64,000 bases of DNA from the NCBI GenBank assembly GCA_001767525.1, contig MELF01000008.1, forward strand, positions 68,748-132,747, given 5' to 3'. The stretch is from Acidobacteria bacterium RIFCSPLOWO2_12_FULL_68_19 (GTDB lineage Bacteria > Acidobacteriota > Vicinamibacteria > Vicinamibacterales > UBA2999). The position numbers and the translations under genes are program-made. Below the pieces are notes generated by a model, which did no database searches, was not told the origin of the DNA, and saw only the letters and a list, made by a program, of their open reading frames with translations. This document shows positions 1 through 64,000 of this stretch, piece by piece (the first letter of the stretch is position 1; each line of letters starts with the position of its first letter).

Positions 1-2530
1 GCAGCAGCAGATCGAGGGGCTCGAGGCCGATGTCGAGGCCGCGCGCGCCCGGGTGTTCGCCGTCCTGAATTCGGCAACCGCGCTGCGCCACGCGATGGAG
101 CACGCGGCGGCGCAGCGGGACCGCGTGGCGGCGACGCTGGCCAAGCTCGACGTCGAGACCGACGACCTCCGCCGCGAAACCGAGACCGCCGGCGCCGATC
201 TGGAGTCGGCGCGCGAAGCGCTCTTGCGCGGGCGGTCGGCGCTCGAGGGGTGTGCCGTCGAGATCGCGACGCGGGAGTCGGAGCTCGTGGCGGCCCGGGC
301 GCGGCAGGAGAGCCGTGCCCGGGCGCTGCGCGAGCGCGAACAGTAACTGGCGCGCGCCGAGGCGCGGCTGGCGTCGCTCGTCGAGCTGGAGGCGAGCCGC
401 GCCGAGTTCGGCGACGCGGCCCGGATGGTGCTCGTGCAGGCGAACGGCCGCGTGGGGCAGCAGGGCGCGGTCGCCGACTACCTCGAGGTCGATCGGCCGT
501 ACGAGTGCGCGGTCGAGGCGTGCCTGGGCGATCTGCTCCAGTGCGTCGTCGTCGAGCGGCACGATCAGGCGGCGTCGGGCGTGGCACTCGTCCGCGAACA
601 TGACGCCGGACGCTGCGGCTTCGTCGTCATCGATCCGGCATCGAACGGCTATCACCCGCACGAGCCGATTCGCATGGCGGGCATTGTCCCGATCTCGGAG
701 GTGCTGCGGGTCAGCGGGCCGCACGCCTCCACGATCCGGAAGGTGATTCCCGAGGCCTATATCGCGGATTCGTTCGACCGGGCGGTGGCGGCCTCGCGCC
801 AGACACTGGCGCCGGTGGCGACCCTCGAAGGGGACGTGCTGCGCGGGTCCCATCTCGTGTGGGGCGGAGCGAAGGCCGAGGCGCGGGGTATCTTTGCCAC
901 GCGGCGGGACATCAAGGACCTACGGGTCCAGAGTGCCGCGTGGCGGGAGAATCTGGCCCGCGCGGCCGAGGAGACCGCCCGTCTCGACCTGGCGATTGCC
1001 GAGGCGACGAGCGCGGTGGCCGCGCTCACCGCCGAGCGCCACCGGCAGGAGATGGCCATCGTCGCGCACGAGGGGCACGTCGAGCGTGCCTCGGTGGACG
1101 CCGACCGGCTGGCGCGCAAAGCCGACGTGATCGGGCTGGAACGCCGGCAAGCCGAGCAAGAGCGCGCGGCGCTCGACGGGCGGTACGCCGAGGCGGAGAC
1201 GGCGATCGGCCGCCTGTACGAAGACCAGCGCCGGGCCGAAGCCGCGCTGTCGGAGGCGCAGGCAGACCTCATGTCCGCGCGCGACGCGGTGGAGGCGCTG
1301 AGCGCCAGCTCTGCCGAAGCGCGGGCGGCGCATGCCGCGATGATCGAGCGGGCCGCCGCCGTCGCCGCGGAGGTGCTGCGGCTGGAAGAGGCGGCCGACG
1401 ACGTGGAGCAGCGGATCGCGGCGCGGGCCGCCGAGCTCGATCTGGCGCGGACTCGGCGCGAGGCGCTGCTGCAGGCGGTGACCGAGGGCGGCCGGGCGCT
1501 CGACCAGGACATCCGCACGCTCGAAACCCTGCGCGATGATGTCCGCCAGGCCGACGAGGCGGTCGCCGACGTGCGCGGGCGGGTTGACGCGCAGGACGCC
1601 GCCATCCGGCAGGCGCGGCAGTCGCTGGAGGACGTCCGCGCGCAGGCCGGCGACCTCGATGTGGCGCGCGCGACGGCGGAAAGTGATCGTGCGCATCTGG
1701 CCCAGCTCTCGGTCGAGACCACGCAGTGCACGCTCGACCAGGTGATGGCCGACGTCGAGCAACTGGAGCAGGCGGGTGAGGCGACGCCGGATGCGGCGGC
1801 CATCACGGCGGAGGAGCCGGACCTCGACGTCGAGGAGGGCGAGGCCGAGGCGGGGACGTCACCAGCGGCGGCCGCGGCGGCCGCGGTGATGACCGCAGAG
1901 GAGGCGATCGCGGCACTCAAGGCAAAGGTCGAGCGGCTCGGCCCCGTGAACATGATGGCGATCGAGCAGTTCGACGAGCTCGAGACCCGCCACACGTTCC
2001 TGACGACGCAGCGCAAGGATCTGATCGATTCGATTGCCCAGACGACCGACACGATCAGGCGCATCGACGAGACCTCGACGCGGCGCTTCAACGAGGCGTT
2101 CGCGGCCATCCAGCTGAATTTTCAGGAGACGTTCGGCACCCTCTTCGGCGGCGGCCGCGCCGGCCTGGCGCTCATCGACGAGAACGACCCGCTCGAGAGC
2201 GGCATCGACATCGTCGCCTCGCCGCCAGGCAAGCGCCTGCAGAACGTCCAGTTGCTGTCCGGTGGAGAGAAGGCGCTGACGGCGATCGCGCTGATGTTCG
2301 CAATCTTCAAGTACAAGCCGAGCCCCTTCTGCCTCCTCGACGAGATCGACGCGCCGCTCGACGACGCCAACGTCGGCCGGTTCGTGGAGATGCTGCAGGG
2401 GATGCTCGACCGCACGCAGTTCATCCTGATCACGCACAACCGGCGCACCATGGAGATTGCCAACCGGCTCTACGGCGTGACGATGGAGGAGCCGGGCGTC
2501 TCGAAGCTGATCTCCGTCCAATTGAACTGA
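1..2530 (+). CDS. smc: Chromosome partition protein SMC, 3' part, with an in-frame stop
   Basis: This is the C-terminal two thirds of the SMC ATPase, which organises and segregates the chromosome with ScpA/ScpB. The gene is open from the window edge, so its N-terminal head lies outside. In order, the sequence shows the end of the first coiled coil, a hinge domain (roughly 425-820, with GQQGAVADYLEVDRPYE), a long Ala/Glu/Arg-rich second coiled coil, and the C-terminal head with the ABC signature LLSGGEK (near 2250) and the Walker B region FCLLDEIDAPLDDANV. A TAA at 344-346 lies in the same frame on both sides: upstream ends REREQ and downstream resumes LARAEARLASL without any shift. One substitution (GAA or CAA to TAA) would explain it. 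It is either a sequencing error or a real nonsense mutation in a normally important gene. Confidence 0.93.
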
Positions 2531-2563
2531 TCGTTCGGACCGTTCGGCCCGACCGAGAATGTC

Positions 2564-3793
2564 GTGAACGAAGACAAAGCCGCCCGGTACCATCGTCGTC
2601 GCCGCCGCGCCGCGCTCTGTGGGACCGCGTCGGGAGCGCTCCTGCTCGGGCTCCTGGTCGTCACCGGCTGGTCCGCCGCGTTGCGCGACGCCGCCGCGGC
2701 GTTCGGGGGAGAGTCCCTCGTCCTCACGCTCGTCGTCTACGTCGTGCTGCTGGCGCTGCTCGGCGAGGCGGTCCAGCTCCCGCTCGCGTTCTATCAGGGC
2801 GTGACGCTCGAGCGCCGGTACGGCCTGTCAAAGGAGACCACCGCGCGCTGGTGGCTGGACCGGGTCAAGGCCGGCGGCCTCGCCCTGGTCTTTGCGGTCG
2901 GCGGCGCGCTCCTCGTCTGGGGGTTGTTGCGCTGGGATCCCGAGCGCTGGTGGCTCACTACGGCCCTCTGTTTCGGGATCGTGCTGGTCGTCCTCGCCCA
3001 GCTCGCGCCGGTGCTGCTCCTGCCGCTGTTCTACCGGTTCGAGCCGCTCGAGCGCCCCGCCCTCGCCTCGCGGCTCGCGGCGCTTGCCGGGCGAGCCGGC
3101 GCGCGGATCGCCGGCGTCTTTGAGTGGCAGATCGGCGATCGCACGCGCAAGGCCAATGCGGCGCTCGCCGGAATCGGCCGGACCCGGCGGATCCTGCTGT
3201 CGGACACGCTGCTCGCCGAGCACTCCGACGACGAGATCGAGGTGGTGCTGGCGCACGAGCTGGCGCACCACGTGCACCGCGACATCTGGAAGGCGATCGC
3301 CTTCGAGGGCGTCCTGCTCGTGCTCGGATTCCATCTCGCGGACCGCGTCCTCGAGGCGTCCGTCGGCCGCTTCGGCATCGTCGCCAAGGACGACGTGGCC
3401 GGGCTGCCGCTGCTGCTGCTCGCCGGCGGCGCCGTGTCGCTCGTGCTCCTGCCGGCGGCCAACGCCGTGTCCCGCGCGCACGAACGCCGGGCGGATCGGT
3501 ACGCCCTCGAGATGACCCGCAACGCGGCGGCATTCGTCAGCGCGATGCGCCGGCTGGCGGCGCAGAATCTCGCCGAGGAACGGCCGTCCCGTCTGGTCGA
3601 GATCCTGTTCCATTCGCATCCCTCCACCGCCGCGAGGGTCGCGGCCGCGCGCCTCTGGGAGGCCACGAATCGGTTGGATCAAGATCTACACGACGCAGGA
3701 CTTCGTCGGGCCGACCTACATGTGGAAGCCCGACGCGACGCTGGTCGCGAGCCCTTCGCTGACGAGCGAGGAAGTCGACGCCATCGTCGATGA
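2564..3793 (+). CDS. M48 family (Ste24/CAAX-protease-like) membrane metalloprotease with aberrant C-terminus
   Basis: This is an integral membrane zinc protease of the M48 family, resembling Ste24-type CAAX proteases in layout. It has hydrophobic segments near residues 20-40, 45-70, 105-130 and 135-160, then the zinc motif HELAHH (H231, E232, H235), two more hydrophobic stretches, and a downstream SRAHERRADRYA motif whose Glu (about 307) is the likely third zinc ligand. The typical M48 ending SHPSTAARVAAARLWEA is reached near base 3670. The remaining 40 or so residues are highly charged and unlike the family, because the frame runs over the 5' edge of an amidohydrolase remnant in another frame. 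The start is GTG, 34 bases after the smc stop. The natural stop codon was probably lost by deletion or recombination, so the last 40 residues are likely junk. Confidence 0.85.
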   Translation: MNEDKAARYHRRRRRAALCGTASGALLLGLLVVTGWSAALRDAAAAFGGESLVLTLVVYVVLLALLGEAVQLPLAFYQGVTLERRYGLSKETTARWWLDRVKAGGLALVFAVGGALLVWGLLRWDPERWWLTTALCFGIVLVVLAQLAPVLLLPLFYRFEPLERPALASRLAALAGRAGARIAGVFEWQIGDRTRKANAALAGIGRTRRILLSDTLLAEHSDDEIEVVLAHELAHHVHRDIWKAIAFEGVLLVLGFHLADRVLEASVGRFGIVAKDDVAGLPLLLLAGGAVSLVLLPAANAVSRAHERRADRYALEMTRNAAAFVSAMRRLAAQNLAEERPSRLVEILFHSHPSTAARVAAARLWEATNRLDQDLHDAGLRRADLHVEARRDAGREPFADERGSRRHRR

Positions 3794-4081
3794 AGCCCAT
3801 CGCCTCGGCCTCGAGGTGGCGTACCATACGTACGGCGGAGAAGGGATGGCCAGTTGTCTCGACGCCGGCGTCGATGCGCCGAACCATCTGCTGCAGCTCG
3901 ACGAGAACGGTGTGACGATCCTCCTCCAGAAGAAGCTGCCGTTCGTCGTCACGCTGGACGACCTCATCGCGCTGGAGAAAGGCGACCTCGAGGCATGGAA
4001 CGGGTGAGGTTCGTCATGAAGGGTGGGCGCGTCTACAGGGACGAGATCGCGTCCCCGGTGCCCGCCCCTGTTTCGCGCTAG
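3672..4081 (+). pseudogene. Remnant of an imidazolonepropionase-like amidohydrolase
   Basis: Only the C-terminal third of an amidohydrolase is recognisable. One frame reads WIKIYTTQDFVGP, then EEVDAIVDEAHRLGLEVAYH and GVDAPNHLLQLDENG, up to KGDLEAWNG and a stop at 4007. The normal protein end, ERVRFVMKGGRVYRDE, follows at once in a different frame and stops at 4081. In related enzymes a longer stretch separates these two blocks, so I infer an internal deletion with a frameshift. The 5' side is cut where the preceding M48 gene overruns. Signal peptide and N-terminal metal ligands are missing. It cannot encode an active enzyme. Confidence 0.8.
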
Positions 4082-4090
4082 GTCGAGCCG

Positions 4091-4582
4091 ATGTTCTCGA
4101 TGCGGCCGATTGGCGTCGCCTACACCCCCTACACCGAGACGGACGGCGTTCCCAAGGGGCTTGGCGCGGCGCACCAGGCCGAGGGCGTCCTGGAGCTGGC
4201 GCCCGAGTACGAACCCGGCCTCACGGATATCGAGGGGTTCTCTCACCTCTACGTGATCTGGGTGTTCGATCGCGTCGAGGGGTACGACCTGATCGCCTCG
4301 CCTCCCAGTGACACCCGGACGCATGGGGTCTTTGCCACGCGGTCGCCGCGCCGCCCGAACGCGATTGGCCTCACCGTCGTCGAACTGCTCGGCCGCGAGG
4401 GGCGGCGCCTGCAGGTGCGCGGCGTCGACATGCTCGACCGAACGCCGATCCTCGACATCAAGCCCTACCTGAGCAGCGTGCCCGAGAGCGAGCTCAGGCG
4501 CGGGTGGCTGGCCGAAGCAGAGGCGCGGGCGGCCGGGTCCGACCGCGACCGCGACCCTGGCAGCGGGCGGACGTTGGGCTAG
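4091..4582 (+). CDS. trmO: tRNA (adenine(37)-N6)-methyltransferase TrmO
   Basis: TrmO (formerly TsaA/YaeB) transfers a methyl group from S-adenosylmethionine to the N6-threonylcarbamoyladenosine at position 37 of ANN-decoding tRNAs. The 163-residue protein carries the family signatures IEGFSHLYVIWVFDRVEGYD, HGVFATRSPRRPNAIGLTVV and DMLDRTPILDIKPYL in the right order. It is a single TsaA beta-barrel domain without the C-terminal extension found in longer homologues. The gene starts 9 bases after the decayed amidohydrolase and stands alone. Identification rests on strong motif matches. Confidence 0.93.
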   Translation: MFSMRPIGVAYTPYTETDGVPKGLGAAHQAEGVLELAPEYEPGLTDIEGFSHLYVIWVFDRVEGYDLIASPPSDTRTHGVFATRSPRRPNAIGLTVVELLGREGRRLQVRGVDMLDRTPILDIKPYLSSVPESELRRGWLAEAEARAAGSDRDRDPGSGRTLG

Positions 4583-4614
4583 AATCGGCGCCATGATCCA
4601 TCGACCGTTCGACC

Positions 4615-4668
4615 AACCAGCCAAGGGGCTCCGCCCCTTGATATCCCCGCGGAACCCCTTGGCTGGTT
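4615..4668. repeat. Nested palindrome: 14-bp outer arms, inner GC-rich hairpin
   Basis: Perfect 14-base arms (AACCAGCCAAGGGG at 4615-4628 and its complement at 4655-4668) enclose a second hairpin, AAGGGGC-TCC-GCCCCTT, that shares bases with the left arm. The two folds are mutually exclusive. It lies between trmO and the start of the next operon. Just downstream (about 4805-4830) is another small inverted repeat, CACCCC...GGGGTG, ending at the next start codon. Confidence 0.7.
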
Positions 4669-4829
4669 GCCAGTATCTTCTGCCGCGCTTCGCGCGGCTA
4701 GGACCGCGATGCGGGCGGACGCAACGAGTACGACATTCGCGTTCCGGGCCGCATAGCGGTCCAAGGATCGCCCCGAGCGGGGCCGAGGGACGAGGACCTC
4801 GGAGTCACCCCGAGCCCGGTCGAGGGGTG

Positions 4830-5726
4830 ATGTCGAGACGAACGATGCTGGCGGCCCCGGCGGCGCTCCTGCTGGCTCGCGCCGTGTCGGCCCAGGGAGG
4901 GAAGATGACACTCGCCCTGCACCAGAACACCTCCGCGGGCGCAGGGTACCGCGGCTCGCTCGAGGGCTGGGCAAAGGCGGGCATCCGGCAGGTCGAAGTC
5001 ACGAGCGCGCTGCTCGACGAGTTCCTGACGACCGATTCGCTGGCGGCCGCGCGCCGGGTGATCACGGACAACGGTCTGACGCCGGTGTCCGGTGCGTGCG
5101 GGGTGACCGGCATCTTCGAGCCGAACCCCGGCCGCGCCGCCGCGCTGGAGAGCTTCAGGAAGCGCTGCGGGCAGTTCCGGGAGCTCGGGTGCACGCGGAT
5201 CTACTCGCCGACGACCGCGACCGGGACGTTCACGGCGGACGACTACAAGCGCGGCGCCGAGAACATGCGCGAGGTGGCGGACATCGCGCGCGGCTCCGGT
5301 CTGACGATGATGGCGGAGGCGGTGCGGGCCTCGACGTTCGTTTCGACGCTGCCGACGCTGCTGCGGATGACGCGCGAGGCGAACCACCCGAACATGGCGC
5401 CGCTCTTCGACTTCTATCACTTCTACTCCGGTCTCAGTAAGCTCGAGGACCTGGACCTGGTTCGCCCGGGGGAGATCGGCCACGTCCACTTCCAGGACGT
5501 CCCCGACCTCCCGCGCGAGCTGCTCGACAACACCACGCGGATCATTCCGGGCGACGGCGTGGCGCCGCTCACCCAGATTCTGCGCACACTGGCCGAGAAG
5601 CAGTACGCCGGGCCGCTCTCGGTGGAGCTGTTCCTGCCGCAGTTCCAGAAAGGCGATCCGTACGAGGTAGCCCGCGAGATCCGACAGAAGGCAGAGGCGG
5701 TCATGCGCCGGGCGCGCGTGATGTGA
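4830..5726 (+). CDS. Exported sugar phosphate isomerase/epimerase-like TIM-barrel protein
   Basis: This is a 298-residue protein of the AP-endonuclease-2/xylose-isomerase-like TIM-barrel family. It opens with an export signal (MSRRTMLAAPAALLLARAVSA, Tat-like SRR), then strand motifs LALHQNTS, IRQVEVTSALLDE, MMAEAVRAST, PLFDFYHFYSG and IGHVHFQDVPD. The last contains the His and Asp/Glu residues typical of the metal site. The start was chosen at the ATG at 4830 because the coding signal and signal peptide begin there and GAGGGG lies just upstream; the frame is open further upstream only through repeat DNA. It heads a tight run of five genes for exported proteins on the same strand. The substrate cannot be told from sequence. 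Confidence 0.8.
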   Translation: MSRRTMLAAPAALLLARAVSAQGGKMTLALHQNTSAGAGYRGSLEGWAKAGIRQVEVTSALLDEFLTTDSLAAARRVITDNGLTPVSGACGVTGIFEPNPGRAAALESFRKRCGQFRELGCTRIYSPTTATGTFTADDYKRGAENMREVADIARGSGLTMMAEAVRASTFVSTLPTLLRMTREANHPNMAPLFDFYHFYSGLSKLEDLDLVRPGEIGHVHFQDVPDLPRELLDNTTRIIPGDGVAPLTQILRTLAEKQYAGPLSVELFLPQFQKGDPYEVAREIRQKAEAVMRRARVM

Positions 5727-5740
5727 GAAGGAGACTTCCG

Positions 5741-6220
5741 ATGAGGCATCTGACCAGATCCGCCGCGCTCACGCTCGGCTCGATGGTTCTTGGCGTCCTG
5801 GTGGCGGCCGGCGCGGCCGTATCCGGGCAGCAGCCGGCCAATCCGCTGGTGGGGGCGTGGCGCGTCACCGAGTTCAGCAACAGGAACGGCACGATTCCCA
5901 ATCCGCAGCCCGGGCTCTATGTCTTCACGCGTCAGCACTACAGCTTCGGGCGTATTCAGGGCACCGAGCCGCTGCCCGACTATCCGTCGAACGACAAGGC
6001 GACACCTGCCCAGAAAGTGACGGCGTTCGACGCCCTGTACTTCAATTCCGGCACGTATACGGTCGCCGGGAACCGGTTGGCGACCATCGCGACGGTCGCC
6101 AAGAGCAGGTTCGCCATCGGCACGCCCGGAAACCAGTACGAGTTCACGATTTCCGGCAGTGTGCTCACGCTGACCGAGCGGTCGTCGGGCACCGTGCTGA
6201 AGCTGACCCGGATCGAATAG
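5741..6220 (+). CDS. Exported lipocalin-like domain protein
   Basis: The 159-residue protein has a Sec signal peptide (hydrophobic core ALTLGSMVLGVLVAAGAAV) and a mature part beginning near NPLVGAWRVTEF, which matches the lipocalin-like beta-barrel family in acidobacterial and related exported proteins (PGLYVFTRQHYSFGRI; later LTLTERSSGTVLKLTRIE). Such proteins are thought to bind small molecules. The start follows GAAGGAGA by 7 bases. It lies 14 bases after the isomerase-like gene, so co-transcription is likely. The ligand is unknown. Confidence 0.75.
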   Translation: MRHLTRSAALTLGSMVLGVLVAAGAAVSGQQPANPLVGAWRVTEFSNRNGTIPNPQPGLYVFTRQHYSFGRIQGTEPLPDYPSNDKATPAQKVTAFDALYFNSGTYTVAGNRLATIATVAKSRFAIGTPGNQYEFTISGSVLTLTERSSGTVLKLTRIE

Positions 6221-6235
6221 CAGAGGAGAACCTCC

Positions 6236-6700
6236 ATGCCTACCACCACCCCACGCTGGGCGCTCGTCGTCCTGGTCGCCTCGCTCGTGCTCGTCTGGAG
6301 AGCTGAGACCACTCAGGACGTCGCCGCGGCGCAGGCGCCGAAGCCGATCGTGATGACGCGCGTGTACACGGGCCCGGACGGGCTGAGCCACGCGGAACAG
6401 ATCGAGATGACGCTGGACGGCAACAACACGGAGATGATGAAGGCGACCGGCGTGCAGTTCAGCCGCCGCGCGCCGGGGCCGGTGAGCGACTGGCATGTGG
6501 GTCCGCGGCGGCAGTTCGTCATCACGCTCAGCGGCCGGGGCGAGCTGGTGATGGGCGACGGCACGAAGGTCGCGGTCGGTCCCGGGCACATCAACCTGAT
6601 CGAGGACACGACGGGCAAGGGGCATACCACCAGGAACGTCGGGCCCGACGACCGGATCGTCGTCACGATTCCGCTCGCCGATCGGGGCGCTACGCGCTGA
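6236..6700 (+). CDS. Exported cupin-fold protein
   Basis: This is a small 154-residue protein with an N-terminal signal or anchor (hydrophobic core WALVVLVASLVLVW) and a single cupin-type beta barrel: DWHVGPRRQFVITLSGRGEL, then GDGTKVAVGPGHINLIED and GKGHTTRNVGPDDRIVV. The spacing fits cupin motifs 1 and 2, but the metal-binding histidines are only partly present, so metal binding is uncertain. An AGAGGAGA ribosome binding site precedes the ATG. Neighbours on both sides are exported enzymes with gaps of about 10-15 bases, so it is probably an operon member. Confidence 0.75.
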   Translation: MPTTTPRWALVVLVASLVLVWRAETTQDVAAAQAPKPIVMTRVYTGPDGLSHAEQIEMTLDGNNTEMMKATGVQFSRRAPGPVSDWHVGPRRQFVITLSGRGELVMGDGTKVAVGPGHINLIEDTTGKGHTTRNVGPDDRIVVTIPLADRGATR

Positions 6701-6710
6701 GGAGGCCGCC

Positions 6711-7664
6711 ATGAGGACACTGGTTGCCGCGGCGATCGCTCTGCTCGTCCTGGGTGCCGCGACGGGCGCGTCCGCCCAGTCGTGGCGTCCACCCTCCGAC
6801 AAGGAGCGCTGTCCCTCGAAATGGGGCGCCGGCGACCAGCGCGGCGCCGCCAACCACATGAAGCCCGAGACGGTGCTGCGCGCCACGCGGCTCATCCGGA
6901 CCGGCCAGATCTTCGAGCTCGGGCGCCGTCTCGAGGCGTCGATGCCGATCCAGACCACCCGGACCTTCGAGCTGCACACCAAGCGGACCGCGCCGCCGGC
7001 CGGTTCGAACCGCCGCGGCAGCAACGAGGAGATCGTGCTGGCGGAAATCGGCCAGGTGGGCACGCAGTTCGACGGCTTCGCGCACCAGACGCACGGCGAC
7101 AGTCTCTACAACTGCGTGAAGCTCGACGACATCGCCACGCGGAACGGCTTCACCAAGCTCGGCATGGAGAACGTCGGCGCCCTCGTGACGCGGGGCGTGC
7201 TCGTCGACGTCGCCGCGCTCAAGGGCGTCGAGATGCTGCCCGACACCTACGAGATCACCGCGGCCGACCTGCAGGCCGCCCTGAAACGCCAGCAGCTCAC
7301 GCTGCAGCCGGGCGATGCCGTGATCGTCCACACCGGGTGGGGCCGGCTGTGGGGCAAGGAGAACGACCGGTACATGAGGGCGAATCCCGGACTCGGCGCC
7401 GCCGCGGCCGAGTGGCTGGCCGCGCAGGACCCGATGCTGGTCGGGGCCGACACGGCGCCGATCAACGTGACGCCGAACTCCGACCCGCAGGTCTCGAACC
7501 CGGTGCACCAGATCATGCTCGTCGTGTACGGCATTCATCTGCTGGAGAACCTGCGGCTCGACGAGTTGGCCGGGGCCAGGGCGTACGAGTTCGCGCTGGT
7601 GGTCGAGCCGCTCAAACTCGTGGGTGCGACCGGTTCGACGGTCGCCCCGATCGCCCTGCGATGA
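6711..7664 (+). CDS. Exported cyclase family protein (kynurenine-formamidase-like fold)
   Basis: This is a 317-residue protein with a clear signal peptide (MRTLVAAAIALLVLGAATGA) and a cyclase/KynB-type domain. The motif GTQFDGFAHQTHGD stands where the family has HxGTHxDAP-H metal-binding residues. PGDAVIVHTGWGRLW and the ending HQIMLVVYGIHLLENL are also characteristic. Members hydrolyse amide or ester bonds with a divalent metal; the substrate here is unknown. The second residue of the core motif is Gln rather than His, as in several long homologues of this subgroup. The stop codon overlaps the next start (ATGA), so the downstream serine hydrolase is translationally coupled. Confidence 0.85.
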   Translation: MRTLVAAAIALLVLGAATGASAQSWRPPSDKERCPSKWGAGDQRGAANHMKPETVLRATRLIRTGQIFELGRRLEASMPIQTTRTFELHTKRTAPPAGSNRRGSNEEIVLAEIGQVGTQFDGFAHQTHGDSLYNCVKLDDIATRNGFTKLGMENVGALVTRGVLVDVAALKGVEMLPDTYEITAADLQAALKRQQLTLQPGDAVIVHTGWGRLWGKENDRYMRANPGLGAAAAEWLAAQDPMLVGADTAPINVTPNSDPQVSNPVHQIMLVVYGIHLLENLRLDELAGARAYEFALVVEPLKLVGATGSTVAPIALR

Positions 7665-8950
7665 GAAAGGCGCCGGCGCTGCTCGCCGTCGTCCTCGTGG
7701 CCACCGCGGCGCTGGCCGCGCAGTCCGAGGAGGCGCGCCGATCGACGCTCCTCCCCGAGCGCCTGACCCGCGTCGACCAGGTGCTGCAGCAGTACGTCGA
7801 CGAGAACCGCATCGCCGGCGCGGTGGCGCTGGTCCTGCAGGACGGGCGCCCCGTCTACGAGCGGGCGGTCGGCTGGCGCGACAAGGAGGCGGGAGCGCGG
7901 ATGACCGCCGACACGATCTTCCGCATCGCCTCCCAGACCAAGGCGATCACGAGCACCGCCGTCCTCATGCTCGTGGAGGAAGGGAAGCTCGGCCTGAACG
8001 ATCCGGTCAGCCGCTTCCTCCCATCCTTTGCCAGGACGACCGTCGCCGTGCGCGGCGAGCCCGGCTCCGGCCCGCTCATCGGCAGCGGCGTGACGTTTCT
8101 GCCGGCGAAGCGGCCGATCACGATCCGCGATCTGCTGACCCACACCGCCGGCATCTCCTACGGGACCCAGACCGACGTTGCCGCGCTCTACGAGGCCAAC
8201 GGGCTCGGCCCGGCCGCCGGTTTGGGCTGGTACACCGCCGACAAGAACGAGCCGATCTGCGACACCATGGAGCGGCTCGGCACGCTCCCGTTCGTCGCGC
8301 AGCCCGGCGAGGCGTTCGTGTACGGCTACAACACGGACATCCTCGGCTGCGTGGTGGAGCGCGCGTCAGCGACGCCGCTTGACGAGTTCATCCGGACGCG
8401 CATCACCGGACCGCTGGGGATGCGTGACACGCACTTCTTCCTCCCTGCTGGCGAGCGCGCCCGGCTGGCGGCCGTGTACGGGAGCGGCGGCGACGGACGG
8501 ATCGTGCGGGCGCCGCAGGGATCGAAAGGGCAGGGCGACTACGTCGAGGGGCCGCGCCGGAGCTTTGCCGGCGGCGCCGGTCTGCTGTCGACCGCGCGCG
8601 ACTACGCGCGGTTCCTCGAAATGATCCGCAACGGCGGCGCGCTCGGCGGCCTCCGCCTCCTCTCGCCCCGGACGGTGCAGCTCATGACGACGAACCAGGT
8701 CGGAACGCTGCACTCGCCGAACGGGCTCGGGTTCGGTCTCGGCTTCCAGACCACGGACCGCTACGGCGCCAACGGCCTGGACGGCGTGGGCGCCTTCGGA
8801 TGGGGCGGCGCCTACGGGACGATGTACCGCGTCGATCCGCAGGCGCGGCTGACGATCCTCCTGATGACCCAGCTCGTCCCGAATGCGACCGACATCCGGG
8901 AGAAGTTCCCGACGCTGGTCTACCAGGCGCTCGTCGAGCCGGCGCACTGA
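7661..8950 (+). CDS. Exported serine hydrolase, beta-lactamase class C/esterase fold
   Basis: The 429-residue protein begins with a signal peptide (LLAVVLVATAALAAQ). It has the SxxK catalytic tetrad start S91-Q-T-K94 in IASQTKAITS, a second motif YGYNTDILG (Tyr221) and a GWGGAYGT stretch in the place of the third KTG/HxG motif. The family includes esterases, D-aminopeptidases and penicillin-binding-protein-like enzymes, and the third motif here favours an esterase over a lactamase. It is the last gene of the exported-protein run starting at 4830 and is followed by a hairpin. Confidence 0.85.
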   Translation: MRKAPALLAVVLVATAALAAQSEEARRSTLLPERLTRVDQVLQQYVDENRIAGAVALVLQDGRPVYERAVGWRDKEAGARMTADTIFRIASQTKAITSTAVLMLVEEGKLGLNDPVSRFLPSFARTTVAVRGEPGSGPLIGSGVTFLPAKRPITIRDLLTHTAGISYGTQTDVAALYEANGLGPAAGLGWYTADKNEPICDTMERLGTLPFVAQPGEAFVYGYNTDILGCVVERASATPLDEFIRTRITGPLGMRDTHFFLPAGERARLAAVYGSGGDGRIVRAPQGSKGQGDYVEGPRRSFAGGAGLLSTARDYARFLEMIRNGGALGGLRLLSPRTVQLMTTNQVGTLHSPNGLGFGLGFQTTDRYGANGLDGVGAFGWGGAYGTMYRVDPQARLTILLMTQLVPNATDIREKFPTLVYQALVEPAH

Positions 8951-8963
8951 GATCCGGCCGCCC

Positions 8964-8993
8964 GTCGGCTTCGCGCCGGGCGCCGAAGCCGAC
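8964..8993. terminator. Hairpin between convergent genes
   Basis: Ten-base perfect arms (GTCGGCTTCG and its complement) around a 10-base GC-rich loop lie between the serine hydrolase and the convergent cupredoxin gene. There is no clear T-run on either side, so it is a plausible but not classical bidirectional terminator. Confidence 0.5.
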
Positions 8994-8999
8994 CTCGGT

Positions 9000-9386
9000 T
9001 CAGCGCGGCCGGACGACGAGCTGCCCCTCCATCCGGGCGTGGGCGCTGTCGCTCGTCAAGTTGCTGTAGAAGCGGAACGTGCCGGGCCGGTCGGCCCGGA
9101 ACTCGAACGTGGTGCTGCCGCCGGCGGGCACGCGGCGGACGATCCGGTACTCGTCGATGGCGAAGCTGTAGGGGACGTCCTCGCTGCGGATCGTGAGGGT
9201 GACGAGGTCGTCCTGCGCGACCTCGATGCGGTCGGGTGAGAAGCGAAACTCCCGGGCGATGAGGGTGAACTCGGGACGGCCGGGCGCCTGCTCCTGGGCC
9301 GGGAGGCGGCTTGCCAGAGGGGGCGCCGCCAGCAGCGCGCCCGCCGCGGCGATGAGCAGCCCGGCCTGCCGGCGTGTCACGGCCAT
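9000..9386 (-). CDS. Exported cupredoxin-fold protein lacking copper cysteines
   Basis: This is a 128-residue protein with a twin-arginine-like export signal (TRRQAGLLIAAAGALLAAP) and one cupredoxin barrel related to cytochrome c oxidase subunit II: FTLIAREFRFSPDRIEVAQ, DVPYSFAIDEY, PGTFRFYSNLTS and SAHARMEGQLVV. In copper-binding relatives the segment before the last strand carries Cys residues and the earlier VPHSF carries His. Here these are Ser and Tyr, and only the late His and Met remain. Copper binding is therefore doubtful. The gene lies downstream of pnp on the same strand with a 26-base gap. Confidence 0.8.
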   Translation of the reverse strand: MAVTRRQAGLLIAAAGALLAAPPLASRLPAQEQAPGRPEFTLIAREFRFSPDRIEVAQDDLVTLTIRSEDVPYSFAIDEYRIVRRVPAGGSTTFEFRADRPGTFRFYSNLTSDSAHARMEGQLVVRPR

Positions 9387-9412
9387 CGAAAGGCGGACTT
9401 GACGGTCCGCCA

Positions 9413-11545
<2,133 letters not shown>

Positions 11546-11566
11546 ATGGAGAAGATCTCAGATGGG

Positions 11567-11656
11567 ACTCGGGATGCGGGATCCGGGATCCGGAGGCGTG
11601 CGCAGGCTGCCTGCGACCGTCGCCGGATCCCGCATCCCGGGTCCCGGATCCCGAGT
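11567..11656. repeat. Word-repeat palindrome filling the rpsO-pnp spacer
   Basis: Both arms are built from the word CGGGATSC in tandem. The inner 17 bases (CGGGATGCGGGATCCGG) are perfectly complementary to a copy about 40 bases away, and the outer parts match with gaps. The element starts within two bases of the rpsO stop and ends about 20 bases before the pnp start. A hairpin here could terminate or process the rpsO-pnp transcript, but the tandem-word structure is shared with other spacers in the window and is not specific to this operon. Confidence 0.8.
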
Positions 11657-11657
11657 G

Positions 11658-11927
11658 TCATTTCCGGATGCCGAGACGGCGGATGAGCTCCGCGTACCGC
11701 TCCGAGTCCTTGCTCTTGAGGTAGTCGAGCAGCCTCCGCCGCTGGCCGACCAGCTTCAGCAGGCCGCGGCGCGAGTGATGGTCCTTGGCGTGGACCTTGA
11801 AATGCTCGGTGAGATAGTTGATGCGCTCGCTGAGCAGCGCGACCTGTACTTCCGGAGATCCGGTGTCGGTATCGTGCGTCCGATATGTCCCGATGATCCC
11901 GATCTTGCGGTCCTTGGTAAACGCCAC
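11658..11927 (-). CDS. rpsO: 30S ribosomal protein S15
   Basis: S15 is a primary 16S rRNA-binding protein of the small subunit platform. The start was set at a GTG because GGAGGA lies seven bases upstream and this gives exactly 89 residues, the usual S15 length; an in-frame ATG 12 codons earlier would add an unrelated extension. The sequence shows [39 protein letters not shown] and [13 protein letters not shown], the invariant S15 core. It lies between truB and pnp, the standard order, though ribF, often found between truB and rpsO, is absent. Confidence 0.97.
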
Positions 11928-12018
11928 AACGGCTTCCTCCACGAGCGGCCCAGGAAGGTGCATGACCCACCAGACCGCCGTACTCCTGCTAAATGCGGGT
12001 CCCTGAAGAACTTAGATT

Positions 12019-12945
12019 CTATATCAGCACGACCGACGGATGCAATGAACCGGCGCGCGCCCCCGGCGTGGCCAGGGCGACGAGCGCGCCGCGGGCGTCG
12101 ATCAGGCGGACCCACGCCGGGTCCACAGGCCCCGGCCTACGATCTCCTGCCATCAGGTGGGGCGGCTCCTGTGGACCCGCCGGCGTGTAGTCTTCCGGCT
12201 CCAGTTCCTGGCCGTGCGCCACCCGCTCGCGGCCGCGGTCGGTCAACGTCACGGCCGGTAGTCCCCCGAGGAGCGCGTGCAGCGGGACGAGGCGCGAGGC
12301 AACGCGCGCCGCGTCGGACAGCTCCTCCAGTTGGACCGCCGCCTCGATCGTGAACTCGCCGGCCCGGATGCGCCTGAGCGCTTCCAGGCAGGCGCCGGTG
12401 CCGGCGAGCTCGCCCAGGGCGTGCGCGAAGGAGCGGACGTAGAACCCGGCCGAGCAGGTGAGGGTGACCCGCGCCCGCTCCCCGTCGAAGGCGACCAGCT
12501 CCACGCGCGCCACCCGCACCGGCGCCGGCGCCAGGACGACCGTCTGCGCGCCCCGGGCCAGCGCATATGCACGCCGGCCCTCGACCTTCTTGGCCGAGTA
12601 CGACGGCGGCGTCTGCAGGTACTCGCCGGTCAGCCTCCCAAGCGCGCCCAGCACGGCGTCGCGCGACGGCGCCGCGCCGGTGCGGCCCGTCTCGGCGCCG
12701 GTGACGTCGTAGGAGTCGGTCGTGAGGCCGAAGCGGATCGTCGCGGCGTACTCCTTGTCGGAGGCGGCGAGGAAGCGGACGAGCCGGGTTGCGCGGCCGA
12801 TGGCGAGCGGCAGCACGCCGGTGGCCAGCGGATCGAGCGTGCCGGTGTGGCCGATCCGGCCTTCGCCGAGCAGCCGCCGCGCCGCCGCCACGACGTCGTG
12901 CGAGGTCAGCCCCTGCGGCTTGTCGATGACGAGGACGCCGTCCAT
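12019..12945 (-). CDS. truB: tRNA pseudouridine(55) synthase TruB
   Basis: TruB converts U55 of the tRNA T-loop to pseudouridine. The N-terminus MDGVLVIDKPQGLTSHDVV and the motif GHTGTLDPLATGVLPLAIG, with the catalytic Asp (D38), are unmistakable, as are YSAKKVEGRRAYALAR and CSAGFYVRSFAHALGE. Length is 308 residues. Near the C-terminus the frame passes through a 60-base inverted repeat (12119-12178), adding roughly 20 residues (AGPQEPPHLMAGDRRPGPVD) where TruB normally has a short loop before VRLIDARGALVALA. The gene belongs to the rimP-nusA-infB-rbfA operon type but is separated from nrnA by an accessory insert. Confidence 0.96.
   Translation of the reverse strand: MDGVLVIDKPQGLTSHDVVAAARRLLGEGRIGHTGTLDPLATGVLPLAIGRATRLVRFLAASDKEYAATIRFGLTTDSYDVTGAETGRTGAAPSRDAVLGALGRLTGEYLQTPPSYSAKKVEGRRAYALARGAQTVVLAPAPVRVARVELVAFDGERARVTLTCSAGFYVRSFAHALGELAGTGACLEALRRIRAGEFTIEAAVQLEELSDAARVASRLVPLHALLGGLPAVTLTDRGRERVAHGQELEPEDYTPAGPQEPPHLMAGDRRPGPVDPAWVRLIDARGALVALATPGARAGSLHPSVVLI
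12119..12178. repeat. Inverted repeat inside the truB coding region
   Basis: Perfect 11-base arms (GGGTCCACAGG and complement) flank a GC-rich centre. The element is in frame with truB and is translated near its C-terminus. Similar words (GGGTCC, GCCTAC) make up the palindrome upstream of rimP at 21798-21880. Confidence 0.65.
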
Positions 12946-13152
12946 GGCTGGTAGGTGGCAGGTGGTGTACGAAAGCGACCGATCCTAGGCCAAGCGAGCT
13001 GGCTCCCGCAGCCGGGTCTGTTCACGGCAGAAGTCGGCCCGCTCGAGCCGACCGCATTGACCAGGAGTGATCGGACACCGCGAGCGCCGTAGCTGCAGCG
13101 ATCGCCTAAACCTGAGCAGGACCCAGAGCAACTTCAGGCAAAGGTTGATCAA

Positions 13153-13401
13153 TCACAAGGACGCGGGAACAGCACGTTCCACTCCAGGTTTGTCCCCAAG
13201 GGCTGCCAAGAAATTCCAATTCTGATCCCGGCGGCCCATCGCCACACGCAGCTTGAAAGTCGGTACTCCAACTGACAGCCGGTAGCGGCCCTCGGAGTCC
13301 GTGGTGGTTCGCACTCGCGCCTCAGGCGGGTGGGTGATCTCGACGAGTGCATTAGGTACAAGCACTGCAGCAAACCACCCCCCCCCAATAGACACCGCCA
13401 T
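13153..13401 (-). pseudogene. C-terminal carboxypeptidase-like domain of the upstream lipoprotein, out of frame
   Basis: This 82-codon frame reads VPNALVEITHPPEARVRTTT, then DSEGRYRLSVGVPTFKLRVA, a typical end of a carboxypeptidase regulatory-like repeat. It overlaps the end of the preceding lipoprotein frame at a run of nine G on the coding strand (13378-13386). Removing one G joins the frames as YWGG-WFAAVLVPNALVEI. It is best read as the displaced 3' part of the gene above rather than an independent gene. Confidence 0.65.
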
Positions 13402-14224
13402 GAATCCTGGTCCATGGAACCGCAGGCAGCGAAAAATTCAACGTGTTCGTGCCATTGACGAACACGCTTCGCCGGTCTTCCTGGTATCCGTTTTTTCGAG
13501 CGGAGAAGTTCGTATCGCCGCGAATAATCGTTGGAAACGCGTACTCCCCGTTGCCGTTGGTGATGACGGACTCGTCCGTATTCGGGCCGTCGAGCACGGC
13601 GACGCGTACTCCCGCGAGACGACCTCCGTTGGTATCCGTGACGATACCGTTGAGCGACACCAACGGAGAGGGCGCGCCCTTCACAGCCGGCCAGTTCACC
13701 GTCGCGGGCAGACACCACGGCATTGTCTGCGCGCTCGTGCCAGGCGCGATCTCGACGCTTCCACCTGCTGATTCGGCAGACGGGAACGCACCCTTCAGAG
13801 CCACCCGAAAGAAGTCATCAATCGACGCGGAAAAGGCGTCATTGTCGATTCGAGTACTGGAGAAAATGAACGTTCCGCCGCAGTACGACGACCGAGTGTC
13901 GGGAATGGTGTCAATCCTAAACCACATCTTGAAGATGCTGATGACGCCTTCGGACACGTCGAGTGCGAGATCGACGCGCGCGGGCGTTCCCATCGATGAT
14001 GTCCCGGTTCCGCTGCCGGCATACTGGCCATCGTATTCGGGTCCGATGGCGCTCCGAATGAGATCCGCATCGGTAAAGGACGCTCCCGCTTCGATGCCGT
14101 ACCGGATATCGGCCGCTGAAATGGGGGGCGTCGGAGATGTTGGACTGCTGCTGCGGCCGCAGGCGGCAGCCAGCGCCATCGAGCACAGCGCAGTGACCGA
14201 GCGGCGGGCGGCGGCGTTCGCCAT
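13352..14224 (-). CDS. Lipoprotein with carboxypeptidase regulatory-like domain (frameshifted)
   Basis: The protein starts MANAAARRSVTALCSMALAA followed by a lipobox Cys (LAAAC-G), a spacer SSSPTSPTPP, and an unrecognised domain of about 150 residues with YCGGTFIFSSTRID. Near residue 200 it enters a carboxypeptidase regulatory-like fold: VSLNGIVTDTNGGRLAGVRV, GNGEYAFPTI, GTNTLNFSLPAV. The frame then breaks in a G9 homopolymer and ends early with VVCCSACT. It probably sits in the outer or inner membrane facing the periplasm. The start was chosen at the ATG directly before the signal sequence. It lies in a segment that separates nrnA from truB, so it is likely an acquired gene. Confidence 0.7.
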   Translation of the reverse strand: MANAAARRSVTALCSMALAAACGRSSSPTSPTPPISAADIRYGIEAGASFTDADLIRSAIGPEYDGQYAGSGTGTSSMGTPARVDLALDVSEGVISIFKMWFRIDTIPDTRSSYCGGTFIFSSTRIDNDAFSASIDDFFRVALKGAFPSAESAGGSVEIAPGTSAQTMPWCLPATVNWPAVKGAPSPLVSLNGIVTDTNGGRLAGVRVAVLDGPNTDESVITNGNGEYAFPTIIRGDTNFSARKNGYQEDRRSVFVNGTNTLNFSLPAVPWTRIHGGVYWGGVVCCSACT

Positions 14225-14660
14225 GTTCGACCGCTGAATCTTGACTCGGACTATACCATGAACGTGTTCACGTCGAGGGGCGCATTCGCTGCGAAAAGCC
14301 GCTCCGCACGCCGAAAGAACGCCGCTCCGGCCTATCGTCCTGGACACTGGCGTGGGGGCCCCAGCCCCACGCCGTGTCGTGGGCCTGCGCGGCGTTTGTC
14401 GTGCATCGTGACGGTGTGCTCCGAAGGCTTTTCTTCGCTAACGCGCCTCCTCGATGCCCTCCTCGTGAATAGTCCGGGCTGACATTCGCCCAATCGTTTC
14501 TTCCAGGCTGCGAGGGTCTGCCGAAGAAGCGGGTTGCCCCCTTCGCGCCCACACGATCCTGGAATCTGTCCGACCGGAGCGACGCGAAGGGCAGCTCTTC
14601 GGACGCGCGCAAGAGCCAGCGATCGCGCACGATCCCATGGGATACTATGCAGAGGACGGG
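14225..14660. other. Gene-free stretch in the accessory insert
   Basis: No convincing gene was found between the lipoprotein start and the antitoxin start. It holds a small palindrome near 14271-14290 and, at 14463-14482, a 20-base motif (TCGTGAATAGTCCGGGCTGA) that recurs with three mismatches at 49385-49404, at the edge of another repeat element. A minus-strand frame ending ETIGRMSARTIHEEGIEEAR (14438-14638) may be a gene fragment but matches nothing I recognise. Confidence 0.5.
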
Positions 14661-14906
14661 ATGAACATGAAAGCGATCGAGATGGTCGGCACGATCGAGG
14701 AAGGTGGCCGCGTTCGCCTGGATGAACCGGTCCCGGCCGCCGTTGGCGAGCGTGTCCGCCTAGTCGTGCTCGTTGGGGAAGATGAGGCGAACGAACAAGA
14801 ATGGCTGCGCGCGGCAGCACGAGGCGGTGCTTTCGAGTTCCTGAACGCCCCGGAAGAGGACCTCTACACGCTCCGCGACGGTAAGCCCTTCGATGACGCG
14901 CGGTAA
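14661..14906 (+). CDS. Putative antitoxin of a MazF/PemK-type module
   Basis: This is an 81-residue acidic protein starting MKAIEMVGTIEEGGRVRLDE after two leader residues. The opening resembles AbrB-like or DUF-type antitoxin N-termini that lie upstream of PemK toxins. The C-terminus EEDLYTLRDGKPFDDAR is acidic and probably disordered until bound to the toxin. The start was placed at the ATG preceded by AGAGGAC. It overlaps the toxin by 14 bases, so translation is coupled. Function is inferred from size, charge and position. Confidence 0.7.
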   Translation: MNMKAIEMVGTIEEGGRVRLDEPVPAAVGERVRLVVLVGEDEANEQEWLRAAARGGAFEFLNAPEEDLYTLRDGKPFDDAR

Positions 14907-15249
14907 GGTCGTTCTCGTTCCCTTTCCCTTCGACGATCTCGAAACACACAAGGCACGTCCCGCGATTTGCCTTACAGAGCCGCTCACGCGCCACCGTCAT
15001 ATCGTCCTGGCGTTCGTCACCAGCCGCCAACCTGACGAGCTACTGGACACCGACGTTGTGCTTGATCCGCAGGATGCCGAGTTCGCGCAAACCGGTCTCC
15101 AGGCTCGCTCGACGATTCGGACGCATCGGCTGCTGACGGTCGCCTCCAGCGTGATCAAGCGCGAGATCGGAGTACTGTCGCCGATCATGGAGTCGCGGGT
15201 CGGAGACGCGATAGCGCGGCTGTTCCGAATCAGTATTGCGAAAGAATGA
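14893..15249 (+). CDS. PemK/MazF-type mRNA interferase toxin
   Basis: The 118-residue protein begins TRGKVVLVPFPFDDLETHKA followed by RPAICLTEP, the characteristic first strands of the PemK/MazF family, which cut mRNA or tRNA at specific short sequences. Later blocks are LAFVTSRQ, DTDVVLDPQDAEFAQTGLQA and RSTIRTHRLLTV, matching the Ser/Thr-Arg active site region of PemK-like proteins. It is encoded directly after the small acidic partner. It sits on the opposite strand to the surrounding ribosome-biogenesis operon that this segment interrupts. Confidence 0.85.
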   Translation: MTRGKVVLVPFPFDDLETHKARPAICLTEPLTRHRHIVLAFVTSRQPDELLDTDVVLDPQDAEFAQTGLQARSTIRTHRLLTVASSVIKREIGVLSPIMESRVGDAIARLFRISIAKE

Positions 15250-15307
15250 GTCGCCTCGTGCGGCGCTCCGCGCGCGCTCCGAAGCACTGAGGCACCTCGG
15301 CTCCCAG

Positions 15308-16288
15308 CTACTGGCTGCCGGCCAGCTCGATCTGCTCCAGGACCTTCTGGCGGAACAGCCGCTTGAGATCGTCGAGGCGCCCGGCGGCGCTGCAGCCGGA
15401 GGCGTTCTTGTGGCCGCCGCCGCCGAACTGCCGCGCCACGGCGTTGATATCGACGGCGTCCTTCGACCGCATGCTGACGCGCCAGTCGTCCGGGCCGTTC
15501 TCCTTGAAGAAGACGACCGCCTGGATCTCCTTCACCGTGAGCGGCAGGTTGATGAGCCCCTCGGTGTCGTCGTAGGTGCCGCCGGAGTCGGCGGTGAGCC
15601 GCTGATCGACCGTCATGGTGGCGAGTCGTCCGCTGTCGTCCAGTTCCATGCGGCTCAGCACGGCGCCGAACAGCCTGAGGCGTCCCAGGTTGTTGTTGTT
15701 GTACACGCTGCGCGCGACCGCCGGAGGCGCCACGCCCGCCTCCACGCACTGCCGGCAGATGTCGAAGGTGCGCGGCGAGATGCTGGAGTGGTGAAACGAC
15801 CCGGTGTCGGTGAGAATCGCGATGTAGACGTGCAGGGCGATCTCGTAGGTCAGCGGCACGCCGAGCGCGCCGACCAGATCGAACACCATCTCGCCGCAGG
15901 CGGCCGCCGACTGGTCGAACCAGTTGACCGCGCCGTACATCCGGTTGTCGGCGTGGTGGTCGATGTTGATGACGAACCCGCGGTCCAGGCCGGCGATGCC
16001 GGTGCGCGTCAGATCGCCAGACTCCATCACGATGACCGCGTCACCGGGATCCTCGACGCGATCGGCGATCTCGATCTCCCGCACGCCGGGAAAGACGAGG
16101 AGCGGCGGCGGCGCCGGGTCGCGGCTGACGACGCGCGCCTCCTTGCCGAGGTGGCGGAGGGCGAACGCCATCGCGAGCGCGGACCCGACGGCGTCGCCGT
16201 CCGGGCGCACGTGCGACGTGACGACGAACCGCCGCCCCCTGCGGATCGCCTCGACGACCCGCGCCAGCGCCGCCTCACTCGTCGTCAT
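15308..16288 (-). CDS. nrnA: DHH family phosphoesterase, bifunctional oligoribonuclease/pAp phosphatase NrnA
   Basis: NrnA degrades 2-5 nucleotide RNAs left by mRNA decay and hydrolyses 3'-phosphoadenosine 5'-phosphate. The 326-residue protein has the N-terminal DHH domain (VTSHVRPDGDAVGSALAMA, then INIDHHADNRMYGAVNWFD) and the DHHA1 domain ending QFGGGGHKNASGCSAAG. These are the metal- and substrate-binding motifs of the family. Its start overlaps the end of rbfA by 14 bases, as expected for the operon. Downstream the operon is interrupted, and truB comes only after about 2.3 kb of accessory DNA. Confidence 0.92.
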   Translation of the reverse strand: MTTSEAALARVVEAIRRGRRFVVTSHVRPDGDAVGSALAMAFALRHLGKEARVVSRDPAPPPLLVFPGVREIEIADRVEDPGDAVIVMESGDLTRTGIAGLDRGFVINIDHHADNRMYGAVNWFDQSAAACGEMVFDLVGALGVPLTYEIALHVYIAILTDTGSFHHSSISPRTFDICRQCVEAGVAPPAVARSVYNNNNLGRLRLFGAVLSRMELDDSGRLATMTVDQRLTADSGGTYDDTEGLINLPLTVKEIQAVVFFKENGPDDWRVSMRSKDAVDINAVARQFGGGGHKNASGCSAAGRLDDLKRLFRQKVLEQIELAGSQ

Positions 16289-16661
16289 CGTGCCCCGAGC
16301 TGCGCCGCCGCTCTTCTTCGTGGAGGTCGCGCAGGATCTGCTCGATGCGGTCCTGATACTCGACCGATTGGTCGAACCGGAACTCGATCTCCGGGACCCG
16401 GCGGAGACGGAGCCGCCCGCCGATGTGGCGGCGGAAGAACGGCGTGGCGCGTTCGAGCGCCTGCGCCGTCTCGCGCCGGGCCTGCGGATCGCCGAGCGTG
16501 GTGTAGAAGACGCGGGCGTGCTGCAGGTCGGCCGAGACCTCGACGCGCGTGACGGTGATGAAGCCGATGCCGGGATCGTGGACGACCCCGCGCGTGAGCA
16601 GTTCGCCCAGTTCCTGGCGAATCTGGTCGCCGACGCGAGTGGGACGGTAGCCTTGGGCCAT
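16275..16661 (-). CDS. rbfA: 30S ribosome-binding factor RbfA
   Basis: RbfA binds the 30S precursor and helps mature the 5' end of 16S rRNA. The 128-residue protein begins MAQGYRPTRVGDQIRQELGE and continues with GFITVTRVEVSADLQHARVF and the KH-like fold ending RRVPEIEFRFDQSVEYQDRI. An upstream in-frame ATG exists, but it adds residues encoded by repeat DNA, so the ATG at 16661 is preferred. The C-terminal tail is short and acidic (SGHDDDE). Confidence 0.95.
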   Translation of the reverse strand: MAQGYRPTRVGDQIRQELGELLTRGVVHDPGIGFITVTRVEVSADLQHARVFYTTLGDPQARRETAQALERATPFFRRHIGGRLRLRRVPEIEFRFDQSVEYQDRIEQILRDLHEEERRRSSGHDDDE

Positions 16662-16666
16662 ACGGT

Positions 16667-16731
16667 GTCGGGTGTAGGCTCTTGGCTCCAGGCTCCGGGC
16701 CAAGCCGGTAGCCCACAGCCCAAAGCCTACG
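16667..16731. repeat. Word-repeat palindrome between DUF503 gene and rbfA
   Basis: The left side reads GTAGGCTCTTGGCTCCAGGC and the complement of the right side GTAGGCTTTGGGCTGTGGGC; both are tandem variants of a KGGCT word. The TAG stop codon of the DUF503 gene is part of the right-hand GTAGGCT, so the element begins within the stop. Confidence 0.7.
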
Positions 16732-17008
16732 TGAGGAAGTCAATCTCCGTGCGTGTGATGAGCCCCGGCTCCACGCGCTCGATCTCGTCGGCGGCGGCGG
16801 CGAGCTCCCGCTCGACGTGCTCGGTCGTCGTCGAGATCGCCACGACGCCAAGGCCCGCACGCTGCCAGACGTCTTGGTACTCGACCTCGGACACCGCCAC
16901 GTTGAACTTCTGCAGCCGGTCCTTCACCCGCCGCAGCACCATCCGTTTGTCCTTGAGCGACTGCGCATAGGGAATGTGCAGTTCGACGGAGAGGAGCCCA
17001 ATCACCAT
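16727..17008 (-). CDS. DUF503 (YlxP-like) family protein
   Basis: This is a 93-residue protein starting MVIGLLSVELHIPYAQSLKD and KRMVLRRVKDRLQKFNVAVS, the hallmark of DUF503. Bacillus members (YlxP) associate with ribosome maturation and lie beside rbfA and infB, the same place as here. The frame is open upstream for another 66 codons, but those codons come from the palindromic repeat between infB and this gene, so the true start is the ATG at 17008. Its stop codon lies inside the next repeat. Molecular function is unproven. Confidence 0.9.
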   Translation of the reverse strand: MVIGLLSVELHIPYAQSLKDKRMVLRRVKDRLQKFNVAVSEVEYQDVWQRAGLGVVAISTTTEHVERELAAAADEIERVEPGLITRTEIDFLT

Positions 17009-17018
17009 CGAGATCCGT

Positions 17019-17202
17019 CGTTCACGCTTCTCTCTTCTCGGTTCTCGGTTCGTGTTCTGGGTTCGGTTCGGTTCTGGGTTCGCGGATTCCGAGTTCGGCG
17101 TTCGGTCTGAAGCGCGCCCGAACGCCGAATCCGACCGTCGAACCCGAACGCCGAACGGAACCTGAACACGAACCGAGAACCCAGAACCGAGAAGTGTGAA
17201 CG
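17019..17202. repeat. 184-bp word-repeat palindrome filling the infB-DUF503 spacer
   Basis: The two halves are imperfect reverse complements. The left begins CGTTCACGCTTCTCTCTTCT and the complement of the right CGTTCACACTTCTCGGTTCT, followed in both by words like CGGTTCGTGTTC and GGGTTCGG. The centre is near 17110. The infB stop lies 12 bases from one end and the DUF503 start about 10 bases from the other. A second copy of this family is at 49193-49378. Confidence 0.85.
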
Positions 17203-17213
17203 ACACGATTCGT

Positions 17214-19922
17214 TCACGCCGTGACCGGCACCCGTTCCATCGTGAAGGCCTCGATCACGTCCCCGGCCTTGATGTCGTTGAACCGTTCGAGGCTGATCCC
17301 GCACTCGAGGCCCGCCTTCACTTCGGACACATCGTCTTTGAAGCGCCGCAGCGAGCCGATCTTCCCCTCGTGGATGACGACGTTGTCGCGCAGCAGCCGG
17401 ACCTGCGTGTCGCCGGCGCGGGTGATTCGGCCGTCGGTCACCATGCAGCCGGCAATCGCACCGACCTTCGGCGCCCGGAACACCTCGCGGATCTCCGCCG
17501 TGCCGATCCGCACTTCCTTGAACGTCGGCTCCAGCAGGCCCGCCATGCCCTTCTTGATCTCGTCGGTCACGTTGTAGATGACCGTGTGGAGACGGATGTC
17601 GACCTGCTCGCGCTCGGCCACGTCCGCCGCGTTCCGGTCGGGCCGCACGTTGAACCCGACGACGATCGCGTTGGACGCAGAGGCGAGCAGCACGTCCGAC
17701 TCGTTGATCGCGCCGACCCCGGAGCGGATGATGTTGATCTTCACCTTCTCGTCCGACAGCTTCGTCAGCGTGTCGGCGAGCACTTCCGCCGACCCCTGGA
17801 CGTCCGCCTTGACGATGATCGGCAGCTCCTTGATGCCGCCCTCGGCGATCTGCTCCTTCAGCGATTCGAGCGTGAGGCGGCCGCCCTTGGCGACGAGCGC
17901 CGCCTCCTTCGCGCGCGTCTGTCGGAACGTCGCAATCTGGCGCGCCTTCGCCGCGTCGGCCACGGTCTGGAACGCGTCGCCGGGCTGCGGCAGGCTCGTG
18001 AGGCCGAGCACCTCCACGGGCGTGGACGGCTCAGCCGACTTCACCGGCCGGCCGCGATCGTCGATGAGGGCGCGAACGCGCCCCACCACCGGGCCCGCGA
18101 TGAAGTTGTCGCCAACCTGAAGGGTGCCGTCCTGCACGAGCACGGTCGCCACCGGACCGCGGCCGCGATCGAGCTTCGCCTCGAGCACGGTGCCGGACGC
18201 GCTCCGCTTCGGATTCGCCTTGAGCTCGAGGATGTCGGTCGACAGCAGGATCATCTCGAGCAGCAGGTCGAGGTTCTGCCGTTTCTTCGCCGACACGGGC
18301 ACCATGACCGTGTCGCCGCCCCAGTCCTCGGGGACCAGGTTCAACTCCGCCAGCTCGCGCTTGACGTTGTCCGGATTGGCTTCCGGCTTGTCGATCTTGT
18401 TGATCGCCACCCCGATCGGCACCTTCGCGGCGCGGGCGTGGTCGATGGCTTCGCGCGTCTGGGGCATCACGCCGTCGTCGGCCGCGACCACGAGCACGAC
18501 GACGTCGGTGACCTTGGCTCCGCGGGCGCGCATCAGCGTGAACGCTTCGTGGCCGGGCGTGTCGAGGAAGACGACGCTGCGGCCGTCGGAGACCTCGACA
18601 TGATAGGCGCCGATGTGCTGCGTGATGCCCCCCGCTTCGCGCTCGGCGACGCGGGTCTCCCGGATGGCGTCGAGCAGCGACGTCTTGCCGTGGTCGACGT
18701 GGCCCATCACCGTGACGACAGGGGCGCGCGGCACGACATCCTCGGGCCGCAACTCCTGGCCGGCGGCCGAGACGAGCTCCTCCTCGAAGCTGCGCATCTC
18801 GATCTCGGCGCCGAACTCGCGTGCGATGTCGCGGGCCGTGTCGATGTTGAGCGTGCTGTTGATGGTCATCATCATCCGTTTCATCAACAGCTTGGCGAGC
18901 ACGTCCTTGACACGGACGTCGAGCTTGTCCGCCAGATCCTTCACCGTCATCCCCTCGGCGAGGGTGATCGTGCGCGTGACCGGCGGCGGCGCCGCCGGGG
19001 CGGCGGTCGCGGCCGGCGCCGACGGCCGCGCGCGGCGCGGCGTGACCGGCCGTTGCCCGGGCCGCTGCTGGCCGAAGGGAGGCCGCGGCCCGACGGCCGG
19101 CCGCGGCGGCAGCATCCCCGGGCGCTCCTGCTGCGTCGTCTGCGGCCGGATCGGCTGTGACGGCAGCGGCCGTGGGCCGCCCAGCAGGCTCGGCGTGGTC
19201 GGCCGGGGCGGCGGTGGATACGCCGGACGCGCCGGGGCCGGGCGCGGACCGGCTGAGGGCGGCGCCGGCGCCGCCGGCTTGACGATGCGCGGCTGTCCGA
19301 CCGCGGGCCGCTTGGCCGGCATGAGCGGACGGGCAGGCTGCGGCGTCTGGCCCGGTTCCTCGATACGCAGCCGGAGCGTCGGCGGGACGACGCGGCCGGG
19401 CGTCGCCGGCGCCTCGGCGGGCGGCTCCTCGACGCGCGGCGCCCCTTCGACCGCCGGCTCGGCGGCCAGCGGCGTTTCAGCGATCGGCGCGGCCGGTGTT
19501 TCGGGCGCTGCCGGGGGCGGCGCCACGTGCGCGGGCTCTTCGACAGCCGGTTCGGGCGCCGCAGGGGCCGGCGGCGCTTCGGCAACCGGCGGCGGCGGCG
19601 GCGCGGCGGGCCTGATGGTCTTGACGAGGCGCGGCGGACCGAGCACCGGGGTGGGCGGCTTCGGCGGCTCGGCCTTGCGGGCCGGCGCGGCCTTCTTCCC
19701 GCCCCGGGCCGGCGCCGGCGCATCCGAGAACATGTCGCCGCCGGGCAGGGCGACGTTCCGCTGCCGCGCGAGTCGCTCCACGAACGAGCGGGCGACGACT
19801 TCCTCGACGGTGCTCGACGCGCTCTTCAGCTCGATGCCGTGGTCGCGCTTGAGCAGCGCGAGCACTTCCTGGCTCGTCGTGCCGAGCAGTTCTGCAACCT
19901 TGTAGATCCGAACAGTTGCCAA
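17214..19922 (-). CDS. infB: Translation initiation factor IF-2
   Basis: IF-2 is the GTPase that places initiator tRNA on the 30S subunit and promotes 50S joining. The 902-residue protein has an N-terminal IF2_N helix domain ([20 protein letters not shown]), a long Ala/Pro-rich low-complexity linker (about 60-310), a second IF2_N motif ([20 protein letters not shown]), and a G domain with GHVDHGKTS (near 405), DTPGHEAF (near 452) and NKID (near 504). Domains II-IV follow, ending near [16 protein letters not shown]. It starts 18 bases after nusA; the small ylxR gene often between them is missing. Confidence 0.97.
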
Positions 19923-19940
19923 CTTGTCCCTTTCGCCTCT

Positions 19941-21275
19941 TCAGTTCCCGTCGTTCGCCTTCGCCGTCCCGCCGTCTTCGCCCGGTTCGGCCGCGACGGG
20001 AGACAGGTCCGCGTCCGCCGCCTCGGTCTGTTCGCCCGGTTCGGCCGCGACGGGGGACAGCTCCGCGCCCGCCGCCTCGGTCTGTTCGCCCGGCTCGGCC
20101 GCGACGGGGGACAGCTCCGCGCCCGCCGCCTCGGTCTGTTCGCCCGGCTCGGCCGATGCGTCCGCAGCCGCGGCCTCCGAATCCGCGATCTCCAGCGCGC
20201 CGAACTGCGCCTCGACCTCCTTGCGCTTTTCTTCCTCGCTCTTGATGTCGATCCGCCAGCCGGTGAGCTTGGCGGCCAGCCGCACGTTCTGTCCCTTCTT
20301 GCCGATGGCGAGCGACAACTGCCTGTCCTCGACGACGACCTCCATCACGCGCTCCCGCTCGTCGACGATGGAGACGCGCTGCACCTTCGCAGGGCTGAGC
20401 GCGTTGGTCACGAACTGGACCGGATCGTCCGACCACTCGACGATGTCGATCTTCTCGCCGCGGAGCTCCCGGATGATGGCCTGGACGCGAGTCCCCTTCA
20501 TGCCGACGCACGCGCCCACCGGGTCCACGTCGCGCTCGCGCGAATTCACGGCGACCTTGGCGCGGTCGCCCGCTTCGCGGACGGCGCCGCGGACCATCAC
20601 CGTCCCGTCGTAGATCTCCGGCACCTCCTGCTCGAACAGCTTGATGAGCAGCGCCGGGTCGGTGCGCGACAGCACGATCTGCGGTCCCTTCGCGCTGCGG
20701 TTGACGCCCTTGATGACGGCGCGGATCCGCTCGCCCGGGGTGTAGCTCTCGGCGCGCGACTGCTCCTTGCGCGGCAGCACCGACTCGACGCGGCCAACCT
20801 CGACGATCAGGTCGCCGTTCTCGAAGCGCTTCACCGAACCGCTCGTCACCTCGCCGACGCGCTGGTTGTACTCCGCGAAGATGTTCTCCCGCTCGGCCTC
20901 ACGGACCTTCTGGAAGATCACCTGCTTGGCGGTCTGCGCCGCAATCCGGCCGAGTACGTCGGTGCGTTTGGGGAACTCGATCTCCATGTCGACCTCGGCC
21001 TCGTCGCCGTAGAGCGCCTGCGCCTCCGTCAGCGAGATCTCGGTGGCCGAGTCCGTCACGTCCGATACGATGTGCTTGATCGCAAACAGATCGACCTGGC
21101 CCGTCTCCGGGTTGAACCGCGTCTTCAAGTTCTCGTTCGTCTTGTAGTACTTCCGCGACGCGGTCAGGACGGCGTCCTCGATCGCCGTGATGATCATTTC
21201 GGGCTCGATCCCTTTTTCCTTGGCGAGCGCCTCGATCGTCTGCATCAGGGGGTTTGCCATCTCAACTGCTTTCAT
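19941..21275 (-). CDS. nusA: Transcription termination/antitermination factor NusA
   Basis: NusA binds RNA polymerase and nascent RNA and modulates pausing, termination and antitermination. The 444-residue protein has the N-terminal polymerase-binding domain ([20 protein letters not shown]), an S1 domain (near 135-200), and two KH domains ([40 protein letters not shown]). Instead of the acidic helix-hairpin repeats of enterobacterial NusA it ends in a tail with three near-identical 18-residue units ([18 protein letters not shown]). Its ATG overlaps the rimP stop (ATGA), which favours the first of two possible ATGs. Confidence 0.96.
19978..20139. repeat. Three 54-bp tandem repeats in the nusA 3' end
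   Basis: Three consecutive 54-base units, two almost identical and one more diverged, encode the 18-residue units of the NusA acidic tail. Because 54 is divisible by three, copy-number change would keep the frame. There is no spacer, so this is not a CRISPR array. Confidence 0.85.
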
Positions 21276-21751
21276 CGAAACTCGACTTCCAAACGGCCGC
21301 GCGTAATCAGGCGAAAGGGCAGCCGGTGCAGCCGCCCCTTGGGTCCTTCGAGCAGCACGTCGGCTTCCTCGACGCCGCGCAGCCGTCCTTCGAACGCCTT
21401 CTGGTTGTCCACCGCCTCACCGAGCACGACCTTCGCCAGCCGACCCGTGAACCGCGCGTAGTCGCCCAGGGTCCGCAGCGGACGATCCAGACCGGGCGAC
21501 GACACTTCGAGCGTATAGGCGAAGGCGAGCGGGTCCTCGACGTCGAGAATCGTGCTGATTTCGCGGTTGACCTGCTCGCAATCCTCGACGCTGACGCTGT
21601 CCTCCGGCGTGGCGGCTGGTCCGGGACGATCGATGATCACCCGCACCACATGCCCCACCGCCTCGCGGCGGCTCTGCACGTCCCAGACGTCCAGCCCCCG
21701 CGACGCCGCCACGCGCTCGGCGATGGTCCGGATCTGCGCCAGCGGCTCCAT
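21272..21751 (-). CDS. rimP: Ribosome maturation factor RimP
   Basis: RimP assists early 30S assembly, aiding entry of S12 and S19. The 159-residue protein begins MEPLAQIRTIAERVAASRGL, followed by VVRVIIDRPG, SVSVEDCEQVNREISTILDV and YTLEVSSPGLDRPLRTLGDY, the classic RimP core, then an SH3-like C-terminal part. A longer upstream frame exists but is partly repeat DNA, so the internal ATG is chosen. It is the first gene of the rimP-nusA-infB operon and its stop overlaps the nusA start. Confidence 0.95.
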   Translation of the reverse strand: MEPLAQIRTIAERVAASRGLDVWDVQSRREAVGHVVRVIIDRPGPAATPEDSVSVEDCEQVNREISTILDVEDPLAFAYTLEVSSPGLDRPLRTLGDYARFTGRLAKVVLGEAVDNQKAFEGRLRGVEEADVLLEGPKGRLHRLPFRLITRGRLEVEFR

Positions 21752-21797
21752 ACCTTCTGTCGCCCAGAACGACGGCCCTCGATTTCTAAGAACACGT

Positions 21798-21880
21798 GCG
21801 AAATGACTGTAGGGCGGGTCCACTTGGACCCGTCTCCCGGCCGGGTCCGAACGGACCCAGCCTACGTCCCGTCATTTCGC
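21798..21880. repeat. Palindromic element with 10-bp terminal inverted repeats upstream of rimP
   Basis: Terminal arms GCGAAATGAC and GTCATTTCGC are perfect. Inside are two smaller inverted repeats of GGGTCC words (GTAGGGCGGGTCC near one end, GGACCCAGCCTAC near the other). The whole looks like a small non-coding mobile repeat in the leader region of the rimP operon. Confidence 0.75.
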
Positions 21881-21892
21881 AACATGCCCTAA

Positions 21893-21919
21893 ATAAAAAA
21901 AGTGGGCACGGGCCCACTT
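21893..21919 (-). terminator. Intrinsic terminator downstream of rimO
   Basis: On the minus strand an 8-bp perfect stem (AAGTGGGC/GCCCACTT, 4-base loop) is followed directly by a run of seven T. It lies about 50 bases after the rimO stop. This is the clearest rho-independent terminator in the window and separates the rimO-side genes from the rimP operon. Confidence 0.85.
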
Positions 21920-21971
21920 GGAGTACTACTCCGCCTAGGTAACGACCCTTAAGCGTATCACATCCGGGGGG

Positions 21972-23396
21972 TTACGCCAACGTGAGCGGCCGCGCGACGA
22001 GGTCGTATCCGCGGTGTCCGACGAGCTCCACGTCGAGGAAGGTGCCCGGCGCGATCCCGGCGGGATCGCACTCGGTCAGGTAGACGAGAGAATCGATGTC
22101 TGGCGCCTGGCCTTCCAGCCGTCCGCGGAGCACGAGCTCGTGCTCGGTGGTGGGACCATCGACCAGCAGGCGCGCGTGGCTGCCGACGCGCGCCTGCTGG
22201 GCGCGCGTGACGATGCGCTCCTGCGCACGCATGAGGCGCCCGCGCCGGTCGCGCTTGACCGGTGCGGGCACGTCGTCGCTCAGCGCATGGGCCGCGGTTC
22301 CGTCCTCGTGCGAGTAGGTGAACACGCCCACGTGGTCGAAGCGGACCGCCTCGACGAAGCCGAGCAGGTCGGCGACGTCGCGCTCCGTCTCACCCGGAAA
22401 ACCGACGATGAAGGTCGTCCGGAGCGTGACGCCGGGCAGCCGCGTGCGAATCCGCTCGAGCAGCCGCTCGTAGGCCGCGCGCGTGCCGGGACGCTTCATC
22501 CGCGCGAGCACGCGGTCGGAGGCGTGCTGCAGCGGCAGGTCGATGTACCTGCACACCTTCCCGGATTCCCCGATCGCCTCGAGGATCTCGTCGCCGATGG
22601 TCGTCGGGTACAGGTAGAGCAGCCGAATCCACTCGAGGCCGTCGATCCGGTCGAGCGCGCGCAGCAGCCGGGCGAGCGCGCCGCGCTCGCCGCGATCGAT
22701 TCCGTAGAAGGTCGTGTCCTGCGAGACGAGCAGCAGTTCCTTGACGCCCAGCGACGCCAGGTGCGCGGCTTCACGCACGATCTCGTCGGCCGGCCGGCTC
22801 CGGTAGCGGCCGCGGAGCCGCGGAATGATGCAGAAGGCGCACGTGTAGTCGCACCCTTCGGCGATCTTCACATAGGCGTAATGGCGCGGGGTGGCCAGGA
22901 GCCGTGGTGTGTCGGCGTCGTAGAGGTAGGTCGGCAGGCTGTCGGCTCCAGGCCTCAGGCGTCTGGCTGTGGGGCGCACTGGCTCGCCGTTCGATCGAAG
23001 GAGCGGCACGTAGGTCGGCTGTTGCGGTGCGCGTGACGCATGCGCCGCAGATCCGGCGTCGATCGCCTCCACGATCTGCGGGACCTCGCCCGTGCCGACG
23101 ACGGCGTCGATTTCGGGAATCTCCGCGCGGAGCTCGTCGCGGTAGCGTTCGGCCATGCAGCCGGCGACAACGAGCCGGCGGCAGGCGCCGCGCTTCTTGA
23201 ATTCGGCCATCTCCAGGATCGCGTCGATCGACTCCCGTCGCGCGCCGTCGATGAACGCGCACGTATTGACGATGAGCACGTCGGCCTGGGCGGCATCGGA
23301 GGTCAGCTCGTGGCCGGCCCGCCGCGCGAGTCCCAGCATCACCTCGGAGTCGACGAGGTTCTTCGGGCAGCCGAGCGAAATCATTCCAATCTTCAT
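21972..23396 (-). CDS. rimO: Ribosomal protein uS12 methylthiotransferase RimO
   Basis: RimO is a radical-SAM enzyme that adds a methylthio group to an Asp of ribosomal protein S12. The 474-residue protein has the UPF0004 N-terminal domain (MKIGMISLGCPKNLVDSEVM with its cluster Cys; VNTCAFID; VVAGCMAERY), the radical SAM motif CDYTCAFCIIPRLRG (CxxxCxxC) and a C-terminal TRAM domain. The link between GTGEVPQIVEAI and YAYVKIAEGC is about 25-30 residues longer than usual. Its DNA (about 22936-22975) has GGCTCCAGGC-type words like those in intergenic repeats, suggesting an in-frame insertion. The start was set at the ATG before KIGMISLGC. Confidence 0.95.
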   Translation of the reverse strand: MKIGMISLGCPKNLVDSEVMLGLARRAGHELTSDAAQADVLIVNTCAFIDGARRESIDAILEMAEFKKRGACRRLVVAGCMAERYRDELRAEIPEIDAVVGTGEVPQIVEAIDAGSAAHASRAPQQPTYVPLLRSNGEPVRPTARRLRPGADSLPTYLYDADTPRLLATPRHYAYVKIAEGCDYTCAFCIIPRLRGRYRSRPADEIVREAAHLASLGVKELLLVSQDTTFYGIDRGERGALARLLRALDRIDGLEWIRLLYLYPTTIGDEILEAIGESGKVCRYIDLPLQHASDRVLARMKRPGTRAAYERLLERIRTRLPGVTLRTTFIVGFPGETERDVADLLGFVEAVRFDHVGVFTYSHEDGTAAHALSDDVPAPVKRDRRGRLMRAQERIVTRAQQARVGSHARLLVDGPTTEHELVLRGRLEGQAPDIDSLVYLTECDPAGIAPGTFLDVELVGHRGYDLVARPLTLA

Positions 23397-23411
23397 GAAA
23401 TCTTCACCGCC

Positions 23412-23483
23412 ACGGACCACCGAGACACCGAGGCACCGAGACCAGGAAATCGTTCTCGGTGTCTTGGTGCCTCGGTGGTCCGT
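23412..23483. repeat. Word-repeat palindrome between asnS and rimO
   Basis: Two 30-base arms differ at only three positions and consist of the word CACCGAGR in tandem (left arm starts ACGGACCACCGAGACACCGA). They form a long stem with a 12-base loop. The same word family makes up the palindrome at 59622-59711. Confidence 0.9.
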
Positions 23484-23502
23484 CGGGGTGTACTTGATGC
23501 CC

Positions 23503-24795
<1,293 letters not shown>

Positions 24796-24798
24796 GGC

Positions 24799-25650
24799 TC
24801 AGAACGTGACGAACGTCTCCTCGAGGCGCTCCCGCGCCGCTGCCGACCGCTTCAGGGCCTCGGCCGGGTCGCCCGTGCCGGCCACCTCCAGCACGAGCAC
24901 GCCGTCGTAGCCGATTTTCTGCGTGCCCATCATGGCGCCGTCCCAGTCGATCGTGCCGTCGAATGGGACGAGGTGCTCGTCCTCGCGCCCCCGGTTGTCG
25001 TGCACGTGCGTCGTCGAGAGGTGTCCGGAGACGGTCTCGATCGCTTCGCCGAGGTCGCCCATCAGGTGCGCATGCCCGTAGTCGAAGCAGATGCCGAGAT
25101 CCGCCCCTTCGAACTGTTCTTCGATGAGCCGCACGAGCGTGTCGGGGGAGGAGAGCGGATTGGGGATCACTTCGAGCGCCACCTGCACGCCGGCGTCGGC
25201 GGCGTGCGCGACGATCTCCTCGAGGCTGCGGCGCGCCGCGTCGGGATGGTTGCCGGCCTGCGCCTGCGGCGCCGCCGCCGGCATGCCGAGGTGAACGACG
25301 AGAAAGCGATAGGGCAGCCGGCGCGCCAGCTCCAGCGCCGCGCGGGTCTCGGCCACGGCGGCGGCCCGGCGCTTCTCGTCACCGGCGGCGTTCGACAGCG
25401 GCGCGACCCACTGACCACGCCTGAACGCTTCGAAGATCGGCGCATGCACCGAGTGCAACTCGAGGCGCGCGTCGGCCAGCCACTCGGCGAGCCGGGCCAC
25501 GGCCTGCTCGTCGTGGTAGTCGAAATGCGAGCGCGTCGCAAACAGCTCGATCGCGTCGAACCCCTGTGCCGCGATCTGCATGAGATGGTCCCGCGTCAGC
25601 GGCGATTCGTGGAACAGGTGCGTCGAGACGCCGAAGCGATGCTCACCCAA
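24799..25650 (-). CDS. Sugar phosphate isomerase/epimerase family TIM-barrel protein
   Basis: This is a 283-residue cytoplasmic protein without signal peptide. Strand motifs FGVSTHLFHESPL, FDAIELFATRSHFDYHD, LELHSVHAPIF, FLVVHLGMP, VALEVIPNPLSS and LGICFDYGHAHLMGD outline the AP-endonuclease-2 TIM barrel. The residues in VHAP, EVIP, FDYGHAH and HVHDNRG would form its metal site. It might act as an isomerase, epimerase or nuclease-like enzyme; the substrate is unknown. The gene ends three bases from the asnS start, so the two are probably co-transcribed. Confidence 0.85.
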   Translation of the reverse strand: MGEHRFGVSTHLFHESPLTRDHLMQIAAQGFDAIELFATRSHFDYHDEQAVARLAEWLADARLELHSVHAPIFEAFRRGQWVAPLSNAAGDEKRRAAAVAETRAALELARRLPYRFLVVHLGMPAAAPQAQAGNHPDAARRSLEEIVAHAADAGVQVALEVIPNPLSSPDTLVRLIEEQFEGADLGICFDYGHAHLMGDLGEAIETVSGHLSTTHVHDNRGREDEHLVPFDGTIDWDGAMMGTQKIGYDGVLVLEVAGTGDPAEALKRSAAARERLEETFVTF

Positions 25651-25663
25651 ACCATCTATTCTA

Positions 25664-25707
25664 GCAACGGCTCTGGGCTTCGGGCGTTGGGCGTTGACAG
25701 AGAGCCG
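25664..25707. repeat. Short word-repeat spacer before the TIM-barrel gene
   Basis: It contains GGGCTTCGGGCGTTGGGCG-type words flanked by GGCTCT and AGAGCC, and fills the 57-base gap between amgK and the TIM-barrel gene. It resembles half of the element at 26705-26825. Confidence 0.55.
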
Positions 25708-26757
25708 TCAGCGAAGCTCCACGAGATGCTCGGCCAGCAGGTCCCGCAGCCGGCCGAACCGCTCGTACCGCGCCAGGTTCGCCCGCACGTAGTTCAGCGT
25801 CCGCGGAATGTACTGGATGTAGACGGTGTTTCCACGCGACGTCGTCTGGAAGCCGAAGGTGCCGAGCGCCTTCAGGTTGCGCTGGACCGCCATCAGATCG
25901 AAGCGGCGGCGGAAGTCCCGGGCCCCGGCTTCCGGTGCGCCGCGGCGGGCGAGGAAGAAGGCGATGAGTTCGTCGACCTGGGTCTCGCTGAAATCGACGT
26001 AGGAGTCCCGCAGCAGCGACGCGAGGTCGTAGGTGTCCGGGCCCATCCGCGCGTCCTGGAAATCGATGATAAACAGCTTGCCGTCGTGCACCATCAGGTT
26101 GCGGCTGTGATAGTCGCGGTGGCAGAGCACGCGCGGCTCGGAGGCGAGCTCCTCGGCGATCGCGTCGAACTCGGCCGTCAGCGCCTCCCGGGCCGCCGCC
26201 TCTGGCGCGGCGCCGCGGTACGCCTCGAGGAAGTGCTTCGCGAAGAACTGCAGCTCCCACATGAGCTTCTCCACGTCGAATGCGATGCCGTACGGGATGT
26301 ACCCGGGCGAGGCCAGTTCACCTCCGCGGCGCTGTACCGTCGTGATGAAGCCGACCGCCTCGCGGTAGACGGCCGCGTGTTCGGCCGCCGACGCGGCGCC
26401 GACGTGCGCCTGGAGCGTCACATCGCCAAGATCCTCGAGCGCCATGACGCCGAGCGCGTCCGAGTGGTCCAGGATCTGCGGGACCGGCACCGGCATCGCG
26501 CCGAACAGCCGCGCCACGTTGACGAACGGCAGCGCGTCGAACTGGAGGGGGCCCGGGTGCACGGCGAGCACCTGCGACGGTCCGTCGCGGAAGAGCACCC
26601 GGAAGTACTGCCGGTCCGACGCGTCGCCCGTGAGCGGGACGATCCGGACCGCCCGCGCCTGCAGCCCGGCCCCGGCCAGGAACCGGTCGATGCGGGCGCG
26701 GGCATCGAGCGAACTCCCAACTTCCAAACGTCCAACTTCCAAACGTCCAACTCCCAA
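25708..26757 (-). CDS. amgK: Aminoglycoside-phosphotransferase-fold sugar kinase, AmgK-like
   Basis: AmgK-type kinases phosphorylate N-acetylmuramate and N-acetylglucosamine at C1 in peptidoglycan recycling. The protein has a kinase fold: nucleotide-side VPLTGDASDRQYFRVLF, catalytic loop VLCHRDYHSRNLMV and metal motif IIDFQDARMGPDTYDLASLL. It is followed by a nucleotidyltransferase partner gene, the usual AmgK-MurU arrangement, which supports this role over drug resistance. The start is odd: no ATG or GTG precedes the conserved region, and the possible starts are TTG codons within a repeat, giving an N-terminus of repeated LEVGR units. The true start is probably one of these. Confidence 0.82.
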   Translation of the reverse strand: MGVGRLEVGRLEVGSSLDARARIDRFLAGAGLQARAVRIVPLTGDASDRQYFRVLFRDGPSQVLAVHPGPLQFDALPFVNVARLFGAMPVPVPQILDHSDALGVMALEDLGDVTLQAHVGAASAAEHAAVYREAVGFITTVQRRGGELASPGYIPYGIAFDVEKLMWELQFFAKHFLEAYRGAAPEAAAREALTAEFDAIAEELASEPRVLCHRDYHSRNLMVHDGKLFIIDFQDARMGPDTYDLASLLRDSYVDFSETQVDELIAFFLARRGAPEAGARDFRRRFDLMAVQRNLKALGTFGFQTTSRGNTVYIQYIPRTLNYVRANLARYERFGRLRDLLAEHLVELR

Positions 26758-26825
26758 GATTCAGTCTACGTGTTTTGGGCGTTGGGGATTGGGCGTTGGG
26801 CGGTGGGCATTGGAGGTTGGGCGTC
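26705..26825. repeat. Word-repeat palindrome spanning the murU stop and amgK start
   Basis: One half is tandem CCAACTTCCAAACGT, the other tandem TTGGGCGTTGGGGATTGGGCG; they pair imperfectly. The element encodes the last residues of murU (PTAQRPIPNAQNT), provides its TAG stop and supplies the TTG codons from which amgK must start. Confidence 0.8.
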
Positions 26826-27851
26826 GATCGGCGCGACCGCGAGCCCCCCGACGCAGCGTTCGCCCGGCGCGAGTTCGCCCTCGGCGCGCCGCAGCGTCAT
26901 CCCTGTCCACGACGTGGCGGGCGGCACGCGCACGCCGTCGGTGACGATGCACCGGCGGAGCACCGACGCTGCGGCAACCTCCACGTCGTCCCAGAGGACG
27001 GACTCCTCCACGCGCGCGGTGGCGTCGATCCGCGTGCCGGCGCCTCCGAGCGTTCCTCGGCCGCCCTCGCGCTCCGCCAGCAGCAGCGTCGTCCGCAGGT
27101 AGTCGTCCGGAGTGCCGATGTCGAAGAACTCCGCCTCGGTCACGTGCGCCCGCACCGATCCGGGCTTGGCGCGGATGAGCGCCGGGTACACGCCGGCCAC
27201 CGACTTCGCGGCGGTGCCGGGCTCGACCGACGCGAAGGCCTCCGCATCGGCAACCTGGACGCCGATGAAGTGAAACGGTGCGACGGTGCGACGGTGGGAC
27301 GGTGCGACGGTGCGTCCGACGGTGCGACGGTGCGACGGTGCGGGGGTGCCGGGGTGCGACGGTGCGACGGTGCCGCGGTGGGTGAAGCCGGTGACCGTGC
27401 CATCGGCCTCTACGACGACCCCGCCGTACTTGTCCGGCTGCGTGTTCGGCACCACCGCCATCGTCACGAGCGCCCCCGTGCGGCGATGGTCGGCCAGCAG
27501 TCCGGCGATGTCCACGTCGGTTAGCGTGTCGCCGTTGACGACGAGGAACGTTCGCTCGCCGAGGAGCGCGAGCGCCTGTCGCGGCCCGCCGGCCGATCCG
27601 AGGATCGGCGCCTCCCACGAGTAGCGGACGCGGATCCCGAGATCGCTGCCGTCGCCGACGACCGCGGTAATCGTGTGCGGCAGGTGGTGCAGGTTGAGCA
27701 CGGCGTGCTCGACGCCTGCCTCGCGCAGCCGGCGGAGGATCCGCCGGACCAGCGGCTCACCGGCCACCGGCAGCGCCGCCTTGGCGCGGACGAGCGAGAG
27801 GGGACGAAGACGGGTGGCGAGCCCCGCGGTGAGCACCAGCGCGGGAATCAT
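26766..27851 (-). CDS. murU: Nucleotidyltransferase, MurU-like, with an internal repeat insertion
   Basis: MurU-type enzymes attach a nucleotide to MurNAc-1-phosphate, the step after AmgK. The 361-residue protein starts MIPALVLTAGLATRLRPLSL, the nucleotide-binding GxxTRLRPL signature. It has KAALPVAGEPLVRRILRRL, LGSAGGPRQAL and FLVVNGDTLTDVDIAGLLAD, with a C-terminal left-handed helix-like part. After VTGFTHRGT comes a low-complexity stretch of about 30 residues (variants of TVAPSHRR) encoded by tandem GGTGCGAC words, then the normal FHFIGVQVADAEAF resumes. The C-terminal 10-15 residues come from another repeat. The start overlaps the CYTH gene stop (ATGA) with AGGAGG upstream. Confidence 0.85.
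   Translation of the reverse strand: MIPALVLTAGLATRLRPLSLVRAKAALPVAGEPLVRRILRRLREAGVEHAVLNLHHLPHTITAVVGDGSDLGIRVRYSWEAPILGSAGGPRQALALLGERTFLVVNGDTLTDVDIAGLLADHRRTGALVTMAVVPNTQPDKYGGVVVEADGTVTGFTHRGTVAPSHPGTPAPSHRRTVGRTVAPSHRRTVAPFHFIGVQVADAEAFASVEPGTAAKSVAGVYPALIRAKPGSVRAHVTEAEFFDIGTPDDYLRTTLLLAEREGGRGTLGGAGTRIDATARVEESVLWDDVEVAAASVLRRCIVTDGVRVPPATSWTGMTLRRAEGELAPGERCVGGLAVAPIDAQPPMPTAQRPIPNAQNT
27274..27380. repeat. Tandem GGTGCGAC repeat inside murU
   Basis: About 105 bases of irregular tandem GGTGCGAC/GGTGGGAC words interrupt murU in frame. The unit is eight bases, not a multiple of three, yet the total leaves the frame intact. It is translated as a Thr-Val-Ala-Pro-Ser-His-Arg-rich loop. 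Confidence 0.9.
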
Positions 27852-28402
27852 TCCTCCTGGAACACCATGTGCTCGCCGTCCAGCCCGTGTGTCGCCCGGT
27901 GCTGGATGAAGAGATTGCGATAGGAATCGAGGATGAAATCGGTCGCCGAGCGTCCGAGCGCCTGCGCGATCGTGTGGATGCCCGGCTCTCCGCCTTCGAT
28001 CTCGACGAAGGTTCCGACCGGCGTCTCATCGAGCGCGATCGTCACGTCCTCGGCGGCGTACTCCTCGCGGTACTTCTCGTAGCGGAACCAGACGTGCAGG
28101 CCGAGCTCCTCGAAGACGCGCTTCAGCACCTCGCCGTCGGCCACCACCGTCTCGTACTCGTCGCGGATCTTCACCGTGCCTGGCTGCGCCGGTCCCTTGA
28201 ACGTCAGCAGGCTCTTGCCCGCCTCCGTCCGGATCCGCAGCACGCACCGGCGGCGCCGCAGCGTCTCGTCGTCGGTATCGAGCAGCACGTCTTCCTGCAG
28301 GCGCCGGGAGCGAAGAGGGGTGGCGCCGGTGGCGCAGATGGCGGCACGGGCCTGCTCCGGACTGTCGAACCGCAGTTTGACTTCGCGCTCGACCATCAGC
28401 AT
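27848..28402 (-). CDS. CYTH domain protein (class IV adenylate cyclase/thiamine triphosphatase-like)
   Basis: This is a 184-residue protein with the CYTH signature VEREVKLRF near its start, followed by strand motifs LLDTDDETLRRRRCVLRIRT, SLLTFKGPAQPG, VKIRDEYETVV and FRYEKYREEY. It ends with FVEIEGGEPGI. The alternating charged residues of the tunnel fold, which binds triphosphates and metal, are kept. Members act as adenylate cyclases, thiamine triphosphatases or inorganic triphosphatases; the sequence does not decide between them. Start ATG at 28402 or 28396. The stop overlaps the murU start. Confidence 0.85.
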   Translation of the reverse strand: MLMVEREVKLRFDSPEQARAAICATGATPLRSRRLQEDVLLDTDDETLRRRRCVLRIRTEAGKSLLTFKGPAQPGTVKIRDEYETVVADGEVLKRVFEELGLHVWFRYEKYREEYAAEDVTIALDETPVGTFVEIEGGEPGIHTIAQALGRSATDFILDSYRNLFIQHRATHGLDGEHMVFQEE

Positions 28403-28446
28403 GCGAGGGGCCCTCCAGGAAGGGAATCTTGTACCACAAAGCAGGA

Positions 28447-28475
28447 GGCCCCAGGGCTGGAACAGCCCTGGGGCC
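28447..28475. terminator. GC-rich hairpin after degP
   Basis: A perfect 13-bp stem (GGCCCCAGGGCTG and complement, 3-base loop) with a further partial GGCC copy beside it lies between degP and the CYTH gene. There is no T-run. It may slow or stop transcription or be one more of the short palindromic elements. Confidence 0.55.
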
Positions 28476-28496
28476 ACGGGGGCCGAGGCCTGGGGC

Positions 28497-30020
28497 CTAT
28501 TCCTTGGTGACGGGGACGAACGTCTCCTGGCCGTTGCGGAGCACGCGCAGGAACGCGGTGCCGCCCGATGGGATGCGTCCCAGTTCCCGCACCGCGTCGG
28601 CGGCGTTGGCGATGTTCTGGCGGCCGACCCGGACGATCACGTCGCCTTCCGCCAGGCTGGCGCGCGCGGCGGCGCTCCCCGGTTCGACTTCCATCACGAC
28701 CGCGCCCTGCGTGGTGCCTTTGAGCCGCAGGCGCTGCGCGACCTCCGGCGTGACGTTGCCGAGGGTGATGCCGAACCCGCTCGTCGTCTCCTGGCCGCCG
28801 CCCCCTTGATCCGGCGCGCGCGTGGCGGTGCGCTCGGCCTCGAGGTCGAGCTCCTCGACGGTGACGGTGATCGTCCGCTCCTGACGGTCGCGCACGATCC
28901 GCACCGGCACGGTCGTTCCGGGCTTGGTGGCGGTCACCATCGCGACCAGCTCGTCGCGGTTCCTGATCGGCTTGCCGTTGTAGGCGATGACCACGTCGCC
29001 CGGCTCGAGGCCGGCCTTCGCGGCGGCGCCGCCCGGCACGACGTTGAGCACAACGGCGCCGCTCCGTTCCTTCAAGCCGAACTCGTCGATCGCGTCGGCG
29101 GGCACCGGCCCGATCCCGACGCCGATCCGGCCGCGCGTCACTTTGCCGGCGCGGAGCTGCGGCAGCAGCTCGCGCACGACGTTGATCGGCATCGCGAAGC
29201 CGACGCCGACGTTGCGCGCGGCGCCCTCGCTGATGATTGCGGTATTGATCCCGACAACCTCGCCGCGCAGGTTCAAGAGCGGTCCGCCCGAGTTGCCAGG
29301 GTTGATCGCCGCGTCGGTCTGCAGCACCTGTGCCGAGCGGCCCTCGCTGATCGGGAAGGAGCGCTCAACCGCGCTGACGATGCCGACCGTCACGGTGTGC
29401 GCCAGGCCGAACGGGTTCCCGATCGCCATCACCCAGTCGCCCGGGTACATCTGGCCCGAATCGCCGAACTTCACCTCGGGCAGCGTGTGATCCGGCTTCT
29501 CCGTGAGCTCGATGAGCGCGCTGTCGGTCAGCGGGTCGCGGCCGACCACGCGCGCCTCGTACTCCTGGTCCTCGTCCCCGCCGTAGAGCGACACGCGGAT
29601 CCGCGTGGCGCCTTCGACGACATGGTTGTTGGTGAGGATGAAGCCGGCCTTGTCGATGAGGAAGCCGGTGCCGGCCGCCTGGACCACCCGGTCGCGCGGC
29701 TGCTGCGGCTGCTGCCGCGGCGTCGGCTGCCCGAAGAACCGCTCGAACAGATCCGGGCCGAAGAAGTCGCTCAGGTCCTGAGCGCGCTGCCGCGACTCGG
29801 TCCGGATGTTGACCACGGCCGGCGACACCACCTTCGCGATGTCCCGGAAGGTGGTCGCGGTGAGCGGGCCCGCGATGGGCGCGCTGTTCATCGGCGGGGC
29901 GACGCCCTGCGCCGCCGAGGAGGGCGACAGGCCCAGCCGGGAGGCGATCACCATGCCGACAGCCAGGGAGGCAATCGCGACCAGCAGTGCGTAGAAGAAG
30001 GTGATCTTGCGGTTCGACAT
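28497..30020 (-). CDS. Periplasmic serine protease of the DegP/HtrA family
   Basis: This is a 507-residue HtrA-family protease with an N-terminal signal anchor (TFFYALLVAIASLAVGMVI). The trypsin-like domain carries the catalytic His in FILTNNHVVEGA, Asp in DPLTDSALIELTEKPDH and Ser in NPGNSGGPLLN. Two PDZ domains follow (IGPVPADAIDEFGLKERSGA; ITLGNVTPEVAQRLRLKG). Such proteases degrade misfolded envelope proteins. It starts 24 bases after an M24 peptidase gene. The start was placed at ATG for MSNRKITFFY. Confidence 0.94.
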   Translation of the reverse strand: MSNRKITFFYALLVAIASLAVGMVIASRLGLSPSSAAQGVAPPMNSAPIAGPLTATTFRDIAKVVSPAVVNIRTESRQRAQDLSDFFGPDLFERFFGQPTPRQQPQQPRDRVVQAAGTGFLIDKAGFILTNNHVVEGATRIRVSLYGGDEDQEYEARVVGRDPLTDSALIELTEKPDHTLPEVKFGDSGQMYPGDWVMAIGNPFGLAHTVTVGIVSAVERSFPISEGRSAQVLQTDAAINPGNSGGPLLNLRGEVVGINTAIISEGAARNVGVGFAMPINVVRELLPQLRAGKVTRGRIGVGIGPVPADAIDEFGLKERSGAVVLNVVPGGAAAKAGLEPGDVVIAYNGKPIRNRDELVAMVTATKPGTTVPVRIVRDRQERTITVTVEELDLEAERTATRAPDQGGGGQETTSGFGITLGNVTPEVAQRLRLKGTTQGAVVMEVEPGSAAARASLAEGDVIVRVGRQNIANAADAVRELGRIPSGGTAFLRVLRNGQETFVPVTKE

Positions 30021-30044
30021 GCGCGTCCTCACACCCTTTCGGAA

Positions 30045-31232
30045 TTACGAGCTTCCTAGCGTAATTATCTCCATCTGCCGCGGCCCCGTCACCACCGCGT
30101 CGCATGCGCCCCGGAACATGTTGATTTCGGTGCGCACGCCGAATGTCTCGAAATACAGCCCAGGCTCGATGGTGAACCCCGTTCCCGGAAGGATACGGCG
30201 GTCGTCATGCGTCTCGTAATCGTCGAGGTGGACGCCGTTGCCGTGCACCTGTTCCCCCAGGCTGTGTCCGGTGCGATGCAGGATGCGGTCCGCGTAGCCC
30301 GCGCCTTCCAGCACGGCCCTGGCCGCGCGGTCCACTTCCCACCCCCGCAGGTCGCGCCCCGCCCGGGCGGCATCCTCCACGAGCGCCGCGGCTGCGTCGC
30401 GCGCCTCGGCGACCGCCCGAAACGCCCGGGCCGGCTCGGAGGGAACGGTCCGGCCGGCGACGGCGACCCAGGTGATGTCGGCGAACACGGCGCCCGTCTC
30501 GGCCCGCTTGCCCCACAAGTCGAGGAGCAGCACCTCGTCCGGGCGGATCGCGCTGCTGCTGTCCGGCGCCGGCAGATAGTGCGGATTGCCGGCGTTCCTC
30601 CCCGACGCGACCACCGGCGGCGAATCGCTGACGAGCCCTTCCTGCCGGAACCAGTCCGCCATCTGCTGCTGCAGGGCGTACTCGGTGAGCGCCGCGGGGC
30701 CGGCGAGCGCCGCCGCGGCGGCCTCGAACGCCCGGTCCTTGATGCGGTAGAGCGCCTCGGCGGCGGCGCGATGCGAGGCGAGCTGCGCGGCGCTCCACAC
30801 CGCCTCGAACTGCTGCACGAGATCGCCCGACGAGACGATCTCGACGCCGCGCTGCCGGACTGCGTCCGCCGTCCCGGCGTCGACGCGCGACAGATACGGG
30901 ATGGCGCACCCGGGCGAGTACTCCATGGCCACGCGGGAGACGCCGCCGAGCAGGCGCGTCAGCGCCTGGTCGAGCTGCCGCCGATCGGCATAGACGGTCT
31001 TGTCGCCGGGCAGCGCGTCGAGGTTGTGGCGCTCGATCGCGTGCACGACGCCGCGCGGTTCTCCCACGGCCGGAATCAGGTAGTACCAGCGGCGCGTGGT
31101 GACGTGGGTCCCGTCGGTCAGTCCCGCCAGCTTTGCCGCGATCGGATTGGAGCCGTGAAAATCGTAGAGCAGCCAGCCGTCCAGTCGCAGCTCGCCGAGC
31201 GCCCGCTGCACGGCCGCTACGTCGAGCGGCAT
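30045..31232 (-). CDS. M24 family metallopeptidase (Xaa-Pro aminopeptidase-like)
   Basis: This is a 395-residue pita-bread-fold peptidase. The C-terminal catalytic half shows the metal ligands in order: Asp in VLLLDLWGK, Asp in VFADITWVAV, His in HRTGHSLGEQVHGNG, Glu in FTIEPGLYFETFG and Glu in RTEINMF. The N-terminal creatinase-like half supports aminopeptidase P or prolidase-type activity. There is no signal peptide. It is divergent from the VWFA gene and probably co-transcribed with degP. Confidence 0.9.
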   Translation of the reverse strand: MPLDVAAVQRALGELRLDGWLLYDFHGSNPIAAKLAGLTDGTHVTTRRWYYLIPAVGEPRGVVHAIERHNLDALPGDKTVYADRRQLDQALTRLLGGVSRVAMEYSPGCAIPYLSRVDAGTADAVRQRGVEIVSSGDLVQQFEAVWSAAQLASHRAAAEALYRIKDRAFEAAAAALAGPAALTEYALQQQMADWFRQEGLVSDSPPVVASGRNAGNPHYLPAPDSSSAIRPDEVLLLDLWGKRAETGAVFADITWVAVAGRTVPSEPARAFRAVAEARDAAAALVEDAARAGRDLRGWEVDRAARAVLEGAGYADRILHRTGHSLGEQVHGNGVHLDDYETHDDRRILPGTGFTIEPGLYFETFGVRTEINMFRGACDAVVTGPRQMEIITLGSS

Positions 31233-31293
31233 GAGGTCACCTTACCATCTCTGACGCACGGGGCGCGGGGAAAGTCGGGACGGCCGATTTCCG

Positions 31294-31299
31294 TATAAT
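31294..31299 (+). promoter_or_regulatory. Candidate -10 box TATAAT for the VWFA gene
   Basis: A perfect TATAAT sits 21 bases before the start codon, in a position fitting a short leader. No good -35 box is visible. Confidence 0.45.
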
Positions 31300-31320
31300 T
31301 CGGCGCAGGAGCTGCCCGTC

Positions 31321-33420
31321 ATGCCCGTACGCATCCCCGTCGGCGTTCTGCTCGCCACCGTGTGCGCGGCGGTGGCCGCCGGGCAACAGGCCCCGCCGCC
31401 GCCGGAGGCGCCGGCGCCGCCCGCGGTGACCTTCCGCGTGGAGGTCAACTACGTCGAGGTCGACGCGGTCGTGACCGACGCCCAGGGGCGTCCCGTCACC
31501 GACCTGACGCAGGCCGACTTCGAGGTGCTCGAGGCCGGCCGGCCGCAGACGGTCACCGCCTTCACGGTCGTCAACCTGCCCATCGAGCGTCCGGTGCGTC
31601 CGCTCTTCGCGGGCGGCCCCATCGAGAGCGACGTCGGCGCCAACACGATCGCCGAGGGGCGCATCTACGTGATCGTGCTCGACGATCTGCACACCAACTT
31701 CACGAACACGGCCCGCGTGCGCCGGTTCCTCCGGGAGTTCCTCGAGAACGACTTCGGCGTGAACGATCTCGCCGCCGTCGTCTATACCAGCGGCCGGACG
31801 ACGGCCGGCCAGGAGTTCACCAACCGCCGGCGGCTGCTCCTCGACGCGGTGGACCGCTTCTCCGGACGGCGGCTGCGCTCGGAAGCGCTCGAGATCGCCG
31901 ACGAGCTGAACCGGCGGATCGACACCATCGATCCGTCGAGCGATCGCGACCTGAGGCTGATGGATCCGCTCGAGGCGGAGCGCGCGTATCAGGCGCGATC
32001 GATGCTGACGTCGCTTCGCGATCTGGCGGCGTTCATGGAAGGGATTCGCGGCCGGCGCAAGTCGATCCTGCTCGTCAGCGAGGGCATCAGCTACAACATC
32101 TACGATCTGTTCAACAACTCGTCGGCCGGCATCATCCTCCAGAACGCGAACGACGCCGTGGCCGCGGCGACGCGCGCCAACGTCGCCATCTACGCGATCG
32201 ACCCGCGGGGCCTGTCCGCCTTCGAGGAGGCGATCGAGTCGGCGGGCGTGCCGAGCGGCGTCACTCCGTCGCAGTTCTCGCTGACCGGGCAGCTCCAGGA
32301 CTCGCTGCGGCTCTCGCAGCAGAGCCTGCAGGTGCTCGCCGAACAGACGGGCGGGTTCGCCGCCATCAACCGGAACGACTTTGGCGGCGCGTTCGAGCGG
32401 GTGGTGCGGGAGAACAGCACGTACTACGTGCTCGGGTACTACCCGACAAACGACCGGCGCGACGGCCGGTTCCGGCGGATCGACGTGCGCGTGAAGCGGC
32501 CCGGCCTGCAGGTCCGGGCGCGCCGGGGGTACGTGGCGCCGCGCGGGCGCGCGCCGAACACCAAGCCGCCGGCCTCGGCGGCGCCGCTCGACACGGCGAC
32601 CGGCACCGCGCTCAACAGTCCGATTCCCGTCACCGGCATCCCGCTGAGCCTCACGGCCGCGGCCTACAAGGGGACGGCGCCCAACGCGTCGGTGGCGCTG
32701 GCGCTCGAGATGCGCGCCGGCGCCTTCACCTTCACCGAGAAAGGGGGCACGTGGCTCGACCGGGTGCAGGTCGCCTTCTCCGCGGTCGACGCCGGCGGCG
32801 CCATCCGGCCCGGCAACAAGCACGTGCTCGCCATGGAGATGAGCGCCGCCACCGCGACCCTCGCGCGGGAGCGCGGCTTCCGCGTGGTCTCCGAGATCGC
32901 CCTGCCGCCCGGACGCTATCAACTGCGCGCCTCCGCCGCCGAGGAGGGCGCCGTCCGGTCGGGCAGCGTCTTCTACGATCTGGAGGTGCCCGACTTCTAC
33001 AAGGCGCCGTTCACGATGAGCGGCATCGCGCTGGCGTCGGCCTCGACCTCGGCGACGCCGACCGTGCGGCCGAACGATCCGCTGCGCGACCTGCTTCCGG
33101 GTCCGCTGGCGGCGGGGCGCGAGTTCCCGAGAAACGACCAGATCGCGCTGTTCGCGGAGTTCTACGAGAACCTGCCGAACGCGACGCCGCACACGATCGA
33201 GCTTGCCACGACCGTCCGGGCCGAGGACGGCCGCGTCGTGTTCGAGAACCGCGAACAGCGGTCCTCGGCCGACCTGCAGGGAAAGCCCGGCGGCTACGGC
33301 TACACCGTCCGCATGCCGCTGACGGAGTTCGCGCCGGGAACGTACGTCGTCCGAATGGAAGGGCGCTCGTCGGCGGCCAATGCCACCGCCGGACGCGAGG
33401 TCCTCATCCGCGTGCGCTGA
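31321..33420 (+). CDS. VWFA-related acidobacterial domain protein
   Basis: This is a 699-residue exported protein (signal IPVGVLLATVCAAVAAGQQ, then a Pro-rich spacer). Its mature start FRVEVNYVEVDAVVTDAQGR and DLTQADFEVLEAGRPQTVTA, followed by YVIVLDDLHTNFTNTARVRR, mark the VWFA-related domain expanded in Acidobacteria. A conserved segment (RENSTYYVLGYYPTNDRRDG) precedes RRIDVRVKRPGLQVRARRGY. The C-terminal 250 residues form beta-rich repeats of unknown role. It probably acts in the periplasm or envelope. Neither a partner nor an operon is visible. Confidence 0.88.
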   Translation: MPVRIPVGVLLATVCAAVAAGQQAPPPPEAPAPPAVTFRVEVNYVEVDAVVTDAQGRPVTDLTQADFEVLEAGRPQTVTAFTVVNLPIERPVRPLFAGGPIESDVGANTIAEGRIYVIVLDDLHTNFTNTARVRRFLREFLENDFGVNDLAAVVYTSGRTTAGQEFTNRRRLLLDAVDRFSGRRLRSEALEIADELNRRIDTIDPSSDRDLRLMDPLEAERAYQARSMLTSLRDLAAFMEGIRGRRKSILLVSEGISYNIYDLFNNSSAGIILQNANDAVAAATRANVAIYAIDPRGLSAFEEAIESAGVPSGVTPSQFSLTGQLQDSLRLSQQSLQVLAEQTGGFAAINRNDFGGAFERVVRENSTYYVLGYYPTNDRRDGRFRRIDVRVKRPGLQVRARRGYVAPRGRAPNTKPPASAAPLDTATGTALNSPIPVTGIPLSLTAAAYKGTAPNASVALALEMRAGAFTFTEKGGTWLDRVQVAFSAVDAGGAIRPGNKHVLAMEMSAATATLARERGFRVVSEIALPPGRYQLRASAAEEGAVRSGSVFYDLEVPDFYKAPFTMSGIALASASTSATPTVRPNDPLRDLLPGPLAAGREFPRNDQIALFAEFYENLPNATPHTIELATTVRAEDGRVVFENREQRSSADLQGKPGGYGYTVRMPLTEFAPGTYVVRMEGRSSAANATAGREVLIRVR

Positions 33421-33429
33421 GCGCCCCGC

Positions 33430-33909
33430 CTACAGCTTCGGGACCAGGGTCGGCTTGATCTCGCCGTTGGCGTGCGAGAACTGCCACTGGTTCCGGTTCA
33501 TCCGCGGATCGAGCGGCGTTTCGAGCGTGACGGTAATCACCTCGCCGGGCTGGAGCGGCCGCGGGTGGCGATAGCTGTCGCTCGGGAGCGGATTTCCCTG
33601 CTTGTCGTACCAGAAGTCGTCGACCTTGAGGCCGGCGATCGGCGCGGCCGCCATGTTCTGGATCCGCATCGTCGTGACGACGAAGTCCTTGCCGCCGACC
33701 TTCCCGCGCTTGACGACCGGCCTCGTGTAGCCGATCTGGGCGACGCCCCGTACCGGCGCGACCAGCCGCGGCCTGGCCGGAGGCGTCTGCGTGCCTTGCG
33801 CCGCGGGCGCGCCCGAGGTGGCCGGCTTGGGCGCCTGCGCGGCCGCGGTGCCCGAGACGAGCACCACGACGCCGGCCACGGCCAGCAGCGAAACGTTCTG
33901 ACGGTTCAT
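33430..33909 (-). CDS. Exported protein of unknown function
   Basis: This 159-residue protein has a signal peptide (NVSLLAVAGVVVLVSGTAAA) and a Pro/Ala-rich linker. A beta-sandwich-like domain follows: VVTTMRIQNMAAAPIAGLKV, DDFWYDKQGNPLPSD, PGEVITVTLETPLDPRM. This is like FxLYD-type domains, which occur in small exported proteins. The start was set at the ATG with GGGAGG ten bases upstream. It is convergent with the VWFA gene with a 9-base gap. Confidence 0.7.
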   Translation of the reverse strand: MNRQNVSLLAVAGVVVLVSGTAAAQAPKPATSGAPAAQGTQTPPARPRLVAPVRGVAQIGYTRPVVKRGKVGGKDFVVTTMRIQNMAAAPIAGLKVDDFWYDKQGNPLPSDSYRHPRPLQPGEVITVTLETPLDPRMNRNQWQFSHANGEIKPTLVPKL

Positions 33910-33969
33910 GAACACTGGTCCTCCCGACGGGCGCAGGTCGTGCCTGGCCCAGCGCGAATTATATGGCGG

Positions 33970-34431
33970 TTACATTTCACCGTTCCAGTCCTCCGGCTCC
34001 GGCGCGGACGACTTGAAGATCTCGAGGTGCCACTTGCCGCCGCCCCACGGCTCGATCACTTCCGTGGCGACGACATCGACGAGGATCTCGGCGAAGGTCC
34101 GCCCCTCGGGGTCTCCCTCGAGGTGGTATGCCTCCTCGTCCCAGCCGAAGTTCGGGTAGAGGACCATCGTCAGGAACAGGTCGTACCCGTCGTCGACGAC
34201 GATGATCTGGCCGCAGGGGCGCTTGATGGTGGAGTGATAGATCAGGTACTTCTCGGCGCTGTGCGCGCGGATGTAGCGCTTGAGCGCGAACTCGCGGGCG
34301 ACGATCTCCTCGACGGCGATCTTCTTCTCCCAGCAGTCGCGGCAGTACCGCTCCTCGCCGCGCGGCTCCGAGACGTCCTTTGCGCCGCACAGCGCGCATT
34401 TCGACTTGGTGACCGTGGACTTGCGGGACAT
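33970..34431 (-). CDS. Conserved protein with N-terminal zinc-ribbon cysteines
   Basis: This is a 153-residue protein of unknown function. Two CxxC pairs near the N-terminus (CALCGAKD and CRDCWEKK, 17 residues apart) form a probable zinc ribbon. The rest is mixed alpha/beta with IIVVDDGYDLFLTMVLYPNF and GGGKWHLEIFKSS. It is cytoplasmic, 13 bases after glgP, and so probably in the same transcript. I do not recognise the family. Confidence 0.65.
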   Translation of the reverse strand: MSRKSTVTKSKCALCGAKDVSEPRGEERYCRDCWEKKIAVEEIVAREFALKRYIRAHSAEKYLIYHSTIKRPCGQIIVVDDGYDLFLTMVLYPNFGWDEEAYHLEGDPEGRTFAEILVDVVATEVIEPWGGGKWHLEIFKSSAPEPEDWNGEM

Positions 34432-34444
34432 CTCGCCGATCTTA

Positions 34445-36574
<2,130 letters not shown>

Positions 36575-36718
36575 GTCCGGTCCTTCGTCATCCTAGCATG
36601 TGGTATTCTTTGCCCGCCGCCCCACGCTGAGCCCGCCACGTTGCGCGTGTCAGATGCGAGCCGAGCGACTCGCAATCTCCTGCGCCCACGAGCCAGAGCT
36701 GAGGCCGCAGGAGACGTC

Positions 36719-37063
36719 ATGAGCCGCAAACTGTTCGTGGGCAACCTTCCTTATGAGACGATGGAGCAGGACCTCGAGTCGCTGTTCGGGCAGGCGGGAC
36801 AGGTGGAGACGGTCACGGTCGTGCGGGACCGCGTGACCGGTCGCGCGCGCGGCTTCGCCTTCGTGGAGATGGCGAGCGAAGACGCCGCGCAGAAGGCGAT
36901 CTCGGATCTCCACGGTCATCAGCTCGGCGGTCGTGCCTTGACGGTCAACGAAGCGCGGCCTCCGGCCCCGCGGCCGTTCCGCGACGACTTCGGCGGCGGC
37001 GGCGATCGCAACCGCGGCGGGCGGGGCGGCCGACCGGGACGCCGTACCGAGCCGCGCTGGTAA
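36719..37063 (+). CDS. RNA-binding protein with one RRM
   Basis: This is a 114-residue protein with a single RNA recognition motif: RNP2 as KLFVGNLPYE and RNP1 as RARGFAFVEM, in normal spacing. A Gly/Arg-rich tail (GGGGDRNRGGRGGRPGRR) follows. Similar small RRM proteins occur in cyanobacteria and other bacteria, often cold-induced. The ATG follows CAGGAGA. It is probably monocistronic or paired with the small basic protein downstream; a strong hairpin lies between them. Confidence 0.92.
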   Translation: MSRKLFVGNLPYETMEQDLESLFGQAGQVETVTVVRDRVTGRARGFAFVEMASEDAAQKAISDLHGHQLGGRALTVNEARPPAPRPFRDDFGGGGDRNRGGRGGRPGRRTEPRW

Positions 37064-37102
37064 GACCAAGACCGAATACGTCACGCAGCACAAGTCGCCA
37101 GG

Positions 37103-37139
37103 CTCACGTCACAAGGCCGCTGCCGACTTGTGACGTGAG
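37103..37139. repeat. 13-bp perfect hairpin between the RRM gene and a small basic gene
   Basis: The arms CTCACGTCACAAG and complement enclose 11 bases. Related words (CACAAGTCGCCAGG, GTCCAGGCTTGTGAC) continue on both sides from about 37089 to 37161, so this is another word-repeat palindrome. It might attenuate or terminate the RRM transcript. Confidence 0.7.
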
Positions 37140-37173
37140 GCGTTCGAGTCCAGGCTTGTGACGGAGTTGAAAT

Positions 37174-37377
37174 ATGGCACGTAATGCGCGTCCGACGGCG
37201 GCAAAACGCGAGCGCGAGAAGGCGTTGAGCGAGCGCCGCCAGCAGAAGGCGGCCCGGCGGCAGGACGCCAAAGTCCGCCGCGCCACGCAGGAGCGGCGAC
37301 CCGACGGCGTCGATCCCGACATCGCCGGCATCGTCCCCGGCCCGCAGCCGCCGGCTGACTGGCAAATCGAGGAGTGA
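37174..37377 (+). CDS. Small basic protein of unknown function
   Basis: This 67-residue protein is very rich in Arg, Lys, Ala and Gln (AAKREREKALSERRQQKAAR), almost certainly one long charged helix. It has a short acidic/Pro-rich tail ending PADWQIEE. It may bind nucleic acid. The start codon follows TGACGGAGTTGAAAT. It lies 110 bases after the RRM gene. I do not know its function. Confidence 0.6.
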   Translation: MARNARPTAAKREREKALSERRQQKAARRQDAKVRRATQERRPDGVDPDIAGIVPGPQPPADWQIEE

Positions 37378-37401
37378 CCTGGCGCGCCCACCAGCGGCCC
37401 C

Positions 37402-38121
37402 TCATCCGCGACAGGGAAGCCGATCGAAGAGAAACCGCCGAGCCCGCAGCGCGGGAATCAACTGCGCCGTCGCCTCGATCGCGTGCCGCCGATCGGCGCG
37501 CGGATCGCGATGGTGGCCGTCGTGCATGACGATGACGTCACCGGCATCGGCGCGGCGCGCCAGACGCTCGGCGAGTGACGCCGCCTCGCGCGGGCGCCAC
37601 CAGTTCCAGTCCCACAGCCCCCAGCTCCAGCCGGCGAGACGGTACCCGGCACGGTCGAGCGCCTCGTAGAGCGCGCCGCTGCGCCATCCGGCGTGCGGGC
37701 GGAAGAACCGGCACGGCCGTCCGCCGGTCAGCCGTTCGATGCGGTCGGCGAACTGCCGCAGCCTGTCGGCAATCGCCTCGGGCGTGCGGAGCATCAGCCA
37801 CCGTGCGTTCGAGTGCAGTCCGACGCCGTGCCCCTCTGCGAACATGCGGCCGACGATCGGCGCCGTCTCCTCGGTCAGGTGATCGTCGATCAGAAAGAAG
37901 GTCGCGGCGGCCCGTTCGCGCGCCAGGACATCGAGCAGTTCCGGCGTTGCCGTCGGATTCGGCCCGTCGTCGTACGTGAGGTACACGGTCGGCGCGGCGG
38001 GATCGGCCGGCAGGCGCCAGACCGACTCGTCGCGCTGCAGCGCCTCGAGCAGGAACGCGAAGGGCGCCGTATGGGCGAGTGCCACGAGCCCCGCGCCGAC
38101 CGCCATGAAGACCTCGACCAT
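37402..38121 (-). CDS. Polysaccharide deacetylase family protein (NodB fold)
   Basis: This is a 239-residue protein with one N-terminal hydrophobic segment (FMAVGAGLVALAHTAPFAFL). The NodB motif 1 is TVYLTYDDGPNPTATPE with the catalytic and metal Asp. Motif 2 normally reads H(S/T)xxH, but here is GLHSNARW, so the second His is replaced by Arg. Later motifs are FFRPHAGWRSG, WSWGLWDWNWW and GDVIVMHDGHH. The family removes acetyl groups from cell-wall or surface sugars. Metal binding may be altered by the missing His. Its start codon overlaps that of the divergent pseudouridine synthase; a second ATG 5 codons later is also possible. Confidence 0.82.
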   Translation of the reverse strand: MVEVFMAVGAGLVALAHTAPFAFLLEALQRDESVWRLPADPAAPTVYLTYDDGPNPTATPELLDVLARERAAATFFLIDDHLTEETAPIVGRMFAEGHGVGLHSNARWLMLRTPEAIADRLRQFADRIERLTGGRPCRFFRPHAGWRSGALYEALDRAGYRLAGWSWGLWDWNWWRPREAASLAERLARRADAGDVIVMHDGHHRDPRADRRHAIEATAQLIPALRARRFLFDRLPCRG

Positions 38122-39094
38122 GACCGATCGCAGTCTACAATCGCCCGTGCCCTCCTGGGACGTGCCGCCGGAGGCGGCCGGCATACGGCTCGACAAGTTC
38201 CTCGCGGCGCCCGATCGGCTCGGCTCCCGCGGACGCGCGGCGGACGCCCTCGCGAAAGGGAAGGTGTTCGTCAACGACGCCGAAGCCGGAGGCGCCGAGG
38301 CGGCGCGGCGGCTGGCCGCGGGCGACGTCGTACGGGTCTGGCTCGATCGGCCGGGCAGCGCCAGGCCGCGGGCCTCCTCACGCGCGGGCGAGCTGCCGAT
38401 CCTCTTCGAGGACAAATCGCTCATCGTCGTGAACAAGCCGGCGGGACTGCTGGCGGTGCCGCTCGCCGGGCGCAGCGGCGCGGCGTCGGCCTACGACTGC
38501 CTCGAAGGCCACCTGCGCCCGGGCGGCCGGCGCCGGCCGCTCGTCGTCCACCGGATCGATCGCGACACCTCGGGCCTGGTCGTCTTCGCCAAGGATCCGC
38601 GGGCGCAGCGGGCGCTCAAGGAGCAGTTCCGGCGCCGCACGCCCGAGCGCGTGTACTGGGCGGTGGTGCACGGCCACCCGAGCCCGGAGCAGGGCGCCTG
38701 GCGCGATCGGCTCGTCTGGGACGCCGAGGCGCTGCTGCAGAAGCGCGCCCATCCCGACGAGGCCAAGGGGAAGGCGGCGATCAGCCATTACCGGGTGCTC
38801 GAGTCGCTCTCCGGCGCCTCGCTCGTCGAGATTCGTCTGGAGACCGGCAAGCGCAACCAGATCCGCGTGCAGGCGCGGCTGCACGGCCACACGCTCGTGG
38901 GGGAGCGGCTCTACGTCGGCCGCGGCGGCGCCCCCGAGCCGCCGATCGCGTTCCCGCGGCAGGCGCTGCACGCCTACCGGCTGTCGTTCCGGCATCCGGT
39001 GGACGGCCGCCCGCTCACCTTCGAGGCGCCGCTGCCCGGCGATCTGGCGGTGCTCGTGGCGCGCCTCCGTGCTGCGGCGCGCGCGCGCATTTGA
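38120..39094 (+). CDS. RluA-family pseudouridine synthase
   Basis: This is a 324-residue enzyme that isomerises uridines in rRNA or tRNA. It has an S4-like RNA-binding domain (GIRLDKFLAAPDRLGSRGRA), the substrate motif ILFEDKSLIVVNKPAGLLAV and the catalytic HRIDRDTSGLVVFAKD with its Asp. KRNQIRVQARLHGHTLVGE and RQALHAYRLSFRHP complete the RluA/RluD pattern. The exact target site is unknown. The first ATG shares its bases with the divergent deacetylase start, leaving no leader between them. Confidence 0.9.
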   Translation: MTDRSLQSPVPSWDVPPEAAGIRLDKFLAAPDRLGSRGRAADALAKGKVFVNDAEAGGAEAARRLAAGDVVRVWLDRPGSARPRASSRAGELPILFEDKSLIVVNKPAGLLAVPLAGRSGAASAYDCLEGHLRPGGRRRPLVVHRIDRDTSGLVVFAKDPRAQRALKEQFRRRTPERVYWAVVHGHPSPEQGAWRDRLVWDAEALLQKRAHPDEAKGKAAISHYRVLESLSGASLVEIRLETGKRNQIRVQARLHGHTLVGERLYVGRGGAPEPPIAFPRQALHAYRLSFRHPVDGRPLTFEAPLPGDLAVLVARLRAAARARI

Positions 39095-39124
39095 CCGAGG
39101 CGGCACGGGGATGTACCGTCGCCG

Positions 39125-40393
39125 GTGATGTCGCCGCACACCCGCATTCTGACGGGACTGGTCGCAGGCGCCTCCGCCGGCACGCTCGTCAACGTCTTCG
39201 CCGGCGGCAGTCCGCTGCTGATCGGGTTCGTCGCCAACGTCGCCGAGCCGCTGGGGCGCGTGTGGCTGAACGGGCTCATCATGGTGGTCGTCCCGCTCAT
39301 CATTTCGACCGTGGCCGTGGGCGTGGCCGGGCTCGGCAGCCTGGCGCACGTGGGGCGCATCGGCCTCCTCACGCTGCTGACGTTCCTCCTGCTCACCGCC
39401 GCGGCGACGCTGCTCGGGCTCGTCGCGGTGAACGTGGTCCAGCCGGGCGCCGGCCTCGATCCCGCGGTGACGTCGCGGCTGATGGAGACCTACCGGGGAC
39501 AGGCCCAGGGCGCCATGGGGCTCGCCCAGGGCGCGCTCGGTATCAACACCTTCGTCAACATGGTGCCGCGCAATCCCATTGGCGCCGCCGCCAACGGGGA
39601 GATGCTGGCGGTGATCGTGTTCGCGCTCTTCATCGGCGTCGGGCTGACGCTGGTGGGCCGCGAGCGCGCCGAGCCGCTGCGCCGGTTGCTCGAGAGCCTG
39701 GGCGAGGTGATGGTGGCGATCATCGGCCTCGTCATGATGCTGGCGCCGTGGGCCGTCTTCGCGCTCATCTTCGCCGTCACCGCGCGGTTCGGCTACGACG
39801 TGCTCGCCAGCCTGATCGCCTACGTCGTCACGGTGATCGTGTGCCTGGCGCTGTTCCTCTTCGGGGGGTACGCGACCGCGCTGCGCGTGCTGGCGCACCG
39901 CAGCCCCGCGGAGTTCTTCCGCAAGGCGCGCATCGTGATGGTGACGGCGTTCTCCACCTCGTCCAGCAACGCGACGCTTCCGACGACCCTCCGGGTGACC
40001 GAGGAGGAGCTGCGCGTTCCGGCGCACATCGCCGGGTTCGTCGTGCCGCTCGGCGCGACGATGAACATGAACGGCACGGCGCTCTTCGAGGGGGTGACGG
40101 TGCTGTTCCTGGCGCAGGTCTTCGGCGTGGAGCTCTCGCTCGCCGCGCAGGTGGTCGTGCTGCTCATGGCGGTGGTGACCGCGATCGGCGCGGCCGGCGT
40201 GCCGGGCGGCTCGATCCCGCTCCTCATCATGGTGCTCGGCATGGTCGGCGTCCCGGTGGAAGGGATCGCCATCGTCCTTGGCGCCGATCGGATCCTCGAC
40301 ATGTGCCGCACCACGGTCAACGTGACCGGCGACATGGTCACGGCGACGATCGTCGACCGCTTCGAGCGCGGAGAGCGGACCGCCGTTACCTGA
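39125..40393 (+). CDS. Dicarboxylate/amino acid:cation symporter (DAACS family)
   Basis: This is a 422-residue membrane transporter with eight or so hydrophobic segments and two hairpins. Family signatures are the serine-rich STSSSNATLPTTLRV and the substrate/sodium site PLGATMNMNGTALFEGVTVL, then AAGVPGGSIPLLIMV and ADRILDMCRTTVNVTGDM. It should import glutamate, aspartate or C4-dicarboxylates with sodium or protons. A GTG at 39125 or the next ATG could be the start. It converges with the metallo-hydrolase gene and overlaps it by 8 bases. Confidence 0.92.
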   Translation: MMSPHTRILTGLVAGASAGTLVNVFAGGSPLLIGFVANVAEPLGRVWLNGLIMVVVPLIISTVAVGVAGLGSLAHVGRIGLLTLLTFLLLTAAATLLGLVAVNVVQPGAGLDPAVTSRLMETYRGQAQGAMGLAQGALGINTFVNMVPRNPIGAAANGEMLAVIVFALFIGVGLTLVGRERAEPLRRLLESLGEVMVAIIGLVMMLAPWAVFALIFAVTARFGYDVLASLIAYVVTVIVCLALFLFGGYATALRVLAHRSPAEFFRKARIVMVTAFSTSSSNATLPTTLRVTEEELRVPAHIAGFVVPLGATMNMNGTALFEGVTVLFLAQVFGVELSLAAQVVVLLMAVVTAIGAAGVPGGSIPLLIMVLGMVGVPVEGIAIVLGADRILDMCRTTVNVTGDMVTATIVDRFERGERTAVT

Positions 40394-41039
40394 GACCGAG
40401 CCGCGCCTTCACGGCGGGCCAGTCGCTCTTGAGCTGCAGGAACGCGTCGATTCCGGCGCACCGGAGGAACGGGTTCGTCTCGAGCTCGAGCGCCAGCGTC
40501 GAGCTCGGGCGGGCGCCGTAGTCGTGCCCCGGCCACACGGTGGCGTCGTGGGGAATGGCCTCGAGCACCCGTTGCAGGCTGTCCCACTCGGTGCGGGCGT
40601 CTGCCTCCGTCCTCGTGCCGCCCACCTTGCCCACGAACAGCAGGTCGCCCGTGACGAGCAGCCGGTAGGCCGGTTCGAAGATCACGACGTGGTCGGGGCA
40701 GTGCCCGGGCACGTGGAGGATCTGCAGCCGCAGGCTGCCGACGTGCAGCTCCTGGAGGTCGGCGAGCGGGACGCCCGGCCTGGTCGGCGCGCGCTCGTAG
40801 GCGGAGAGCGGTGCGCCCGTGCGCTCGCGGGCGACGTCGTTGCCGTTGACGTGGTCGGGATGGGAGTGCGTGTTGAGGACGTGCGTGATCGCGATTCCCT
40901 GATCGGCGGCGCGCTCGACGAACACGTCGGGCGAGTACGACGGATCGATCAGCACCCCTTGCTTCGCGTCGCGGTCGGCGAGCAGGTAGCCGAAGTTCCG
41001 GTCGCCGCCCGCACGAATCTGTTCGAAGATGAGCCGCAT
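40386..41039 (-). CDS. Metallo-beta-lactamase-fold hydrolase (glyoxalase II/persulfide dioxygenase-like)
   Basis: This is a 217-residue single-domain protein with the metal motif THSHPDHVNGNDV (HxHxDH). The following ligands are His in HVPGHCPDHVVI, Asp in LVTGDLLFVG and His in VWPGHDYG. The ending RCAGIDAFLQLKSDW is close to the ETHE1/glyoxalase II group, which handle thioesters or glutathione persulfide. Which of these it is cannot be decided here. It overlaps the convergent transporter. Confidence 0.85.
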   Translation of the reverse strand: MRLIFEQIRAGGDRNFGYLLADRDAKQGVLIDPSYSPDVFVERAADQGIAITHVLNTHSHPDHVNGNDVARERTGAPLSAYERAPTRPGVPLADLQELHVGSLRLQILHVPGHCPDHVVIFEPAYRLLVTGDLLFVGKVGGTRTEADARTEWDSLQRVLEAIPHDATVWPGHDYGARPSSTLALELETNPFLRCAGIDAFLQLKSDWPAVKARLGLR

Positions 41040-41192
41040 GCCCTCCGTCCAGCCCGTATCTTACCGCGACGATACCGGTGCCGAGTTGCGTCCGGGTGGT
41101 GGTGACCGAGGATCCCGGCTGACCTGCGGCGCCGGTGCGGGCGTCGAGGGTTGTCGGGCGCGCACGTCGGCGAGCGCCGTGAACCTGCGTGG

Positions 41193-41198
41193 TACAAT
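41193..41198 (+). promoter_or_regulatory. Candidate -10 box TACAAT upstream of tRNA-Leu
   Basis: TACAAT lies 33 bases before the mature tRNA 5' end. There is no good -35 match at the right distance. Confidence 0.35.
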
Positions 41199-41231
41199 AC
41201 GGCTTCCTGCCCGACACGGGAGTCCCCACCT

Positions 41232-41318
41232 GCGGAAGTGGCGGAATTGGCAGACGCGCTAGCCTCAGGAGCTAGTGGCCGCAAGGCCATCGGGGTTCGA
41301 GTCCCCGCTTCCGCACCA
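41232..41318 (+). tRNA. tRNA-Leu (anticodon CAG)
   Basis: The acceptor stem GCGGAAG/CTTCCGC, the D arm with GGCAGACGC, an anticodon stem CTAGC/GCTAG around loop CTCAGGA, a long class II variable arm (GTGGCCGCAAGGCCAT), the T arm GGGGTTCGAGTCCCC and encoded CCA are all present. Confidence 0.96.
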
Positions 41319-41328
41319 ACGACCTGCG

Positions 41329-42120
41329 CTACACGATCCGCCGCGCCTCGGGCCACCACGCCGCGCGCCGCGGCAGCACGCGTCGCAGCGCCCGCAGCCG
41401 CCGCAGCGTCCCGGTCAGCCGCGCCTCGTCCCGGGCATCCCACGTCCACCCGTACTGCTCGCGAATCGGCGGAGGCAGCAGGCCAAGGGTGACGACGCGG
41501 TTCATCGACGCCAGCGGACCGGCAGCCCAGGCCAGCGGCGGCGCGAGCACGGTTGCCGCCAGCTCGCGCGCCTGCGGGCTCACCGCGACAGCGCCCGACG
41601 CGTAGGTGAAGGTCAGGTACTCCGCGTTCGCGCTCCACGCGCGCGGGACGGCGTCCGGCCTCGCGCCGAGGGCGACCGCGATCTCCGCGGCCTCGTCGCA
41701 ATACCGGTCGCGCTCCTCCGGCGTGAGCGGCGCCACGGTCAGCTCGTAGACGAGCGGGATCGACTCGAGCAGCGTCGCATGCACCCACAAGACGAGCGCC
41801 GGATCCTCGGCGGAATACGGCGCGCCGGCAGCAAAGATGCCGGCCGCGGAGGGGAGGCGCCCGTGCACCCGCCGGTGAATCGCGCGGATCCGCTCGATTG
41901 CGGCCTGCCGTGCCGCCGGGTCGCCGAAGGTGAGCGCCAGCATGGCACGGATGGTGTGGTGCAGGCGGGCGACGGCCGCCACGCCGCCGCGGCGGAACGA
42001 GCTGTGCTCGGCGACGCCGGCGGCCACGAGCGGGTGCGCGAGCTGCAGCAGGATCGCCCGCGACCAGCCGAACACCGCCAGGCGTTCGGCGTTCACGCGC
42101 CGGGACACGAGCAGGTGCAT
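41329..42120 (-). CDS. MpaB/rubber-oxygenase-like family protein (DUF2236)
   Basis: This is a 263-residue, mostly helical protein of the MpaB-type oxygenase family, whose members use a b-type haem in some cases. The motif RAILLQLAHPLVAAGVAEHS near the N-terminus and LVLWVHATLLESIPLVYEL, then EYLTFTYASG are typical. The start was set at MHLLVSRRVNAERLAVFG, as the upstream extension is Arg-rich and unlike the family. Substrate unknown. It is convergent with tRNA-Leu with a 10-base gap. Confidence 0.8.
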   Translation of the reverse strand: MHLLVSRRVNAERLAVFGWSRAILLQLAHPLVAAGVAEHSSFRRGGVAAVARLHHTIRAMLALTFGDPAARQAAIERIRAIHRRVHGRLPSAAGIFAAGAPYSAEDPALVLWVHATLLESIPLVYELTVAPLTPEERDRYCDEAAEIAVALGARPDAVPRAWSANAEYLTFTYASGAVAVSPQARELAATVLAPPLAWAAGPLASMNRVVTLGLLPPPIREQYGWTWDARDEARLTGTLRRLRALRRVLPRRAAWWPEARRIV

Positions 42121-42423
42121 GGTGCGGCTGGTCCGAAAGGGCCCCCTATAAGGTACGAGATCGAGGGTGGCGGCGCGGCGGCCAGGCGTGGCGGGCCGGC
42201 CGTCGGCGGCTCGTACACCCCGTCGGGCGGCGTGCAAAGATTTCGCTTGACCAATCGGCCGTCGGGCCGATAATCGCGGGCACAGTCTTTCTCGGAGCTT
42301 CTCTCGGCGTAAGCGTCCTCATGCGGGGCTCCCGGCGCGCAGCGTGCGCGCCGGGATGTCGTTCACGGCGTCGGATCTCTGGTTGACGGCGGTCCACACG
42401 TACGGAACTCGAGGAGGACTCTC
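42121..42423. promoter_or_regulatory. Divergent intergenic region upstream of the Oar-like receptor pair
   Basis: A plausible sigma-70 promoter for the receptor genes is TTGACC at 42247-42252, an 18-base spacer, and TAATCG at 42271-42276. A perfect 11-bp hairpin (CCCGGCGCGCA-GCG-complement) lies at 42331-42355 in the presumed leader. The ribosome binding site GAGGAGG is just before the ATG. Nothing clear was found for the opposite-strand gene. Confidence 0.5.
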
Positions 42424-45400
42424 ATGATGCGCCTGCTCCGGGACGTCGCGCTCTGCGCGATCGTGCTCCTGCTCGCCGGCGGATCTTCGTCGGCGCAGCT
42501 CTCAACCGCCCAGCTCAGCGGCCACGTGGCTGACGAAAGCGGTGCGGTGCTTCCCGGCGTGACCGTGACGGTCACGCAGACCGACACCGGGTTCACCCGC
42601 ACGGACGTGACCGATGCCAACGGCGCCTACGTGCTGCCGACCCTTCCGCTCGGCCCGTATCGGCTCGAGGTGTCGCTGCCCGGCTTCCGCGCCTACGTGC
42701 AGACGGGCATCGTCCTGCAGGTCGGCGCGTCGCCGGAACTCAACGTGGCGCTGGCGGTCGGCGCGATCGAAGAGGCGGTGACCGTCCAGGGCGCCGCGCC
42801 GCTCGTCGACGTCCAGAGCTCCGGCATCAGCGACGTCGTGCGGAACGAAGAGATCCTCGCGCTGCCGCTCAACGGCCGGAACGCGGCGGAGCTGGTGATG
42901 ATTGCCGGGGCGGCCGTGCAGACGACCACCTCCACGCAGCGGGTCGCGCCGGGCGGCATGGGGATATCGGTCGCGGGCGGCCAGTCGTTCGGCGTCGCCT
43001 ACCTGCTCGACGGCGCCATGCACAACAACCCGCAGGACAACCTGAACCTCCCGTTTCCGTTCCCCGACGCGCTGCAGGAGTTCAGCGTCGCGACGAGCGG
43101 CCTGAACGCCCAGCACGGGATGCACTCGGGCGCGGCGGTCAACGCCGTCACCAGGTCGGGCACCAACCGCCTCGCCGGCAACGCGTTCGAGTTCCTCCGC
43201 GACCGGCGCTTCAACGCCAGGAACCCGTTCGCCCAGAAAGGGTCGGACGGCAAGCCCGCCGATGACGGGCTGCAGCGCAACCAGTTCGGCGGCACGCTCG
43301 GCGGGCCGGTCGTGCGGAACCGGCTCTTCTTCTTCGGCGCCTACCAGGCGACCGTCATCAAGATGCACCCGGCCGACAACGTCGCGTGGGTGCCGACGCC
43401 GGCGATGCTCGCCGGCGACTTCACCTCGTTCGCGTCCCCGGCCTGCAACGGCGGCCGGCAGATTGCGCTGCGGGGCGGGTTCGTGAACAACCGCATCGAC
43501 CCCGGGCAGTTCAGTCCGGCGGCGCTCAATCTCGCCCGGCGTCTGCCTGCGACCACAGACCCCTGCGGCCAGGTGCACTACTCGTTCCTGGACGACAGCA
43601 CCGAGCACCAGTACCTGGGCCGGATGGACTTCCAGCGGACCGCTGACGACACCATCTTCGGGCGGTACATGGCGACGAAGTACGACAAGCCCATTCCGAT
43701 GCGCGACGGCGACAGCCCGTTGTCGCTCTACGACGCGGCCAACAGCCGCAACATCCTGGGCATGGACGCGCTGGCGCACTCGCTGGTGGTCGGCGACACG
43801 CGCGTCTTTGGATCGAACACGGTGAACTCACTGCGGTATTCGTTCAACCGCTCGGGCGTCTACCGCCTGGCGCCGGCGACGTTCGACCCCTACGACCTCG
43901 GGTCGGATGTCTACAGCTACCAGCCCGACGTGGGCGTGTTCATCGTCCAGGGCAACGGGTTCCAGGTGAACAACCCCGGCCCGAGCCGGTTCACCACCGA
44001 CGCCTCGCAACTGAGCAACGACCTGACGCTGGTGCGCGGGAATCACCAGTTGGCGCTCGGCGGCAACCTCGCCTACTGGACGTTCTCGTTCCAGTCGCAC
44101 GCGCGGTCCGGGGGCAACTGGACCTTCAGCGGCCAGCAGACCGGCCTCGGGCTGGCGGACTTGATGCTGGGGCGGATCGGCCGTCTGGAACACGGCGGGC
44201 CGGCGCTCCTGCCGATGGACCAGTGGTACCTGGGTCTGTACGCCCAGGACACCTGGCGCGTGCGTCCGCGGGTGACGCTCAACGCGGGCCTTCGCTGGGA
44301 GCCCTACTTCGGTCAGAGCGTCCTCAATGGCGCGGTCTACAACTTCAGCCGCGAGAACTTCCGGACCAACGTGAAGAGCCAGGTGTTCGTGAACGCGCCG
44401 GCCGGTTTGACCTACCCCGGCGATCCCGGGTTCCCCGGCGGGACGCGCGGGATCAACACGCAGTGGCTGAACTTCTCGCCGCGCGTCGGTCTCGGCTGGG
44501 ACGTCGCCGGCGACGGCCGCACGGCGGTGCGCGCCTCCTATGGGCTCACCTACGACTTCCCGAACGCGGAATACCAGCTCATCAACGCGAACTCGCCGCC
44601 CTACGGCAACCGCACCCTCGTCGAGGATCCCCCGGGGCGCTTGGACCGGCCCTACGCGCACCTCGGCGGGGATCCGCATCCGATTCTCACGAACCGCGAC
44701 ACCCGGTTCATTCCGTACGGAGCGTTCGGCGCCACCGACCCGGACTTGAACTCGCCGCGCGTTCAGCAGTGGAACGTGACGATCGAGCGGCAGCTCGGCA
44801 GGGTCTGGCAGGTGGCGGCGACCTACCTGGGGAGCTACACGGATCGGTTGTGGAATCAGGTTGCGACCAATCCGGGCGTGTTCCTGGGGACCGGCCCCTG
44901 CACGCTGCAGGGGGTGTTCTATGCGACGTGCACCAACAACGGGAATCTGAACCAGCGGCGGCTGTTCTCGCTCTCGGGGGAGAACCCGGCGGCGGCGGCG
45001 CTCATCGGGAACCTGGATATCCACAGCGACGTGGGGACGCAGGCCTATCGCGCGCTCAAGCTGTCGTTCCAGCGCCGCGGCACGGGCATCAACCTGAGCG
45101 GCAATTACACGCTCTCGCGCTGCTTCGGCCATCCCGCGTACCAGACGGGCGGGTTCCCGCAGATCGCCAACGGCTACACCAATCCGGACGATCCCGATTT
45201 CGATCGCGGCTATTGCGACCAGGACCGCACCCACATCGGAGTGCTCAGCGCCGGCGTGCTGACGCCGCAGTTCGCCAGCCCGGGGCTGCGCGTCGCCTTC
45301 TCCGACTGGCGCGTCGGAGGGATTCTCAGCGTCCGCTCGGGTCAGCCGGTCAACGTCATCGCGGGACAGGACCGCGCGTTCAGCGGGATTCAGTTCCAGC

Positions 45401-45768
45401 GCGTCGACCAGGTGCTTGCCAATCCCTACGGGGACAGGAAGACGCCGAACACGTGGTTCAACCCGGCGGCGTTCGCCCAGCCGGCGCCGGGCACGCTCGG
45501 GAACTTCCAGCGCAACAGCGTCAGGGCGCCGGGGTACTGGGCGGTGGATCTGGCGGTGTCGCGGCTCGTCCCGTTCGGCGAGGGGCGCACGCTGGAGCTG
45601 CGGCTCGAGACATTCAACCTGCTCAACACGATCAACTGGGCGCCGCCGGTGCCGGCCATGGGCGCCGACCGGACCCACCACAACTTCAACTCGGGGGCGT
45701 TCGGCCGGATCACCTCGATGACCGGGACGCCGCGCGTCATGCAGTTCGGGGTCAAGTACGGGTTCTAG
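42424..45768 (+). CDS. TonB-dependent receptor, Oar-like, with carboxypeptidase regulatory-like N-terminal domain
   Basis: This is a 1114-residue outer-membrane protein. After a signal peptide (LLRDVALCAIVLLLAGGSSS) comes a Cna-B/carboxypeptidase-like fold (LSGHVADESGAVLPGVTVTV; ANGAYVLPTLPLGPYRLEVS), a plug domain (LNGRNAAELVMIAGA; VAGGQSFGVAYLLDGAMHNN) and a large beta-barrel ending RVMQFGVKYGF with a terminal aromatic residue. This Oar type is greatly expanded in Acidobacteria and presumably takes up or senses polymers. It is followed after 51 bases by a close paralogue, so the pair arose by duplication. Confidence 0.92.
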   Translation: MMRLLRDVALCAIVLLLAGGSSSAQLSTAQLSGHVADESGAVLPGVTVTVTQTDTGFTRTDVTDANGAYVLPTLPLGPYRLEVSLPGFRAYVQTGIVLQVGASPELNVALAVGAIEEAVTVQGAAPLVDVQSSGISDVVRNEEILALPLNGRNAAELVMIAGAAVQTTTSTQRVAPGGMGISVAGGQSFGVAYLLDGAMHNNPQDNLNLPFPFPDALQEFSVATSGLNAQHGMHSGAAVNAVTRSGTNRLAGNAFEFLRDRRFNARNPFAQKGSDGKPADDGLQRNQFGGTLGGPVVRNRLFFFGAYQATVIKMHPADNVAWVPTPAMLAGDFTSFASPACNGGRQIALRGGFVNNRIDPGQFSPAALNLARRLPATTDPCGQVHYSFLDDSTEHQYLGRMDFQRTADDTIFGRYMATKYDKPIPMRDGDSPLSLYDAANSRNILGMDALAHSLVVGDTRVFGSNTVNSLRYSFNRSGVYRLAPATFDPYDLGSDVYSYQPDVGVFIVQGNGFQVNNPGPSRFTTDASQLSNDLTLVRGNHQLALGGNLAYWTFSFQSHARSGGNWTFSGQQTGLGLADLMLGRIGRLEHGGPALLPMDQWYLGLYAQDTWRVRPRVTLNAGLRWEPYFGQSVLNGAVYNFSRENFRTNVKSQVFVNAPAGLTYPGDPGFPGGTRGINTQWLNFSPRVGLGWDVAGDGRTAVRASYGLTYDFPNAEYQLINANSPPYGNRTLVEDPPGRLDRPYAHLGGDPHPILTNRDTRFIPYGAFGATDPDLNSPRVQQWNVTIERQLGRVWQVAATYLGSYTDRLWNQVATNPGVFLGTGPCTLQGVFYATCTNNGNLNQRRLFSLSGENPAAAALIGNLDIHSDVGTQAYRALKLSFQRRGTGINLSGNYTLSRCFGHPAYQTGGFPQIANGYTNPDDPDFDRGYCDQDRTHIGVLSAGVLTPQFASPGLRVAFSDWRVGGILSVRSGQPVNVIAGQDRAFSGIQFQRVDQVLANPYGDRKTPNTWFNPAAFAQPAPGTLGNFQRNSVRAPGYWAVDLAVSRLVPFGEGRTLELRLETFNLLNTINWAPPVPAMGADRTHHNFNSGAFGRITSMTGTPRVMQFGVKYGF

Positions 45769-45819
45769 GAGCGATCGGTCTCTTGCGTTCGGTGTGCCTC
45801 GAACCGAGGGAGTGTATCG

Positions 45820-48800
45820 ATGAGACGTGTGTGCCGTGATTCGTCGTTCGTCATCATGTCCCTCCTCGTCAGCGGCGCCGTTGCCTGGGCGCAGTTGTCG
45901 ACGGCGCAACTCAGCGGCCGCGTGACCGACGAGAGCGGCGCCGTGCTGCCCGACGCCACCGTGTCGGTCACGCAGACCGATACGGGCCTCACGCGCTCCG
46001 ACGTGACCGACAGCAATGGCGCCTACGTGCTGCCGAACCTCCCGCTCGGCCCGTATCGGCTCGAGGTGTCGCTCGCCGGTTTTCGCACCTACGTGCAGAC
46101 GGGCATCGTGCTGCAGGTCGCGACCGCACCGGTCGTCAACGCCGTCCTCTCCGTGGGCGCGCTGGAGGAGTCGGTCACGGTGGAGGGAGCGGCGCCGCTC
46201 GTCGACGTCCAGAGCTCGGGCATCAGCGACGTCGTCCGCAACGAGGAGATCCTGGCGCTGCCGCTCAACGGCCGCAACGCCGTGGAGCTCGTGATGGTGG
46301 CGGGCGCGGCGGTGCAGGTCACCAACGCGCCGACCCGGGCCGTGCCGGGCGGGCTCGGGGTATCGGTGGCGGGCGGACAATCCTTCGGCGTGGCCTACCT
46401 GCTCGACGGCGCCATGCACAACAACCCGCAGGACAACCTGAACCTGCCGTTCCCGTTTCCCGACGCGTTGCAGGAGTTCAGCGTGGCGACGAGCGGGTTG
46501 AACGCCCAGCACGGCATGCACGCCGGGGCGGCTGTCAATGCGGTGACGAAGTCGGGCACGAACCGCTTCACCGGGAACGTCTTCGAGTTCCTGCGCGACC
46601 GCCGCGTCAACGCGACGAACCCGTTCGCGCAGATAGGACCGGACCGGAGGCGCGTCGACGACGGCCTGAAGCGCAACCAGTTCGGCGGCACGCTGGGGGG
46701 ACCGGTCGTGCAGAACCGGCTCTTCTTCTTCGGGGCGTTCCAGGGGACGACGGTGCGCCAGCAGCCGGCCGCCAACCTCGCGCGCGTACCGACGCCGGCG
46801 ATGCTGGCCGGCGACTTCACGACGTTCGCCTCGCCCGCCTGCAACGGCGGACGGCAGATCGCGCTGCGCGGGGGGTTCGCGAACAACCGCGTCGACCCGG
46901 CGCTCTTCAGCCGGGCGGCGCTGAACCTGGTCAAGTACCTGCCGGCCACGACGGATCCCTGCGGCGAGGTGACCTATTCGCAGCGAAGGGACACCAACGA
47001 GGCGCAGTACCTCGGGCGGGTCGATTACCAGCGGACGGCGGACGACACGATCTTCGGGCGTTACATGGCGACCTCCGCCACCATGCCGAATCCGGTGCGG
47101 GAAGGAGATTCCGTGCTGTCACTGTTCGATGCCGCGGCCAACGTCGGGCTGCAGGGCATGGACGGCCTGTCCCATTCACTGGCGCTCGGCGACACGCATG
47201 TCTTCGGCCCGAACACGGTGAACTCGCTGCGGTTCGTGTTCAATCGCTCAGCCGTCAGCCGCTTCGCGCCCGATACCTTCGACCCCTACGACCTCGGCTC
47301 CGACGTGTACAGCTACGCACCCCACGTGATGTGGCTGAGGGTGCAGGGCGCCTTCGAGGCCCAGAACCAGGGGAACAGCCGGTTCCTGACCAACGCCTCG
47401 CAGTTGAGCGACGACTTCACGGTCGTGCGCGGCGATCACCAGATCTCGCTCGGCGCGAGCGCCGCCTACTGGAAGTACTACTTCCAGACGCATGCGCGCT
47501 CGGGCGGGTTCTGGATCTTCACCGGCCAGTTGACCGGGCTGGGACTGGCGGACCTGCTCATGGGCCGCGTCGGCCGGCTCGAACACGGCGGCCCGGCCAT
47601 TCTGCCGATGGATCAATGGTACGTGGGCCTCTACGCCCAGGACACCTGGCGCGCGTCGCCGCGGATCACGATCAACGCGGGCCTTCGCTGGGAGCCGTAC
47701 TTCGGACAGAACGTCACGAGCGGCGCCGTCTACAACTTCAGCCGCGAGAACTTCCGCAACAACGTCAGGAGCCAGGTCTTCGTGAACGCCCCCGCCGGGC
47801 TCGTCTATCCGGGCGATCCCGGGTTCCCGCCGGGCCAGCGCGGGCTGTACACGCAGTGGCTGAACTTCTCGCCGCGGGTGGGGATCGGCTGGGATGTGAG
47901 CGGGAACGGCCGCACGGCGGTGCGTGCGTCCTACGGGCTGACCTACGACTTCCCGAACGCCGAGTACCAGCTCATCAACGCGAACTCGCCACCCTACGGC
48001 AATCGTTCGATTGTGGAGGATCCGCCCGGCGGCTTCGATCGGCCCTACGCCCATATCGGAGGAGATCCGCACCCGATTCTGACGAACCGGGAGACGCAGT
48101 TCCTCCCGTTCGGCGCCTACGGCGCGACCGATCCGAACATCAACTCGCCGCGCATCCAGCAGTGGAACGTCACCATCGAGCGGCAGCTCGGGACGGGTTG
48201 GCAGGTGGCCGCGAGCTACATTGGCAGCCACACCGACAGGCTGTGGGAACAGATGGCGACCAATCCCGGTGTCTTCCTCGGGCTCGGCCCGTGCACGCTC
48301 GGGGGCGTGTCCTACGCCACCTGCAGCAACAACGGGAACCTGAACCAGCGGCGGGTGTTCTCGCTCTCGGGCGAGAACCCGGCGGCGGCCCGGCTCATCG
48401 GCAACATGGACGTCCACCAGGCGGTGGGGACGCAGGACTACAAGGGGCTGAAGCTGTCGTTCCAGCGTCGAGCCGCGGCCGGCCTGAGCCTCAGCGGCAA
48501 TTACACGGTGTCGCGCTGTTTTGGCGATCCGGCGCTGCAGACCGGCGGGTTCCCGCAGATTGCCAACGGGTATACCGATCCCGATAACCCGGCCTTCGAT
48601 CGCGGCCTGTGCGACCAGGATCGGACGCACATCGGCGTCCTGGTCGCCGGCGTGCAGACGCCGCAGGTGGCCAGCGGCGCGCTGCGCGCCGCGCTCTCGG
48701 ACTGGCGGCTGTCGGGCATCCTCAGCGCGCGTTCCGGGATGCCGCTCAACGTCATTGCCGGCCAGGACCGGGCGTTCAGCGGGATTCAGAACCAGCGGGT

Positions 48801-49170
48801 CGACCAGGTGCTCGCCAACCCGTATGGCAGCAAGAAGACGCCGAACGACTGGCTGAATCCGGCCGCCTTCGCGCTGCCGGCGCCGGGCACGCTCGGCAAC
48901 TTCCGCCGCAACAGCCTGCGCGCGCCCGGGTACTGGTCGGTGGATCTGGCGCTGTCGCGGCTCATCTCCTTCGGCGCCAACCGGGCGCTGGAGCTCCGCG
49001 TGGAATCGTTCAACCTGCTGAACACGTTCAACTGGGGCGCTCCGATCGCCGGTCCCATCCAGGGGGGGCGGATTACCGACACGAATTTCAGTTCAGGGAC
49101 CTTCGGCCGGGTGACAACCCTGGCGGGCACGCCGCGCGTGATGCAGTTCGGGATCAAGTACGGGTTCTAA
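45820..49170 (+). CDS. TonB-dependent receptor, Oar-like, tandem paralogue
   Basis: This 1116-residue protein has the same domain order as its upstream neighbour and long identical blocks, for example around LVDVQSSGISDVVRNEEILA and YLLDGAMHNNPQDNLNLPFP. The differences concentrate in the barrel loops (for example ASGGFWIF-type segments and the 470-540 region), where ligand or phage contact would be expected. It has a signal peptide (SSFVIMSLLVSGAVAWA) and the terminal MQFGIKYGF. It is followed by a palindromic repeat element. Confidence 0.92.
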   Translation: MRRVCRDSSFVIMSLLVSGAVAWAQLSTAQLSGRVTDESGAVLPDATVSVTQTDTGLTRSDVTDSNGAYVLPNLPLGPYRLEVSLAGFRTYVQTGIVLQVATAPVVNAVLSVGALEESVTVEGAAPLVDVQSSGISDVVRNEEILALPLNGRNAVELVMVAGAAVQVTNAPTRAVPGGLGVSVAGGQSFGVAYLLDGAMHNNPQDNLNLPFPFPDALQEFSVATSGLNAQHGMHAGAAVNAVTKSGTNRFTGNVFEFLRDRRVNATNPFAQIGPDRRRVDDGLKRNQFGGTLGGPVVQNRLFFFGAFQGTTVRQQPAANLARVPTPAMLAGDFTTFASPACNGGRQIALRGGFANNRVDPALFSRAALNLVKYLPATTDPCGEVTYSQRRDTNEAQYLGRVDYQRTADDTIFGRYMATSATMPNPVREGDSVLSLFDAAANVGLQGMDGLSHSLALGDTHVFGPNTVNSLRFVFNRSAVSRFAPDTFDPYDLGSDVYSYAPHVMWLRVQGAFEAQNQGNSRFLTNASQLSDDFTVVRGDHQISLGASAAYWKYYFQTHARSGGFWIFTGQLTGLGLADLLMGRVGRLEHGGPAILPMDQWYVGLYAQDTWRASPRITINAGLRWEPYFGQNVTSGAVYNFSRENFRNNVRSQVFVNAPAGLVYPGDPGFPPGQRGLYTQWLNFSPRVGIGWDVSGNGRTAVRASYGLTYDFPNAEYQLINANSPPYGNRSIVEDPPGGFDRPYAHIGGDPHPILTNRETQFLPFGAYGATDPNINSPRIQQWNVTIERQLGTGWQVAASYIGSHTDRLWEQMATNPGVFLGLGPCTLGGVSYATCSNNGNLNQRRVFSLSGENPAAARLIGNMDVHQAVGTQDYKGLKLSFQRRAAAGLSLSGNYTVSRCFGDPALQTGGFPQIANGYTDPDNPAFDRGLCDQDRTHIGVLVAGVQTPQVASGALRAALSDWRLSGILSARSGMPLNVIAGQDRAFSGIQNQRVDQVLANPYGSKKTPNDWLNPAAFALPAPGTLGNFRRNSLRAPGYWSVDLALSRLISFGANRALELRVESFNLLNTFNWGAPIAGPIQGGRITDTNFSSGTFGRVTTLAGTPRVMQFGIKYGF

Positions 49171-49192
49171 CCTGGATTATTCACGAACGCGT

Positions 49193-49378
49193 CGTTCACA
49201 CTGCTGGGTTCTCCCTTCTCCGTTCGTGTTCCGGTTCGGTGCTGCCGTTCGTCGGTCCCCGTCTGTCGGGTCGAGGGGTTCCGGCGAGGACGAGCCAGAG
49301 ACCTCCGACCAGTGAACCGCGAACCCGCGAAGGGAACGTGAACACGAACCGAGCACCACGCACCGAGAAGCGTGAACG
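49193..49378. repeat. Word-repeat palindrome after the second Oar-like gene
   Basis: The two halves are imperfect complements: CGTTCACACTGCTGGGTTCT on one side, CGTTCACGCTTCTCGGTGCG on the other, with CGTTCGTGTTC-type words. Outer arms TATTCACGAA (49179-49188) and TTCATGAATA (49385-49394) extend it to about 230 bases, reaching the receptor stop on the left. It belongs to the same family as the element at 17019-17202. Confidence 0.8.
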
Positions 49379-49756
49379 ACTGATTCATGAATAGTGCGGG
49401 CTAATCGATCGAGCGGGGCGTGGCCGCCCACGGATCGTTCCCATCTCGATGGGAAGGATGGCCCGCGGAACGGGATCCGCAGAGGGACCGATGCCCCCGA
49501 CGGCGAAGCCAGTGCGCGAGATCGTCGGGAACATCCAGGAAGAACGTCACGCGTTCGGATCGTGCATCTACGAAGGCCATCGCGCCGAAGTCGACGGTCA
49601 CGTGGCTGGCAGGCAAGGGGAAGACGCGCCGGGTCGCCTTGTGCTGAGCGGCGTGAGGAACGTCTGGTGAGCCGCAATTTCGCGCGTTGGAACCAGCTCG
49701 ACAGTGTGCTCCAGCAACTGAACGCCCTCTGTTCTGCAGGCTGACACACAGTTATT

Positions 49757-49795
49757 CGTCATAAATGACGACTATAGCCATAGTTATGGTATAGT
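49757..49795 (+). promoter_or_regulatory. Operator/promoter region of hipBA
   Basis: Two AT-rich inverted repeats lie upstream of the HTH gene: CGTCATAAATGACG (49757-49770, perfect) and CTATAGCCATAGTTATGGTA-type (49772-49794, with one bulge). The second overlaps a good -10 box, TATAGT (49790-49795). This is the expected layout for autorepression by HipB. Confidence 0.65.
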
Positions 49796-49814
49796 CCGTC
49801 TTAAATAGCGAATT

Positions 49815-50171
49815 ATGAAGATTTCACGAGCGCTCTCAGATGAGGCCATTCTGCGTGAAGTTGGCAGCCGCCTCGCGGCCGCGCGACTGGCCAGGAACCT
49901 GACGCAGGCGGCACTCGCCGAGGAGGCAGGCGTATCAAAGCGGACCGTCGAGCGCCTCGAGTCGGGGGAGGTCGCGGCACGGCTGTCGGGGTTGGTGCGC
50001 GTCTGTCGAGCCTTGGACATGGCAGACCGCTTGGACTCGCTCGTCCCGTCGCCGACGGTGAGCCCGGTCGAACAGTTGAAGCTGGCCGGCCATCGTCGGA
50101 GACGCGCGTCCGGCAGACGTAGGCCGGCACTATCGGCGACAGGAAGATGGAAATGGGGAGATGAGTCGTGA
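49815..50171 (+). CDS. hipB: HipB-like antitoxin, XRE-family HTH repressor
   Basis: This is a 118-residue protein with an N-terminal HTH_XRE domain: LREVGSRLAAARLARNLTQA, ALAEEAGVSKRTVERLESGE. It ends in an Arg-rich tail. It should neutralise HipA and repress the operon by binding the palindromes upstream. The stop overlaps the hipA start by four bases. The start ATG lies 15 bases after the last -10-like sequence, so the leader is very short or the true promoter is slightly upstream. Confidence 0.85.
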   Translation: MKISRALSDEAILREVGSRLAAARLARNLTQAALAEEAGVSKRTVERLESGEVAARLSGLVRVCRALDMADRLDSLVPSPTVSPVEQLKLAGHRRRRASGRRRPALSATGRWKWGDES

Positions 50172-51469
50172 TCGCAGAGGTCCGCCTGTGGGGGCGAACC
50201 ATTGGAGCGGTCTCGATGGACGAGGAACGCGACTATGCCACCTTCCAGTTCACCCCCGCGTTCGTCGCCAGCGGCATTCAGATCTCCCCGGTCACCATGC
50301 CGCTCAGCCGGCAGATCTACGAGTTCCCTGATCTGCCCCGTAGAACGTTCCACGGTCTTCCGGGGATGTTGGCTGACTCCCTGCCAGACCGTTTCGGCAA
50401 CGCACTCATTGACGCCTGGCTCGCCACGCAGGGCCGCAGCCCGGGCGGCTTCAGTGCGATTGAGCGACTGTGTTACACGGGAAGCCGAGGCATGGGAGCG
50501 CTCGAGTACGCCCCGGTGCTCGGACCGAAGCCAAGGCGCTCCACGACACTCAACGTCGATGCTCTGGTCACACTCGCCTCTGAGGTGCTCACGCATCACC
50601 AGAACCTCGGAGGACATTTCTCTGGGAAATCCAGGGGCAAGGCCCTCGCAGACATTCTGAAGGTCGGAACCTCTGCGGGTGGTGCACGAGCGAAGGCTGT
50701 GATCGCGTGGAATCGCCGGACCAATGAGGTGAAGTCCGGACAGCTTCCCTCCGGCGCCGGCTTCACGTACTGGCTGCTGAAGTTCGACGGTGTCGCGGGC
50801 AACAAGGACAAGGAGCTCGAAGACCCCCGGGGCTACGGGGCCATCGAGTACGCGTACGCGCTCATGGCCCAGGCTGCCGGCATCACGATGACCGAGTGCC
50901 GCCTGCTCGAGGAGCACGGCCGTCGTCATTTCATGACTCGACGGTTCGATCGCCTCGACGATGGGAGCAAGCTGCACATGCAGTCGCTCGGCGCGCTGGG
51001 GCACTTCGACTACAACCAGGCCGGTGCTTACGCATACGAACAGGCATTCCTGACCATTCGCCGGCTCGGTCTGCCGATGGCTGCAACAGAGGAGCAGTTC
51101 CGCCGCATGCTCTTCAACGTTGTCGCGCGCAACCAGGACGACCATGTCAAGAACATTGCGTTCTTGATGAACAAGACCGGAGAGTGGAGGCTTGCGCCCG
51201 CCTTCGATGTTACTTACAGCTACAACCCTTCTGGGAGCTGGACCGCCACACACCAGATGACGATCAACGGCAAGCGCGATGGCTTCCTGAAGGCTGATCT
51301 ACGTGCCGTCGGCAAGAGCGCGGGATTGAAACAGGGCCGTGCGGACGCCCTGCTTCGAGAAGTCACCGCGGCCGTCACCCGCTGGCCGGAATTTGCCGCT
51401 CAGGCCAATCTGGCTGACGATGTCGTCGAGAAGATTCAGAACGCGCACAGACTGAATCTGCGCGGCTAG
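50168..51469 (+). CDS. hipA: HipA family serine/threonine kinase toxin
   Basis: This is a 433-residue HipA-type kinase. E. coli HipA phosphorylates glutamyl-tRNA synthetase and causes persistence; the target here is inferred only. Seen in sequence: N-terminal couple domain (VRLWGRTIGAV), gly-rich nucleotide loop GTSAGGARAKAVIAW, and the catalytic stretch RNQDDHVKNIAFL (D324/D325, N329). The metal segment LAPAFDVTYSYN and GKRDGFLKADL near the end are also present. Length and order are normal and the gene seems intact, with its antitoxin directly upstream. Confidence 0.92.
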   Translation: MIAEVRLWGRTIGAVSMDEERDYATFQFTPAFVASGIQISPVTMPLSRQIYEFPDLPRRTFHGLPGMLADSLPDRFGNALIDAWLATQGRSPGGFSAIERLCYTGSRGMGALEYAPVLGPKPRRSTTLNVDALVTLASEVLTHHQNLGGHFSGKSRGKALADILKVGTSAGGARAKAVIAWNRRTNEVKSGQLPSGAGFTYWLLKFDGVAGNKDKELEDPRGYGAIEYAYALMAQAAGITMTECRLLEEHGRRHFMTRRFDRLDDGSKLHMQSLGALGHFDYNQAGAYAYEQAFLTIRRLGLPMAATEEQFRRMLFNVVARNQDDHVKNIAFLMNKTGEWRLAPAFDVTYSYNPSGSWTATHQMTINGKRDGFLKADLRAVGKSAGLKQGRADALLREVTAAVTRWPEFAAQANLADDVVEKIQNAHRLNLRG

Positions 51470-51582
51470 TCGCCAGGTTGCGCGACGAAACCGCGGGAGC
51501 TCTTCGCCGCCGCGCGCATGGCTTCTCCCTGGCGCTGAAGCGTTCCGGGATCGAACGCCTGCACCCGCAGGCGCGCGTACCG

Positions 51583-51987
51583 CTACAGGCCGAGTACCTG
51601 AATCCGTCCGAATTGTCGGAAGTGACGGTCGAAGGTGAACGCTCTCGCCACGTGGCGGGCGTCGAGGACGGCGAACGAGATCGCATCACACAGGGTCCAG
51701 TCCTTGTCGGTGTGTCGCGTCAGGATCTCTTTCGCCCGCTGCTCTTCCGCGGGCAGAGCCCGCAGGACGGGGAGTCCGCCCGTCAGCAGCCACTGCCGAG
51801 CGATCGCTCGACCAAGCTTGCGGACAAGGAGCGCGTGTGCCTCAGCCTCGATGTAATTGGTGACGAAGCTCGGCCGCGCCTCAGAGGCGATCTGGCGCGC
51901 GACCGCCACCGCCCGTACGTGGTCCGCGTCGTCGGCATCGAGCAGGGCGAGAATGGCGCTCGAATCCCAGAGGACGCCGCGAGTCAC
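51583..51987 (-). CDS. PIN domain ribonuclease toxin (VapC-like)
   Basis: This is a 134-residue PIN protein. Acidic catalytic residues are visible in LWDSSAILALLDADD, the central TNYIEAEAHALLVRK and DWTLCDAISFAVLD, with a further Asp in RAFTFDRHFRQFG. VapC toxins cut tRNA or rRNA. It overlaps by four bases the gene of a small HTH protein upstream, its presumed antitoxin. It converges on hipA. Confidence 0.88.
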   Translation of the reverse strand: MTRGVLWDSSAILALLDADDADHVRAVAVARQIASEARPSFVTNYIEAEAHALLVRKLGRAIARQWLLTGGLPVLRALPAEEQRAKEILTRHTDKDWTLCDAISFAVLDARHVARAFTFDRHFRQFGRIQVLGL

Positions 51988-52265
51988 CGGTCGAGAATGG
52001 CATGCTTGTCCCGGGCGCCAGGGATGTGGCCGCCACCCCGGCCGGCACCGACGAGGCGGAAGATCGGATGGTCGTTGGAGAAGGGCGGAATATGTCCGGT
52101 TCGGCTCCGCCGTACGCGGGTCCGGAGCGCGGTGGATGGAACGAGCCGCCGTCCACCGCGGCGGATGCTGGGCAGATCGCCGCGCTGAATCAGGCGCCAG
52201 ACCGTTGCACGCGATACGCCGAGCGCCCGGCCAGCTTCGTCGATGGTGATCATCTCGGCAGCCAT
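51984..52265 (-). CDS. HTH (excisionase/MerR-like) protein, presumed antitoxin of the PIN toxin
   Basis: This is a 93-residue protein with an N-terminal winged-helix domain of the excisionase type: MITIDEAGRALGVSRATVWR, LIQRGDLPSIRRGGRRLVPS. The C-terminal half is disordered and basic with no similarity I recognise. The position, overlap and small size make it the likely antitoxin and autoregulator, in place of the more common AbrB or RHH type. The start is either of two close Met codons. Confidence 0.78.
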   Translation of the reverse strand: MAAEMITIDEAGRALGVSRATVWRLIQRGDLPSIRRGGRRLVPSTALRTRVRRSRTGHIPPFSNDHPIFRLVGAGRGGGHIPGARDKHAILDR

Positions 52266-52334
52266 ACGCACAAGCATATCAGAATCATCTCATCGTCTCA
52301 GGCGTATCACCGCCGATGTCGTTATCGCTTGATG

Positions 52335-52412
52335 GTGTTCCGCCCGCGCGTCGTCATGGAGACGCTCGGGCACAGCCAGGTGTCGCTGACGCTGAACATC
52401 TACCCCGGTTGA
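52335..52412 (+). pseudogene. C-terminal fragment of a tyrosine recombinase (integrase)
   Basis: Only about 26 codons remain: PRVVMETLGHSQVSLTLNIY, the last motif of phage-type integrases, including LGHS and the catalytic Tyr, then a stop. The catalytic Arg/His blocks upstream are missing. It indicates that the island was once mobile. It lies about 360 bases from tRNA-Lys. Confidence 0.75.
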
Positions 52413-52465
52413 TTCAGGAACACCGCAGGGTCGAGGAGGCACGGTCACTCCGACACGCGGCTCCG

Positions 52466-52636
52466 CAGGCCGAGGCTGCACGCCGCATCGGAATTACCCA
52501 GCCGCGCGTGAACGATCTGCTCCGCGGTCGGCTGGACAAATTCAGCATCGACGCGTTGATCGTGTACCTCGTCGGCGCCGGCGTGCCGGTGCGCATCGAT
52601 ACCTCGACCCGGAAACGCCGGCGCCGGGCGGCGTAG
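52466..52636 (+). pseudogene. Fragment of an XRE/HigA-like antitoxin
   Basis: The frame reads QAEAARRIGITQPRVNDLLR and GRLDKFSIDALIVYLVGAG, the helix-turn-helix core of HigA-type antitoxins, followed by a basic tail and stop. The N-terminal 40 residues of the family are missing and the upstream part of the frame belongs to the integrase region. No partner toxin is visible. Confidence 0.7.
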
Positions 52637-52770
52637 ACACAACGCGCCGCGGCCGCGCGGATCAACGCCGTTCTCGCGGAATCGTGAGCGTCAGTGTGTC
52701 AGTTGGTGTGTCAACGGGCTCGAACCGGCCCGAAGCCGAAGCGAACCCGCACGGACTTACGTGGAAATGC

Positions 52771-52846
52771 TGGTGAGGCGGGGGGGAATCGAACCCCCAA
52801 CCCGCAGATTAAGAGTCTGCTGCTCTGCCAATTGAGCTACCGCCCC
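52771..52846 (-). tRNA. tRNA-Lys (anticodon CTT)
   Basis: Acceptor stem GGGGCGG/CCGCCTC (one G-U pair), D arm with TCAATTGGCAGAGC, anticodon loop ACTCTTAATC with CTT, T arm GGGGGTTCGATTCCCCC and encoded CCA. The 3' end faces the integrase fragment. Confidence 0.95.
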
Positions 52847-52936
52847 ACCGAAGGACACCATTGTATCCGAGCCTGCGCGACGACGCTGCCGACGGCGACG
52901 ACCGAGGTGTCGAGCAGTCCGCCGGCGAGGCGCGCG

Positions 52937-54118
52937 CTACCGGGTGCGGAGCAGCGAGAAGCGCGCGTCGGCGCCGAGCGACGGCGCCTCGGGCAGCCCG
53001 AGCTCGCGCCGGACGATGTTGGCGCCCTGGACGAGCGACACCATCTTGTAGAAGGCATGGCGGCGTCCCATGCCTTCTCGTCCCATGCCGCAGTCGGAGG
53101 AGAGGATGAGCCGCTCGGCCGGAATGTGCCGCAGCGCGGCGCGCGCCACCTCCGCCACCTCCTCCGGTGACTCGACCTGCAGCGTGTGGTGGTCGATGGC
53201 GCCGATGGCGACCTTCTTGCCCGTGATGGCGCGGCCCACCTCTTCGAGGTCGGCCAGCTTCGAGCTCTTCATCTCGAAGGTGACCACGTCCGCATCCACC
53301 TGGTTCAGCAGCTCCAGCGCCGGCCTGTAGGACTGGACGGCCCTGAACATCCGCTGCTGCGACGGGTTGCCCCAGCACGTGTGGCACCACACCTCGGTCT
53401 TCGCGCGGAGCCCGCGGACCGTGTTGTTGAACACCTTCACCATGAAGGCCGGATTGATTACCTCGTCGACGAACCCGCGCGCCGCCAGCAGATGGATCTG
53501 CGGCTCCTCCATCTGGATGACGGGGCAGCCGGCGTCGGCCAGATCGTGCAGCTCCTGGTTGAAGGCGTCGCTAATCGCCATGATGCGCGACGGCAGGTCC
53601 TTGTAGTGCTCGTCCTGCACCGCAAAGGCGACGAGCTCGGGCGTCACCGTCCCGAACTTCACCGGCTTGCGGGTGAGCCGCTGGGCGGTCTTCCAGATCT
53701 CGGCGTACTGCAGCTCGCCCGGTCCCACCGGCCCGACGATCGTCGGCATCACCCGCGCCTCGAGGTAGTCGTGCAGGATGTGGCCGCGTGGAAAGGCGAT
53801 CCCGCCGGCGCCGACCTCGGCCAGCTTCGGCTGGAGACGGTCGAAGCCGTCCATGTGGCGCGTGGGGTAGCCGGTCCAGCTCTGGCCGCCGACGTCCTGG
53901 TCGAAGCGGCAGTCGCCGTCGGTGACGATGTCGAGTCCCGCCAGCTCCTCGTCGCGTAGGTACACGGAAAGCGCGTCGACGTACTGTTCCCGGAAGCGGG
54001 AGCTCACCATGGCGTCGAGGAACGAGCGCGGGCCGAGGTTCTCGGTGTACCAACTGGGCCGCGGCAGCGACCCGGTGATCGTCGTCGGCAGGATCTTGTC
54101 GGCGGTGGCGTTCAGCAT
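52937..54118 (-). CDS. Cobalamin-independent methionine synthase-like protein (MetE C-terminal domain family)
   Basis: This is a 393-residue one-domain protein related to the catalytic C-terminal barrel of MetE. It starts MLNATADKILPTTITGSLPR (the TTxxGSxPRP motif). The zinc ligands appear as VWCHTCWGNPSQ (His and Cys) and ILSSDCGMGREGMGR (Cys). QMEEPQIHLL is also typical. Such short proteins transfer methyl groups from donors other than the folate used by full-length MetE; the substrate is unknown. An upstream Arg-rich extension was rejected as start. It lies 11 bases after the esterase gene. Confidence 0.88.
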   Translation of the reverse strand: MLNATADKILPTTITGSLPRPSWYTENLGPRSFLDAMVSSRFREQYVDALSVYLRDEELAGLDIVTDGDCRFDQDVGGQSWTGYPTRHMDGFDRLQPKLAEVGAGGIAFPRGHILHDYLEARVMPTIVGPVGPGELQYAEIWKTAQRLTRKPVKFGTVTPELVAFAVQDEHYKDLPSRIMAISDAFNQELHDLADAGCPVIQMEEPQIHLLAARGFVDEVINPAFMVKVFNNTVRGLRAKTEVWCHTCWGNPSQQRMFRAVQSYRPALELLNQVDADVVTFEMKSSKLADLEEVGRAITGKKVAIGAIDHHTLQVESPEEVAEVARAALRHIPAERLILSSDCGMGREGMGRRHAFYKMVSLVQGANIVRRELGLPEAPSLGADARFSLLRTR

Positions 54119-54129
54119 GCCCGTGACGG

Positions 54130-54837
54130 CTACCGGCCGCAGCTCTCGATCTGGGTGAAGAGGCGCGGCGAGAGATTGATGTCGGCGGCGCGCAGCCGGT
54201 GCGCCTGGTCGTTCTCGACCGTGAACTGGATCCGGAACGCTTGTCGCTTGAGCTCCTCCGCCTGCCTCAGCATGGCGGTCATCCATTCCGGGTCCTGATT
54301 GCCCACGTGCATGAAGATGCAGAGCCGCTGCAGCCCCTGGAGGCGCCGCGCCGTGTCCGTGCCATCGAGCAGGCCCGGATAGCCGGTGAGCGTGGCGAAG
54401 TAGGCCGGAAACTTCGCGGCGACGTGGAACGCGCTGAGGCCTCCGTTGGAGTGTCCGGCCACGTGCAGCCGTCCCATGGGCACTTTGTACTCGCGGACGA
54501 TCATGTCGAGGAACTCCGGGAAGATGCGGTCGGCCGCCTCGAAGAACAATTCGCCGTCGGGCGTGCCGGGGCTGATGACGACGTAGCCTCGTCTCTCTGC
54601 CTCCTCGCGCCAGTCGGCATTCAGCGTGTTCTCCGCGCCTCGGAGCTGCTGCGCCCCGCCCGTGAAGACGAGCACGACAGGGTAGGCGCCGCCCGGCGTG
54701 TAGCCGCCCGGCAGCACCACCTTGTAGGTGACCTGCAGTCCGCCGAAGCGCCCGCTTCGCTCGACCATCTCCGCCGAGGCCGGAAGGGCGGCGCAGAGCA
54801 GGACGGCGGCTGCCACGACGCTCGAGAGCTTCATCAA
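54130..54837 (-). CDS. Exported alpha/beta-hydrolase esterase
   Basis: This is a 235-residue protein with signal peptide (LSSVVAAAVLLCAALPASA) and an alpha/beta-hydrolase fold of the feruloyl-esterase or PHB-depolymerase type: YPVVLVFTGGAQQLRGA (oxyanion region), nucleophile GHSNGGLSAF, Asp in HVGNQDPEW and His in VENDQAHRLR. This suggests hydrolysis of ester bonds in the periplasm or outside. Substrate unknown. It is followed by the MetE-like gene on the same strand. Confidence 0.82.
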   Translation of the reverse strand: MMKLSSVVAAAVLLCAALPASAEMVERSGRFGGLQVTYKVVLPGGYTPGGAYPVVLVFTGGAQQLRGAENTLNADWREEAERRGYVVISPGTPDGELFFEAADRIFPEFLDMIVREYKVPMGRLHVAGHSNGGLSAFHVAAKFPAYFATLTGYPGLLDGTDTARRLQGLQRLCIFMHVGNQDPEWMTAMLRQAEELKRQAFRIQFTVENDQAHRLRAADINLSPRLFTQIESCGR

Positions 54838-54885
54838 CGGCGCATTGTATGCCAGGACGCTCGGACGGCTGCGAGCGGAGGTGAA

Positions 54886-54962
54886 TGGCGCGCCCGACAG
54901 GATTCGAACCTGTGGCCCCCAGCTCCGGAGGCTGGTGCTCTATCCAGCTGAGCTACGGGCGC
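54886..54962 (-). tRNA. tRNA-Arg (anticodon CCG)
   Basis: Acceptor stem GCGCCCG/CGGGCGC, D arm with AGCTCAGCTGGATAGAGC, anticodon stem CCAGC/GCTGG around CTCCGGA, T arm ACAGGTTCGAATCCTGT, discriminator G and encoded CCA. Confidence 0.95.
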
Positions 54963-55259
54963 GAACGGTGAGTTGGTTCCCTTCGACTCGCGTCGCTCGC
55001 TCGGGACTTGAACCTGCAACGACGGATTCGACGCCCCCGAGTGCACGACGCGACAACCCGTCTATCGTATCACTTAGAGGAAACGCCGCGCGCCGGTGCT
55101 CCGGCTGCGACCCGACGCGCGGCGTCTTTCGGTCGGGACGCTCGTCGCCGGCTTCGGGCCTTCGATCCGCAGGTGAGCGGCACCATCAATCTGGCTCGCT
55201 GTTCCGAGCCGACTGCCGGTGCCGTCCCTGCCCGCTCCTACCGCGTCCGGTGATACCGG
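54963..55259. other. Intergenic stretch without a gene
   Basis: I see no gene, tRNA or strong terminator here. It lies between tRNA-Arg and a truncated-looking gene. Confidence 0.4.
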
Positions 55260-55592
55260 CTACTTCAACGGGGCGTTGTCCGCCTGTCCCTTCACGAGCG
55301 TCTGATACGCCCGTTCGAACCACACGTACGCACCGAAGATGTCCTCCGACTCGGTGTCCGGTCCGGCGGCCGCCTCGTCGCCGCCCGGGATGTCGGCGAG
55401 CGCTGAGGCCAGGCGCGCCGCATCGGGCTCGCCCTCGGCCATGCGGAAGATGCGCCGCAGCCGGCGCAACCCGCGATTGAACTCCGCCACGGCGCGCCGG
55501 ACGATGCGATCGGGGCGGAGGTTGCCGGTGATGACCTGATCGATCGACTGGCGAACGAAGTCCGCCACCTGCAGAATGCCGCCCCCGGTCAT
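55260..55592 (-). CDS. Uncharacterised protein, possibly 5'-truncated
   Basis: This is a 110-residue helical protein (LQVADFVRQSIDQVITGNLR, VRRAVAEFNRGLRRLRRIFR). It has no recognisable family, signal peptide or motif. The frame stays open upstream of the first ATG for about 41 codons with coding-like composition (PLLNSTLGQALATGGRILGF) and no start codon, until the stop of the PIN gene. The original gene may therefore have lost its 5' end when the Phd/PIN module arrived. Confidence 0.5.
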   Translation of the reverse strand: MTGGGILQVADFVRQSIDQVITGNLRPDRIVRRAVAEFNRGLRRLRRIFRMAEGEPDAARLASALADIPGGDEAAAGPDTESEDIFGAYVWFERAYQTLVKGQADNAPLK

Positions 55593-55715
55593 GAAGCCGA
55601 GGATGCGGCCGCCCGTTGCCAGCGCCTGCCCCAGCGTGCTGTTGAGAAGAGGGTACGCGTGCCGAGGTACGCCGACTGCGCTGAAAAGGGCCGCATGCGG
55701 GTTGACGCCAGCCGG

Positions 55716-56111
55716 TTACGCGCGCGCGTCGAGTACGTTGACGTCGTAGTCATCGAACGCGGCGTCGGACGTGACGATAGTCAAGCCGCCAACGCGAGCC
55801 TGTGCGATGAGCAGGCGGTCGAATGGATCCTGATGGTGGTCGGGTAGCAGCGCCACAGCGACGGCATGTTCGACGGCCACGCTCAACATCAGGAATCCCT
55901 CGCGCTCCAGGCGGTCAGGCATCCAGAGGTCCAGCGGCTCGGTCAGCTTCAGCCGTCCGGCCCGAACCTTGATCGCGATCTCCCATGCGCTGGCGGCGCT
56001 CACCCGGACGGTGGTCGCCTCGGTTTCGATGGCCCGCCGAGCGCGACGGCCGAGCTTGCGGCTGCCCTCCTTCCACCAGAGGAGCGCTTGCGTGTCGAGC
56101 AGGAGGTTCAC
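55716..56111 (-). CDS. PIN domain ribonuclease toxin (VapC-type), partner of Phd/YefM
   Basis: This is a 131-residue PIN protein with the first catalytic Asp in NLLLDTQALLWWKEG, Glu in VSAASAWEIAIKVR and the late acidic motif LLPDHHQDPFDRLLIAQARV, ending TIVTSDAAFDDYDVNVL. The DPFDRLLIAQA form is typical of PIN toxins paired with Phd antitoxins. It overlaps the antitoxin by four bases and is therefore coupled to it. Confidence 0.93.
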   Translation of the reverse strand: MNLLLDTQALLWWKEGSRKLGRRARRAIETEATTVRVSAASAWEIAIKVRAGRLKLTEPLDLWMPDRLEREGFLMLSVAVEHAVAVALLPDHHQDPFDRLLIAQARVGGLTIVTSDAAFDDYDVNVLDARA

Positions 56112-56347
56112 CGTTTGGCGCCAAACGTCCGCAGCAGGTCGTCGGGGAGCGGCGCGTCGAAATCCTCACGGATCCGAATCTTGCCCCGGAGGGCGCCGAA
56201 TCCGGTCCGACGGCCTCTGACGGTCACCGGCACGAGGCGGACCATCGGCTTGCCGCTCTTCGCAATCACGACTTCCTGGCCGGCCGCCGCCTCGTCAACC
56301 AATCGCGAGAGATGTGTCTTGGCCGTGTGAAGATTCACGGTCTTCAT
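56108..56347 (-). CDS. Phd/YefM-family antitoxin
   Basis: This is a 79-residue protein: MKTVNLHTAKTHLSRLVDEA, AAGQEVVIAKSGKPMVRLVP, which is the DNA-binding Phd fold. A short C-terminal tail (DFDAPLPDDLLRTFGAKR) should wrap the PIN toxin. A perfect 14-bp palindrome lies one base upstream of its start codon, the likely autoregulatory site. Confidence 0.93.
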   Translation of the reverse strand: MKTVNLHTAKTHLSRLVDEAAAGQEVVIAKSGKPMVRLVPVTVRGRRTGFGALRGKIRIREDFDAPLPDDLLRTFGAKR

Positions 56348-56656
56348 GGACTAAGCTTAGTCAAGTCCGAACCCGAGGGTCAAACCGGAGGATCCACCGG
56401 CGCGCTCTCGACGAGGTCGTGCAGAGGGATCTCGACCGCCATGCGGCCCGCGTGTCTTCGACGTTGCTCACGGTCGTCCCGAGCGATCTGGAGCGGCGAA
56501 GGCTCGCGTTCGTCGATGCGCTCTGGCGCTCCGCGTCCTGGCAGGCGAAGAGCGCGGCCACGCGGAAACTGACGGTCCCCGAACCGTGCTGACGGGTTGG
56601 GACGGAAGGGCCTGATCCGCCGCAGCTCGCCTGGAACCATTGCGAGCGGAGGCGGT
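56348..56656. other. Upstream region of the Phd/PIN operon; no gene seen
   Basis: The stretch holds the palindromic operator at its left end. The rest has a short plus-strand frame (ending RRLAFVDALWRSASWQAKSA) that I cannot relate to any family. No promoter could be placed with confidence. Confidence 0.4.
56349..56362 (-). promoter_or_regulatory. Palindromic operator of the Phd/PIN module
   Basis: GACTAAGCTTAGTC is a perfect 14-bp palindrome one base from the antitoxin start codon. Phd-family antitoxins bind such sites to repress their operon. Binding here would also cover the ribosome binding site region. Confidence 0.65.
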
Positions 56657-56734
<78 letters not shown>

Positions 56735-56843
56735 TGAGCGGCGATCATACCACGCGGGTTTTTCCGAGTTGCGCTCCGGGCCCAGCCGTTTGACAATAGC
56801 CGGACCGCCGAGTGCCTCCTCCCTTGTTCCAGGAGACTTCCAC

Positions 56844-58991
56844 ATGATTGCCCGTCTCGTATTCATGTCGATGCTTTGTGCCCTTGGAGTGGCGTCGCCG
56901 CTCGTCGCCCAGGAGCCGCCGCAAACCCCGCCTCCCGACAACCAGGAGCAGGAGCAGCCGCTGTCCTTCGAGGAGCAGGTGGTCGTCACCGCGTCGCGCA
57001 CCGAGCAGCGGCTCGTCAACGCGCCGGCGGCGGTCACGCTGGTGCCGACGACGACGATTCAGAACTCGCCGGCGACCAATATCGGCGAGCTGCTGCGGAC
57101 CGTGCCCGGCATCAACGTGTCGCAGGGCTCCGCCCGCGACTTCAACATCACCACGCGGGGCGCCACCTCGACGCTCGCCACCTCGCAGCTCGCCCTCGTC
57201 GACGGCCGCAGCGTCTACCTCGACTTCTTCGGCATGGTGATGTGGGACCTGGTGCCGACCAGCCCGCACGAGATCCGGCAGATCGAGGTGATTCGCGGGC
57301 CCGCCTCGGCGGTCTGGGGCGCCAACGCCATGACGGGCGTCGTCAACGTCATCACCCGGTCGCCCCGGGAGCTGGCGGCGCAGGCGCCGACGACGCTGAC
57401 GATCGGCGCGGGCGCCTTCGACCGGAGCGTCCAGGGCGCCAGGAACGACCGCGGCTCGCTCTTCTACGTCAACGGCTCGCACGCCGAGGCGGTCAACGAG
57501 CGCTGGGCGTTCAAGCTGTCGGCCGGCTATCTCACGCAGGATCCGCTGCCGCGCCCGGTCGGCGCGATGGCGAACGCCTTCCGCACCCCCTACCCGGCGT
57601 ACTCGAACACCGGCACCTCCCAGCCGAAGTTCGACGCCCGGGTCGACTACGACATCGCCGGCGGCGGCACGGTGAGCGTCAGCGGCGGCGTCGCAGGCAC
57701 CGAGGGGATCATCCACAGCGGCGTCGGCCCGTTCGACATCGCGAGCGACTCGCGGATGGGCTATTTCTCCACGCGCTACCAGAACGGTCCACGCCGCGTC
57801 GCCTTCTTCACGAACCTGCTCGACGGCAACGCCTCGAACCTGCTCGCCCGCGGGCCGACGGGGCAGCCGCTGCCGCTCGCCTTCGACACCAAGACGTTCG
57901 ACGTCGAAGCGGCCGACTCGCGGGCCATCGGCACGCGCCAGGTGCTGACCTTCGGCGGCAACTACCGCCACAACACCTTCGACATCTCGGTCGCCCCCGG
58001 GGGCGACGACCGCAACGAAGGCGGCGGGTACATCCAGGACGAGATCTTCTTCGGCGATCACTTCCGCTGGGTGGTTGGCGGGCGGGTCGACAAGTTCTCG
58101 TCGATCGACGACGCCGTCTTCTCGCCGCGGACGACGTTCATGGTGAAGCCGGACGCGGCGCAGACGTTCCGCGTCTCCTTCAACCGCGCGTTCCGCGCGC
58201 CGTCGTTCATCAACAACCACTTCAACACCACCGTGCTGAACGAGGTGAACCTCGGCGCGATCTCGCCGGCGTTCGCGCGCTACGTCTTTCCGGTTCGCGC
58301 CGTCGGCAATCCGGACCTGAAGCAGGAGGAGATGACGGCCTACGAGGTGGGCTACACGGGGGCGATCCGCAATCGCGCGATCGTGACCGCGGCGTTCTAC
58401 TACAACATCACCGACGACGGCATCTACTTCACGCCGGTGGCTGCGTATACGCCGTTGAGCCCGCCGCCAGGATTGCCCGGGGCCATCGTGGGCGTGCTGG
58501 GGGCCCTCAGGCCGCCGGTGGTGCTCCCGTCGCGGTTCACGTACCTGAACCTCGGCACGATCAAGGACAAGGGGGTCGAGCTCGGCGTCGACGTGGCGGT
58601 CAACGCGTACCTCAACGTCTTCACCAACTACTCGTACCAGGCCAAGCCGGTGGCCGAGGACCTGCCGCCGGGGACGACGATCAACGACGTGAACTGGCCG
58701 CCGAAGAACCGCGTGAACGCGGGCTTCGACTTCAGCTACCGCCGCGTCCTCGGGAACATGACCGTGAACTACACCGACGAGGCGTACTGGCAGGACGTGC
58801 TCGACGCGCGTTATGCGGGCACGACCGAGGCCTACACGCTCGTGAATGCCGGCTTCGGTGTCCGCTGGGCGGGCACTCGCATCGTCACGAGCATCAAGGC
58901 GACCAACCTCACCAATGAAGAAGTGATGCAGCACGTCTTCGGCGACGTGCTCAGGCGTCAGGTGGTCGGGGAAGTCCGCTTCACGTTCTGA
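56844..58991 (+). CDS. TonB-dependent receptor (plug plus barrel, BtuB/colicin-receptor-like)
   Basis: This is a 715-residue outer-membrane receptor. It has a signal peptide (MIARLVFMSMLCALGVASPL), a Pro/Gln-rich spacer and a TonB-box-like EEQVVVTASR. The plug (INVSQGSARDFNITTRGATS; VIRGPASAVWGANAMTGVVN) leads into a barrel with the terminal VVGEVRFTF. It differs from the two Oar-like receptors by lacking the carboxypeptidase-like domain. Ligand unknown. The ATG follows AGGAGA. Confidence 0.92.
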   Translation: MIARLVFMSMLCALGVASPLVAQEPPQTPPPDNQEQEQPLSFEEQVVVTASRTEQRLVNAPAAVTLVPTTTIQNSPATNIGELLRTVPGINVSQGSARDFNITTRGATSTLATSQLALVDGRSVYLDFFGMVMWDLVPTSPHEIRQIEVIRGPASAVWGANAMTGVVNVITRSPRELAAQAPTTLTIGAGAFDRSVQGARNDRGSLFYVNGSHAEAVNERWAFKLSAGYLTQDPLPRPVGAMANAFRTPYPAYSNTGTSQPKFDARVDYDIAGGGTVSVSGGVAGTEGIIHSGVGPFDIASDSRMGYFSTRYQNGPRRVAFFTNLLDGNASNLLARGPTGQPLPLAFDTKTFDVEAADSRAIGTRQVLTFGGNYRHNTFDISVAPGGDDRNEGGGYIQDEIFFGDHFRWVVGGRVDKFSSIDDAVFSPRTTFMVKPDAAQTFRVSFNRAFRAPSFINNHFNTTVLNEVNLGAISPAFARYVFPVRAVGNPDLKQEEMTAYEVGYTGAIRNRAIVTAAFYYNITDDGIYFTPVAAYTPLSPPPGLPGAIVGVLGALRPPVVLPSRFTYLNLGTIKDKGVELGVDVAVNAYLNVFTNYSYQAKPVAEDLPPGTTINDVNWPPKNRVNAGFDFSYRRVLGNMTVNYTDEAYWQDVLDARYAGTTEAYTLVNAGFGVRWAGTRIVTSIKATNLTNEEVMQHVFGDVLRRQVVGEVRFTF

Positions 58992-59091
58992 GTCGGACGG
59001 CATCGGCAGACGCCCGATGCCGTTCTCCGATCTCGACTGGAAAGAGAGGCGACGCCCCCGGCGGCGGCGAGGGTGCGGGAGGAAAGGAACG

Positions 59092-59167
59092 TGGGGTGGG
59101 TGACGGGTTTCGAACCCGCGACCTCCTGAGCCACAGTCAGGCGCTCTGCCCCTGAGCTACACCCACC
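59092..59167 (-). tRNA. tRNA-His (anticodon GTG)
   Basis: An eight-base acceptor including the extra G-1 opposite C73 (GGTGGGTG/CACCCACC), D arm AGCTCAGGGGCAGAGC, anticodon stem CCTGA/TCAGG around CTGTGGC, T arm CGGGTTCGAAACCCG and encoded CCA. Confidence 0.95.
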
Positions 59168-59270
59168 ATGCGGCCGGCAAACCTCAAGTGTAGCACGCGC
59201 GATTCGGGCGAAAATCGCCGGAGCCGCCGGTCTGGAGTGGGCGGCAAAGGCGCCAACGTGGAGTCAACGG

Positions 59271-59624
59271 ATGGACAATGATCGGCGCATGTCTTCCAAG
59301 GAGCATCCATCCGTGATCCGTCCCGCCGACCACGCCGAGTGGCGGCCGGACAAGATGGGGAAGAGCACGCTGTACGAGTCGCCGCGGCTGCTCGTCGGCC
59401 TCAACGCGTTCGAGCCGGGCCAGGCGCACGCGCTCCACGCGCACGCCGACTTGGACAAGGTGTATCAGGTGGTCGACGGCAGCGGCACCTTCCTGCTCGC
59501 CGGACGGGAGCTGCCGATGCAGGCGGGCGATCTCCTGGTGGCGCCGGCCGGCGTGCCCCACGGCGTGCGCAACACCGGCGCCGGACGGCTCCTGGTGCTC
59601 GCGATCCTCGCGCCCGCGCCTTGA
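59271..59624 (+). CDS. Cupin domain protein
   Basis: This is a 117-residue single-domain cupin. Motif 1 is HALHAHADLDKVYQVVDGSG (HxH...) and motif 2 PAGVPHGVRNTG, so three histidines that could bind a metal are present. Members act as isomerases, dioxygenases or regulators; the role is unknown here. It is cytoplasmic. The start could also be the second Met (MSSKEH). The TGA stop coincides with the edge of a palindromic repeat. Confidence 0.82.
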   Translation: MDNDRRMSSKEHPSVIRPADHAEWRPDKMGKSTLYESPRLLVGLNAFEPGQAHALHAHADLDKVYQVVDGSGTFLLAGRELPMQAGDLLVAPAGVPHGVRNTGAGRLLVLAILAPAP

Positions 59625-59711
59625 TCACGAAACACCGAGACACCGAGGCACCGAGAAAGTTTCTTGTGTTCTTGGTCTCGGTGTCTGTGGCGCCTCGGTG
59701 TTCCGGGATCA
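59622..59711. repeat. Word-repeat palindrome whose two ends are the stop codons of convergent genes
   Basis: The element runs from the TGA of the cupin gene to the TGA of the solute-binding gene on the other strand. Its ends are TGATCACGAAACACCGAG and, on the other strand, TGATCCCGGAACACCGAG, and the arms are tandem CACCGAGR words. It shares its word with the element at 23412-23483. Confidence 0.92.
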
Positions 59712-60731
59712 CCCAAGCCGGCCCACCTCGGCTTCGAGCAGGCTCCAGCACTTCGCGCCGAGGATCTGCTTCCACGTCGCGTAGAGGCCGGAGAGGCGCG
59801 CGCGGAACGGCGCCTCCTCGACGTCGTTGAACGCCAGCCCGAGGCCCGCGAGCGCGCCGCGGGCGTCGCGGTTGGCGCGCTCCTGATCCTGGCGCTGCTC
59901 TCGGACGGCTCGTGCGGCGTGGCGCTCGACCGTCGCCTGGAGATCGGCGGGCAGACGGTTCCACGCGGCCTGATTCGCGATCAGGTTGAATCCCGACCAC
60001 ATGTGATTGGTCATGCTGACGTACTTCATCACCTCGTAGTGCCGGAACGAATGCATGTACGCCAGCGGATTCTCCTGCGCGTCCACCTTGCCGCTCCTGA
60101 GCGCCTCGTAGATGCCGCTGCTGTTGACGGTCACCGGCTCGGCGCCGAGCGCCCGGAACAGATCGTCGAACATCCGGCCGTCGGGCACGCGCATGCGCAG
60201 GCCCGCCAGGTCGTCGGGTGTCCGAATCGGCCGGGTGCGCCCGGCCATCTGCCGTATTCCGTTGTCGAAGGCGCCCACGGGAAAGCCGACGATCCCCTTG
60301 GCCGCCATCTCCTGCCGCAGGTAGGCGCCGAGCGCGCCGTCCATCGCCCGGTGCGCCGCGGGGGCCGAGCGGAAGGCGAACGGCACCTGCTGGACGTTGG
60401 TGGCGGGCACGACGTTGCCGAGGATGCCGCCCATCAGCGTGAAGAATTCCAGCTCGCCTTTGACGAGCATCTGCAGCACCGCGGGGTCGCTCCCCGGGTG
60501 CTTGTTGTTCTCCGGAAAGACCCGGACCTCGATGCGTCCCCCGCTCTCGCTGCGGACGGCCGTCCACATCTGCTCGAGACGGCGATGCAGCGAGCTCTCG
60601 GCGGTCTGGTTGTGGTACTGGGTGAAGGTGAACTCGGGCGGCCGCTGCGCCCGGACGAGAGCCGCCGACAGCGGCCCGGCGGTCACGGCGGACAGGAACG
60701 TCCGCCGGCTGGATCGGGAGTGGTGTGTCAT
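59709..60731 (-). CDS. TRAP-type (DctP family) solute-binding protein
   Basis: This is a 340-residue exported protein with a twin-arginine-type signal (SSRRTFLSAVTAGPLSAALV). The mature part has the DctP fold: FTFTQYHNQTAESSLHRRLE, GRIEVRVFPENNKHPG, ADLQATVERHAARAVREQRQ and the substrate Arg region DLAGLRMRVPDG. It would bind a carboxylate ligand. The membrane subunits DctQ/DctM are absent on both sides, so it is either an orphan or acts with distant genes. Confidence 0.87.
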   Translation of the reverse strand: MTHHSRSSRRTFLSAVTAGPLSAALVRAQRPPEFTFTQYHNQTAESSLHRRLEQMWTAVRSESGGRIEVRVFPENNKHPGSDPAVLQMLVKGELEFFTLMGGILGNVVPATNVQQVPFAFRSAPAAHRAMDGALGAYLRQEMAAKGIVGFPVGAFDNGIRQMAGRTRPIRTPDDLAGLRMRVPDGRMFDDLFRALGAEPVTVNSSGIYEALRSGKVDAQENPLAYMHSFRHYEVMKYVSMTNHMWSGFNLIANQAAWNRLPADLQATVERHAARAVREQRQDQERANRDARGALAGLGLAFNDVEEAPFRARLSGLYATWKQILGAKCWSLLEAEVGRLG

Positions 60732-60738
60732 CGCGTCC

Positions 60739-60751
60739 CTTATGGTATAAG
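60739..60751. promoter_or_regulatory. Palindrome CTTATGGTATAAG in the divergent promoter region
   Basis: A short perfect inverted repeat with 5-base arms lies between the divergent solute-binding and LVIVD genes, 8 bases from the former's start codon. The arms resemble -10 boxes (TATAAG on plus; TATACC on minus), so it may serve both promoters or be an operator. Confidence 0.35.
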
Positions 60752-60818
60752 CGCATGACGATTTTTGCTGCCGGGTGGGGGTTGGGAGTCGGGACGGACT
60801 ATTAGCCAGGAGAGTTGT

Positions 60819-62318
60819 ATGAAACGTTGGCATCTCGCGGTGGCGGCGATGGCGCTGGCGCTGGGCGCGGGGGTGGGCGCACAGAACCAGGCGGACTCGC
60901 GCGATATGGCGCTGCTCGGCCATAGCGATCTGCAGGCCCGCAGCGCCTACATGCCCGTGATCCACCGGCAGGGCGACCGCTACATCGCCTACGTCGGTCA
61001 CCACGGCGGGCAGGCGCAGAATTCGCTGACCGGACGGATGGAGCAGAACGGGACGTCGGTTGTCGACGTCACCAACCCGCGCAGTCCGCGGTATCTCGCC
61101 CACATCCCCGGCGATGCCGGCGAAGGCGAGGGGGGCGGCGCCCAGATGGTGGCGGTCTGCAACGGCAGCCGGCTGCCGCGCGCCGACCGGACGAAAGTCT
61201 ACATGCTGCGCTCCTTCGGCGGCTCGGCCCACGAGGTCTGGGACGTGACGGCCCCGGAGAAGCCGGCGCGGGTCACCGTCGTCGTCAGCGGCCTGCGCGA
61301 CACGCACAAGAGCTTCTGGGAATGCGACACGGGCATCGCGTATCTCGTGTCGGGCGATCCCGCCTGGCGGACGCGCCGGATGACGAAGATCTACGACCTG
61401 GGCAATCCGGCGAGCCCGGTCTTCGTTCGCGACTACGGCGTGGTCGGGCAGCAGCCGGGCGCGACCGGAGAGGTGCCGACCGAGCTCCACGGGCCGATCT
61501 CGCTCGGGCCGAAGGGCAATCGCGTCTACTTCTCGCACGGCACGGGGCGCGGGGGCATCGTCCAGGTCGTCGACCGCGAGAAGCTGCTGAACGGGCCGAA
61601 AGAACCGACGCCGGAGAACCTGCGGTATCCGGTCATCACGCAGATCGACCTTCCGCCGGAGTCGGGCGCGCACACGTCGCTGCCGCTGCTCGGGATGCCG
61701 ATGCCGGAGTTCGCCAAGCAGCGGCCCCCCGCCAATCATCCCCAGCCGGGCGCCGGGCACGAGCACGGCGACACGATTCCGCGGCTGACGACGGGCGGCC
61801 CGCACCGGGACTTCCTGGCGGTGGTCGGCGAGACGACCGGCAACGAATGCCTCGAAAACCGGCAGTTCGTCCGGATGGTGGACATCACGTGGGACACCAA
61901 TCCGATCGGCGTGGAGACGTTCAACGTGCCCGAGGCGAGCGGCAACTTCTGCGGCCGCGGCGGGCGCTTCGGCGCGCACGCCTCGCACGAGAACCCGACG
62001 CCGATCTATTACGGGCGCGTGCTCTTCGTCAGCTGGTTCAACGCCGGCGTGCGGGCGATTGACATCCGCGATCCCTACGATCTGAAGGAGATCGGCTATT
62101 ACATCCCCGCGACGACCGACAAGACCGACCAGCGCTGCGTGGGACAGGGCGCCGAGCGCCGGTGCAAGATTGCGATTCAGAGCAACAACGTGGAGGTCGA
62201 CGATCGCGGCTACATCTACATCGCCGACCGCGCCAACACGGGCCTGCACGTCGTCGAGCTGACCGGCGCCGCGCGGCGCGTGGCGAACTTCCCCGGCCAG
62301 AGCACGGCGCGGAACTAG
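60819..62318 (+). CDS. Exported LVIVD-repeat beta-propeller protein
   Basis: This is a 499-residue exported protein with a signal peptide (RWHLAVAAMALALGAGVGA) and repeated short strands of the LVIVD/propeller type: GTSVVDVTNPRSPRYLAHIP, HEVWDVTAPEKPARVTVVVS, TKIYDLGNPASPVFVRDYG, RAIDIRDPYDLKEIGYYIP. The start ATG follows AGGAGAG. Function is unknown; relatives are often next to exported amidohydrolases, as here. The stop TAG is the first word of a tandem repeat. Confidence 0.85.
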   Translation: MKRWHLAVAAMALALGAGVGAQNQADSRDMALLGHSDLQARSAYMPVIHRQGDRYIAYVGHHGGQAQNSLTGRMEQNGTSVVDVTNPRSPRYLAHIPGDAGEGEGGGAQMVAVCNGSRLPRADRTKVYMLRSFGGSAHEVWDVTAPEKPARVTVVVSGLRDTHKSFWECDTGIAYLVSGDPAWRTRRMTKIYDLGNPASPVFVRDYGVVGQQPGATGEVPTELHGPISLGPKGNRVYFSHGTGRGGIVQVVDREKLLNGPKEPTPENLRYPVITQIDLPPESGAHTSLPLLGMPMPEFAKQRPPANHPQPGAGHEHGDTIPRLTTGGPHRDFLAVVGETTGNECLENRQFVRMVDITWDTNPIGVETFNVPEASGNFCGRGGRFGAHASHENPTPIYYGRVLFVSWFNAGVRAIDIRDPYDLKEIGYYIPATTDKTDQRCVGQGAERRCKIAIQSNNVEVDDRGYIYIADRANTGLHVVELTGAARRVANFPGQSTARN

Positions 62319-62442
62319 CCGGTAGCTGGTAGCTGGTAGCCGGTAGCTGGTAGCCGGTAGCGGACAAGTGGCTGCCGGCTGCCGAATCTCACCTAACTGT
62401 TGGGTGTTGGGCGTTGGGCGTTGGGCGTTGGGCCTTGGGCTA
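62316..62442. repeat. Tandem word repeats filling the gap between convergent genes
   Basis: First about 45 bases of TAGCTGG/TAGCCGG words, then after a 30-base centre about 40 bases of GTTGGGC words. Both convergent genes end with TAG codons that are themselves part of the repeats. Confidence 0.85.
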
Positions 62443-63534
62443 GATCTTCAGCAGCCGCGCCGCGTTTCCGCCGTAGATCCTGTCGCGATCGGCCGGGCGG
62501 AGGCGCAGCGCGTCGATGATCTCGCGCGGACGCTCGTAGCCCATGTCGAAGCAGTAGTCGCTTCCGAGCATCACCCGGTCCACACCGACCAGATCGATCA
62601 GGAACCGCAGCAACTCCGGCGAATGCGTGATCGTGTCGTAGTAGAAGCGCCGGAGGTACTCCATGAACGGCTTCTCGGCGACGCCCCGATTCTCCGGACG
62701 CACCTGCTGGCCGTGCTGCAGCCGGCCCGCCAGGTACGGGACCGCGCCGCCGGCGTGCGGCAGCACGAAGGTGAGCCGGGGGAAGCGGTCGAGGACGCCG
62801 CCGAACACCAGGTTCGCCGCGGCGATCGCCGTGTCGAACGGATTGCCGAGAATGTTGGCGAGATAGAACCGCTGGAGGCGGTTCGCCCCGAGCGCCGCCG
62901 CCACCTGGTCGGGGTGCAGCAGGATGGGCAGGTCCCGCGCCTGGCAGGCCTCGTAGATCGGGAAGAGCGACGCGTCCGACAGCTCCGTGCCCGCGAAGCT
63001 CGACGGCATGTAGGCGGCGCGGATCGCAGGCGACCCGGCGAGGCGGTCGAGCTCCTTGACGGCGAGGTCCGGCGCCTGCAGCGGCAGCGCCGCGCAGCCG
63101 ACGAAGCGGCCGGGATAGGCCCGGTGCGCCTCGATCATCGCGTCGTTGACGATGCGCGCCAGCGCGGCCCCGCGGTCGGGCGGCGCCCAGTAGACGAACG
63201 GGGTCGTCAGCGACAGCGCGTGCAGCGTGACGCCCTGCGCGTCCATCCGGGCGATGCGCCGCTCGAGATCCCAGTACGTCACGTCGATCGGGATGCGCCC
63301 GCCGCCGATGTTGAAGATGGGCGCCTCCGGCTTCGACAGATCGAACGAGACGCCGGGGGGCCCGCCCTCCTCGTTGATCGCGCGGATGAAGCGCTCGGGA
63401 AAGTAGTGCGCGTGGACGTCGACGGCCCTGCGGCTGCTCTGGGCGCGGGCGTGTCCGGCCGCGATCGCGCCCACGCCGGCGGCGCAGCATCCACCCAGGA
63501 ATCGACGGCGGCCGACCGGATGCGGTGTGCTCAT
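62440..63534 (-). CDS. Tat-exported amidohydrolase (ACMSD-like metal hydrolase/decarboxylase)
   Basis: This is a 364-residue exported protein with a twin-arginine signal (VGRRRFLGGCCAAGVGAIAA). The amidohydrolase barrel has VDVHAHYFPERF (HxH metal ligands), LPILLHPDQVAAA (His), TFVLPHAGGAVPYL (His) and VMLGSDYCFD (Asp). The pattern matches the aminocarboxymuconate-semialdehyde decarboxylase group, which hydrolyse or decarboxylate aromatic carboxylates. The ATG just before the signal was used. Confidence 0.87.
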   Translation of the reverse strand: MSTPHPVGRRRFLGGCCAAGVGAIAAGHARAQSSRRAVDVHAHYFPERFIRAINEEGGPPGVSFDLSKPEAPIFNIGGGRIPIDVTYWDLERRIARMDAQGVTLHALSLTTPFVYWAPPDRGAALARIVNDAMIEAHRAYPGRFVGCAALPLQAPDLAVKELDRLAGSPAIRAAYMPSSFAGTELSDASLFPIYEACQARDLPILLHPDQVAAALGANRLQRFYLANILGNPFDTAIAAANLVFGGVLDRFPRLTFVLPHAGGAVPYLAGRLQHGQQVRPENRGVAEKPFMEYLRRFYYDTITHSPELLRFLIDLVGVDRVMLGSDYCFDMGYERPREIIDALRLRPADRDRIYGGNAARLLKI

Positions 63535-63572
63535 GAGCCTTGATATCATGGCGGAACGGGCGGGAGGAAGAT

Positions 63573-64000
63573 ATGAGACGCAGCAGTCTGACGGTCGTGT
63601 GGTTCGGCATCGTGGCGGGGTGCGCCGTGTCGTCGGTGCTCCTGGGCGCCCAGCAGCCGGGGGTGGACCTCGTGCTGACGGGCGGCAAGATCATCACCGT
63701 GGACGATCGGTTCTCCATCGCACAGGGGGTGGCGGTGCGAGGCGACCGGATCGTCGCCGTCGGCACCAACCAGGAGATCAACCGGCTCGCCGGGCCGAAC
63801 ACGCGCCGGATCGATCTGCGCGGCCGGGCGGTGATGCCGGGCTTCATCGACAACCACGCCCACTACCAGGAGGAGGGCGCCTACTGGACGCTGGAGGATC
63901 GGCTCGACGGGGTCGAGACGCGGAAACAGGCGATCCAGGTCCTCCAGGCCCGAGCCAGGATGAAGGGTCCCGGCCAGTGGATCTTCACGCTGGGCGGCTG
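63573..64000 (+). CDS. Exported amidohydrolase (YtcJ-like), 5' part only
   Basis: The gene runs off the window end, so only about 142 codons are seen. They give a signal peptide (LTVVWFGIVAGCAVSSVLLG), the composite-domain start DLVLTGGKIITVDDRFSIAQ, GDRIVAVGTNQEINRLAGP and the metal motif RAVMPGFIDNHAHYQEEGAY. This resembles large amidohydrolases of the YtcJ/imidazolonepropionase type. The start follows GGGAGGAAG. It is divergent from the neighbouring amidohydrolase gene. Confidence 0.85.
   Translation, partial: MRRSSLTVVWFGIVAGCAVSSVLLGAQQPGVDLVLTGGKIITVDDRFSIAQGVAVRGDRIVAVGTNQEINRLAGPNTRRIDLRGRAVMPGFIDNHAHYQEEGAYWTLEDRLDGVETRKQAIQVLQARARMKGPGQWIFTLGG

Follow-up and report, generated by a model that had tools for sequence, protein, structure and literature searches.

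How did a tandem octamer array come to lie, in frame, inside the gene of a conserved sugar-1-phosphate nucleotidyltransferase, and what became of the enzyme that carries it? This question is raised by a locus in the window, that is, the whole 64,000-nucleotide stretch of DNA from Acidobacteria bacterium RIFCSPLOWO2_12_FULL_68_19 that was analyzed. The following features are involved:

26766-27851, minus strand: intact ORF of a sugar-1-phosphate nucleotidyltransferase, 361 aa, carrying the array (PF00483, E=1e-23; PF24894).
27275-27373, G-rich strand on the plus strand and hence antisense to the gene: octamer array of about 13 imperfect copies of GGTGCGAC, 99 bp (TRF, sequence and orthologue comparison).
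27848-28477, minus strand: CYTH-domain protein (PF01928) overlapping the nucleotidyltransferase start, a conserved upstream neighbour (tblastn in orthologous loci).
25708-26757, minus strand: AmgK-like sugar kinase of the APH family (PF01636), a neighbour in 29/30 orthologous loci.

TRF assigned the array a period of 8 with 12.9 copies, 82% matches, 8% indels and a score of 121, the highest in the window for any array of period 6-9. The coding-strand unit is GTCGCACC, which is translated into a TVAPSHRR-like peptide at about residues 160-192. The initial annotation had described a translated tandem array that keeps the frame between two conserved blocks, and indeed the array lies in a stop-free ORF with conserved blocks on both sides. 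Its description of the DNA as a run of 8-base words holds for the period, but the units themselves are imperfect and interspersed with spacers of other lengths, and the longest perfect period-8 run measures 26 bp. It had also argued that selection filtered the length, eight not being a multiple of three. This is right for the total length, but matters little inside the array, where every frame is open: (GTCGCACC)n contains no stop in any of the six frames and, because its unit length is not a multiple of three, encodes the identical 8-residue cycle in all three forward frames. The interior is thus frame-indifferent, and only the total array length is constrained.

Elsewhere, tandem repeats in or near genes switch expression phase, the 7-bp repeats of the H. 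influenzae HMW adhesins reportedly being an example. As eight is not divisible by three, adding or losing a single unit would shift the frame and could turn the enzyme off and on. We consider such a switch very improbable at this locus, since the perfect run is so short, the array sits mid-gene in a housekeeping-type operon while most family members are intergenic, and the open frame through the loop is intact in the relatives examined. For the related heptamers of Xanthomonas, Rehm et al. likewise judged phase variation unlikely (PMC4692102).

Comparison with orthologues revealed an insert of 27 residues (81 bp): the segment spans 62 residues here vs 35 in most of 30 orthologues. A homologue of the enzyme was present in 59/59 genomes searched; a scan of genome contigs with the single protein returned only distant proteobacterial relatives. 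Since the CYTH gene lies upstream in 30 loci and the kinase adjoins in 29/30, the compared loci are orthologous. Residues that are invariant in the family flank the insert on both sides, among them H193, G196 and Q198 behind it. Against seven orthologues, third codon positions were the most substituted before and after the insert; relative to orthologous locus L013, substitutions at positions 1, 2 and 3 were 0.14, 0.08 and 0.39 before the insert and 0.23, 0.18 and 0.45 after it. The downstream half is therefore still under selection as protein, and, given the invariant residues and the third-position bias on both sides, the gene looks functional rather than like a pseudogene. The genome is a 52-contig draft and tandem repeats are notoriously prone to misassembly, so a collapsed array or a chimeric repeat masking a broken gene had to be weighed. 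The chance of this is slight, as the frame, the conserved family residues and the C-terminal domain are intact, the bias persists behind the insert, and analogous loop insertions occur in the single-contig genome of a relative (G037) and in several other assemblies.

The enzyme consists of an NTP_transferase domain and a C-terminal left-handed beta-helix (GlmU-like hexapeptide) according to Pfam. The identification as MurU did not hold at the equivalog level, since the protein missed both NCBIfam cut-offs (118 vs 250 and 65 vs 370 bits); its best NCBIfam profile was mannose-1-P guanylyltransferase, with 148 against a cut-off of 440. Likewise, the kinase stayed below the NCBIfam equivalog cut-offs for AmgK, its supposed partner identity (162 vs 550 and 95 vs 500 bits), and we found no pointer to the suggested effect on cell-wall recycling. 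The resemblance to MurU (N-acetylmuramate-1-phosphate uridylyltransferase; PDB 4y7t, 8hhd) lies in the N-terminal nucleotidyltransferase fold, with a TM-score of 0.90 by target length, and an APH-type kinase adjoins the nucleotidyltransferase as in the amgK-murU pair. In contrast to MurU, the enzyme has the additional beta-helix domain. Judged by these profiles, the gene pair appears MurU/AmgK-like in arrangement, with an identity at the family level only.

An AlphaFold2 model built with 29 orthologues reached a mean pLDDT of 88.7 and a pTM of 0.86, with 286/360 residues at >=90. Two stretches between strands 151-156 and 192-201, namely residues 164-169 and 171-185, fell below a pLDDT of 50. 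The model, which the annotation had called for, thus predicts the insert as the disordered part of a beta-hairpin loop in an otherwise confident fold. A second segment with pLDDT <50 is the C-terminal tail, residues 351-360. The best structural matches were larger NDP-sugar pyrophosphorylases with a beta-helix; MurU fits the N-terminal domain only. By profile alignment, the insertion follows just after the EKP-equivalent segment of solved homologues, which we take to be the conserved sugar-phosphate-binding segment of nucleotidyltransferases, so that the insertion presumably lies near the sugar-phosphate site. Such a position, and repeated hits on the loop, which selection could cause, would fit a recruitment of the insert to modify the enzyme, for instance in substrate access, oligomerisation or partner binding. 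We regard this as improbable: unrelated peptides occupy the loop in different lineages, a relative of the same genus (G001) has a short loop, and the insert is predicted to be disordered, with none of its residues conserved.

Two points go beyond the initial annotation, namely that the array belongs to a genome-wide family and that its loop looks like a site of repeated insertion. This genome has 51 exact occurrences of the double unit GGTGCGACGGTGCGAC, spread over 29 sites, compared with 0-6 in each of 58 relatives; a reversed control gave 0 occurrences. The repeat census of the draft combined pattern searches with selected stretches of sequence, using gene calls from a home-made codon model and array loci picked by exact unit matches. 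In the stretches examined, 40/42 arrays lie outside the predicted genes, with a median distance of 17 bp to the nearest gene boundary. Given a coding fraction of 0.86, the 2/42 intragenic arrays fall short of expectation about 18-fold (P about 1e-33). The strand reading GGTGCG points away from the nearest gene in 37/40 arrays, whatever the direction of that gene (P = 2e-8), and inverted array pairs are frequent, with the GGTGCG arm first in the pairs read. A boundary-polarity rule of this kind was not evident in the TTGGGCG or GGTGCCTG families. Two more dispersed families of this genome are made up of TTGGGCG and TAGCCGG heptamers, and 260 kb of sequence (the window and stretches chosen regardless of unit) contained about a dozen 7-8-mer arrays belonging to three unit families. 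Since GGTGCGAC has a single GG tract and no GGG tract, the octamer lacks the canonical four-GGG G-quadruplex pattern, and a quadruplex function of the octamer is considered unlikely; arrays of TTGGGCG do hold GGG tracts. Spread driven by a RAYT was considered but not supported, as octamer arrays do not flank the sole Y1_Tnp gene and two relatives (G016, G018) without a Y1_Tnp match nevertheless carry arrays. This single Y1 transposase (RAYT-like) gene, at L188 (G000:C5:34500-39500), is flanked by REP-like sequence of the GGGGTCTGACCCC/GGGGTCAGACCCCGGGTCTGACCCC type, which has no relation to the octamer arrays.

Two stretches within the intragenic array bear on its origin:

27309-27320, plus strand: composite motif GGTGCGTCCGAC, which breaks the 8-bp period and is common to most dispersed arrays of this genome.
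27298-27342, plus strand: 45-bp stretch identical to an intergenic array (G000:C25, locus L089, minus strand), from a search for longest exact matches.

In the form GGTGCGTCCGA[CT], the composite is present in 30/42 arrays, both intragenic ones included, and two more arrays (L090 and L098) match 44 bp of the intragenic array exactly. Because the 45-bp exact stretch shared with the intergenic array is partly non-periodic, the dispersed family is the most likely source from which the intragenic array was copied. Replication slippage is the standard source of tandem arrays, and the units of the insert are indeed tandem. A short TCGCACCGTCG-like seed in the native loop might thus have expanded in place, independently of the dispersed arrays; native loops of some relatives hold TCGCAC..CCGTCG-like sequence (e.g. 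L020), which could have been the seed of such local growth. We nevertheless hold this to be rather unlikely. The shared 45 bp include the period-breaking composite, and the differing units in this loop are, genome by genome, those of the dispersed family of that genome, a match that local seeds would leave unaccounted for. Since independent slippage is not expected to reproduce composites, copying from array to array explains the data better. The copying-in event and its mechanism are read from shared sequence and would have left no definable target-site duplication, because the native 15-bp loop diverges fast.

We compared the same loop in relatives. One genome (G025) carries CAGGCACC units there, and has 84 double units of CAGGCACC vs 0-3 elsewhere; another (G003) carries GTCGCCCC/GTCGCACC-like units and a third (G022) a 9-bp unit. 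In the single-contig genome G037, CCCGACT heptamers, with 77 matches in that genome, occupy the neighbouring hairpin loop. A tree calculated without the loop columns sets the carriers apart by insert-free lineages, including the same-genus relative G001 with its short loop; G022 was too short to be included and support was moderate (SH-aLRT 82-100, many open forks). A rough calculation for one gene in 58 genomes puts the chance of at least 2 further hits near 1e-3 and of at least 3 near 1e-5, assuming about 3 internal coding arrays per genome over 4000 genes; genes differ in tolerance, and the scan covered part of the genes. Among 21 arrays of G025 sampled, that in the nucleotidyltransferase loop was the only one interrupting a protein interior. 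Since relatives' own repeat families sit in the same loop in separate lineages, the loop looks like a recurrent landing site for repeat DNA.

Two further in-frame arrays lie in conserved genes of other function:

L093:4972-5097 (G000:C32), minus strand, in gene 4400-6436: second in-frame octamer array, in a loop of NuoL (complex I).
L078:881-1000, plus strand, in gene 158-2623: penicillin amidase ORF with an in-frame inverted pair of TTGGGCG heptamer arrays (..PPPPNAQRPTLERIESKLGVGNWGLGVDD..).

The NuoL array shares 63 identical bp with an intergenic array, and in several genomes the NuoL loop holds GGTGCGAC arrays, GGGATC inverted pairs (e.g. G001, G016), other units or His/Ala-rich sequence. 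It is a second hot spot that behaves like the nucleotidyltransferase loop. Among the hairpin-loop insertions of the nucleotidyltransferase, the four clearest (G000, which is this genome, G003, G025 and G037) have the C-rich strand as coding strand, which yields a Pro/Ser/His/Arg-rich peptide. Some of the NuoL arrays and a C-terminal tail of G025 have the G-rich strand in sense orientation. A preference for the C-rich coding strand is not general and is a lead only, because numbers are small and NuoL loops show both strands. On the 7.48 Mb contig of G037 (G037:C1), most CCCGACT arrays of the first 2.5 Mb lie on the plus strand and most of those beyond it on the minus strand (Fisher P 0.001-0.02, varying with where the terminus is placed), which suggests a replication-strand bias of these arrays.

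We favor, at a probability of roughly 75%, that the insert stems from a dispersed, genome-private octamer family, one copy of which was placed in frame in a permissive, solvent-exposed beta-hairpin loop of a sugar-nucleotide pyrophosphorylase, where it is tolerated. The process would start from the few dozen (GGTGCGAC)n loci observed in this genome, mostly at gene ends and often as inverted pairs. Array segments would then be copied from locus to locus, as the shared non-periodic sequence suggests, most probably by template switching or by gene conversion from one array to another, and slippage would adjust their length. Insertions into coding sequence are far rarer than expected, and the survivors lie in-frame, in loops or at protein ends, an outcome that is observed and whose cause we infer. 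The C-rich coding strand, stop-free in every frame and disorder-prone in its predicted product, is the orientation in the hairpin-loop cases of the enzyme. Relatives' own families reached the same loop in separate lineages. The enzyme has probably kept its activity, and the insert would be functionally neutral or nearly so. A wider reading, possible though tentative, is that every lineage of the order has an active array-copying process of its own, akin to a mobile short-repeat system and with a fixed inverted-pair polarity at gene boundaries. Such systems might repeatedly seed arrays, including in preferred loops of the same conserved enzymes, and so generate disordered loops as raw material for protein evolution.

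The closest relatives of the octamer family appear to be the G-rich heptameric repeats GGGNATC of Xanthomonas and Nostoc (Rehm et al. 2015; PMC4692102). In the portions of that report used here, these are dispersed genome-wide, mostly intergenic and near ORF ends, depleted in coding sequence, private to lineages in their unit and possibly arranged in inverted pairs. Here we likewise found many loci sharing a 6-9 bp unit, over-represented in non-coding DNA near ORF ends, and GGGATCS arrays of the Xanthomonas/Nostoc type occur in many of the relatives. Unlike those repeats, the family here has an 8-bp unit whose G tracts do not exceed GG, with no canonical four-GGG quadruplex, and its arrays are oriented by the gene boundary and not by the direction of the gene; repeated insertion, in frame, into loops of conserved enzymes in several lineages is not described for them in the same portions of PMC4692102. 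The Calothrix tandem heptanucleotides (cited in PMC4692102) and the TAACTGA repeats of Beggiatoaceae (PMC4679880) are similar, as far as these accounts describe them, in being dispersed 7-mer arrays that are mainly intergenic. They differ in unit and phylum, and translation in conserved enzymes is not a theme in the sections of either source cited here.

The best-known precedent for in-frame repeats in genes, according to the account in PMC10969869, are the Rickettsia palindromic elements (Ogata et al. 2000, 2002), palindromes of about 150 bp with a conserved peptide, nearly half of which lie inside ORFs. As described there, these likewise place repetitive DNA in-frame in unrelated protein genes, apparently compatible with fold and function. 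The nucleotidyltransferase loop, the NuoL loop and penicillin amidase are such in-frame insertions in conserved genes at fold-compatible positions. Unlike the Rickettsia elements, the array here is tandem and variable in length and its coding copies are rare; insert lengths and peptides differ between genomes, with no fixed-length palindrome encoding a conserved peptide. The present case joins the behavior of dispersed heptamers with that of the Rickettsia elements, with lineage-private units arriving in the same loop. It is best read as a tolerated, selfish-like invasion of permissive loops, in which the Xanthomonas/Nostoc class of heptamers and octamers behaves like Rickettsia palindromic elements. 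A literature search covering few subscription journals returned no report of in-frame octamer insertions in these bacteria, nor of lineage-private units entering one and the same loop.

Bacterial families of short-unit repeats are seen here entering conserved enzymes in-frame. The private repeats of different lineages at the same loop provide a natural insertion map of permissive protein loops, and donor-recipient identity, composite motifs and polarity offer a way to ask how arrays move. For annotation, a warning follows: translated arrays, such as those giving TVAPSHRR, RPTPNAQ and PTPDSRL peptides, are not conserved domains.

Two heptamer arrays lie where the octamer-bearing gene meets the kinase gene:

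26775-26824, plus strand: (TTGGGCG)n 7-mer array overlapping and encoding the low-confidence C-terminal tail of the nucleotidyltransferase (..MPTAQRPIPNAQNT) (TRF; pLDDT).
26712-26757, minus strand: complementary 7-mer array across the kinase start region (TRF).

Together they form a long intergenic hairpin (DNA fold z = -4.1), which could be a terminator or attenuator. At 26705-26830 of the window, the hairpin overlaps the ends of both the nucleotidyltransferase and the kinase gene and blurs the kinase start codon. Because the first residues are array-encoded and homology begins at about residue 4-16 counted from a start at 26727, the kinase may start at 26727 or further in. A similar anatomy is found at 62316-62440 and 17038-17193 of the window, with 7-mer arrays (TAGCCGG, GTTGGGC) and a TCGGTTCGTGTTC / CCGAACG inverted pair.
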